Under the pieces are notes generated by a model. The model was not told where the DNA came from. It saw nothing but the letters and a program-made list of their open reading frames with translations, and did not search any database. A stretch of DNA of 64,000 nt, taken from the NCBI RefSeq assembly GCF_000208865.1, contig NC_018396.1, positions 2,442,630 to 2,506,629 of the forward strand, read 5' to 3'. The DNA comes from Neospora caninum Liverpool (taxonomy: Eukaryota; Apicomplexa; Conoidasida; Eucoccidiorida; Sarcocystidae). How positions within the stretch are numbered: the first letter of the stretch is position 1; each line of letters begins with the position of its first letter. The position numbers and the translations under genes were made by a program. Below, in pieces: positions 1 through 64,000 of this stretch.

Positions 1-857
1 TTAAACCTCGAACCGAGAAGACGGTAGCTGTCGGGAACTTCTTTTACATTCCTTGGGGCGGGTGACGAAAGGCCTCTCGTCGAGTGCGAGCTATGGAACA
101 GGGAGATAAGACGGCAAAACGTTCAAAGAAGCACATTTCTTCCATGTCTCCGCGGGAATTTTCGGTGGCTTCTCCCGACGCAAGCGCCTCTCTTCTGTGG
201 TTCCTCGCTCGGGTCTGATATTTCAGTATCGCGACACGTCCCCGTGCTCCTCTCATTCCCTTGAGAACGGCCGAGTTCGACCACTCCTGTGAGTCCAGCT
301 TCGGAGCTGTCCACCGTTGCCGTCGACCAAAGTCCGAGGGATCGAGTTTCGTATTTCAGAAGGAAGTCTAGCGTCTCGTGACCTCTCGGCTCCGCTGAAG
401 TGTCTAGTGCATGCGAGCGCACGACACAGCTGCGCCCGAGCTCTCTCGACACGGCTTGCGGAGATACGTGCATCTTCCGTTGTCCACAAAGAATACGGAC
501 GCGCCGAATCTCAGGTCCAGGCGCCCGAGAGTCTCCGGGACGTGACTGCCCACCCTCTCGTCAATCGACGCTGATTGGTCTACGTCGCACCTTCGATGTA
601 GACTGTGTCAAATTTTCACACTGAGGCGGATGGGGAAATTTTGCGAAGAAGAGTCGTAGACGATCTCCTCCACAAACCTCGCTTCTCGAGTTCCTCTCTA
701 GCCGCTGTGGTGCTTCGTGTTGCCCTACCGCACTCGGCTCCACCTCGTGTCGCTTACCTTCTCTCTCGAAAAAGAAAAGGGAGAAATCGTGGCTTCTCAG
801 TTCCGGCGTTCCGGCAGAAAACCCGCTTTTTCCTTGACGCGCTTTCCTCTCCTCGCG
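1..857. promoter_or_regulatory. 5' flank of the CDPK gene
   Basis: No gene is supported here. Several frames are open on both strands, but none resembles a known protein or has convincing splice borders. The segment probably holds the promoter and 5' UTR of the kinase gene that starts near 858. One TGCATGC element lies at 408-414, about 450 bases before the proposed start codon; this motif is a known coccidian AP2-type promoter element, and a role here is inference. Confidence 0.4.
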
Positions 858-5457
<4,600 letters not shown>

Positions 5458-8400
5458 TCAAGGCGAGCCTGTACATACATACCTCCATTTTACGTGTGTA
5501 TCAATGTCTGTGCGTCCAGTGGATCCAGAAGTCCACTCACCTCAACTGCTCGTCTTTGTTCGACTTCCTGAGTCTCAATGTCAGCGTGCCCGGAACCGCG
5601 GGCCACGTGCAAAGCTGTTCGGACGGCGCAGAGCGTCGGTGCGTCCGGGCAGCCCTAACCAACCACACTGATGGAAACACAATCAGGAGAAGTGGTCCTT
5701 TTGTCTCCTTGCATTTTCCTGCGTGCTTCGGGTTTCCTGTTTCTCGCTTCAGTACTGTTTTGCGTCTCACTCTTTTCCCGTGTAGAGACGTGCCTCTTGT
5801 GTCGAATTTGTGACAGCGTCTTCTTGTCCTGTGCTTCGAGCCAGGTCTGCAGTGAACCGTGAAAAAATCGTCCCGTTGTTCTGCGCGCGGCGTGTACCAT
5901 GTTTGTGTTGTCCCTTTGCACCAGGTGTTTTTCATTCGTTTCCCAGGAACTCGAATGCGAGTGAAAGCATGCGGAGTTGCACGAGAAAAGTGAGGGAGTT
6001 CGGCATGTGCAGTTGCTAAAGGTGTCTTGGAAATGTGAGGAGCATCTGACGGTCGTTTCCATCGAGAGACATGTTAACTGATGCGTATGTGTCAACGGGT
6101 ATGTACGCTGCACACCGCGTAGTCGCGGCTGCATGCGCGTGCACGCATCCCTACAAAGGTATGTAGAGCGTGTTTTTTCCAACCCGATAAACCATATCAT
6201 CATGCAGGTGTCCGCGACTCGCTCCGGTATCTAGGGCGATGCTCAGAGGCGAGGAAGTTGTGTTTTTCCGGAAGATTCTTTCAGAAACCGGAAACGGTTT
6301 CTCAGGCTAGGCTGAGCGCGATTCTTTGGTTCCTACGGCTACCCGATGACAATGATGGTCTTTCGACAAGACGACTCTTACTCGGAAGGCACATGTCGCA
6401 TCGCTGTTTTATTTCACAACTCGTGAAACAAAGGGCGGTCTTGTTTGAATAGGGCTCCCAATTGTGGGATTCGTCACCGTGGCAGAGAGCTGCATGCGTG
6501 CTTGCCGATGTCGGCGTGAACGCCATTCGTTTTTTGCTCTTCCTGCATTCGTGCAGATGCCGAGATGAGGTGGTTTGTGTAGAGAGACATGAGCACCACA
6601 AAAGGCTCGTGTGAAAAGTATTGGCATCTTGTGTTGACTGTGACCTGCGGCGGTGATTAGGGTCTAACGAAGGAACCGAGATAAGGAGAGGCAAGGGTTC
6701 TCTTGTATTCCTGCATTCGTACCGATGAGCAGTGGGAATGTGTGTAGTGATTGAACGAAGGAAGACGACTCGGTTTGTTTTTCCGTCGTTGCTTCTGTCC
6801 GCGAAGGATAGAAACTCAAGTGTCGACCAATGTTTCGGTGATTGTGTCTGTGGGGCCGCGTCAAAGTCCAGGAGAAAGAAGGCGCAGATGCGCCACATAC
6901 ATTTAGTTCCTGTAATCCAAAGGTTGAACAAAGACCGCGATGAAAACGTTGCACAGCAGTCTGTACGCAGGCAGGAGAAACCCGCCTGTCCCAGTGTTTT
7001 GGTAGGCCCTCTGAGGAAGGCAGGTAAATCGACCTGTAGCTCCTCTGGAAACAGAACTCCGGGATATACGACAGAACCGGCGAGTGATGGCAGGTTGGGT
7101 GCTCGGTTAGAGCGAATAAACGGCTACCTGGTTGCGTACAATGACGCTTGCGTCGAGGAGCGTCTGCATGCAGCGAGTCATCCCCGGTTGGTTCTGCACG
7201 TGAAGCAGCATTCTTTGCGTTCGTGAAGACGTACAAATATACACCGTGGTAATTCGTGGGCACAAGCCGTCTTACTGTGGGAGAATCGGAGGCGCAGGCG
7301 GCAAAATGCGGTTTAGGCGCAGGGTTATTCTACCTCAAAGTTTGTGTTTTTCGTTCGCATCCTGACCTGACGCAGTGAACAGCAGCAGGTGGGACGGCTT
7401 TGGGATGACAGGGGAAGAATGCACTTTTGGTGCCAAGACCCAAATGCGCTGGAATTCTGGAGAAGACGATGGCCCTCTGGACGCACACAGGTGAATGTGT
7501 ACAATGCAACGGCGTGTGCTTTTCAGTAGAAATGACGTGCTTCCGCGCCTCTGGTCTCCACCGCGCCAAACACCCGTCACACTTGCTTTGGTCGAGACAT
7601 GTGTCTCCTTGTTATCGGGTGTCCCTGTATATATCGGCGTCTTTCTCCACAGTGGGGGCTTCCAGGTCCACGAAACACTTGTGTCTCGAGGAGGAAAGGC
7701 ATGCCATATGGGGTTCGGGGACGGCTTGTGGATCAGTTTTTCTCGCCATAAACCTTGGATGCTTTTGACGATTTACTGAGACGTGTGAGCCTTTTCCCCC
7801 TCCTTAAATATAAAACACATTATACCAGAGCCGGGGAATGCGACGTCCCAGACACTCGTCTCCGGTGCACAACCCTAAAAGACTCAAGAGCCGTCCACAG
7901 TCTCCGATTCCCCGCGCGGCAGAGACCGACAGGGGCTCCGCGGTTTCCCCAGAAGACAGTGGAACGTCCTGACACACATTGGAAAATGAGAATCCCCCTT
8001 ATGCACCCCCTCCGGATCTGCCATCCAACACGCATTCGCTGACGCACTTACTCCTCATACCTTAATGTCACGCAGATGCTCTTGCGCGAAGGTGAGAAGG
8101 CAAGACACGGGATTGGCGGCGCTCCTCATTGGCTACGCCCAAACAAAGACACGTGTACCATTCTTAGGGCCCAGCGCATGGTAAAACACACATCTACCTC
8201 CATGCATCCACATGTCGATGCCTACGTCGACTTGGACTTTTATCAACGTGTTTTGAGCATGGATATTTCTGGTTCTGCGTGAATACATGCAAAGGACACG
8301 CGAGCATGTCTCGCCTACACACCTAGGCACGAACGCTGCGCCTGTTTAAGGCCGTGAGAGGACTGGACTACACAACCACGGTAGACAGCCGAAACTTTTC

Positions 8401-9872
8401 ATTGAAGGCGCGGAAGCGAGACACACTGGGAGGCGTCTGGTATCAAATTAACTAGCAGTTCCTCTTCAAGAGGAGAGTTCTCGTGAAGCAATTCATTATG
8501 ATCGACCCCCAGGGGACTTCCATTCTCCCTTGAGCGGCTCGGGCTGGGCGACAGTTTACCTCGTTTTTGATGCCGACAATTCGGTTACGATCCCTCCCAG
8601 GTGGGGCGGAGAGAAAAGTCGTTTCGTTGAATGTGTGGCTATATCCCGTAGATTCCTATCTCTGCCATCCATGAATACCTCTATTCTGTTTTGCACCTCC
8701 TTTTTATCTGGGACGGTGTCATTTCTCCGATACTGAATCACAGGCGTGAGTGCCGCGTATTTAGGCCCACCGATGTTTTTTTTTTCCGCCTGGAGAGACA
8801 CGGAGTCGAACATCAACTTCCCGTCGCGTTTCTTGCATTTCCTTGTTTTCCAGCAAGGCAAGACTAGCTGCACTAGCAAGGGCCGTTGAAAATAGTACTG
8901 CAGGTTTCGGTGTTCGTCGCGGGCGGGCGCTAGACAGATCACACAGCCGGGGGCGTGCCGCGAGGAAAGAGGACATTCGGATAAGCACGCAGAAAAACGG
9001 CAGAAGGACCGTGGCAATCGAGCGAACCGTCGCTTTTAGAGTACGGAACGACCGGCCAGAAGACCTGACATAAACAGTTACTTTTCTTGGAGCGTAAAAT
9101 TGCTGCACTGGACTGCCGAGCAAGACTGGGAGACGGGGGTAGCGGGAACGAGACACGGTGACGGTCTCAACCGAGAGAGAAGGCAAAGAAAGCAAAAGGC
9201 GGAAACCTGTCGTCTTCTGAGTCACTTTTTCTTCGTCCATTCCTCGGAGCAGTTTGAATTTCATCGGTCCGTGTTATAGGAACCATCTACCTGGATGCAC
9301 ACTTCAATCGTTACGGCTGCATGTGGAACTGCAACTGTTTTCCAATGCACGCGCCTGCACGGCCTGTTGACACGCCATCCATGCAGGCGTTTTTGCTGAA
9401 CTGCAAAGGAGAAGAAGCTCGTTGAATCACCGCGAAGCTTTCCTCGTAAAAGGCAAAACTGTGAGGGTGCACAGGCGCTGGAACGAACGCGATTTCTCCC
9501 TATCTCCTCTCTGCCTGCTTCTTCGCGTTCTTTGCCGTCTTTTCCTCGCCTCCAGATAGAATGAGGTAGTTGGTAGATTCTGCGGGATTTTTCTGTCCGT
9601 GTTTTGTCCGGTTTTTCTCTCTCGCTTTCCCTCTGTCGTGCCTTCGCCCATGTCTAGAAAGAGTCGAGGAACCCTGGCCTCATGTCTCCCTTCGTGCACG
9701 GGAATCTCCATCCTGACTCCCACGCTTGTTCTCTCTCTTCCTCTTTAGTCATTCGTCTCATCTTCGCTGCTCGCTCCTTTCGCTTTATCTTCCACCCTTC
9801 TCCTATGTAGCTGTGCCTTGCCCTCTCATTGGGACTCCAGGGCGCCGGGAATAACGAAAGGCAACAGGGGCC
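5458..9872. other. Spacer between CDPK and NYN-domain gene
   Basis: About 4.4 kb without a supportable gene. It should contain the CDPK 3' UTR at the left and the promoter and 5' UTR of the next gene at the right; the stretch 9470-9830 is pyrimidine-rich, as leaders of the other genes here are. TGCATGC elements occur at 6130-6136 and 7164-7170. Open frames such as 6302-6931 on the minus strand show no family resemblance and no phase-consistent exon partner. Confidence 0.5.
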
Positions 9873-11980
9873 ATGCTGCGACGGAGAGGGAGGACTCTGG
9901 CAGGAGGAAGACGGAGAGGAAACCAGGAGAGAGAAGGACAGATAGAACAAGGAGACCAGGATGAAGGAGGGGAGACGGGAACGGCTCTCGCTGAGTGCCT
10001 GACTTTATGCTCGGAGGGACCAGCGCGAGGAACGAAGGGGGACGGAACGGCCACTGTCTCTGCGGGCCCCATACAGGGGGTGGGACCACCCCGTTGGGGG
10101 CGGCACTTGAAGAAAGAGGAGAAGGGAGAGGCAGGGTCGCTGGTGCGTTCGCGTGCAGCCACCAAGACGGGGCACGCACGTTCCGCGGGCGATGCCTTCA
10201 AAGATGACTGCCTCAACGACGAAGACTTGGAGCTTCTTTTGAAGAGCGGCGCCTTCTTCGACACTCCACCTCGAGACGGCGAGGCAGCGTTTATGAACGA
10301 TGGGCAGCTGAGGTTGATGCTTCGTCCCGAAACGACAGCGAGAGGGCGCAGGGACGAAGGGTGGCCTTTGAGGGCGGCCGACGTAGAGGAACAGTGGACG
10401 TTTCTCGAAAAGGAAGAAGGCTCAAACGGAGAGACAGGCGAGGGACACAGTCTTGGTGAGGACGAGAAGGCGCTGAAGGGGACGGCGCGGAACAGGCGCG
10501 GCCGACAAGGAGACGAGAGAGAAACGGCAAGTGCAAGGCGGCAAGGGGCCCACCAGGAAAAAACGCTCTTCTTGGGCACGGAGCCTCCCCAAAACGATTT
10601 GCACAACGAGATAAGACGAGGACGAAGGTCTTCCGCCCTGCACAAGGACGAGGCTGAGGGGAGCCTGTGGAGTCGTGGAGAATCACAGCATGCCTGCGAG
10701 GGCCTGTGGAGAACCCAAACGCCGACCACGAAAGCACGGAGCAGGAGGCAAGGAGACACTTCACGCAGAGTGGTCACTTGCCCTCGCAAGAGGGAGGAAA
10801 ACCGCCACGAGACAGCGACAGCGCCTTCCGTCTCTGCTTCCGCAGCGTATCAAGCGCAGAACGCGAGTTTTTCTTCAAAGGAAGCAGCCCTTGAGGGACC
10901 CCGGGATCTCGGCGGGGAGAGGCGAAGCGCGAGCAAGAGAGGCGACAGGGAAAGGACACCAGTCCGTAGGAGCAGCGTCTCATCTCGGAGTTGTGAAAGT
11001 TGTTTGTCGGAGGCGGCAGGTGACTGCGATTTTCAGTCAGCTCTCTCAGACCTAGGCGAGGCGAGCGACGGGCGACTGGGGGCGGAAGTCGAGAACGAGA
11101 ACAGAGAAGGGTGGCCAGAAGGATCGGCGAGAATTCTGGGCAAACAAGGAAGGTCTCACGGAGTCAAGGGAAGAGCCAAGAGAGACACCTTCTCGAAGGA
11201 CGACCTTCAAAAGAGACGCGCCGGGGACGGCGGAGGCGTCGCCGGCCGCGACTCCGGAGAAGGTGCGCCTCTTCAGGTGCTCATTCAACAGAGATGGGAC
11301 GCAAGAGAAGAGCAAGAAGAAAGGGAAAGCGAAAACCGAAACGTCTCACGTCGGGAAGGGTGGCTTCCGGCGGCCAAGTTTTCGCGGCGGTCTCAGCGGC
11401 TTGCAGGCCCTCCGCAAGCGCCTTGTGCTGCCAGGAGCGCGTCTTCTCTCCCTGCTGAGAGCGAAAAGGCCAGGAAAGAGAGTCGAAAAGAAAGAGCCGA
11501 AACTGCGCCCGCCTCTGGCAGAAAGCCCCGCTTCTGCTGGCCTTCGTCTTCCAGCTCAGATGAAGAGGGAAGAACGAGCTCGTCCGATTCCTCCGAGCGC
11601 GGACGCACGAGGGATTCCTGTTCTTCGCCCCGCGGCAAGAGGCGGCCGACCGTAAGAAACTTGGAAGAAACAAGGAGCGCGCGAGGCGACGAAAGTGTGG
11701 AGACAGGGAAAGCGAAACGCAGACGCCTAAGGTGCCTGCAGCGTTACAAAATTAACACGACACACTTCACACACCTACGGAAGAGTGCAGGCGCAAACCA
11801 TTTATCTTTCAGTCTAGCCTTACATACACACATATTTATTCGCGGATGTGCACGCAAGATATCAATCGGGCACGCGCACACATCGAGGCAAGTGTGGCTC
11901 AGAGCGCCCAAATCCTGCCTGGCGTGACGGGGAATGTCCAAGCGCATTCAGTCTGGAGTTACATTTATCATATATGCATT

Positions 11981-12017
<37 letters not shown>

Positions 12018-12705
12018 ATAATATATATACATATATGTATATATATGTGTAGGAACATTTATATGTACATGTATATGTACCACCAGTAAGAATGGGAGGC
12101 GATGCATGCATGTGACTGATTGCCTTCTCGACGGGATGTCGCTTTTATACTTCTTGCTCTGTTCGAGTCAGCTTCAGTATGTTTTCGAAAAGAAGTCCGA
12201 AGTCGTCGTGCTCCCTGCGGTGTCTTGCAGACTCCACAGTGTACTGGACGGCATAAAAGTGCGAGGCAGTTTTAAGGCGTCTGGAAGAGAAACGTTGAAA
12301 CCTTTCTTGTGGGACTGGCCTCTGGAGATCCGTCTGCTCTCTCGTTTTCGTTACGTGATTCTCGGTGCGACACTCCTTTGGGTCTCGCTTTGCTCCTTTA
12401 CCGTTTTCCTCAAAGCTCATTCCGCTATCTTTCGGGCTGTGCGTGTAGGTGCACGACGTCAGCCGTGTGTCTGGTGGACGAGCACAAACGAAGCGAACTG
12501 CGCATTTGCCTTTCTCTGCCGGAACGCCTTCGCGCGACAGAGATACAGGAGCGGAAGGAGACTGGGAGGCTTCACTGGTGCTTCTCTGGCGGGTCTGGCC
12601 GACGCCAGATTTCCCTGTCTCTCCTGCGGTGAGAAGTCGATGAATCAGTCAGTGATCGTGGAGACAATTCTGTGGAAGAGTTCAAGTACCTCTCTCTACC
12701 GATGT

Positions 12706-12739
<34 letters not shown>

Positions 12740-15215
12740 CATTTTCATGCATGACTGTATATACACCCGCTTAGAGATTTGTGTATTTGCCCTGAAGCAG
12801 CGAATATTGGCGCGTAGCCAAGCGAAGCGCCTCTGTGCCTCTGTCGTCACTTCGCCGTGAAAGCACCTTGGTTTCGGACAGCGTGAATCGTCTGTTGACG
12901 GTTCGGCGATGCATCCCACACGTTCGCTTGGAACGCACGGACACCGTCGCGTGTACTCTCGCGGGTTTCTGTGTGTCTCTGGCTCTTTCGGGGGTTGCCA
13001 GAGGGACTCAGCGAAAGGCTTGACGCCTCTTCTCCTGGACGGCGCGAGCATCGCTTTCGAACACGGCCGGCAACGGCGCCTCTCTCCTCTCGGAGTTTCA
13101 TTTGCTGTCGCGCGCGTCTTTGAGCTCGGCCTTCCTGCCAAAGTGCTGTTGCCTTTCTGGTTGGCGGGCGAGGAGCACTTCTACCCGACGTTTTTCTTGG
13201 GAAATGCAAAAGGGGTTGCGCTCTGGCAGCAAGTGCGGCAAGTAAGAAGCAGAGATGCCGAGCGAGTTTTCGCATCTTCCTAGAAAAGGCTGCAGAGGGA
13301 GAGAGAGAATCCCTGTCGGGGTATTTGGGGCTTCGGGGGAATGCTTCTTGTACGGCTCGAAAATCGTGAGATTTGTCCCGATTGGAGATCCGCTCAAGCA
13401 TCCGAGAAAACCCCCGCCGAAGCAGAACGCATCCAAGATTGTGTAGCACTCCTTCAGAAGACGCCCAAGATCGCGGCCTCGAGGCCACGCTCCAGGCAGA
13501 GAAAGCTGGAAGCTCCTTCTCGGCATTTCGTTGCTGTTTTTTATAGGGCCTGCAAGAGGACAGCATGCTCGTTGTTCTTCCCGACCCAAACGCCCATCTC
13601 CCCGAAGAGAGCCACGCGCGCTGGTACCCAACGCGGGACTGCTTCAAATCGCTGTCAGGTCCGACCTTCCCCTTGTATTGATTGACACAGGCTTTTGTCG
13701 CGCCCCTCAGACGCGAACAACTGGGGTCCTTCGGCGCCCGCAACTCGCTCTCTCCGTTTTGGACTTTCTGAGCTGGCGAGATCCTCTTTTTGTGCCGCGC
13801 GCATGTAGCATGTGCGGTGTGCATGAGCACCGGTTTTCCATCTATCCTGGCCTGACGCGCAGGCTCGAGCTCCATTACGAATGTGCGCGTGCCGTCTGAG
13901 AGGCACCGCAGGGCTTCGCTCGATTCTTTGGCTGCTGTCCCTCTTTGTCTCTGTGCGGATCGCGTCTCTATGTGCTGCCCGAGGTCTGTCACGTTTCAGC
14001 GCCCGCCTGGAGCTGTTGGAGAAAAGGGAATCGACTCCCTCTCAGCGACGCGGGATCGAAAAGGAAGTCACATGCAGAGGTGTTGATATTTCCATGCTAA
14101 TGGTTTCGATTAAACGATGCGATCGGACGGCGTCTCGAAGCCTTGCCAGTGTTCCGTGCGTTTTTCTCACAGACGCTCTGGAAATCGCGAGGCTGTGCAA
14201 GCAGTGGGGCGCCGCACTGTGCTCGAACGACTTTGAGCAGTTTCTTCGTCTCGTCGTTGTGAGCCAGGAAGCAACGCAGGGTGTAGCGCGAGGCAGGAGC
14301 AGAGACTCAGGGTGTAGCACGAGGCAGGAGCAGAGACACAGGGTGTAGCACGAGGCAGGAGCAGAGACACAGGGTGCGGCCTAGGCTTGAGAGGCGAGAA
14401 AACAGAGATGCCTCGAGTCGAGAGGAGAGAAATGAGCCGTTGCAGGAGACAGGGAGACGCGTTCTGCCGCTGTCGGTGTGTCGCTTCTGCTTGTCCCCTA
14501 TTTACTCACTTTTTTGGGGGCGGATGGGGTGTTCCTCGTGCTTCACAGGGTCAGAAGAACAAGAAGATGGCGGAGATCTACGACTTTGTTTCCCGTTCTT
14601 CGGTCCTCCTGGCTTTCCACAAAAATGAGATGCATCTTATTCTAGACTCACAAGGTGGGTATCCGACCTGCAAAGTTTGCGAAACTTGCTTTCACCGCTG
14701 CCTCCCTAGGCTCAGACGTCAATCCCTGTAGCTGCGCGGCACACTTCAGAGTGGGAGCGCTGCAAGTATCGATGTGTGGAGAGCCGAGTGAGCATCACTG
14801 AAGAGTCCACTGCAGAAGGCAGAGCAAACCGGAACGAAAACGCACAGAAGAGAGAGGGTACGTCGGATGCAGATGAGAAGAAAGAACCAGACACCTTTTG
14901 CTTGTATGCCTGGCGGTTGCCTGGCTGTTGCTCATGAACCTTTCAGGAAGAGGAAGCTCAGTGGAAACTCTCATCCTCCGAACGGGCAAAAAGTGAAAAC
15001 GTGGAGAGGCGAAGGAACGAAAACCTTTTCTCTGGTTCCTCGTTTCGCTCGTTGTTTGCGTCCTTTGGTCTTCGCCTCCCCAGGAGTTGTTGAAGAAAAC
15101 GCTAGGCGGCTCGCCAGAGCGTCTGTTCCGGTCATTCGCGCAACGTTTGCTGTGGGACGACAACACGTTGGACGAGAAACAAACCCAAAGCAGTGAAAAC
15201 GACCTAAAGCTCTGA
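9873..15215 (+). CDS. Regnase/Zc3h12a-type NYN-domain ribonuclease-like protein
   Basis: Predicted RNA-cleaving protein of the PIN/NYN fold. Exons 9873-11651, 13002-13241, 13547-13658, 14173-14258, 14549-14654, 14710-14765 and 15084-15215 agree in phase and encode 836 residues. Residues 1-593 are a low-complexity Glu/Arg/Ser-rich region ending in an SR-like stretch (around 560-590). The NYN domain starts near 600: a LLLDGAS strand with Asp606, a helix, a PFWLAG strand matching the FVPSW strand of Regnase-1, Asp711 at the start of the middle acidic helix, and an SND motif with Asp730. The following helix and VLLAFHKNE strand match the end of that domain. In the first motif Regnase-1 has DGSN where this has DGAS. 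No CCCH zinc finger is visible. The start is an ATG opening the long frame. The last two exons fit in phase but are the weakest part; the family call is from fold motifs, not a search. Confidence 0.75.
11984..12075. repeat. TA microsatellite and degenerate TA/TG tract
   Basis: An uninterrupted TA run (11984 to about 12013) is followed by imperfect ATATAC/ATATGT repeats. It lies in the first, 1.35 kb intron of the NYN-domain gene. Confidence 0.9.
12706..12738. repeat. TA microsatellite
   Basis: A run of about 14 TA units, also inside the first intron of the NYN-domain gene. Confidence 0.9.
14279..14371. repeat. 31-base tandem minisatellite, three copies
   Basis: Three copies of a 31-base unit start at 14279, 14310 and 14341. 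The first copy differs from the others at two bases; a fourth copy begins at 14372 and decays after a few bases. The array lies in the intron between exons 14173-14258 and 14549-14654 of the NYN-domain gene. Confidence 0.9.
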
Positions 15216-18200
15216 TTCTGTCCTTTGTGGATCCCGATAGCATACGAAATTCAGATAAATAGCACACCGGGTCAGACACATGCTTCGTTCTGGTCTTCTA
15301 GTGCAGTGTTGAAGGCCGGGAAGTCGCCGAGAACATCCCGCTGATGACGGGGCAAGGCTCTCGCAGGCTTCTCAAGCCTTACTTTCTTATCTTGCTCAGT
15401 TATACCGCGCGATTGAACGGCCGCAGCCGCAGTGGAAACTTCCAACAGTGCCGCACGACGGGAGGACGTCGCGGAAGATGCTCTGTTTTCCGTCCGAGCG
15501 AGTCGGTGCCAGCGTAGAGGCACAGCTTGCCGCTGCGTCACTCAAAACAAGATTCTCCTGTCGCCTCATGCAGAGCTGTTTTCCCGGGATGCTCTGAAAG
15601 AATTGCTTTCCGCATGGACCCTCGAGGAGCTGGCAACACTTGTAGGTCTTCGAGGGGGGAGGGGGGGGTGTGTACTCACTTGACTCCTCAGGTTTTCAGC
15701 ATAACTTTCGTTTTTTCCGGACTCCGGCCAATTAGACTGTGGTTGGACCCGGCCCGGAACTGTGACTCGGAATTGGCGCTGTCACGGTTCATGGAAACCG
15801 TCCCGTGTTTGGTGTGTGGTGGAGCGCTGAGGAACAGCGATGTGTGCCGACATTCAACACAATTGAACACCAGCTCTCAGCTAACGGGGTTGGGAGGAAG
15901 ATAGCTGAACCAGTGATCTGTACATATGTTTCGTTTTCTAAAGAAACACGGTGGCAACCACGAAAGCCGTGGTTCACTGCGGTGGTGGTTTGGCAGAGAG
16001 CATACTAGAGCTGGGGTGCGGCAAACGAAGGAAATTTAGATCTGAACGCCAGTCCTGTCAAGTCATGTTGCACAGAAGTTCCGCGTTTTTCGCGTGCACT
16101 GCATAATGTGTCCAGGGCAATTCTGTTGTTCAACTTGTCGTTTCTGTCGAACGAAGGAACCGATGAAGACAGCTGATGTGTTTAGTCACCTGACAACCCA
16201 AAACTTTGGGCCATGTTGCAGATATACATATTCTTGAGGGTGGGGAGTCTTACTTGTTCCTGCGACGCTCCAAATCTATGCAGATCTCCCAACCGGAGGG
16301 GCTCCTAGGACCGTACTGTTCACAGTGGGGTCGTAAAAGTTAATTTTCCCCACTAGTAATGCGGTTGATTATAGCAAATCAAAATGCATCTACAATAGAA
16401 CTGATGTGGAATATCCTAAGTGTCGTGGAAGAGATTTTATTTCCAGTGCAGACGACGAGCGGCTAGACAGCGGCGGCGGTGTTCGGTGTAACGGGCAGTG
16501 TCTTAAACCGCTTGCCGGCCCTTTTCGGTGAGCAGAGGTGACCCGAAACACAGAAAGAAAGTTATAAGGTGAATTTAGATGCAGAACCCAACGGTCAATG
16601 ACAAAATGAGCCGGGAATATACTGCGGTGGATCCATAGTGTGTGACCGCAGCACACCTTCGATCCGGGAAAGACCGTCGAGGTAGTCAAATTCGTCACAG
16701 AACCTCCCCCCAAACAGCTATCCTTTAATCATGGGTCAAAGAGAGTAACACATCCTCACATTAATCTAGAAAAAGTTCCTGTGAGACGAGAGACGCTGCT
16801 CAACTTCGTGGTGAGTCTACCGGGCGCAAAGTCGCCGGTCGGCTAGGACGAGTAGCAGAGCTGCTCCCTATTTTCCGTGTTCCTTTCCTGCGTTTGGCAA
16901 TCGAGAGGCGAATCACGGTACCACACTTTCAAGTTTTTGTGTGATGGTAGATCTAGAGCGTTTCTGCTTCTGTGTGCTGCGGCGATGTTGCCGACGAACC
17001 CGTCCTGCTTGCCAATTTGGGGGAGCCATCGCCATCGCTCGTTGCGGCTCAGTACCGATGAGTCCATTCCCGTCACAGTCTGAGGGTTGTGCGATGTTAC
17101 GCGGTTTGTCTATAACCAGATGTGTCTCCGTTTTTGTCGGGAGGCGACACTCGATGAAACGTTTGCCCCCCTTTTCCTCATTCTTTGATTCCTTCGCGGT
17201 CTATTACTCTACGACTCACCCCCCTCTGTCCTTGAGCCTGACTGGGTACACGGCACGGTGAGAGCCGTACGATTAAAGGACGTAATGCAGTTCATGTGAA
17301 TCCATGAACTCGTACTTAAAAATATGCCCGTACACACGTGCGGTGAAGTGGAGGAGTCCCGTACCCGATATCCCTTTTACGTTTGCTCAAATCGAGCACA
17401 AACGAGCGAGACGACCACGTGCAGAGTGCTGTTCAGGGTCGCTGGTCTCTGCGTGGTTAGCAGACCGGCATTTTTCTGGTTTCGCGTTTCTCCGTTCCAC
17501 CTTTTTGCTCTATTTCGCTTCTGTCTTTCCTCGTCTCTCGCTATTTTCTTTTCGCCCTTCTCTTCTGTCATGAGGAGGTCTGCTTCATCTACTGGATGAG
17601 GGAATCGCGCCGGTTGTGGATCCACGCAGGCGCTGCCTGGTGAGTCGTGATTTTGAGAAGGAATGGACCTCGAACTCGAGATGACGTTTTCTCCTGAGCC
17701 TTGCCCTTTTCTTTTAGGCTGCAACTTTTCTGAGGTTCAGACAATCCGTGTATCAATTCTCTAGGGCGTGTGTATGTCCCTCGGGCAGCCGCCTACAAAG
17801 AAGCGAGCCGAGAAAATGAGACACATTTGACAATCGCCCTTCCGTGGCCATTCATTGGAACCTAAACGACAGGCTAAAGGAACCGGTGTGGCCTTTTTCT
17901 TCCTCCATTGCGTGCTTTTCAATCTTTTCCCGGCTTCTCCATCTTCATCTGCTTCACAGCTTTCCGAAGCATCCCACCCTCGGCCTTCTGCTCTCGGGAA
18001 TGCGCCTTGGGTCTCCGAGGCTCTCTTGTTTTCAGAAGCGTGTCATACAGGTTTTTCTTCGTCTTCACCCCTTCCGTCTCTCGCCTTCGTTCTTTGTCCC
18101 TTCGAGCGCCGGTGGGTTTCGTGTGCCTCCCATAGCTGTTGTTGTTTTGCCCGTTCCATTTGTTCATTTTCTGGCTTCCCTGGTGCATGTTGTTCTATGG

Positions 18201-19097
18201 GATCTTGTGCAAAGGGCGGGTGTCAAATGCAATCCCATCCAAAACGGACCGGCTTTCTTCATGAATATCGACGAACGCCTGCTAGGCGCGAGCGATGCGA
18301 CAATTCCCCCGTCTGAGAGGGCACCCTACTGGACTGCTAAAAAAACAGCTGAACGTGTTGGATTGAAATTTCACACTGGTATTCATGTTTGCCTGGGAAA
18401 CTTACTCAACGAGCGCTCTCCTTGAGGTTCGCATATGCATCGTCACGTCCTTCCTCCTGAGTCATGTCCGGAAATGGGACTGTTTTTCGTGGAAATGGTC
18501 ACGTAGAAAAAGTGCACGATCCCTCCCAGGTGTTTTTCTGGAATGAAGGAAGCTGGACTGTGGTCTTGGCTTTTCCCAGGTTCCCCCTCTTCGGCGCCTG
18601 GCATTTGTGAGAGCTCGATGTGTGTAAGTCAAATTTACGTATCTCAATTTTCCCCTCGATCCGCAATTGGCTGTACCGTAGCAAGTTGGCCTTTCGCTGG
18701 CGGAGGAGGATCGGGTTTTCGCTCTCATTCTTCTTGAGTTCCCTTGTGCCTCCCTTGTTCCCTGTTCTGTGCCGTGAGGGAATCGACAAGCAAACCGGTT
18801 CCTGCTTGTTCTCTCACATCCTCTCCTTCTCTCGCCGCCAGTATCTTCGCATGGTTCCACCTCGACTCTCTCCGTTGTCTCTCTAGCCCTTTCCCGCGTC
18901 CCTGTTGTGGTGTCATCTTGCGGCTCCGCCTTTCTTTCCTTCTTTTCTCCGCTCACGCGCTCTTGCGGTGTTTCCGCTTCTCCACTGCTGGCCTCCGGTT
19001 TCTGTTTCTGTGTTTCGCCCTCCCTTGCGTGTCCTGTTTTGACTGATTCTGCTCTTTTTCTCCGTGTCTGTGGCGCGTCACGCCCCCCCACTGCGCC
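15216..19097. other. Spacer between NYN-domain and PqiA-like genes
   Basis: No firm gene. The left part (15427-15641) has a coding-looking segment, reported as a finding. From about 16.0 to 16.8 kb the sequence is bland. From about 17.5 to 19.05 kb the plus strand is strikingly pyrimidine-rich, with many CTCTT/TTCTC runs, which fits the promoter and 5' leader of the gene starting at 19098. Open frames at 17844-18425 and 18462-19106 look like by-products of that bias. Confidence 0.5.
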
Positions 19098-22000
19098 ATG
19101 GCACACATGTCGCGAAGGCGCGTTCCGCCGTCTCGACAGGCCATCCTTCTAGGACGCCTGCTTCGCCCATTGGTCGTCTTCCTCTTTCTTCTGTCGTATC
19201 TTCTCTTTCTCCATGGAACCCTCTTTCCGATCGTCAACATCGAATCTGGTATGGTTCTTTTTCCAGGCGCAGGGGTTGCTGACCAGACCATGGCAATGCC
19301 TTCGACCCTCCAGAGTTTGTGGGAGGACCGGTGTTTCGTCCCTCTTTTCCTCGTTACCACTTTCTCCCTCTTTGTACCGTGTCTCAAGCTGGTGCTCTTC
19401 TTCATCTCAGTGGGCCTCGCTCCCCCAGCTGTGGGAGAATTCCAACCGGAGCGAGAGCAGAGAGAGGCAGAAGAAGGTGGAGACAGAGAGAAAGGAAAGA
19501 GTGAAGGATACCAGCAAGACAACGGGGAAAAATCGCGACTACGTCTGATGGGGAACGTTGGACAGTGGGAGGGCCTGTTCGTGGGGGAGGGGTCAGGGAG
19601 GTGGAGAGGAGAACGAGACGAGAGAGGAGGCGACCGAGACGCCAGAACGCGTTGCGAGGCTCGACTGTGTAGCAGCAGAGAGAGCGATTGCGTCACTCGT
19701 GTTTCCGCGGTTACTCTGTCGGATCTGAATTCTCCAGCGTCAACATCAGTTTCTTCTTCACGGCCTGAATCTTCCTCTTCGACGTCTTCGGGCAACGATT
19801 ACGAGAGGCAGGCTTGGACGCGAAAGTCACGAGGACGGTCTCTGGGGCCTCGACGTGCCGATCTCCGCACGAAAGCTTGGCTGTTCATTATGGGGTTCCT
19901 TCTGTTCATTTCGAAATACCAGCTGGTGGATGTGTACGTGTTCGTCCTGATGGTTCTTTTTGTCCACTTTCCGTTGGTGCGTGTGACACCACTGCCAGCC
20001 GCCTTCTCCTTCCTGTTCTACTGTATACTGTCGATCTTTGCAACCAAGTGTCTGTCGTGGGTCTTCACTGCCTTTCCCAGATCGACGCGACACACAACAC
20101 AGCCTCGGGGAGGCGGCGCTCGCTCTCGTCTTTCTCTGAGGAACCTGCAGACAGGTTTGGAGACCGAAAGGGACTCACGGGGGGACAGAGCCCCAGGGAC
20201 TTCTCCTGCTGCGCGACGGCGTCGAGTCCGCGAAGACACGGACGAAGAGAAAGGATGCAAAAACGGAGGTTTGCCCCACGCATCCGAGGAGAACAGGGTG
20301 AATAGAGGAACAGCGGAAGATGAATACGGAACTTATGGCGGCGAGGCTTCTTCCTTCGCCTTGTGCCCGGAACCGTCTTCTGCCGCAGAGGAACAACCTC
20401 CCCTCTTGCTCCTCTTGTCTCCAAGCCGAATGAATCCATTTGTGGACCCGACGGGTCGAGCCAGTGGAGTTCGAGGTTCCTGGCGCGGGGACGAACGCAG
20501 GGGGGGAAGTCGAGACAGCTCTCCTTTTGCTTCCGATCAGCCTAGAGGATGTGGCGGGTCGTTCATCTGTTGTGGATCTCGACACTTTCATTCGGTCTCG
20601 TCCCTCTGTTTTCCTTCGACCACCACATCCGCGACGCACGCAGCCTGTATTTGTCGCGATCCGGCGCCAGCATCTCGTCCCGCACTCGCATCGTGCCATG
20701 CCGTGTCTCCCCAGGCGTCTTCGCATGTGAGTTCTTCTCAACCGGAAGAAGACGATGTCGGAGTCGGCGAGTGTTTTTTTCGGACTATTTCCATCCTTTT
20801 GTTCACGCTGATTGCTGCCGTGAGTGCCCGCGCCGCCTGGTGCCTGCCCCTCCTGTATGTGGTGGTGGCTCTAGATGAGGAGAAGGCGATCGGCATCGAC
20901 GGCACGTTTCTCTCCCTGTCGCAACTTGCAGAGGAGTCGTTGTGTCTTGGCGAGTCCATCGTAGGTTTCGTTGTCCTGATTCTGTTTCCTCTTCTTGTCC
21001 CCTTCGCCCACCTTTTGGCGTCCTGCCTCGCGATGTTCATTACCCTTCTGCTTCGCCTTCTCCATCCGGGGCCCCGCTCTCGACGGCTGCCTCGCACGGG
21101 GGGGTCGCGGATCAAGAGGTGGTGTCGAACCTTGGGCCTTCCCATTCTGCTGAAACACCTGCTCTCCTACATGCTTTCGCTCTCGCAGTTCCTCACCTGC
21201 TGGGCGATGGCCGATGTCTTCGCTCTCGGCCTCTTTACTGCGTACTTCACCATCAATGCCGTTCATATTCTGGTCGCACGCATTCCGGCGGTCTCACCCT
21301 CCACGCCTGCGTTCGCCTCTTCGTTCTCGTGCCTCTCGTCCTCCCTTCTCTCTCCTTGCCGCTTGTTCTCGCGTTTCCTTCCACTGGAAAGCGCCCTTCC
21401 CTTCGGCTCGGGGTTCTGGGCCTCAATGGTCTTTGGTGCCTCAGCGTCCCAACTGCACCACCTGCTTCCTTCGCAGGTACGGATCGACAGAGTTGTCCGC
21501 ATGGCCTTGGGAGAAGAAAGGAAAGAGGACGAGACTCGCTTCGACCACGAGGGCACGGATGAAGCACGTGGCTGGGAGGAGTGGCAGTGTCGTGGCGAAG
21601 GATCAACAGGCGAAATGAAGCGCCGGCGTACGCCCGTTTCGCCTCTGGGCCCTCCCACGTCTGCCTCTTCCTATTCTCCCCCATCTTTTCTTTCAACGGG
21701 GGCTGTTGCCGCATCTTTCCCAGAGGCCGCACAAGAACCGCTCGGGTCCTCGCCTTCCTCGTCGTTCTGTGCAAGCTCTGCGTCGTGCTGCATTCCTCTG
21801 CCGGCCTCCCCGAGTAGGGGCCACGAAGGTGCGAGAGACGGTGGCTTCCCGAGATTCTTCTTCCCCGGCAGAGGCTCGTGCAAACGACGCAGGACAGGGC
21901 GAAATGCTGGCGCTACACGACCGCAGGAAGAGAGTCTCTTTTCCTGGAGAAAATCGGCGGAAGAAACGCCACACATGTCCCGGCTTTCGGTTCCCCTGCT

Positions 22001-24848
22001 CGCTCCCGATCCTGCCCCACTGCAGCATCTGCTTGATGTGTCTCGACCGTCTGAAGCTTTCGTTCGCTCTCGGGGTTTCCAGGATGAAGCAAAAGAAGGG
22101 GGCGAGTTCCTTCCTTCCCTAGCAGGCGAGCGCCAGGCGCTCGAGGCGTTCGCGGGGGAGATTTCCGACACAGAAAACGCAGTCGGTCCCTCGCCCGTTT
22201 GTCTTTTTGAGGCAAACACAAAAGGCAGAGGAGCCGGGAGTACGTCCGGCGTGAGGAGAGGGCCCCCTGAGGAGGGGCCAGCCGTAGGCAACTTGTGTGT
22301 TTGGAACCGAGAGAGACACCCTGAGCGAGAAGAGAAGACATCCGGCGAGGTCTGGTCCTCCGGCAGGACGGGGAAGGGGTTTCACCCAGGGATGTGTAGA
22401 CAGAACACGAGTAGGTATCGAGGGAGTTCGGGGCGTTGTCGCTTTCTCCCGTCTTCTCTCCTCTCTGCGCCTCTTCCTTCCTCGTCGCCCTTCCCTCGTC
22501 TGGCAGCCGATCTGCTGTCAGAGGTCCCTGGACAGTCAAATAGAGAGGCAGAAAGATGTACCGAAGAAAGGAAAACACAGACAGACGGCAATCCAAGACA
22601 TCTCCTCCACCTCTCTCTTCAGGTGTTTGGGCGCCTCGGAGTCGTTCTGACGCTCATTGTTGCCCTTTACGCCTGGCCGGCCGAGAAACCGAGGCACCTG
22701 GATCTCGATAAAATCGTAAGAAGACGTCTCACGAGCCTCTCGCCCACAGCCACATGCACACGTTTCTCCGTGTGCCGCACATGGAGCGGAATGTCTAGAC
22801 ACACCACAGTTCAACCGTGTTTTTACCAACTAAGCGAACGGGTGTCCGATTTGATCTTCTGTACTACCAATCAAATTCGTAACGTCCGGCCGCAAAGAAG
22901 AGAGAGGCATTGCCCGGGTTCGTCTTGCCTTTTTTTCTTTGTGTCTCTGTTTCCTCTCCGTTTCCATGAAGAGTACCATGATTTGTTCGTGTTGATTTTT
23001 CTGTTCAGGAACGTTTTTGTTTTCTTCGTGTGTCAGTCTTCTCTTCGTTCTACACCAGACAGAAAGACGCGCCTTGCATTGTGATCACGCCATTCGGTTG
23101 CTGTTTCTCTTCCGTCGCCGTTTTGTGTTTGCTTTTGCCTCCGGGGCGAAAAAACGGAGTGTTCTCTTAGCGGCTTTACGGTCGTTTTCTGACGCCCGAT
23201 CCTCTGGCCTTCTCAGTCTCCAGTGCTCTTCCTCGATGGAGCAACACAGTTTCCCATCCTTTCCGTCTTCGCTGTTTCTCTCTTTTGTCCCCTCGGTTCT
23301 CCGCAGAACGAAACAGTGGTCCTCTATTACCCGGCCATTTCTCAAGGTGCCCGGCCCCTCATTCCCGCATCCATCGGCAACTGCACAGCGGATAGCCCAG
23401 AGCCCCCACCAGAGCCTTGCGTCGGCCACAACTTCCTCTATCACTCCCGAAACGCCTACTACGAGACCACAGCCAGATGGGTTTCGGGTGTCAATACGAC
23501 GGATATCGAGGAGATTCGCTTGAGCGGTCGAGACCCGCAACGGGAGACGGCGCGTAGGGAAGGTGAAGACCCATTTTGGTGAGTTTTGTCTGTCTCGTAG
23601 CAACCGCGAAACGTCTTGTTTGGACGTTTGGCCGTCCTGTGAAGCGGGGCACCTATAAGGGGGCGGCGCGCAGAGGAAAAGGAGTGAGAGAGGACGAAAG
23701 AGGAGAAAGGAAACAGAGCGCTGAGGGGCAAAACGTACAGTGAAAAAAGCAGGCCTCACGTCACGGCAGACGCGGTTGTGACTCTATGTGTCCAAGTGTT
23801 TTTAAGCCGTCAGTCGTGGGTTGGAAAAAACCAACTCACGGTCACTGTGAATGGGAGCTGAGAGGGAGGCAGTATGAGGGGAGGGGGAGAAGAAGAGGCC
23901 TTTCCCGGGGGAAAGGAAACAGTGTTTTCTGGTCTCAGTGGAGCCACAATTCGAGGCACCAGTCCAGGACAATCCACGGTGAAGGTGGTCGGTGTTTCGC
24001 GTGACCCTGGGAAAGAAGGCTGTCGGAAAGAGCAGGCGTTTTAGAGGGCAGGTAACAATGAACAGAGAAGAAGAACAGTGGTCGTAGTGCCTGTAGAGCG
24101 TACGTTCTACTGAGGCAATTCTCATGTATTTTTCTCTGAGAATAGGCAAGCGGATTTCGTATCTGTTTTGTGTCTCTCTCCCCTGTTTCGCTGGCATCTA
24201 GTTTGCAGTGTGTACGTCGTTTCCTCCTTGTCGTCTGTACTTGTGATTTTCTCGTTTGATCCGCCACCGAATCTGTCTGATTCGCGCTTCCCTCCCCTTC
24301 TTTTTCGCTTCATCCACAGGATATCAGTCGAGATCAGTGGCCGAATCGCCGAGCTGAATCTTTCTCTTCGTATCGGCCAGTGCCTGACTCCCGATTCGTG
24401 GAGGTCACCCACGTGCGACACCCTGTGGGATAACACGACAAGTTGCTGCGGGAAGAACATAACCTTTGCAGCTCGGTTCGAAGCCCGGTGCACAGACACG
24501 CCTCCGACGTATCTCTCTGTTTTCAGTATCACGGATTTCCACGTCTCGCCTCTCACCATAAATGAATCCGTTCTTGGCCTCTTCAGTGTCACAGTGGCGA
24601 CGATTACAGAAGCCGTCGAGCGCGAGCTAACGCGTCTCATTCAGGCATATCTAGAGCCAGACAACAACTTCATTCCTTGGGACAAAGACACCAGAATTTC
24701 TCTGCAAGCGCTTGTTAATCACCTTGCGGTGGTTAACGCTCCGGGGGGCCTTCTCTGCAGACCCTCTCCTGGGACGTCGACTAGTCTTTTCGACACGCAA
24801 GCGAAGCCCCGGGAAACGTCAGAGGCAGAAACTCACGAAGAATTCTGA
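19098..24848 (+). CDS. Tandem PqiA-like multi-pass membrane protein with N-glycosylatable C-terminal domain
   Basis: Membrane protein with two PqiA-type units (PqiA/LetA are inner-membrane partners of MCE lipid-transport proteins in bacteria). Exons 19098-22715, 23307-23578 and 24320-24848 join in phase to give 1472 residues. Unit 1: a helix near 20-45 ending in FPIVNIE, then an SLWED loop and a helix near 72-97 containing VPCLKL, then helices near 257-310 including KYQLVDVYVF. Unit 2: helices near 560-650 and a CWAMADVFALG helix near 690. A Ser/Arg/Glu-rich linker of about 370 residues leads to a last helix near 1175-1195. The final 265 residues carry seven N-X-S/T sites (NET, NCT, NTT, NLS, NTT, NIT, NES) and many Cys, so this end is probably lumenal or extracellular. 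The bacterial zinc-ribbon cysteines are not seen. The PqiA match rests on motif order; substrate unknown. Confidence 0.8.
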
Positions 24849-27800
24849 CGTCACACAGGGACACTCCCTGCAGGCACACTGAAACAAGGTCACTCGTCGG
24901 TTCCGAGTTCCTCTCAACCTGGGCGGGAGTGCATTCCGTGCCGCCCACTTTTTGTTGAGACCCATCGATCCAGAAACGAAAGGGGAGACAAAGCTGGACG
25001 GGGAAAGGCGGCGGGGGCGTTTTTATGTTTCTAGTGGGAAAGACAGACTTCTGCCACTGCCCCGTCTGCGAGTTTCTGTTCCCATGCGCAGGCTGATAAG
25101 GGACACGATTCTTCTCCCAGACGGTCACACTGGGAGTCACTGCACAATTACACTCGACCATTGAGTGGACAGGGGGGTTCGTCTTCATGTGGCTTTCTCT
25201 CTCTGCCGTTTGCCATGTGGGCAACCCGTCTGTCGAGGACACTTGTGGAGACGCGGTGGCCCGGTTGTAGCACGAGCAGTGAGGGCCCCTCCGCTTTGCA
25301 TTCGCCCGACTTTTTGTGTCGCTGTGTCTTAGCACTGGATGTCTCTGTACCCTCACGTTTCCCCTGAGTTGGGGCGGGTCCCCCGTAAAATTGTGGGGAG
25401 ACGAACTCCCATTTGCAAGCGTTTCCCCGCGGTGCTGTATCTTTCTGGTGTCTCGTTCGTTCTTCTGTTAATCTTGTCATGTTTTTTCTCCGTTAGTTCT
25501 ATCAGGTAGCCGCGTGCGGCGTATCCTGTGTGGTCAGCGGCCGCTCGTGAGTCCGGCGGCATCCCCAATCTACAGCATCTCTCGTTTTGTCTAGATCTTC
25601 TTTCCGTTCCTTTTTCTTAGCTGTTGATTTCTTCGGTGTTCCTCTCCTCTGCGTCCGAGCATGCGGTCCATCGTTTGCCAGAGAAGGAGAGTGGCACAGT
25701 TCGTTCTGAATCATGATGTCGCGGCTTCGAGTTCGTCGAGGTTTCCCTCTTTGACGTTCAGAGGGAAGCTTCATTTTTCCTGAAAAAGGGTTGGAAATTT
25801 TGACCATGTGTTCATATCTGTCAGGTGTCCAGTACATAGCAGGTATAAGAGAAGGGCAGAGATGCGGGACTATGCTAGCCATGCAAAGGGATGCCGTTTC
25901 TATATGCTGCAACTGGATCTGTTCACTTGCCTCATGACGAAGTTAAATCGCTTTCCTTCATGAACAAAGGAAAGAAGAAAAATCGTGTATTTGAACGATG
26001 GCACGGCTGTAGTGTTACACGAAAATTATGTGTAAGCGATGCGTTAACCTGAGAAGCTACATGTGTATCAAGCGCTGCTGTCAACAACCAATGTTAGAGG
26101 CATCCGGCGAGGCATGGCACATCACCCACATCAAGCTTCCTTCGTTTGTTTATGGCATTACCTCGAACTACGAAACACCTTTTCAACTTTTTATTTGAGC
26201 AGGAATCTGTTCCTGGTTTGATGGAATTATCGCGCTCAGCCTGCTCAGTTTCAGAAGTTAAGCGTTTTGACACCCTCATCCATGACTCGTCTTTAACGTC
26301 ATGTACGCACGGGTAAACAATGCACGGTAGCTGCAGAGGGGCCATCAGGCCTTCAGGTTCATTTGAAGACACATGTCGCGTTTGGGATAAGGTTGGCTTC
26401 TGATGGCACGAGCCACAGAAGATCGGAACCTGATGTACCGAATTGTCACGACGAGCTCTGCTACGGCCGTCACTGATGGGAAATAGCCTCCCACAAAGTG
26501 AAGCTGACCACCCGAGGCTGCCCTCAGCACCGAAAGCGTGTAATGGTCGTGATATCGAAAATGTGTCTCAGGACAGCACACTCTCTCTATCCACCTTTAC
26601 GTGCGTTTGCAACTGATCAGCCTTGTGTCAGACAAGTAGAATCACAAGGGCCTGAAGACAGAATTAAGAGACCGTACCGTTGGTACACAGACGCACATTG
26701 TTCGGCAGGAATAATCAATCATGAAGTTGTACACCCACGCCTCACCCCTCAAAAGTGGGCGCCGTTGTTTGGCTAAGCGACCTCTAATTACTTGTTGGGC
26801 AGATTGACTTGTAGATGGCCGATGTTCTTCTCCAGATCAGCCGTCTGCCACGAAGAGTTTCCGGAATCAGTATCTCCGCGCAATGACCGAAACATACATT
26901 GCTGCAAAACGACAGACGCATGATCTTCGCTTGAAGTGACAGAACCCGAAGCATCAACGGGTACACAGGGTGGCGATCCACAACCGCATCGAACTGCCTT
27001 CGAAACAGCTCCATAGGTCTGCACAAATGACCGGCAACGAATGAACATTTCAGATCATTCGGGATTTGAGGGGGGGGCGGGGGGGAAGCCTAGAATTCGG
27101 GTCTTCAAAAAAGCTTATCTTTTGTGCCTGACGCGATTGGATCCTTTCCATGCCTCTCTCTGTAATTGTTTCTCATCCTGCTTTCTCCCATGAGGTACAA
27201 GTGAACTCAGGTGAAAAGGACGCTGCAAGCGGTAGGTGGGGACTGCTCGCATGTGATGAGTGTTCCAAATTGGGAGCGAAGATTACTGGCTGAACATCAA
27301 CTGGCCGAGCCAGTCGTATTTTGCAGTGGAAGTAGTAGCGTGCGTAGTACGATCGAATGCTAAGCGTTGTTTCAATCATCATGGTCCACTTCGACAGGCA
27401 GTTCTGGTGCTCTGGTGGACTAAATCAGTATGATCCCACATGTGAACAGAAGGGGAGCCGGTGTGATAGACCGTGATCCTGATATCCTATAGTAGGCCAT
27501 CTCACCTCGTAGTTTGCTCGGGTGACTAAGCATTTGTCCTCGCCTCCCTGGGTCCAGTACTTCTCACCCAGTTTCTGTGTGCGTTCCAGCTGGTTTGCAA
27601 CACATGTCCCGTGCATGGACAGCTCCATCTCGCAGGGCTTGGGCGGCCCCTGAGGCGGTACAGGGAAAAGGCAAGGGGTACGCAGCAGGACCTCGCGTAA
27701 CTTTAAGCATGCAACATTCGTTTCCCCACAAACGTCACAGCGAGAAGCAATCAATACACAAGCTTGCATACCCCGCCTCTGCGGACGGTGCGTCAATTCC

Positions 27801-30800
27801 AGTGCCCGCCGATAGTCAGCAGCTTGGCACTGATCCAGTATTATTCTTGGTCTACGACTGAACGGCAGAATCAGCGCATGCACCAGGTCGCACATTGTGC
27901 TCACCAAAACTAGCCACAAAGAAGGATTACGCAAACACGAAACCAAACTCTGTTACGAATGGTAGTTTCTGTCTGCAGAAAACAATATGTGGTCCAAAGC
28001 GGGAGGCAAATCTTCCACCCTGAGGGCCTTGCACCAACAACGCTTCGGTGAGAAATGTGGAAAGACGGGAGAAATTAATCCACTTTCTGCCTGACGGTCC
28101 TCATGCTGGGGCACATTTCAATCACGGGAGGACATCACCGGTGCCGGAGCGTTTCAAAGCATGTGCAGGTTCTGGCGCGGCCAAGATTGCCTCGGTGTGG
28201 GAGTGACGAGCTCACCGAAAGCTGAGCGAGGCTGAGGGCGACCTTATCGCCATCGAGGCCTTGGACTTTCCTTTCCTGCATGCATTTCTGTCATGCATCA
28301 AGATCAGAAGACAAGAACACGAAAATCGTAAATGCAATTGGCCTCGTCGTAGCCCTGACTGTGAGTAACTTTGGCAGCGGCAAAGTGACGATAACTGGGA
28401 CAGAGCTTGGCAAAAGAAATCGGCTAGTCAGGATTCTTGCAAGAAACGGAAGAAGACTGCTCGGGAATAAGAAGCACAGACCGTGACCAAGAAATTATTC
28501 TGGATGCTGTACCTCTGCTCTTCCCGGTGCACCTCCAAAGAACCAAGAGATCTTTTGCTCTGCAAACGAGGTAGGCCGGAGTTGGATACACGCGAAAGCA
28601 ATGCTACCGCTTTCTCCGAGTATGTGTGACGAAGCCGGTATGAAGGACAATACCGCATGGGCCAAGGGATGCAAGGAATTTGATGCGCCGAAACGAATAT
28701 GCAGATCCCGAGAGAATGCGTGTATATCCTGAAGTGGCGTTGTTACCTAATAGCTATATGATGCTTCGGGCACGATTGCGAGTCCAATGGTCTGAGGTGA
28801 GAAGGTATGGTAGGCACCGCTGGACAAACTTTCTGTTGGAAGCTTACTTCTCCCCCTGAAACTCTACATTAACCGACCGGGCGATCATCACTACTTCCTT
28901 TCCGTCACAGACACAGCTGGGGGGGAAGGATGGCTCCCTGCTACGCAATACGGTGAAAGATGTACGTCGGAGAAGACTGATTCCTCCTGAGGATTCATCG
29001 CTTCCTTGGTTTGGAATGCCGTTATGCAGGAAAAAAGGCAATTTCATTCACAAAGAGAAGCTCATGTGGCAAGCTCGAAACAGCCCCGTCCGGCAAATGT
29101 CTACTGCCAAAGAGTTGTATTCTGTATCTCACGCTCGCAAGGTATGAGCAACCACTTTGTAAAATAGAATATCGGTTGAGTGCAGGAACCTGTGTGAACA
29201 TCGAATGCTTCAGTAGTTATTTGCCCTGACAGAAAGAAAGCTTCCACTGGCTCTTGTGAAGAAGCAAAGATGCTAGCTACCTGCCTTCCGGCAAACCAAC
29301 GAGTTTGTCTCTTTGCGCTCACCATGTAGAGCGATCGCGTGGATTTGCATGGATCCGCATTATCGCTGCTGCCCGGCACATACGGAGTGCCAAACTTGAC
29401 ATGTTGCTCCAAGAAGACCTTAGCACAGTTAACATGGCCCTGCAGTTCCTCTCTGCAGTTAGCGCTGAAAAACCGGTCCATCCTGATACAACCCTACAAC
29501 GGCAGGGCGCTTAGAAATCGCTCGCGTAGGACAACTGAACTGGATTGCTATACCGCCTCAGCACGAGACAAGCTAATCTAGCAACACCTCAGGCAGTAGA
29601 AGGCAGCACAGTAGTCGCGTGGCACAGATAGAGGATGTTGCTCAACTACAGAAGGGAATTTCTAGTACACAAAGAAAAACTACAAGGATAGGCCATTCAT
29701 CGCTTTGGGTACCGTCACAGTCACCGTTAGGGGAGGTGTCGCGCCGTGCCTGGACTTGAGAGAGCCAGCGTTTACCGAAACGAGGAAAGATACGAGTAAG
29801 GATTTGCTTTGCAACAGAACAACCTTCCAACGGTTTGGGTCCGGATAGACAACTGCGAGTAACGGCAAATATTTCCGCTTCGTTGAAGTGAACACGCATG
29901 CGGAGACTTGAAAGCATTACCTTCTACAGAGGACGCACAGCTTCGTTTCTCCTCGGTGTGCTGCCTTCCGCGCACGGAAGGCCGAGCAACTCTTGCCTAC
30001 GGCCAAAAAACAGCAGACCTAGATGACGTAACTGCTATGCATACAACAGTGTCTCTAACGCTTTCGTCCCTTCTGCGCGGGTAGTCACCGGCACAGGTTT
30101 GCGTTCAAGTAGTCTATACCAGCTCACTGAGAAATACGAAAAAAAAACACTTTTTCGCTCTTAAAACCTTTTCCAGACTCTGGGTCGTTCGCGACACACA
30201 CGTACAGGAGCTGACGGTGGCACGACGTCTTGCGGGAGCGCTCTGGAATGCCATCAGCATCAGCGCAGCTTTTTGCTGTACCACAAACCAGCCTCAAATC
30301 TTTGTAGGCCTGCTTTTTCTTCCTCTAAACGGATGCTGTTGCGGCTCGGAACCGACGTACTCTTGACCTCCTTTGACGGAGCTCTTAAATGCCTAAAAGT
30401 TGCAAATGCCTGGCTTGTCTCGCCTGGCGAGCGAAGGGATCAAATACATTCGGTCGGAGTGATCACGTTCGGTGATGTGGATCCGCGCTGGTCTCTGCCC
30501 ATAAGATAGGCAAAGAGATGTGCTACACAGGGCTTAGGAAACCAACAGCTTTTTGAATGATATCACGGATGGTCGAAAGAATAGGCTAACTGTTAGCTTA
30601 ATTCGGGCATTCCGGTTTCCCATGCCGACGAACAGCAAGCACACCATTCCCCACATCGTTTCTCAGTCTGGCGATTGCGTGGTGACCTTAGATAGGTGAC
30701 GAGAACGTCTGTTTTACTTTCGGTTTACTGTTGATGCCGAACATCGTGATAAACCGAATGAATTGTGACAGATATCCCACTTTCGCATTGTGGATGTCAA

Positions 30801-31355
30801 CAAGTTCGTTTACCGGTCCTCTGAGCTGCCACTCGGCATCGTTCTAAGTACGTGCAGGCTTCAGTCACTGAGCTACATAACAGAGAGACGCAGAGACCGA
30901 TGTCGGAAAAAAATCCCAGCCGGACATCCAAAAGGTTTTTGGTAAAGGATACATTTAAATATTGGTGGCTACTGAGGAATCAGAGACGATTATTTTCCGC
31001 AGTACATGAGCTAACACCAATTTCATTGCGTATTCGCCGATGTCTGTAAGCGCGGGGTTTACACAGAAAGAGCCACATATCACCCTCGTTTTTTTACACG
31101 AACGGAGCATGGAATCCGCTTGGTGTTTCTGCTGCGTGCCGCCACTGCTGAGGCGAGCAGCGAGAGAAAAGTGCACCGTTGTACGGTAGTTTCACCAGAA
31201 ACCAGTTTTGGTGTGCAGGAAGCGTTTTCTCCAGACTCGAGAGATGAACCATCGTCTCTGCAGACAGTCCCTTGTTCGATCCGAGCTGACGTGCGCTCAA
31301 ACTTGGGAAGATGGTTTTATCCCTGGGTGGATGACAATTCCTTTCAAGTGTTGTT
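24849..31355. other. Gene-free 6.5 kb between convergent genes
   Basis: This lies between the 3' ends of the PqiA-like gene (plus) and the JMJD4-like gene (minus). To about 25.5 kb it resembles the pyrimidine-rich flanks elsewhere and probably includes the 3' UTR. From about 25.8 to 31.1 kb the sequence is compositionally flat, without polypyrimidine tracts or phase-consistent exons, and its open frames are short on both strands. I found no transposase, reverse transcriptase, tRNA or long repeat in it. A short A9 run lies near 30140 and a G-rich tract near 27070. Confidence 0.5.
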
Positions 31356-34300
31356 TCACGGCTGCACACTAACCGCCCACCGTTCCGAATACTGCATTTC
31401 TTTCCTCACACGCTGCCACAAGAGTTCTGTCGTGGCTTCGCGCCTACCCGGCGAGCTCATGCGTGGCCAAAGAAATTGCGAGAAAGAATGTGCACCGCAA
31501 AAAGCCCGACAGCCTTGGTGACTGAGCCTCCGCGCAGAATTCGAGATCTGTTGCTGAGCTGAACCCGGAACGTGCTCTATCGTGTTTACTGAGTTAAATT
31601 CACTTTCGTCCTCTCCGCTTCCGTCCCCCCATTTATGCACTCTTTCTCGACTTCCATTTGCCGTGTGCCCTTGCCGGCAGCTTGGTCGTCTGTCTTCCCT
31701 GGTCCCTTCTTTCTCATGCTGTTCACCTACAGAGGACGGGCTCTCTGTGCCTGCCAGAGTCAATCTGCGAAGACAGTTAACTGTTTCGTCTTCAGTGCCG
31801 TTTTTCCTGGCCTGCAGCACTTGGCGCAGAGCAAGGACTGCAGCAAGCAACTCTTGCACTGTCAAATGATACTCTTCGATAGCGAGAAATCCTCCGTGCG
31901 CTGTCGTGCCTGCCTCACGTTCTGACTCCTGCCTTCCGTATTCACGCTCTTCTCTTCCGACTACATCTGGAGCTCCCGAGTGTCGAGTTGAACGAGACGC
32001 GCGAAGCATAAAGTCGAGTTGCGCCTTCGCCACTTCACTGGAGAGAGAAGGCACGGAGCCTGCATCCCCGACCAGCCAGGAAGGCAACCCGGTCAGCTTT
32101 CCCGTCTCGCCTCTAGGTGAACCGTCGCCGTTTTGCGTGCTGGCGGTCTTCGACATTGCGTCTCCTGCGAAGCGCAAACCGTGCAAACCGCAACTAAGCA
32201 AAAGCATAGCCAAATGCAAACACAACACGCTCCTCGCTTCTCTCGACACATGTGAAAGAAAAGGTGGACGATGGTTCCCGTTGTCTCTTCCACCCAAAGT
32301 GGCAAAACCTCCTTCTAGAAGAAGGAGCACCGCCTGCGTTTCCAGGCAATAGTATGACAGGCAGGAGGCGCTTCCCCTTCTCTCTGTAGAGACAGCCGCA
32401 GTGTAGGGCAACCGCAGAATGTGCGGGAGAGCTTGGCAGTGAAGGCCGCCGCCCTCTGCTCGCTGAAGAGTTAACAGCAGTGAGAGTCTCCGATACCCTG
32501 GTAGAGGGTGCGACTCGGGACTCCGCCTTTTTCGTCTGCCATAGTCGGAGGAAATGCCAACGGCCCGCTCAGGGTCTTTGTGCGTTCTCCCAGCGACTTA
32601 CCGTTTTCATGCTTTCTCAGTTCCACCTGGGCTCGGGTAATGAATGCCACATACCCTTCACGGTACAGAGCGCGAAGGAGTAGCGACACCCGGAGAGCCC
32701 CAAGAATGTCGAAGGTCCACCGCAAAACCGTGTTCTGCTTCCCTTCTGTCTCCGACTGGTTCGCTGCTGTCCCCGCTTCACTTCCCCTGGTTCGATCTGT
32801 TTCGATCCCCGCAGCTGTAGGCTCCTGATCCTCCCCCCTCTGGTGCCTTATCTCTCTTTCCCTCGCTGGTTGCGCCTCTTGTTCCGGCTGCTTCTTCCCG
32901 GTTCCCGCGAGCCTCATGCTTCCTTCGCCCCCGTCCCTTGGTTCCTCCTCGTCTCCCGGTCTTGCTTCTCTGTCCTTCCTGCGCTCCTCTCCATCGCCCC
33001 GCCTCTCTGCGTCTCTTCCTTCGTTTGACGGCAGCGCCTCTGTGGGGTCGCGATCGACGGCAGCCGAGCCAGGGCGCGGAGGCAACGAGTCCGTGACCGC
33101 ATGCCCTTCGATGCTTGTCGGTCGGTGAGAAAACACGTTTGGAAGGACTGGACCGCTGTCACTACGACGCTCGTCCTTTGCAGTTGTCCCATCTCCTGGC
33201 AGTCTGTGCGGAGAATGCATGCATTGCATTCTTATGTATCTCCGCAGTCTCGGGAGGAGCAGCGTGCGGGCGACATTGAGAAGGAAGAAGAAAAAGTCAA
33301 AGAACGTGACTCCACAATTTGCAGACAAAACCCTTTCTTCGCACATCACCAGCTCTGCGTACGAGCGCGTTGCTCGCCTCAGTGTCGTTTCGGGGCAATC
33401 GCCCCGCTGTCGAGTCTCTCCTTCCTTCTGACCTCCTGTCTCCCCTTCTCGCTCCTTCCTTAGAACCCCTCTTCGCCTCAGAGCCCTATGGGTGAGGACA
33501 CAGACGCACGAAGGACCGACGCCCGCCCAGTCCCCGTCTGTGGTGTCCTCTCGCCGCACGCAGTCTGGTGGTGTTGTCTCTTGCCTCGCTTTGGCAGTCT
33601 CACCCGACCGCTCGCGTGCTCCACCGCTTTTTTCGTGGGCGCTGAGGCCGACAGTTGGATCTTCTTTATTGTGAACCACACACGCTTCGTCTACTTCCCT
33701 GGAACTTGCAGACGGGCCCCTATCGCACAGAGATGGGGAACCGAGTTTGACTTTCTCATCGCGGGCTTCGCCCTTTCCGTTTTCGCGCTCCCAAACAGAA
33801 GGCAGAGACGCACCGCGTCCGCAGATCTCGCACACGGGGATCCGTTTGTGCGTCTCTCCGCCGGGCGGCTTTTCAGGGAGGGCTGAACCTAGTGCCGGAG
33901 ACGCAGAGGAACCAGAGCAGCAGCGCTGAGAACCAGAGGTCCCAGGAACAGACGAAGCAGCCGCAACCGCGAATGCACAAGACAGAGACTGCAAGGCCTG
34001 GCTGCCCTCTTGTGCCTGTTCAGGCAGGTCGTCCGGCTGGGACTCTTTCGAGTGAGGCGAGACAAGGCTCAGCAGTACAGGGCGGGCATCGGGAAAATCC
34101 TCCATGAGAAACGACCGTACGTCAGAGAGGTCCTCCTTCAGGGCATCGGCGACCTGAGAGAACGGAGGCATCAAGAGCACAAAAGAGCGAGAAGCGAGGA
34201 GAACGAATAAGGAAAGGATCGCTTACACATGGCACCTGCACAGGAAACGAACGGTGCAGAGAGCCGCCAGAGAGAGCGCGGGGAAGAAGCACGAGACCGG

Positions 34301-37300
34301 AGCTGAACCCCCAATCGAACACGGGGGGCGCTTTGAGGCCCGCCGTGTCTGCCAAAAGGAACACAGATCGTCTCGTGCACACACAGAGAGGAAGGCTTTA
34401 GTGGCCTTTCTCGGAAAGGAGAGAAAAGCGTTTTCCCCGCCTCGCACTCTCAGGCACCACACTCTGTAGGCCGCGGAAGTTGGTAGACTACGCCGCGTGT
34501 CGCTCCCTTCATAAAAGGCGCCGAGCAACGCGAGCAAGTGTCTACTCTCCCAGAGACACAGCCTGTTCTTGCGGGGGGGGGGGGGGGGGGGGGGGAACAA
34601 CGGTAGGGTGTGCGACTTATTTCGTCAAACTTCAGAGCGCTGCTTCCCCGCTGTCGCTTTCGCGAGACATCGTGGAGCGGGAGAATCTGTGGCACACGTG
34701 TCTGCAAAGCATCCGCTCACGTGGAGAATGTTGGCAGCGTTGCACCAGTTGTGATTGAGAGCTATGCAGTCCGTCACGTTGCACACGCGGTGGTGCACGT
34801 GCGAGGGGACGTAGATACACTCGCCGGGAAACTGCAGAAGGGCGTCGAGAGGACGGGGACACAAAGCCAGAGAAGGAGTCACCGCCGAAGGCGAAGGGGG
34901 AGAAGAGCACCCCTCGGGGGAAGGCAAAGACGAAGACGCGGGGGCAGAAGGCGAACAAATCGCCGGCGAAGGCCGCGACGGAGAGAGACGGCCACGCTCT
35001 CGGCCGCGCCGGTGGCTTCGCCCGCAGGTGCTGCACGGCTGCGACGCGGCTGGAGCCTCTCTGCGTTTCGCTGGTGCATGCGCTGCGCCCTTCTTCCGCG
35101 CTCCGCTCACGCCTTCTCGAGTCTTGTCTCTGCACATCGGGCAACCGCGAGAAGAGGAAAGACCCACAGGACAACAGGACGAGCCCGGGGCTGCCGGTGA
35201 AGACACAGACGACGCAGAGGAAGGTTCTGAAGACGGCGCCGACACCGCGGGAAGCTGCAGACGCCCGGCTGCACGCCGCTTCGTGCGCTCAAACACCCAG
35301 CGCTTGATCCCGCAAACGTTGGCCGACCAGCTGCTAGTTCCGAGCACGTCGCTGTGCCACGGCGTGCGCGTTCCCCGCGGGCCGAGGTAGGCGAAGCGGT
35401 AGTCCTCCCCGGACCGAATCGGGCACTTGAGAAACCAGTCGTCTTGGAAGAACGTGGGGACATGGTAGAATTGCGAGGCGAAGTAGAGGTGAGACTCTTC
35501 GCCTTCGGTGTGACGTTCTGGCGACCAGGACTCCCTGCGCAGTTCGCTTGGCCTCCCTTCCTCGCCTCCATATGCGTTCACTTCGTCCACGGAGTTTCGA
35601 GACTCTCGCCAGGGTCCCCTTCGAGCCGCCGGCTCCTGGAGCCTAAGCTGCAGCTCTTCAGACGATTCCGTTCGTTTCCTCTCCGAGCCCCGACCCGCTC
35701 CACTGGACGTGCCCCACAGCGGCACGCCAGTTTCCTGGTATTGGTCGGCCTCGCTGCTCGGCTTCTCGTCTTCGGCTCTCTCCTGGGCCTTTCGCTCCTC
35801 CACGACAAAGTGCCAGTCTGCGAGGTACCACGGCGACACGGAACGCGACAGCTCCGCAGCGATTTGCTTCTCCTCTGGAGAGAGCGATGCCCCCAGACTC
35901 GTGGAAAAAGAACATGGACGTCTTTCTTTGCGGACGAAAGGAGACAGAGCGGGTGTGCAATCGGATATGTCCGCTTGGTCTCTCTCGGACTTCACACGGC
36001 TGACAGGCAAGTCCCACTGCCGAGGGATCCTTCCGGTCTGCGCTTTTTCGCTGGCCTCTTGACCGGCTTCCTCTGCCTTCTCCATCTCATGTTCCTTCTC
36101 CCGCTTCGTCACCCAGTAGTGAAGGAAAACATCAAACGGCACTGTGCGCCGGGTCCCCGACGACGTCACTGCGCCTCGAGTTCCCTCGTAATCTTGCGCG
36201 ACTTGCGTGGGATCTTTGTCTCGCTCCCCACTCTGTGCGTGAGGACGATCGCTGTGTGAGCAGCTGCATGCGCCGTTCGTCGTGCAGGCCCAAGACACGA
36301 TCGGCACCTGAACTGACGTAGGCCTTGCCAGTTCCTCCGCACGCGTCTCTTCTCGCTCGCCTCCCCGTTCTTCTCTATGTCTCGTCTCTTGCCTCCTTTT
36401 CTCTGCTGCTCCTTCCTCTCCCTCCAGGTGTTCCCCCCCTGCGGGGTGCCTACCTTGCTCTGCTCCCTCTCGTGCTTTTTCCTCACCTTTTGCTTCTCGC
36501 TTTCCAGTCAGTTTCGTGTCCCTCTCAGCACTCCTCGCGTCTCGTCCTTCTCCTTCTCCCCGTTTGACCTGTGCGTCGCTGCGCGCCTGCCGTGTCCAGC
36601 GCTGGGCGCCTACGCGCCCAGAGAACGCGTTTTGCAGCCGCACCAGGTCAGGCTGCCCGAACCACGCGGCCTCCGAGGGAGGCAGAAAGAAGGACGAACA
36701 ACTGCAACACGTGCATGCGGGAGACACATCCTCTGAGGATACCCTCGAGGTGCCCTCGTGGGGTTGTGGGAGAGACATACGATGGAGATCTGCAACAAGG
36801 CTCGCGTCTCCTGCCGACCCTGGCGCAGCCGGAAGTAGGGAGGCGGAACCCACACCAGTCGCAGGGAGTTTGATGACGCTGCGCGGTCTTCCTTCCCTTC
36901 TCGCTCGGCTCCTCACGAGGGCGGATCGAAGAAGGGCGTCTTGCAGGCGCGAACAGGAATGAGCGGAATAAGACGCAGCAGTCCAGCCATCACGAGAAAA
37001 AGATGAAGAGGTAGACGAGGGAGAGGAAGAAGAGGTAGAGAAACGAGGAAAAGAAGAGGAAAGAGGGTGTGCCGTTGCGAGGGTGGCAGAGGCTGGGGCA
37101 TGCGAGCAGGTGTTCTGTCGCTGCCGACTGGTTTCGTTCAAGGCGTCCTCGGAGCTGTTCACCCATTGCTTGAAGGCAGGCCAAGATGTAGACACACCAC
37201 GAATCACCACAGGCCTTCGGGCACACAAGTATTTTTCAAGGAAAGTCTCATACGAGAGATCCTTGTGGTCCCAAACATCGACGAAGTCCAGCAGGTCGTC

Positions 37301-37393
37301 TTCGTCCTCCTCTGCTTCGGAGTCCCCTTCCATCGCTTGCTCTTTCTCCACCTTCTCTCCACTCCCTTCCGCCTCTTCGCCATCTCTCTTCAT
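31356..37393 (-). CDS. JMJD4: JMJD4-like JmjC-domain hydroxylase with very large insertions
   Basis: Predicted Fe(II)/2-oxoglutarate oxygenase; human JMJD4 hydroxylates the translation terminator eRF1. Minus-strand exons 37393-34721, 34153-32602 and 32383-31356 are in phase (0, then 1) and give 1750 residues. The first exon holds the N-terminal FLEKYLCARRPVVIRG segment (about 50-70), a DWHF motif, the TPWHSDV motif with iron ligands His680 and Asp682 followed by SWSANVCG, and the distal histidine in VPSHVHHR (867/868), ending in NHNW. Exon 2 holds the helical part after the JmjC core (SANCGVTFFDF matches the equivalent human segment) separated by acidic, Arg-rich filler. Exon 3 adds an unrecognised tail with a leucine-rich helix. 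The ATG at 37393 is the first in its frame. The human protein is under 500 residues, so most of the length is insertion. The stop at 31356 is less certain than the catalytic exon. Confidence 0.85.
34573..34595. repeat. Run of 23 consecutive G
   Basis: An unbroken G run on the plus strand, so a C run in the JMJD4-like transcript. It lies inside that gene's first intron (34154-34720), near the middle. Such runs are often length-variable and hard to sequence, so the exact count may be unreliable. Confidence 0.9.
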
Positions 37394-38636
37394 TCCCCTT
37401 TCAAAGACAGAGTCAATTTTTCCTTCCAACCTGCAAGCGGCGCTGCGGTGCCGTACGTGTGCGACGCACGCCCGAGTGACTCTGGACTCTCGGCCGGAAA
37501 ATCCCTTTTTAACAGAAGGAAAATCAGCTCCAGGGGACTCCCCACAGGAGGAAGGATTCAAAAATGGTGAGGACAAGGTATCAAAAGGAGAAAATGAAAC
37601 TCAAAGAGAAGACCAGCCGCGGAGTGTCTCCGGAAAACGTTTTGCATGCAACAAAATTGCGTTCGCCATTGCATGCCCCCTTCAAAAGCAGGAATAAGGT
37701 AAACCAACACACCAGACTTTAAAGCTATGCGTTGAAGGACAATGCAAAGTGCTTGAACGGATTTCATGGGAAAACTATAGATTCGCCCCGTAGACGAACA
37801 TCTAGCTGCTAACATTCACTCAGTCCCGAGACAAGTGTTCTACCGCGTAGGAACTGGTTGGCCGGCCTTCCAGCGGTGCTAATGCCTTGTTACAGAAAGC
37901 CGGAAAGTGCTGAATCCTTGAAATCCCGGGGAGCAGCTCAAAGGTAACGGAAATGCGGCCTTCCAGGAGAAACCCTTCATTGAAAACCCGCTAACTGCGG
38001 ACGAAACCCTACCACTCTGGAGCTCAAAACAAGTCTACCTGAAAAGACTCGGCCTCATCCCCCAGCTAGTGCTTTTATCTGGATTTTTCATGTGCATGGT
38101 AGGTAAGACAGATAAACTGGATGGCAGCATCTCCGTGACGCCAGAGTGGATGAAGAAACAAGTGCGTTTGCGGTATCAGGGTGCCCTGAGTTTCAACACT
38201 AGTGGATGAACCTTTCCGACTCGCCGTTACCAGAAAAAACCCTATATGCGCGAAGGCGGTGGTCATGCGCTGCGCAGAAGAGATATTCGGCTCTCTGAGA
38301 GTGAAAAAGGTGGCCGGCGTCTAGACAGCGAAAGAAACGACCCTTCATCTTTGCATCTCGTTTCCTGTCACAGCGAGGATCGAAGCTCCAGAGCTACGTT
38401 TCTGCCGGGAGAACCGGGACCGACAAAAAAGCAGACTCTTTGAGCTCTACTGAAGGTTACTCCTGGCGTCTCGTTAGAGTGTGTGTGACCGCTGACGCAC
38501 AGAACGCTCCCATGGTCTGTAGTAAGTTAACATTGAAACGTATCCAGTGTAAAGTTTGAACTTAACGCAGCTTAAATTGCTATGTTGCTACGTTAATCAA
38601 ATAAGTTTCAGCGTTATTGACATTTCATTGACATGC

Positions 38637-38663
38637 TGACGACATAAATACTAACAAACCGGC
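38637..38663 (-). other. Possible nuclear fragment of mitochondrial cob (NUMT)
   Basis: Read on the minus strand, this short stretch encodes AGLLVFMSS, nearly identical to a conserved segment (GGLLVFMSS) late in apicomplexan cytochrome b, and sits at the edge of an AT-rich patch (about 38511-38663) unlike its surroundings. Coccidian nuclear genomes are known to carry many short mitochondrial insertions. The match is short and from memory, so it could be chance. It is not a functional gene. Confidence 0.35.
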
Positions 38664-39566
38664 GGCTTTGGAAGAAACGCGCACCAGTGCATGCGATAGA
38701 GTGGTACATTGCCTGCCCCATATACCACGCGTTGTACCCCAGGGATACAGACATGTTTCAAGTGGAATGAAGAGACCAAGCCGGGTCAAAGCGTGCGGCG
38801 AGGCTGGGACTTCCGTCGACGCTTCTGCCGGGCGGTGGATGCACCGGAGTGCACCAGCAGAAAACGGAGTGTTTCGCGACAAAAAGCGAGAGTGCCGTTT
38901 GACACTGTTCTAACGCGCATTCAACGTATTGGCGTCTCATACGGGTTCAAACGTTTTGACAAAACTGTGCCACTGTCTTTGTTTTTACCTAGATTTATAC
39001 GTAGTTACAGATACACTGGTATGTGCATGTGTACATATGCGCGGCCAATGTCCGAAAGAAACGACGGCAAAACAATCGCTGTTTGCGGAAACGATGGGTC
39101 AGAGAGCGAAGCCCCGAAAAGGAGCGAGAGACAGGACTGCAAGGGCGGCGGGACAAAAAAAGGTGCAAAAACGATGCAGTGAGAGGGCATCAGACTGAAG
39201 AAGGAAAGTGACGTGCAGACAAGAGAAGGGAGTCAAAAAAAGGCAGGCGTTGCCCGTGAGAAAACCTACGACAGCGAGGCCTGCCACATTCTCATGCTTC
39301 ACGAGTGGCACCAAAAAGCAAACAGAAGAACGGCTCACCATTCACTTTCAAGAAAATCCCACCTCAGACAAAAAAGTGAAGGCGGTGGTGACAGAGAAGA
39401 ACGGGAAGGGAAATCGTTCGTTCAGGTGGCTCGGGGCGAATTAAACATATGTGACTCAGAAACACAAACACCCAATTTGACAAGAAGACAGAGAGACAAT
39501 GTAAACACCGGGTTTCAAACGAACACGACCCTCTTTTGTTGCGTCAACGGAACTCAAAAAACGTGG

Positions 39567-39591
39567 TGCATGCGCTGCATGCGCTGCATGC
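39567..39591. promoter_or_regulatory. Three tandem TGCATGC elements, 9-base spacing
   Basis: TGCATGC occurs at 39567-39573, 39576-39582 and 39585-39591, each separated by GC. The cluster lies about 150 bases beyond the PIG-O stop codon, probably in its 3' UTR, and about 2.2 kb upstream of the JMJD4-like gene. The motif is a known coccidian promoter element; function at this place is not shown. Confidence 0.5.
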
Positions 39592-39745
39592 GCAGGAGGA
39601 GCCCCTGTCGGAGGTGCATGAACCCACGAAAGGTGCGTCTGCTCTCAGTCCCCGAGACTCTCGCTGGAGCATCCGAGCACTGCAGAAGCATTTCGGACCG
39701 GCAAACAGTCTTCCTTTCTTCCACTCGCGAGTCGGCTTCGCCCCG

Positions 39746-42700
39746 TCAGTTTCCCTGGCTTTGGCACTTTCGAACGACGGCACCAACGAAGAGAAAGCAT
39801 AGAGATACTAAGATGTGCACAGTGAAGACTCCCTGGGCATCGTAGAGGAATTTCGGAGCGAAGACGAACCCGACCTGTGTGCAGGTGGAACACGTGACAC
39901 GTCCAGTGAAAAGTGGGAAAGGGTTCCAAAGCAACAAAGTCCTGATCGATGCTCCCTGCCGCTCGGCGTCTTTTCTTTGTCGCCTTCCTTTAAAACGTGA
40001 ATACAGCCCTATCTGTACTAAGCGCCGGTGTCATATCTAACTGCCATGGCATCTACGAATCTCCCTGTACTGGACCACCTGCCTGTCTGTAGCAACGCAC
40101 TGATGTAGAGACACAGGCAATTCGGTAGGCCCCGCGTCTCGGATCGGCCGCAAGCGCATGCATGACCCATAGGTGTGTCTCTCTCCACACACAAAGTCGA
40201 CACAGTGAAAACGTCCAGAGCTCCGGAGGCTTCCAGGGCCGAATGGAGCCGCCACGCGGCGGTACCGGAAGTGGTCACCGAATATAAGCCGAATAGCGCC
40301 GCTTAGGGTGACACTGCGGTTCGAAGAGAGTATGGCTAAAGGAGCGGCACGGCCGTTTCCCAAGTGGCCCTCGTCTGACCCATTTCGCCCTTCTCGAGAA
40401 CCGCCAGGGGACGCCCCACGTACAGAGAGCGAGGAGCCCGAATTGGTTCGATAGTGTCACTTTGAAATAATGAAGAGACGCGCTTAGAAACGCAGACAGC
40501 AACTGCGAACGGCTGCAGTCTTCGCGTGCGTCGCAGCGAAGTCGGGCGTTCCCCGTGTGAACAAACGCGAAGATGGGCGGGAGGCGTATCCAGGCCGCAG
40601 GCGACGCCGGGGCATTGCACTTACCATCAAATGCCGCCGAAGATTGTAGAGTGCTATCATCGAACCGGTGTGGCGGATGGCTGCAAATAAAATAATGCTG
40701 AGGCAGAATACACAAAACACCGGGAAAAAGACATGGACCAAGCACCGCCAACAAGCGGCTATTCACCAACGCAGAAAATGTCGGCGGATAGAAGACGAAA
40801 ACAGATAGCCCTACCACCTTCACGTCGCCTCTGTCGAGGGATGTAAATGCACAATGCACAGGCGGCATCAGTAATAATGCTCCACGCAGCATCAATGCAT
40901 ATCGCTATAAGCGCATAGCCACAAACATGTATGTATGTATGTATATATATATATATATATATATACGTTCCGACATGAGAGGATTTATGCTTGTAGAAGT
41001 GCGGATGCGGAAACTCGTGAGGCAAGCGGCCTTCCACGCAGGTGAGTGTCCAAGTCCAGCGATCTACAGCCACGAAAACGCAGCGGTGGGGAGCCGAGCG
41101 CAGGGATCTCTGTTTCCCCGAAAGGAGGGAAAGCGCCTCTATGCTTGGGTGACTCTCCGAAAGAGCCTGCGGCAATTGCCGACGCAGACAGGGACGGCTG
41201 ACCCGACAGAGACGCGCGACACGACGCGGAGAAAATCTTGTAACTCGCGTTCTTGACACCCTTCTTCCATTTCGTCGGCCCCATGTGGAAGTTGACACAA
41301 AACCGCCTCGCCTTGGCTGTCGTCTTGGTCTTCACGTGTCCCCGGGAGAAGCCGAGAGTGAACATCGGCTGGAGGCTCCGCAGGGTCGCCACCTGCGTGC
41401 CCAGCGATGGCCGCGGGCGCCCGGAGAGCGAGAAGAAGCGACAAGACAAGGGGAAGAAGCAGAAAGGGGAAGAAGACGTGAAAGAAGGTGAGAACTAGCG
41501 AGAAGACTGAATGGAACGAACTGAGCCCAACAAACGCGGCTTCCACGGGAATTTCCTTGAAGGTCATCCGGTGGCCTGTGACGGCAAAAACGTGGAAGGC
41601 AAGGAGGACGATGGCGGCAGACAGAAGCCCGTCAGGCACCACGAAGACCGAGGAAGAAACGGACGGCGGGGGATCCGAAAGCGAAGCCGCCTCAGGAAGA
41701 GACAGGTGCGATACTTCCGCCGAGTCATGAGGCAGAGACGCAGGTCGGAACTCCGCGACGAAAAGGTCGAGAAGGAGAGCCGTTTCCGCGAGAGCGAGGA
41801 AGAGCGGGAACATCTTCGCGTTTCCCAGAAGTACCATGAAGGAGGGAAGGAGGCCACACACTAGGGTGTACATACACCTCACGACGATGGCTACAGCTCG
41901 CTGGGTGCCTGCGCACGGCTGCCTGGCGTCCTTCCCGAGACCACGTCTCGGTTCCCGCCTTTCCGGTTTCGCCGCAGAGTTTCCGTCGCTGTTTGTGGAA
42001 GCCTCGGGCGCGGCGGCCCCCGATCGGCTCCAGAACGGAAGTGCAAAGACGGAGGAGGTTGCGAGCGCGTACCCGGTGGTCAGCACAGACAGCAAAAAGA
42101 TGAGGCGAGGCAGAAGCAACACCAGCTGGTGGGCGAGAGCCTGGAGGGGCTGAAGCGTGGATGCAGGGACGTGGCGTTCGAGGAGACGGATATTGCCCTT
42201 GGAGGTGAAGAGTAACTGTCCCAGTCTCACGAGACGCGTCCACGAGTCGGCGAGTCTGAGTGCATCTTCCTCGCAGCCGAGAGCGATCTGTGAAATCCAA
42301 GTGAGACTGGTGAGAGTCCACGCGAGCAGGCACCGACAGAGAGAGAAGAAGAAGAAGGAAGGAACCGCGAAGACTGGCGACAGAACCGAGGAGAGCAGAG
42401 GAGAAGACAGAAAGAACGGCAGTTCCGAGAAGTAGTAGCTGCCGAAGGCGAGGGCAGGGCTGGGGACAGAGACGGTCGCTGGCGAAGGCAGAGCCGAAAA
42501 CGAAGAGCTAGCCAGCACTTGCGAGACGACGTACAGAGAGAGCGCGAGGAATTGAACCTTCATACTCCACTGAACGACGGACGATCTCGAGGACAGCTTG
42601 CTGGCGCCCGTCGCAGCCGCGACCCGACCACGAAACGAGGTTGGAGAAGACACACACCGACGAGAAGACGAGGAAGAGGAAGGACTGGATTCGAGGAGCG

Positions 42701-45700
42701 GAGACGCGAGCAAGTGGAGAGAGACGAAAACGAGGAAGGACGAGAGCAGCGCAGAGTCGACGACAACTGGTTCAGGCTGGCTTCCCGGCAGCGCTTCGAC
42801 AGGATCGAAGAAGCCGTCGATTCGCAGAAGCGCCAGCAAAAGCGGAACCCTGCATGCACATACACAACCAAAATCTGCTTACGCATGCAAAGGCTGTCCT
42901 AAGCGGCGAGAGCAAGGCCACGTCGCGGAGAGAAACGAACAAGGCGCGCGCGGCGCCAGAAGGAATCCCTAAGGGCAGAACCCCAACAGAAACACAACCC
43001 AAACTCGACTTCGAACGTTCTCTAGCTCGCTGGCACCGGAGCCCAGGGAAGGTGGAGTGTATGTAAGCACGGAGAGGCGTTCGCCGGAATCTCGACGCGG
43101 AGTCTCCCGTGGGTACCTCTCTGCTTGGGAGGCGCCTCTGAACAAAAGCTTGGCATTCCTCACTTGAGCATGTTTGCGCGGAGGTGCTGCCTCTGCCGTC
43201 TGGATGGATCGGGTTCCACCTTCTCGCCCCTCAGGCTCTCCCGCCTCGCGGCCGCCTGGTCTAGCCTCCGCTCCCTCGCTGGTTCGTCGGCGTCGCCCTT
43301 CCGCGCCCGGCCCCACAGGCTTCCCGTCCCGTTCGGCTCGTCCTGGCCGCTCTTTCCGCCTCTGCGAACCCGCGCGTCGATCGCCAGGCAGGCGTCCGCC
43401 ACCCGCGACGCGAGAAAGAGGCTAAGGCCCACAGCCGCCACGGCGAGAGACAGCAGGAACCGGACAGCTGCATGCTCGCGCATGCTGAAGCAGTCACTGA
43501 AGAGGAAGGCAGTAAGGAGAGACCCGACAACGAACGTTCCGTAAAAGTTGGTGACGCTTCGCCACCAGCAGAAGAGCGAACAATACACGGCCCGCCGGTA
43601 TCTCGCCTGCCGAAGCGCCGGCCAGGGAACCGGGGAAGGCGTCTCGAAACCGCCGTCGGAAGGCTCCGGCGCGTTCGCCGAAGGCAACATCTCCCTGGCT
43701 TCTTCGCACGTGGCTGCTTCTCGTCCGCCTCGCCTCTTTGTTGTCAGCGTCGCCTGCTGGCGCCCTGTCGGGTCCTCTCTCCTCGCTTCGTTCGTCAGCT
43801 GCTCCGAGTGCACTCGGGACACACTCGCGCCGGTCGTTGGTCCGGAAGCCGCTTGGGCGCCGCTGCCCGCGTGCTGCGCGGTCGGCTCTCGATTTTCGTG
43901 CAGACGGAGAAGCGACCGGAGAACGAGGACGGTTGCAAGGCCCAGCAAGACGCCCGCGAAGATCGAGGAGTCGTGGGTAGTCGAAAACTGCAGTTTGCTC
44001 GCGTCGAAGACAGCACGCGAAAACTCGGCGCACGCAACCGCGTAGTCCGAAGCCCCAGAGAAGATCTCAGCAACGAGGGAGTCCCCAGAAAAAGAAGAAG
44101 ACGAAGAAGGAGACGAAGGGGAAGGAGACGAAGCGGAAGGAGACGAAGCGGAAGGAGAAGCGGCCTGTGAGGATGAAAGACGATCTGGCTTGTCCGTCGC
44201 GTTTGCCCGTCGCTGGCCGGAGGGCCTGGGCTCCTCAGTGACTTGTTTGCCGTTTCCTGCGCGTCCTTCTCCTTCGTCTGCGTCGAAGCGGTCTGTCTGC
44301 ATGGTCAGGCGACGTTTGAACGCAAGGGGGAGACGCGCGAGAAGACTCTGGAGACGTTGGAGAAGCCCAGAAACGCGCTCCCACGACTGGCGCACGGTGT
44401 GGTGATCAACCACGGCTGTGCACTTGGCCATCCGCGCATAGGCATCGATCGACCGACGCTGGTGCCACGCCACAATGTGCTGGAGCTGCGCCACGTACAG
44501 CAGATCGCTGCAGCGGAACGCGAGCGAGGCGTCAAAAGACGAAGGAGAAGCGCCTGAGGAAGAAAGGACGGCGCAGGAGGGGACGAAGGACGAGAGAGAC
44601 GGGACAATGTCGGGGATTAGAGAGCCTACCGCAGAGAAGGGAATAGGGACACCCAGGAGAAGAGCCGCAGTGGATGTCCAGTCGACCTGGCGAATGCGTC
44701 GCGGGCGATACAGAGGAGACGCCGACGCGGAAGAGGAACCCGAGGCCGAGGCGAGAAAGGCGAGCCCGGAGTGGTGCCGAATATAAGGAGGAAGAGGCGT
44801 CGGGAAAAGAGGGAGAGGCGACGCGAGGTTGGCCACCTCGGAGGAGGTGAAGGAGAAGGGAAGCATCGAAAAGACAAAGAGAGCTGCGTCGACCTGAAGA
44901 GAAGGGAGACACGAGAAGGCCGCGACGACGTTGAACGGGACAGTGTTGAAGAAAGAAACGGTGCGCACCAACGCGCGCGGCTCGGCCCTTCAAAGAAGCC
45001 AAGACACCTTTGTGGAAAGACGCGAACCAGGAGTCCGTCCATTCAGTCGCGAAATGGTTCTCTTCAGACTTACTTCCTCACTCATGGATCCTCCGTGCGC
45101 GCCATCATCAGTCATTCCGTGGTCTCCCATAACCATCAAGAGGGTCCGCATAACGGATGTCGGGGCGGCTTCCGAGGACGCCCGACAACGCTCGGCGGAA
45201 GCGGGGGAAGCGCAGGCCGAGGCACGCGTCTGATTCGCGCTCCGTGAGGCCCTCTCTTTGCCAGCTTCCTCAAGAAGGTGGGCCGCGACATTGAGAACGG
45301 CACGATCCATCTGCCTCAACTTGGCGCCCATCAGAGGACTCCGAATGTCAGCCTTGTGCCCCACGTGATCGACGCCGAGGAAGTGTCCTGCGACAAACCC
45401 CCACGTCGACGGCGAAGAGAGGGGAGAACCAGCGGTGGCGGAACACGAAGAGGCAGAACCTTCAGCTTTCCCTTCGCACCTGTCTGCTTCGAAGTCACAC
45501 CTAGCAGGAAACAGAGGAAAGAGACTCCGGGAGAAGTTCGATGCAGACAGACACGCCCGTCACGCAACCCAGGCAGTGTCGGAACCGTTCGCGACCTCGA
45601 TCAGTTTTTGCCGCGGTGTGCTTCCTACAGAAAGAGCCAACCAATGGGGACGCGATGAACCGCACACAAGTCGGAGACAGAAGCCGCGAGAGACAAGTCC

Positions 45701-47785
45701 CACGGTGGAACGAGGCACACAAACAGACAAAGAGCGAAAGAGAGGAAGGAAGAGAGGGAGAGAGAGAGAGGAAGGGCGAGAGAGAACAAGGGAGAGAGAG
45801 AGGGAGAGACAAAACGGAGAGACCGGAAGGCACAGGTACCTTGGAGTGAAACTGCGAACAGAAAGCGGAAGGCTGGCACACGAGACGAAGCCCCGAGCAC
45901 ATCGGCATCGCCAGAGAAACAGTCGAAGAGCCTGGCGCACAAAAACGTGTATGGAAGGGATATGTTTCTACCCCCTGCGCCTATGCTGCAATTTTCTCTC
46001 CACACTTTACGGGGGGACAGAAAGAGGCGTTGCGCCTACGGTCCCCGGAGAGTCTTCCCTCTTTGCTTCACACTTGTTCTCTCTTTCGGAGACTCTCCTC
46101 TTCTCGTGCCCCTCGCTTCGTCTGCGCGCTTGTGGAGAATGGAAAGCCCTCCCACCGACGCCGCTGCTCCGTGCGCAGTTTTTGTTCACGCACGCTTCCC
46201 TCTGCTTCCCTCATTCCACCTTTTCTTCTCACAAGTGTGCGGCCGTCCACGTGTTTGTTGTCCCTTTCTTTCGTCTGTGGCTCCGCGCAGTCGCCAGCTC
46301 CAGAGCGCACTCTCGGCCCTTTCTCCTCTTCCTCCCCGGCTTCACTGGTTCCCTTTCTTTCTTTTTCGCGTCATTCTCTTCGCTTACTCGGCTTCTCTCG
46401 CAGTGGGGAGGAACTGCCCCAGAGACCGCAGCACGCCGTCGTCGACTGTGTGGATGTCGTGGATGTCGAAGGACGGCGAGCAGTGCGTCGCGGTGAGTAA
46501 ATGCCCAAACAGGCTTTCCCACGTGTCGTCCCCTGGCAGGAAGCAGCAAAAGAGAAAACGAAAAACAACTGCAAACGTGTGAACGCCGAGAGTCCCCCGC
46601 ACAGCGCGAGGTACTCGAGTTCGCACACCCGTCACCACCATTTTCCGAGACGCGAAGAGAGAGGCAAACGCCGAGAAAGGCAGAAAGAAAAAGCTGCAGG
46701 GAGAGACACACAGAGAGAGAGGAGAAGCGTGGGGGCGCACCAAAGGAGAGAAACGCCTTCCTTCCAGGACAGCTAGAGGAACGGCGTCTGCATTGAGAGG
46801 AACGTTTTTGAGTGTGGGGGAAGAGACCTCCAAAGAAGGCGAGACACAGAGGGCAACACACGCCCGTTTTCTTCGCCCGCGATGTGACGATGTGACAGCC
46901 CCCGTTTTTGGGCACCCTCGCCGATTTTTCTGCCGCGGGTTTTGCTACTCTGTCCCTCGGCCTTCTCCCTTTACGTGTCTCCCTCGTTCTTCGATCGCTC
47001 TTCTTCGATCGTTCTTGTTCGATCGCTCTTCTTCGACAGCTCTCTCGTGGGCCGCTCACCGAGCGCAACCGACGCCCTGCCACTGTTGCGCAGTTGGAGC
47101 AACAAACTGTCTTCCGTCATTCGGGACGACGCAAAGGATTCGCGGACCTGCGCAAACCCCAGAGGCAGTCGTCGGAACGCAAGTGCACACAGAGGCGAAA
47201 ACGACGAGAAACGCGAGCAGGAAAACACAGAGGGCGGAGAAGAAACAAGCACCGACACCTGGGGGCCGGGAACGTGGCATTTCGCCGTCAAACGCCCAAC
47301 AGAAGTAACGAGCAGTAAATGCCCGTACAGTGTGCTGGGGACACAATGACTGATATGCATGGGATAGGGCCATCGCACGCCTCCGCTTCTCAAAGTATTT
47401 TCACGGAGAAAGCATGGCAGAAACTGCGTTCAGCTGCCGAAGCAGCGGAGACACAGGGAAACCGCAGACGGCGCCAGACTGACAAGAAATCTCGACGCCT
47501 CCAAAGCGGCGAGCCTCGGGAAGAGTTCTGTGCATCTTTCGACTGACGTCACCACCCCTCCGGGCGTATAGCTGCAACCATATGGATGTCTTTACAAACC
47601 GGATATCAACAGAGGAAAGCAGAGAGCGAACCGTCTTGCACCGGCATCTCTCTCTCTCGTCCCCCACTCCACACAGGCATGTGTGCGAAACACGCACGTA
47701 CACAATACGTTCAAATATACATATATACATATATATATGTATATATATATAGATATATATATATATATATGTATATATGTATATA

Positions 47786-47818
<33 letters not shown>

Positions 47819-49000
47819 ATATATACATATATATGTATATATATGTATATATGTATATATGTATATATATGTATATATGTATATATGTATATATGTATAT
47901 ATATGTATATATATGTATATATGTATATATGTATATATGTATATATATGTATATATGTATATATATGTATATATGTATATATATGTATATATATGCCGTG
48001 TGCCTTGGTCGAAGCAGATTTCGCGTTGGGTTAAGTGAGCCTCTTTTCGAGCATTTGGCACAGAGAGAGCGGAGGTGGACCCCCTGTTCTTGTGCTGTAC
48101 CTCGAAGAACGTGGGCAAGGTTCCGGACCCCAGAGCTTTCAGCCTTTGCGTGGTGGCCGTTGGGGCGTCGGCCTCGAAGACGAAGAGCCGAGAGGAGAAG
48201 GGAGACTCGGCGACAAGATGGCGGTCGTGGGCGAGAAGGAAGTGAAGAGAGGGCATGTGGTTGTGGTGGGGGGGGGCATCCTCGCCTGTCTCGCTGTCTC
48301 CGGTTCCTTCATCCTCTCCGTTTTTCTTCGCGTCTCCGAAAAACTGCGAAAAGAAGCGCAAGTCCCTCGGCTGCGTCCAAGCCGGCTTCTTCGGCGAACA
48401 CGCGACGTCAGTGGAAGAACCAGGAGAGGCGGGCGGAGCCGAGGCTACAGAAGGCGCCGTTGAGGCCGCCGTTGAGGCCGCCGCGGCGCCCGCAGGCGCT
48501 CCCCCGTGGGGGGGAGTGAGGGAGAAGCGCGGAGACAGTAAATTCGGAGGCAACGCTGCGGGCCGTTTCCCCGGTTCCCACCAGGCGAAGTCGAAGCGCA
48601 GGGCGTCCACGAGGAGAAGGAGCAGCTGTTCGTACGGATAGACAGACACCCAAGAGTGCGCAGACGTCGCAGAAGATGCCGCGCGAGGCGGGGCGTTCGA
48701 ACACGCAGGCGAGGGAGACAAAGGACACGACGGAGAGGCGTCGGCTGTCTCCTCGTCTCGGCGCGGCGGGCGCGCGTCTCTGTCTCCGGCGCGGAGCGCA
48801 TCATCGTAGGGGTGGAGGTGGAGGAAGAGAGGGGGAAAAGGCAGCTCGGAAGAAGAAAACACTCCGAGCTCGATTCTGGAGAGAAAGAAGCCTTTCAAGA
48901 AGAAGAAGGTGGCGGCGACGAGGAGAAGGCCGATCCCAAAGAGCAGACCCAGCGGCTCCCACGTCAGAGGCCCGCAACAATCGCGACGCGCTTTCGCCAT
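39746..49000 (-). CDS. PIGO: GPI ethanolamine-phosphate transferase 3 (PIG-O family)
   Basis: ER multi-pass enzyme that adds ethanolamine phosphate to the third mannose of the GPI precursor. Minus-strand exons 49000-48101, 47147-47060, 46532-46388, 45500-45074, 44893-43164, one starting at 42849, then 40680-40625 and 39874-39746. After an N-terminal helix (about 10-35) come the alkaline-phosphatase-fold motifs: VDALRFDF (about 133) with the first metal Asp, the nucleophile segment [15 protein letters not shown] (about 282-296), GDDTW (about 330), [10 protein letters not shown] (about 416) and MGDHGM (about 505). Many C-terminal helices follow, including AVTGHRMTF. The last exons give LRRHLM then [15 protein letters not shown], matching the human end. 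The 42849 exon stays open to a stop at 41139, so its true donor, and any small exon between about 41.4 and 40.7 kb, is unresolved. The protein exceeds 1600 residues against about 1090 in human, through Ser/Pro-rich insertions. Confidence 0.9.
40929..40965. repeat. TATG then TA microsatellite
   Basis: A few TATG units pass into a TA run. It lies inside the unresolved 3' intron region of the PIG-O gene. Confidence 0.85.
47714..47996. repeat. Long imperfect TATATG/TA microsatellite
   Basis: About 280 bases built almost only from TA and TATG/TATATG units. It lies inside the first intron of PIG-O (47148-48100). It leaves all frames open on both strands and creates long spurious Tyr/Ile/Met reading frames. 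Confidence 0.95.
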
Positions 49001-51162
49001 GGCTGTGTCCGAAGAAAACGAACAAGTCGCGGGAGACAAGGCAAAGGAGACACGGGGGTATGGGGAACGAAGGACATGGGAAGACGGAGAGACGCAGGAG
49101 AGAGGGGGAGAGTCCACGCGCCACACGCGAAAGGCAAGCGGCACGGTACCGAGATGAGGACAGGAAGGGACTCGCCTGCGAAAACTTCCAGGAAAGGAAA
49201 CGCGACCGCAGAAAAGAAACTCTGCGGCCAATTACGGGAAAGAGAGAACGGTGTCAAGGAAGCGGGGCGAAGGGACTCGGAAACACACGGAGCCTCGACG
49301 CGTCACCAGCATCTCTTTGGAAGTGCCTGTTTCAACTCACGTGGCCAAAGAGCTTCACGTTTCAACGTCCAGACCCTCGCGGGAACCTCGGAGCCTTTAC
49401 AAGAGACTCCCCGCTCGTGTTCGGCTTTCCACGAAATAGCCATCCCGGCCGGCGTCGCCAACACCAGTGGCAAAGATATATATATATATATATGCGTACC
49501 AGTGTATTTGTACGCTTGAGGTGATACCGGTTCACCTATATATGTATGTGTGAATAAATGGAGACGTGTGCGGGCCCCTGCCTCGTTGCTTCGGAGACCA
49601 AGAGTGTGGGCGTCGTCCGTTGGTCTGCGGCTTACAACGAAAGTCCGTACAAGCGAATGCAGATGCAGATCCACACGCATGCAGGTGCGTGCGTCTACAA
49701 ATCGTAGATGCAGTTGGAGAGGCTTCGTCGTCGGGTAGTCTTCCAAAGACGGGAGGGTGTTTGTTGCCAGGGCCAAAGTCGGAAGGCGCCTTCTGCGGAG
49801 AGTGTCTTTGCAGTGCGGGGGCGAGAGTCGACAAAGACGGAGACTGTGGAGGGTATCCGAGCGTTTCGAAGGCGGTGGAGGCGCAGCGGCTCCATCCAGC
49901 TTTCGAGGCGTTTTTTTGACGAGGCACGTCTCGCGTGAAGGTCGGACTCCTCTCGCCTCGCACACAGAGAGATGCGGTCGGAAAGACACACAATGGCCAG
50001 CTCTCACCGAGCCAGGAAAAAAGAGGAAAAAACGGCGCGAACCCAGCCTTCCGCCGGGTGAAAACAGTCAACGCAGTTGCCTCTCTCTTTCCTGGCAGAC
50101 GACATCGGTCGATTCCAGCGGACGGCCCTCCCGCGCGAGCGGCGCGCGCACACGTGAACATGAAAGGGGGGTACGGGGGGAGTCTGCCTCTTCTCGGTCT
50201 CTCAGAAAGGGACTCTGTCGGCTCTCGCCCGGTCCTCTCGGATGCGGGCACGGAGGAGTGTGAAAGGAAAAGTGCGGGATTCTTCAGACGGGCGCTCGCA
50301 GAGAGGGCTTCGGAACTCCCGTGCACAGGGGCGCCGGAAACTGCATGCGAGTTAGCCAGCAGAGACCACGGACTGCTTCTTCGGAGACACAAGAAACACC
50401 CGCAAACTCGCTGCCTCCGCCGTGCTCCCTGTGGACCAAAAAAAGGTCTGAGTTCAGCCGTTCCTCGAAACTGCCGACGCGCGAGCTAGTGATGCCTGCC
50501 TCGTCTTTCTGCCTCTCTGTGCGTCTCTCTGCCTTGCTTTTCCTGGCTAGGACAAAACGCGCGGCTCAAAGGCCCCGTGTGTGTCCTCTCAACTGCTGTT
50601 GCCGTCTCGCGCTGCCGTCCTCCCCCTTCTCGCATTTTCTTTCCCGAAAGCGAAGGCGCCAGCGAAGGAGTCGAAGGAGCCGCTCTCGTTCCTGCGGTAT
50701 CTCTCTGGCTTCTTTTCTGGAGAAAAAGAAACGCTGCGCTGGGAGAAAGCCGTGCCTTTCTCGCGCCTGCGGCGCTCTCCAGAGGGGAAAAAGTCCAGGC
50801 GAAAGAGAAGACAACAAGATCCTTTCTACACACTTTGGTGTCCAATGAAAGGGCGGTCGTGTCGCCTTTTGTCTCGTGACTTGTCGGCCATTTCCCCGGG
50901 AAACCCACGCCCTCTCGCCTGCCGCCGGGACGTCTCTGTCAGAGATCCACGCGCGCAGCCGCCTTCACCTGTTCCTGGCGATTCCCACGAAGGCCACCGG
51001 TCCTTCTTCTCCCTCCTAAAACCGTCGTGTTTCCTGGCTTACTCCGTTTGTTCTCCTCTTTTTCCCTGTTCTCGTTCTCCTCACTCGCGTTCTCCTCGTC
51101 CGCGTTGTTCTCGTGCGCAGCGCCCTTCTTTTGCCTCTCTCCCGCCTTCCTCTGCCTCCTTC
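49001..51162. promoter_or_regulatory. Shared upstream region of PIG-O and CutA (head-to-head)
   Basis: PIG-O starts leftward at 49000 and CutA rightward at 51163, so both promoters must lie here. A short TA run is at 49476-49493. Core TGCATGC-type elements are at 49677-49682 (GCATGC) and 50342-50348 (TGCATGC). The right part (50480-51160) is pyrimidine-rich on the plus strand, as expected for the CutA leader. Open frames on both strands in 49.5-50.4 kb show no recognisable protein. Confidence 0.5.
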
Positions 51163-53384
51163 ATGGTCCCCCGACTGGTTTTCCGCGGTCTCAGACCTGT
51201 TGGCCTGCTTCCAGACGCCCTTTTCTCCTTTTCTCTCCTCGCCCTGTGCTCCGTTCTGTGTCGCCTCGCGGCCTCTCGCGCCGCGTCTGCGGTGTCTCTC
51301 CCCTCTGCGTCGCTCCCCTCGCTGTCTACCACTTTGTGCTCTTCTGCGTCGCCCGTGCTCCCCGACCTCGGCTTCGCGTCAACGCTCGGACAGCCTGCGC
51401 GCACTGAGACGACGCGTGTTCGCGCGGAGGTTCCCGCAGGCCCCGAATCTTCTTCCAGAGCCCCCAGTGCATCGAGAGACTCCGCGAGCTTCTCGCGAAA
51501 AACCGCTCCTGGCTCTGACAGCGAAATTCAGACCATGGAGGGAGAAGCCGCCGCGCAAAACAACGAGGTGAAGAACGCCGTCCAGGTTGCCTACGTCACC
51601 TGTAAAGACAAATCCCAAGCAGAAGAGGTGAGACGGCAACTGAGCTCGGAAGCACTGAAAAAAAAAGGGTAGTTGACGGGGCGGAGAAGCGGACTGCCGC
51701 GGAGTTGTCTTTCCGTGACGCGGGAAAACGGTCAGCTGAAAGCATCTTTGGTGTGGATTCGCCTCGCGCCTTCGCTTCGTCCTCGGCTTTTCGCGTCCGG
51801 GTTTGCCCCTATAAGGGACGGATTTAGGTAGGTCGGTGGCCGGCGCTTCAGCTGCTCTGTACGGCTTGCCGATCTGCTGGAGAAAGGCAAATCCATGTGG
51901 GTTTTTCTTCTCAGGTTGCCTCGAATCTGGTGGCGAGTCGCCTCGCTGCCTGCGTCAACATCGTCCCGGGCATCACCAGCATCTACGAGTGGGAAGGAAA
52001 GGTCGAGGTGAGACTCCCCGCTATGCCTTTTCCCGCCCTTCTACGATCGCTTTCTTCACTGGCGCTGTTCGGCGGAGCCGCCTCAAACGCTGCGACTCTC
52101 GCACTGCGGCACTGTCTTCTTCGCGCGTGAAGATCGCGTCTTTCCTGCTCCCGGGGGGCGGGGCGTGCCTGTGTGTTCTGTGTGCAGTTTGTCTTGTGCG
52201 CTCAAACCTATGTGAGAAGTGGCTGTTCGCCTTCTCGCGTATGTTTCTGCTTTGTGTCGCGCTTTCCTTTTTTCGTGCGGCATTTGGACGGGTTCGTAAG
52301 GCCACCGGATCGCTTTGTCGGCGCTTTGTGTGCGCCCAGAAAGACGAAGAAGTTCTGCTCATCATCAAAACCCGCAAAGAACTGGCGTCCGAGCTCGTGG
52401 CAGCTGTCCGAAAATTGCATTCCTACGACGTTCCCGAGGTGAGGAGCATGCAAGCTTCCTACTCAGATTTTTCTGCCCGTTCGAACGCGTGGAAAAACAG
52501 AGAAAGGTGCATTTGAGATTGCCGGCGAGGACTGACTCGCATTCTGCGGATGCTGTGTTGGATACACAAATGCAAACGATTGCCGTTTCGGCAGAGTCGC
52601 GCGGGTCTCCATAGCTTCACGCGAAGGCCGATGGGCCGCCAGAAGGCATCCAACAGAGTTCGGGGAATGCAGGCACGCGGTGAAGGGGGTTTGGTCGCGA
52701 CTTTAGGTTTACTTACAGGCGATCTTCGAGAGACAGCTTCGAATGTCTGCGTGCATACGCAGATTTCTCCGAGAACCGCGAGCCTCAGCAAAAACGGGGC
52801 ACGAACGGCGGCGCTTCGTTGCCGGGATCCCTGCAGACGCATATACTTCTGTTCTCGTTTTTTGTAATACAGTTCTGTGTACAGGTACATTCTCTTATGC
52901 ATATACAGCAGATGCACCCGGATGTATGTGGACACAAATAGATGTATATTGATGTTGTATATCTAAATCTACCTATATATATATATATATATATATATGC
53001 TAGATGTAGGCGCAGAGGTGAATCTGCTCATCCACCTACATACATCAAGAAAAATATCTTTATTTTGACAAGCTTGAGAGACGTCACACATGCTGTGCAT
53101 CCGTGGGGGCCGTCTGTTGCACGGCGGCTGACTTTCTCTTCTAAGTTGTGCTTTACATCGCGGAATTCCATGTCGGCGTCTGTTGTTTTTTTTTGGGTCC
53201 TCGGTTTCTTTGCTTGCAGGTGATCTTCCTAGACGTCGTCGGCGGCAATGAGGTAGGCAAGACACGGCGGGTCTCGAGAAAAAAAACGTTTGTGAGGTCA
53301 TGTCTTTCTCGCTTACGGCAGCCAGAGGCCAACATCCTTGTGGAAAGGTTCCAGAAAGTGAAGGAAGCGTTGGAGAAAGGGTAG
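51163..53384 (+). CDS. CUTA: CutA family protein with N-terminal targeting-like extension
   Basis: Small trimeric CutA1-type protein; family members are tied to divalent-metal tolerance in bacteria, though the eukaryotic role is unclear. Exons 51163-51627, 51915-52007, 52340-52438, 53220-53252 and 53322-53384 are all phase 0 and give 250 residues. Residues 140-250 form the CutA domain: AYVTCKDKSQAEE, ASRLAACVNIVPGITSIYEWEGK, EVLLIIKTRKEL, then a YDVPE end. Residues 1-45 contain a hydrophobic stretch (LFSFSLLALCSVLC) followed by a Ser/Ala/Arg-rich region, resembling a signal plus transit peptide. A second in-frame ATG at 51535 with a good context (ACCATGG) would give a 126-residue protein of normal CutA length. 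The frame is open upstream to 50581, including an ATG at 50845, so the 5' end is a choice based on the hydrophobic N-terminus. Confidence 0.9.
51535..51537 (+). promoter_or_regulatory. Possible internal start codon of CutA
   Basis: An in-frame ATG preceded by ACC and followed by G lies just before the conserved CutA core. Initiation here would give 126 residues without the hydrophobic leader, close to the length of family members that lack targeting signals. Whether it is used is inference. Confidence 0.4.
52974..52998. repeat. TA microsatellite
   Basis: A run of about 12 TA units in the third intron of the CutA gene (52439-53219). Confidence 0.9.
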
Positions 53385-55818
53385 GTGAAGCAAGGGTGCC
53401 AGGGAAAGTAATCGTAGAAATATCAGTAATCACACTGACGGGGCAGTAGGCGTGGCATCAGTGGTAACGGCTGTGTGGGGCGAGGCGAAATGGCGCAGTG
53501 GATGGGCTGGTGTCACGCAAAGAGTTTTGCTCGGATCTCGATCGAGAAGACGATCTACAGAGAGCCGGCTCCGCTTTTTCCTGAATCGGAAGAACCAAAA
53601 CGTGTGCGTTTGCCTGTTTCCAAAAACAGCCTTACCTCGACTGGGTCAAGCGCAATACGCAGAGAACCACGTGAATGCACTACAAGGTGGCCGACTTCAA
53701 CGCACACAGCAAACGCCTCACCCAAAGCATAGAACGCTGAGGGAAACACCCCGGAGTCGCAACAGGGGTTTCAAATCGCAGTGGTGTGTGCCAGTGCCTG
53801 GGGGTTTGCCGATTGCAGGCGCTTTTTCACTGTTGATGGATATGCTTGATCCTGTGTATTTCAACGTGTACACTTTTTTTGGCATACGAACACATGCCCA
53901 TTTTCAAATGCGTCCCTCTAGGTTAGGTGGACCCACGAAGTGCATGAGCATTTGAAGCGCCTCTCTAAAGTTTGAGGTTGGGACGCGAAGCCCGGAAATC
54001 GAGTGCTCTGCGTCTCTGGTAACCAGACCACGGAGGGTCACGTTCTCTACGCAGGGACAGGAGCTCGACTCCCCGGAAGACTTCTGAACGGCGTACGTTC
54101 TCTCCCCCGTGTTTGCATGCGGCCACGATGGATGCGTACGCTCCATCCACGTCACGCCAAAGGGCAAGCTGGACGGTCTCGGCGTGTAACAAGCCGGGGT
54201 GCGCACACAGAGAGTCCCATGCAGAGTTCCGTAGATCCTCAGCACCCGCCAAACGGTAGAGGGCGGATGGCTCTTTTCAGAGTCTTACTTTGCCTCGCTA
54301 ACGTAGGAAGAGCTTCGTTTCTATAATGTGGTACATCTTCCGTGGATAGAAAAGAACAGGAAACTGTGAACGGCACATTTGACGAGAGGGAGGTGTCTTT
54401 CTGTGCACTTAAACTTCGTGTGGGTGTACGTCGGCAACGCAGTGGTGTGGTGGGACGGAGATCAAATTCAACTGGCGGAACCGTACGAAGATCGCTCGTG
54501 TCGTTTGTAGAGTGTTCTCCGTCAGTATTCAACCCTGGGAATTGATACAGTTCTTTCTAGTTCCCGTATTTCTCGCGTTTTCCGCGTGTGCGGGTCGAAG
54601 AAGTTGCAGGAGTTTCCGCAGAAGCTTCCTCTGCACCTCTGAGTTTTTTCTCGTCGATGGCAAGTGAACCAGATATGAGAGCAGGAGTAGACGGGTGTAA
54701 GCTCGAACGCTAGTCTAAGTCTCTAACGTACCGTTTACCTACAACTGTACGGAACGCAACAAACCTCCAGGCCAAAGAGTAAAGCCGGGTAAACTGCAAC
54801 AGCACAAAGTAGTAGTGCGCACGCAGAACCTTGTTCGAGTCTCGCTCGACGATCAGAACTTGAGATGCTTTTCTTTGTCCGTGGTCTGTCGGCGATTCGC
54901 TCGAATTGTGCCACACTGCACAGCGTGGTGAGATATTTTTCCAAGTTTGGTATGTGTGTGTGTGCGGGATCCAAATACCTAACGTGCTTCCACAAATATA
55001 ATTCCACTGTCCACAAGTACACAGTCATACAGCTAGGATTCGGAGTCGTCTTTTATGACGCCCTGACCTAGTAACGCTGTACAGTCTTCACCTGGATATT
55101 ACGCCATATACATGCGTACAATCGCGCAGCTTACTGCATGGCACAGTGAATTATTGCGCGTAACGGAGAAGCTCGGGACTTCGCCGCCACCTGTACCTCC
55201 TGAACAGTCTCCTAGTTACCAAGGAAGTCTTCGCGGAGAAAGGAACCCCACTACGTCATCGTGATGCCTCGACAAAAGGAGCGCGGGATATAGCGAATCC
55301 CACAGCCACATTCCAAATACGCCTTTGAAAATTGTGTCCGTATGGCCATCGTGGTTGACAAGCAGGTCTCTCAGCCTCCGGCGTGTCGAGGTAAATAGAA
55401 GGGCACGAAAACCCACCGAAGGCTCAAGGTTCAAGTTCACTGCTTAGAAACCACATACCACACCAGCTAGTGGGTAGTAGGAAGCAGATTTGAAAAAAAA
55501 GGTTGTCCAACTGTCGAGTTCCGTCGTTATGTGGCACGAAACTGATAGCCATCCTCTCTGAGCAAGCTGCCTTTTTGTCTGCTTCAGCACGCGGAGAAAT
55601 GCAAATCTCTATGAACTCTGTCAGCTCTCCTCATTCTGATCTTCACTATCATCAAACTGCTCCACAGCGTGTGCGAGGAAAACTTTGTACATCTCCGCCA
55701 GTCGTGGTCTACATCCTTCTCTACAGGAACTTCCGTACTTGCCGAAGAACCTTTTCGCCTGTAACGGATTTTCCCCGAGCCCGTCTCATTTTATTCAGAC
55801 CAGTTTGCTGTTCTGTTT
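53385..55818. other. Spacer between CutA and coiled-coil gene (convergent)
   Basis: No gene is supported. Both flanking genes end here, so 3' UTRs are expected at each side. The sequence lacks polypyrimidine tracts. A TGCATGC element lies near 54115. Short open frames at 53904-54252 and 54735-55028 on the minus strand show no recognisable content. Confidence 0.5.
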
Positions 55819-56597
55819 TTACTGCCCAAGGTCTTCTTCCAGAGCCTGTAGGCGGCGTTGGAGCTGGAGCTGGCTCTGTTGTAACAACGCATTTTCGTTG
55901 CGGAGCGTTTTGATGAGGTCGTGGAGGCGGATATTTTCGCTCCGCTGCTGGACAAAGAACTGCTTCAGTTCCATTTTTGAACGCTCAAGATGTTCTACGA
56001 GATCTTTTTTCATGTCGTCTACCAGAGTCTCGCATGTGCTCGTCTGCGGAAAAGGCAGAAGCCACAACTAACGCACTCGTGATGTGCACTGAAGTGTCCA
56101 CCTTCCTTTGCTGAGATGAGCAGCGCCACTCCTTGTTCCAGAGAATACGAAATCGAAGCCACAGTGTTCCACACAACTCTCGCTTATCTTCAACTACACG
56201 GCAGCGCAGTGGAGCTACCGTGGGATAGTTTTCGAACAATGAACGACAGCCTGTCCACTCCCTTCTGTCCTCAGCTCAGTATCTCTCTTCAGACCCTTTT
56301 TCTACGTGTTCCTCTCTACTCCTGTGAAGCGCCAGGAGTCCCTGGACCTTGTGACCTTTCTCCTAGACTGACTTGCACTACTTTTTGGTTGCGGTACATG
56401 TGAACTTCTCTGTGAAGAGACTTCAACTCAGAGTCAATGATACTTTCGAGCTCTCGAATTCTCTGTTTCAACCCCGAACCGCTGGTTGGAGTGAGGAAGG
56501 TTGTTCGAGGGGATTCCAAAGATACATGTTCGATAGCGGGTCTAGGCGATGAAGGGGAAGGCTGCTGCGAAGGAGCGGGCTGCTGAGAACACTGCAT
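55819..56597 (-). CDS. Small coiled-coil protein, function unknown
   Basis: Minus-strand exons 56597-56373 and 56043-55819 join in phase 0 through a GTCAGT donor and a TTTTCCGCAG acceptor, giving 149 residues. Residues 1-35 are Gln/Pro/Ser-rich. From about 38 to the end the protein is almost continuous coiled coil, with heptad leucines in both exons (for example IRELESIIDSELKSL, and LIKTLRNENALLQQ near the C-terminus). No signal peptide or membrane helix is seen. The style recalls basal-body or striated-fibre proteins such as SF-assemblin, but that family is usually nearly twice as long and I see no diagnostic motif. The gene stands alone in a sparse region with both neighbours on the opposite strand. 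Further exons cannot be excluded. Confidence 0.6.
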
Positions 56598-61844
<5,247 letters not shown>

Positions 61845-64000
61845 CCCGTCCCGATGCTGTTCTGCTGTCACAAACAGGGCGAGGGCGTGAGGGACGCGAA
61901 AGGAACGGCAGGAAACTTTGTAACAAGAAATATGTGTCAAGCGAATGGGAGACGCGACGTATTGTTGCCGGGCAGATATGTGTCTTCGCCAACACTCGAA
62001 CGTAGCACCTTCGTGGAAAGGTTCCGCTGGACAGAGTGAGATAAAGGGGAGAAACTGCAATTTGTGGAGGTTTCAGGCAGGCTCGGACTGGCCAGGCTAG
62101 TGATTGTGATCGTCCGCGTCAGGAAGGCTGGTTTTTCAGATTTGGCTGCAACATTTTCTGAGAGGAAAGACGCAAAAGCGGCCGGTTCTGAGCACGACTG
62201 GGAAGAACCAACCCGGCGAGAGCGAGATTACCGCAAAACACAAAGGGAACGGTCCCACAGAGGAATTCGTATGATATCCTCCCGGGAGGAAAGACTAAAG
62301 ACGAAACTGTATGTAACGAAAACGGTACGGCTTTTATGCAGCAAAGCTTGTCTGCGAGGACTCCGCAGAGCAGAAGCAGGTGTGTTTCCACCCCTCACAG
62401 AGGCGTAGTCCAGAGTCCGAAGAAGTGCCCTAGCAGCAGAGTAGCGGACCTTTGTGGCTCCTCGCGCCAGACGAAAGCTCGTTTTGCTCTCTTGTATTGA
62501 CTTCTGGGGTGAGAAAATCTTGAGTATTCTCTTGGGAGACGCCGCCATGGCCCGCTCTTCGTGAGGTCCGGGACACCGGAGAAGTCTTTGAGGGCCTTGC
62601 AAGCTTGTTTTTCCAGTTGGTATTCATGAGTCGAGGAAGCAGGAAATACGTCTGTGCTTACTTCCGCTTGTGCAATAGACTGCGAAATCCCGCCTTAGGT
62701 TGAGAACAACCCTGGGTGTACATCGTCGCGAGAAGCAAAACGTTTCCGGCTGCAGAGAGAACGAACAAAAGAGCGTTTGTTCCCTTTAGAGCAAGCGTCC
62801 TTTTGTGAATCAAGAACCTCTAGAAATCGTGTGGACGTGGAGGTTGGCACTTTCCGTACGCAAGCATCGCGCCAATAGATTCGAAAGAAGACAGGGGCTG
62901 GAGTGGTTTATAGCTGTGACGGAGCTGCCTTCCATAGTTTCTGCACATGCTTATGCCCTTCCTGCTGTTGGCAGCCATATCAGAAGAATCTCGCAATTAA
63001 ACGTCTGCTTCGCCTGTTTCGAAAGAAGGCGAGCAGACCAAAGCGTCCTTGAACGGGCAATCATCGCCACAAGCGGTTCTTGGTGGTTGTGTGTAGGGCC
63101 TGCGAACGCAAAATGAGAGTGGAGAGGTGTCTATAACTGCGCATAATACTCGACGTGACGGACAGGGAAATCTTTTTTACACCGTATTAAGGAAGAACCC
63201 ACCATCCGGTTACTTCAGTAACACGGTCACCGACGCTGCTTGGAATTTCTATCTCTACGCCAAACGTAATGGCCCCGTTAAGAGGCAGCTGCCCCCTTCC
63301 ATGCCAGCAAAGATGCATTGTATATATCCAGTGCTGGTCATCCCTTCCTTGATGGTCACGAGCGTGACAAGGCGTCATGTGCTGTTTTTTCCATCCGTTT
63401 GCAATCACTGGCTTTGCAAATGAACTTATTTGAGCCTTTTATCTGTCATGGAGAACCAAGGTAGTGCCCGCCAGTCTCACCCTCCGCATCGTCACATGCG
63501 CAAGCGACGTGACAAGTCCTTCAGCTGTTACTGCCAACAGATGGCACAAAAATATAAAAATGTCGTTCTGATGGTTCTGCCAGAAGTGCGATTGCTATCA
63601 TCAGATAGGCCGCTGGAACACCAAAGCGGTACCATTGAGGGCGCCGTACCAAGTCTGCGCTTCGTGTCCTCGTGTCGACTCCAGTCTCGCTTGAGACGTC
63701 TGTTTTTTATCTGTGAACAGCCCAGAAGGCGAGTTCAATTGCTTGGTCCAGTCTGGAAAACGAAGCTATGTGAAACGCGTTTTCCGTGGTTTCAGCTGCT
63801 CACTGGTATCTCGCATCGAAATCGATCACCCAAACTGGTCCAAAATCTTCCCACTTTCAAGCCTGGTCGGATAGCTGAGAAAGTCCACGGCACAGAGCAC
63901 GGAATCCAAAGAAATTTGCGAGAATTGAGTAAAGCCTTACGCGCCCCTTCTGAAATTGTTCGAAGGCTTTTGCTGTTCCGTCGCTTCTAGTGAAAAGCAG
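61845..64000. other. 3' flank of adenylate kinase; no further gene seen
   Basis: The left part should contain the adenylate kinase 3' UTR. Open frames at 63127-63423 and 63430-63990 on the plus strand have no recognisable motif and no phase-consistent partner exon. Nothing else is supportable to the window end. Confidence 0.5.

Follow-up and report, generated by a model that had tools for sequence, protein, structure and literature searches.

A PqiA-related membrane protein of coccidian parasites with a predicted glycosylatable C-terminal domain

The bacterial PqiA and LetA/YebS proteins (PF04403) carry a pair of membrane modules on a single chain. Each module of E. coli PqiA and LetA is preceded by a CxxC zinc ribbon, and both genes adjoin separate MCE partners. 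Structures of LetA are available as entries 9n8w and 9n8x. Transport by bacterial PqiA has been treated as conditional (PMC10897342). In protists and amoebae, lipid-binding proteins of the CETP/BPI type have been reported whose membrane anchor is a PqiA domain (Wong and Levine, 2017; PMC5507252). A further gene of a eukaryotic parasite, LaHO174_262450 of Leishmania adleri, is annotated as PqiA (PMC5335649).

Here we describe a PqiA-related gene of Neospora caninum, which parasitises cattle and dogs. The window, i.e., the whole stretch of DNA that was analysed, comprises 64,000 nucleotides; all features are on its forward strand. The gene has three exons which code for exactly 1472 amino acids and a stop codon, and the span 19098..24848 given in the preliminary description is thereby confirmed. 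Exon 1 (19098-22715, residues 1-1206) is an open frame ending at the donor GTAAGA; it contains both PqiA-type modules, three long inserts predicted to be cytosolic and a ninth helix. The C-terminal domain starts in exon 2 (23307-23578; acceptor CCGCAG, donor GTGAGT) and is completed, together with the stop codon, in exon 3 (24320-24848; acceptor CACAG). All three exons are supported by aligned relatives. Both junctions are crossed in the models from Hammondia (P0002), Toxoplasma (P0003) and Besnoitia (P0004), the last of which is short at its 5' end and begins only at TM3. Compared with its relatives the Neospora protein is devoid of 18 residues of a variable stretch directly before the second junction.

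The membrane part is related to PqiA, a conclusion supported by the following sequence comparisons. The raw Neospora open reading frame scores 23.4 bits against Pfam PqiA (E 5.9e-5, two stretches) and narrowly misses the cut-off of 23.8. When loops are removed the Toxoplasma sequence is above this curated cut-off (31.7 bits, E 1.7e-7). Loop-removed sequences of all four species match PqiA, with a best E of 4.3e-8, and match no other Pfam family at E<=5 (24736 families). According to the preliminary description its reading would fail if other polytopic families scored as well as the PqiA profiles; this outcome was not seen. A six-frame genome scan for PqiA at E<=10 gave two matches (E 0.0145 and 0.288), both within this gene; their scores of 20.3 and 16.1, with loops kept, are under the cut-off. 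At E<=0.001 the scan gave no match, this gene included. PDB sequences searched with the loop-removed profile of the whole protein yielded no match at E<=10, LetA included.

Module 1 (residues 20-326, 19155..20075) was assigned by Pfam PqiA and hhalign and holds TM1 to TM4, the limits of which were placed by hand from hydropathy. Its hhalign score against bacterial PqiA module 2 is 44.4, the maximum of 60 block shuffles which preserve the hydrophobic layout being 17.4. Against bacterial module 1 it reaches only 20.4 (block shuffles maximally 22.4). Thus, the first Neospora module resembles the second bacterial one, not the first. Module 2 (residues 554-800, 20757..21497), assigned by a Pfam PqiA stretch at 20952-21263 and by hhalign, scores 27.9 against bacterial module 1 (maximum of 60 block shuffles 23.2) and 29.0 against bacterial module 2 (20.1), the alignments covering just 18 and 24 columns, respectively. 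Aligned across the whole membrane part it reaches 30.5 vs 30.3 for the best block shuffle, and its fourth helix falls short of the hydropathy threshold. The bacterial modules align with each other at 66.6; the two Neospora modules have no mutual resemblance (14.2, shuffle maximum 21.9). The AlphaFold model of module 2 (pLDDT 58) is too poor for use; Foldseek returned an unconvincing best E of 0.79 with it, and LetA was absent among the best 50 of 68 matches. Two PqiA-type modules in one chain, as initially noted, are nevertheless supported by the loop-removed matches and the block shuffles. Such a tandem set is in itself nothing special since it is the bacterial layout, too.

PxxK and W-x-M-x-D type motifs are shared with the bacterial proteins. 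In profile alignments VPCLK of module 1 (residues 93-97, 19374..19388) corresponds to VPTLK of bacterial module 2, and KYQLVDVY (residues 273-280, 19914..19937) to bacterial RWSMIDVF; of the bacterial module which it matches, module 1 has kept both the PxxK motif and the D motif. In module 2, WAMADVF (residues 702-708, 21201..21221) resembles the bacterial W-x-M-x-D/E-x-F, and VPFAH takes the place of VPTLK.

Unlike bacterial PqiA and LetA, the Neospora protein has no zinc ribbons and possesses long inserts of predicted cytosolic location, a ninth helix and a C-terminal ectodomain. Ahead of module 1 a CxxC ribbon is absent, residues 1-19 being free of Cys, and the 114 residues preceding module 2 contain no CxxC in Neospora, nor is one there in Toxoplasma or Hammondia. 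Besnoitia alone has one CxxC ahead of module 2, at an unshared position. An MCE partner, again in contrast to the bacterial systems, was not found: a six-frame genome search without splicing gave no PF02470 match at E<=10, with positive controls in 4 of 14 genomes. This search is weak because its equivalent at E<=0.001 missed the present PqiA gene.

Three inserts of 149, 227 and 366 residues are all predicted on the cytosolic side. The first separates TM2 from TM3 in module 1; the last (residues 801-1166, 21498..22595) is poorly conserved, with 148 of 359 positions identical to Toxoplasma, and has 48 K+R, 48 D+E and one sequon. It is followed by TM9, set by hydropathy at residues 1167-1191 (22596..22670). 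The final helix proposed after the PqiA sets is hence present, as a hydrophobic stretch at 1169-1195. The N-terminus and loop 6-7 carry 4 and 8 K+R, respectively, and no D+E; loops 1-2 and 5-6 carry one K+R each and 4 and 6 D+E. Charge informs on topology in these four segments only, as loop 7-8 (2 K+R, 1 D+E) lacks acidic character and positive and negative residues balance in the long inserts. Helix count and loop features are consistent with nine helices, a cytosolic N-terminus and a C-terminus which would be lumenal or extracellular.

The last 266 residues contain seven sequons, as the preliminary description had counted for about 265 residues; 2.2 are expected from shuffling (p 0.0023). 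In the C-terminal 281-301 residues of the four species there are 7, 7, 7 and 9 sequons (shuffle p 0.0021, 0.00195, 0.0038 and 5e-5). Five sequons and all eight Cys of the domain are conserved in all four species. Calling it Cys-rich is not borne out by composition, i.e., 8 Cys in 266 residues vs 34 in 1206. It is identical to Toxoplasma at 214 of 281 positions, a conservation similar to that of the helices and above that of the long inserts. Together with helix count and loop features, these data support a C-terminal domain that is probably glycosylatable and outside the cytosol, in the same chain as the PqiA-type modules. A tetraspanin-like CCG motif was considered and dropped because its placement is unsuitable.

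The C-terminal domain matched no Pfam family at E<=10 in any of three sequences searched, TULIP families and MCE (PF02470) included; the earlier remark that no MCE domain is visible therefore holds for this domain. Two loop-trimmed sequences gave RNA_pol_A_CTD alone, in one of them, at E 0.26, which we attribute to chance. NCBIfam gave no match, and PDB sequences nothing except ribosomal P0 (E 1.4). The AlphaFold model (pLDDT 31) is too poor for use, and the top Foldseek match obtained with it among the best 50 of 269 is unconvincing (BF3112, E 0.086, 40 columns, TM 0.13). Against the BPI/LBP/CETP profile the domain scores 14.4, matched by 38 of 150 shuffles, and against Takeout likewise 14.4 (80 shuffles, mean 13.4, maximum 20.4); the positive control for both, the known pair BPI-Takeout, itself stayed at shuffle level (16.6; maximum of 80 shuffles 19.5). 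A genome scan with PF01273 is uninformative, as 0 of 14 controls were positive. Strand-like amphipathic windows lie at about residues 1293-1311 and 1342-1349, with a strand excess vs shuffles of p 0.061, and a helix-like window at about 1389-1401; neither pattern is significant.

Protein searches for relatives returned solely entries from Neospora, Toxoplasma, Hammondia and Besnoitia. Two of the three scored just the 7992 and 7997 candidates with most shared words; in the latter the words came from the first 500 residues, mainly the membrane part. For the C-terminal domain no relative beyond the four coccidian genera was found among 1420 candidates, and scans of viral and bacterial contigs produced 41 and 104 pattern stretches, respectively, and no relative. 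Searches for paralogues gave, beyond the gene itself, only matches of E 4.64 and 9.42 for the C-terminal domain and of E 0.065 and 1.22 for module 2.

How does this protein compare with the published fusions? In both, a single eukaryotic polypeptide combines a membrane part of PqiA type with a domain on the extracytoplasmic side. For this reason the surmise of the preliminary description, an undescribed system, is not supported in the general sense (PMC5507252). Compared by description only, the orders differ: PqiA is C-terminal in the published proteins and comes first here, with the ectodomain last. Further, the published ectodomain is CETP/BPI, whereas that of Neospora has no CETP/BPI profile match. 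As judged from sequence, what appears new is the reversed order, an ectodomain free of family matches and a distribution over four coccidian genera so far.

Our preferred explanation, held tentatively and at somewhat less than even likelihood, is a coccidian protein of the PqiA superfamily in which the modules hand lipid to the attached domain, which stands in for the MCE partner. From sequence we read the modules, a self-consistent topology and, in the same chain, an ectodomain which is conserved and glycosylatable; the lipid hand-over we infer. By analogy to the role proposed for bacterial PqiA and LetA, the membrane modules would draw lipid out of the bilayer and offer it on the extracytoplasmic side. 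The attached domain would then receive or deliver the lipid, replacing a separate MCE carrier or tunnel. A TULIP-like fold is the leading guess for this domain, taken solely from the published protist PqiA-CETP/BPI fusions and the non-significant amphipathic strand and helix patterns. The preferred explanation is favoured by the PqiA matches, the topology, the sequons and conservation of the C-terminal domain, the negative MCE search and the protist fusions; it is weakened by the lack of a lipid-binding family match for that domain, the poor AlphaFold models, the missing zinc ribbons, and the absence of LetA from the PDB sequence matches and from the best 50 of 68 Foldseek matches.

It is possible instead that the PqiA-derived part is an anchor or regulator, the ectodomain a receptor, adhesion or protein-interaction domain, and that no lipid is passed. 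An ectodomain with no relative beyond four coccidian genera among 1420 candidates, matching no lipid-binding family in Pfam, with conserved Cys and sequons, fits such a function, as do VPFAH in module 2 and the absent zinc ribbons. The motifs retained in module 1 speak against this reading, and so do the published parallels, which join PqiA to lipid-binding domains. That the C-terminal domain is a TULIP of the CETP/BPI type, and the protein a reversed-order member of the protist TULIP-PqiA set, we consider doubtful; as a special case of the preferred explanation its probability overlaps with the latter. About 265 residues leave room for one TULIP unit, not for the two of CETP/BPI; the strand excess, the missing Pfam match and the hhalign scores, which are no better than shuffles as they are for the BPI-Takeout control, also speak against it; in its favour are the strand-like and helix-like windows and the protist precedent (PMC5507252). 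Quite unlikely is a single-chain coccidian device for lipid export or import which would pair a PqiA-type membrane part with an ectodomain that is glycosylated, disulphide-bonded and new in its lipid-binding fold, and which would replace MCE carriers and have arisen independently of the published TULIP-PqiA fusions. A chance likeness among hydrophobic proteins, or a gene model which merges two genes, is highly improbable and already disfavoured: the raw score below cut-off, the dissimilar Neospora modules and the failure to retrieve LetA by PDB sequence search or among the best 50 of 68 Foldseek matches would suit it, but both modules outscore 60 of 60 block shuffles and the same fusion recurs in the models from Toxoplasma, Hammondia and, short at its 5' end, Besnoitia.

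Toxoplasma and Neospora scavenge host lipids. The protein described here would supply a candidate route of lipid movement in both parasites, and it is directly testable because there is a presumed Toxoplasma orthologue, TGGT1_224935. In a eukaryotic PqiA relative with its own ectodomain the hand-over step could be studied within one polypeptide.

The gene and the fusion it encodes are real and conserved in four coccidian genera. Three exons on the forward strand (19098-22715, 23307-23578 and 24320-24848), all with canonical splice signals, yield a product of 1472 residues, the same span (19098-24848) and length as in the preliminary description. Both exon junctions are spanned by the models from Toxoplasma (P0003), Hammondia (P0002) and Besnoitia (P0004). 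The Besnoitia model begins at TM3, therefore statements on helices 1-2 rest on three species. In Neospora 18 residues of a variable stretch are missing right before the second junction. Entries for Neospora caninum Liverpool in UniRef and NCBI (P0001, P0005) match the encoded protein; they are annotated as hypothetical or transmembrane only. Both have a C-terminal domain shorter by a stretch of 69 residues, which the other three species possess. At 24320-24848 the splice sites of the window back the longer form, 69 residues included.

Elsewhere in the window, a 983-residue ORF on the reverse strand (34628-37576) matches Cupin_8 (E 2e-11) and JmjC (E 1.3e-10) and probably is a JmjC-type hydroxylase gene, judged by these profiles. 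The remaining eight of nine ORFs scanned have no Pfam match at E≤0.01. In the whole window ARAGORN detects no tRNA or tmRNA, and nothing from Rfam reaches the gathering score.

The Pfam PqiA profile gives the raw Neospora ORF 23.4 bits at a cut-off of 23.8, and the Toxoplasma sequence with its long inserts removed 31.7 bits. The loop-removed sequences of all four species hit a single family among the 24736 in Pfam at E≤5, namely PqiA; this comparison is limited by the HMMER filters, which remove most matches above about E 0.1. With PqiA as the sole family, the earlier assignment holds against other polytopic families. A six-frame scan of the genome (57.5 Mb, 14 contigs) finds no PqiA match at E≤0.001 and two at E≤10: one in module 1 (19866-20054) and one in module 2 (20952-21263).

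The protein was compared, profile to profile, with 12 bacterial sequences (E. coli PqiA and LetA plus 10 of 80 loci; diversity is low, all being enterobacteria and relatives); of the shuffled controls, the block shuffles preserve the hydrophobic layout. The whole membrane part reaches a best score of 45.8; the maxima are 24.1 for 60 full and 30.3 for 60 block shuffles. Module 1 (residues 20-326, 19155-20075) scores 44.4 against bacterial module 2 (maximum of 60 block shuffles 17.4); against bacterial module 1 its score of 20.4 lies below the shuffle maximum of 22.4 (60 block shuffles) and is not significant. Module 2 (residues 554-800, 20757-21497) scores 27.9 against bacterial module 1 and 29.0 against bacterial module 2 (maxima of 60 block shuffles 23.2 and 20.1), in alignments of just 18 and 24 columns. 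Both modules are therefore PqiA-type, module 2 on a short stretch. The two Neospora modules show no likeness to each other (14.2, shuffle maximum 21.9). The resemblance of module 1 to bacterial module 2, not module 1, hints that the modules here had another history or stand in another order. Elsewhere in the genome there is a weak match to module 2 (L009, G000:C14:1154362-1154487, minus strand; query residues 89-134 at 48% identity, E 0.065), which may be no more than a hydrophobic segment.

Module 1 retains both motifs that are paired in bacteria, VPxxK (as VPCLK) and D (in KYQLVDVY). Module 2 keeps WAMADVF, with VPFAH where the lysine motif is expected. E. coli PqiA and LetA possess CxxC zinc ribbons, whereas the Neospora protein has none: residues 1-19 ahead of module 1 contain no Cys, and ahead of module 2 CxxC is absent in Neospora, Toxoplasma and Hammondia and occurs once in Besnoitia at a position which is not shared. 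A LetA structure was reportedly described in 2025; in a PDB sequence search the loop-removed profile matched neither LetA nor any other entry. On sequence grounds we therefore place the protein in the PqiA superfamily as a divergent member and do not class it as canonical PqiA/LetA.

Helix limits were placed by hand from hydropathy; counted from a cytosolic N-terminus, the eight helices of the modules plus TM9 predict a lumenal or extracellular C-terminus. The inserts of 149, 227 and 366 residues are all on the predicted cytosolic side; the remaining loops are short (36, 4, 23 and 44 residues). Charge supports this topology in four segments: the N-terminus (4 K+R, 0 D+E), loop 6-7 (8 K+R, 0 D+E) and loops 1-2 and 5-6 (1 K+R each vs. 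4 and 6 D+E). Charges balance in the long inserts (K+R/D+E 26/26, 29/28, 48/48); loop 7-8, with 2 K+R and 1 D+E, is not acidic. The seven N-glycosylation sites noted previously in the C-terminal domain are a true excess: the four species have 7, 7, 7 and 9 sequons (shuffle p 0.0021, 0.00195, 0.0038 and 5e-5), and five sites and eight of eight cysteines are common to all four. Cytosolic inserts also carry sequons (1, 4, 3 and 0), therefore counts alone cannot prove the side, and conservation and helix count carry the argument. What chiefly makes the helix parity uncertain is that module 2 has a weak fourth helix.

The C-terminal domain is well conserved, being identical to that of Toxoplasma at 214/281 and of Besnoitia at 175/281 positions; for the adjoining insert the figures are 148/359 and 72/289. 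It matches no Pfam or NCBIfam family and, in the PDB sequence search, nothing credible. Against CETP/BPI and Takeout profiles it scores at shuffle level, as does the known pair BPI-Takeout used as control, so the comparison speaks neither for nor against a TULIP fold. A hydrophobic-moment scan counts 42 strand-like windows vs. 24.7 on shuffling (p 0.061). AlphaFold models are of low confidence for this domain (three sequences, pLDDT 31; nothing convincing in Foldseek) and for module 2 (15 sequences, pLDDT 58; LetA absent from the best 50 of 68 Foldseek rows), and carry no weight on either side.

Bacterial PqiA and LetA are thought to pass lipid to MCE partners, and in E. coli their genes adjoin those of the partners. 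In PMC10897342, transport by bacterial PqiA is treated as conditional. As previously remarked, no MCE domain is visible: Pfam finds none in the C-terminal domain. A six-frame search of the genome yields no MCE match either, a weak search because the same kind, at E≤0.001, missed the PqiA gene studied here.

Among the open-licence papers listed, none was found to name this gene or an apicomplexan PqiA; PMC5335649 names a PqiA gene in Leishmania adleri. Protist and amoebal CETP/BPI lipid-binding proteins anchored by a PqiA domain are already in print (Wong and Levine, 2017, PMC5507252). The earlier claim of an undescribed system is therefore weakened, and a role in lipid handling becomes more plausible. 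The Neospora protein is a variant in architecture: here the PqiA-type membrane part comes first and the glycosylatable ectodomain last, whereas the published fusions have the reverse order. The nearest idea is in print; what is new is the order of parts and the C-terminal ectodomain, which, on the same chain, may receive or deliver lipid at the extracytoplasmic face.
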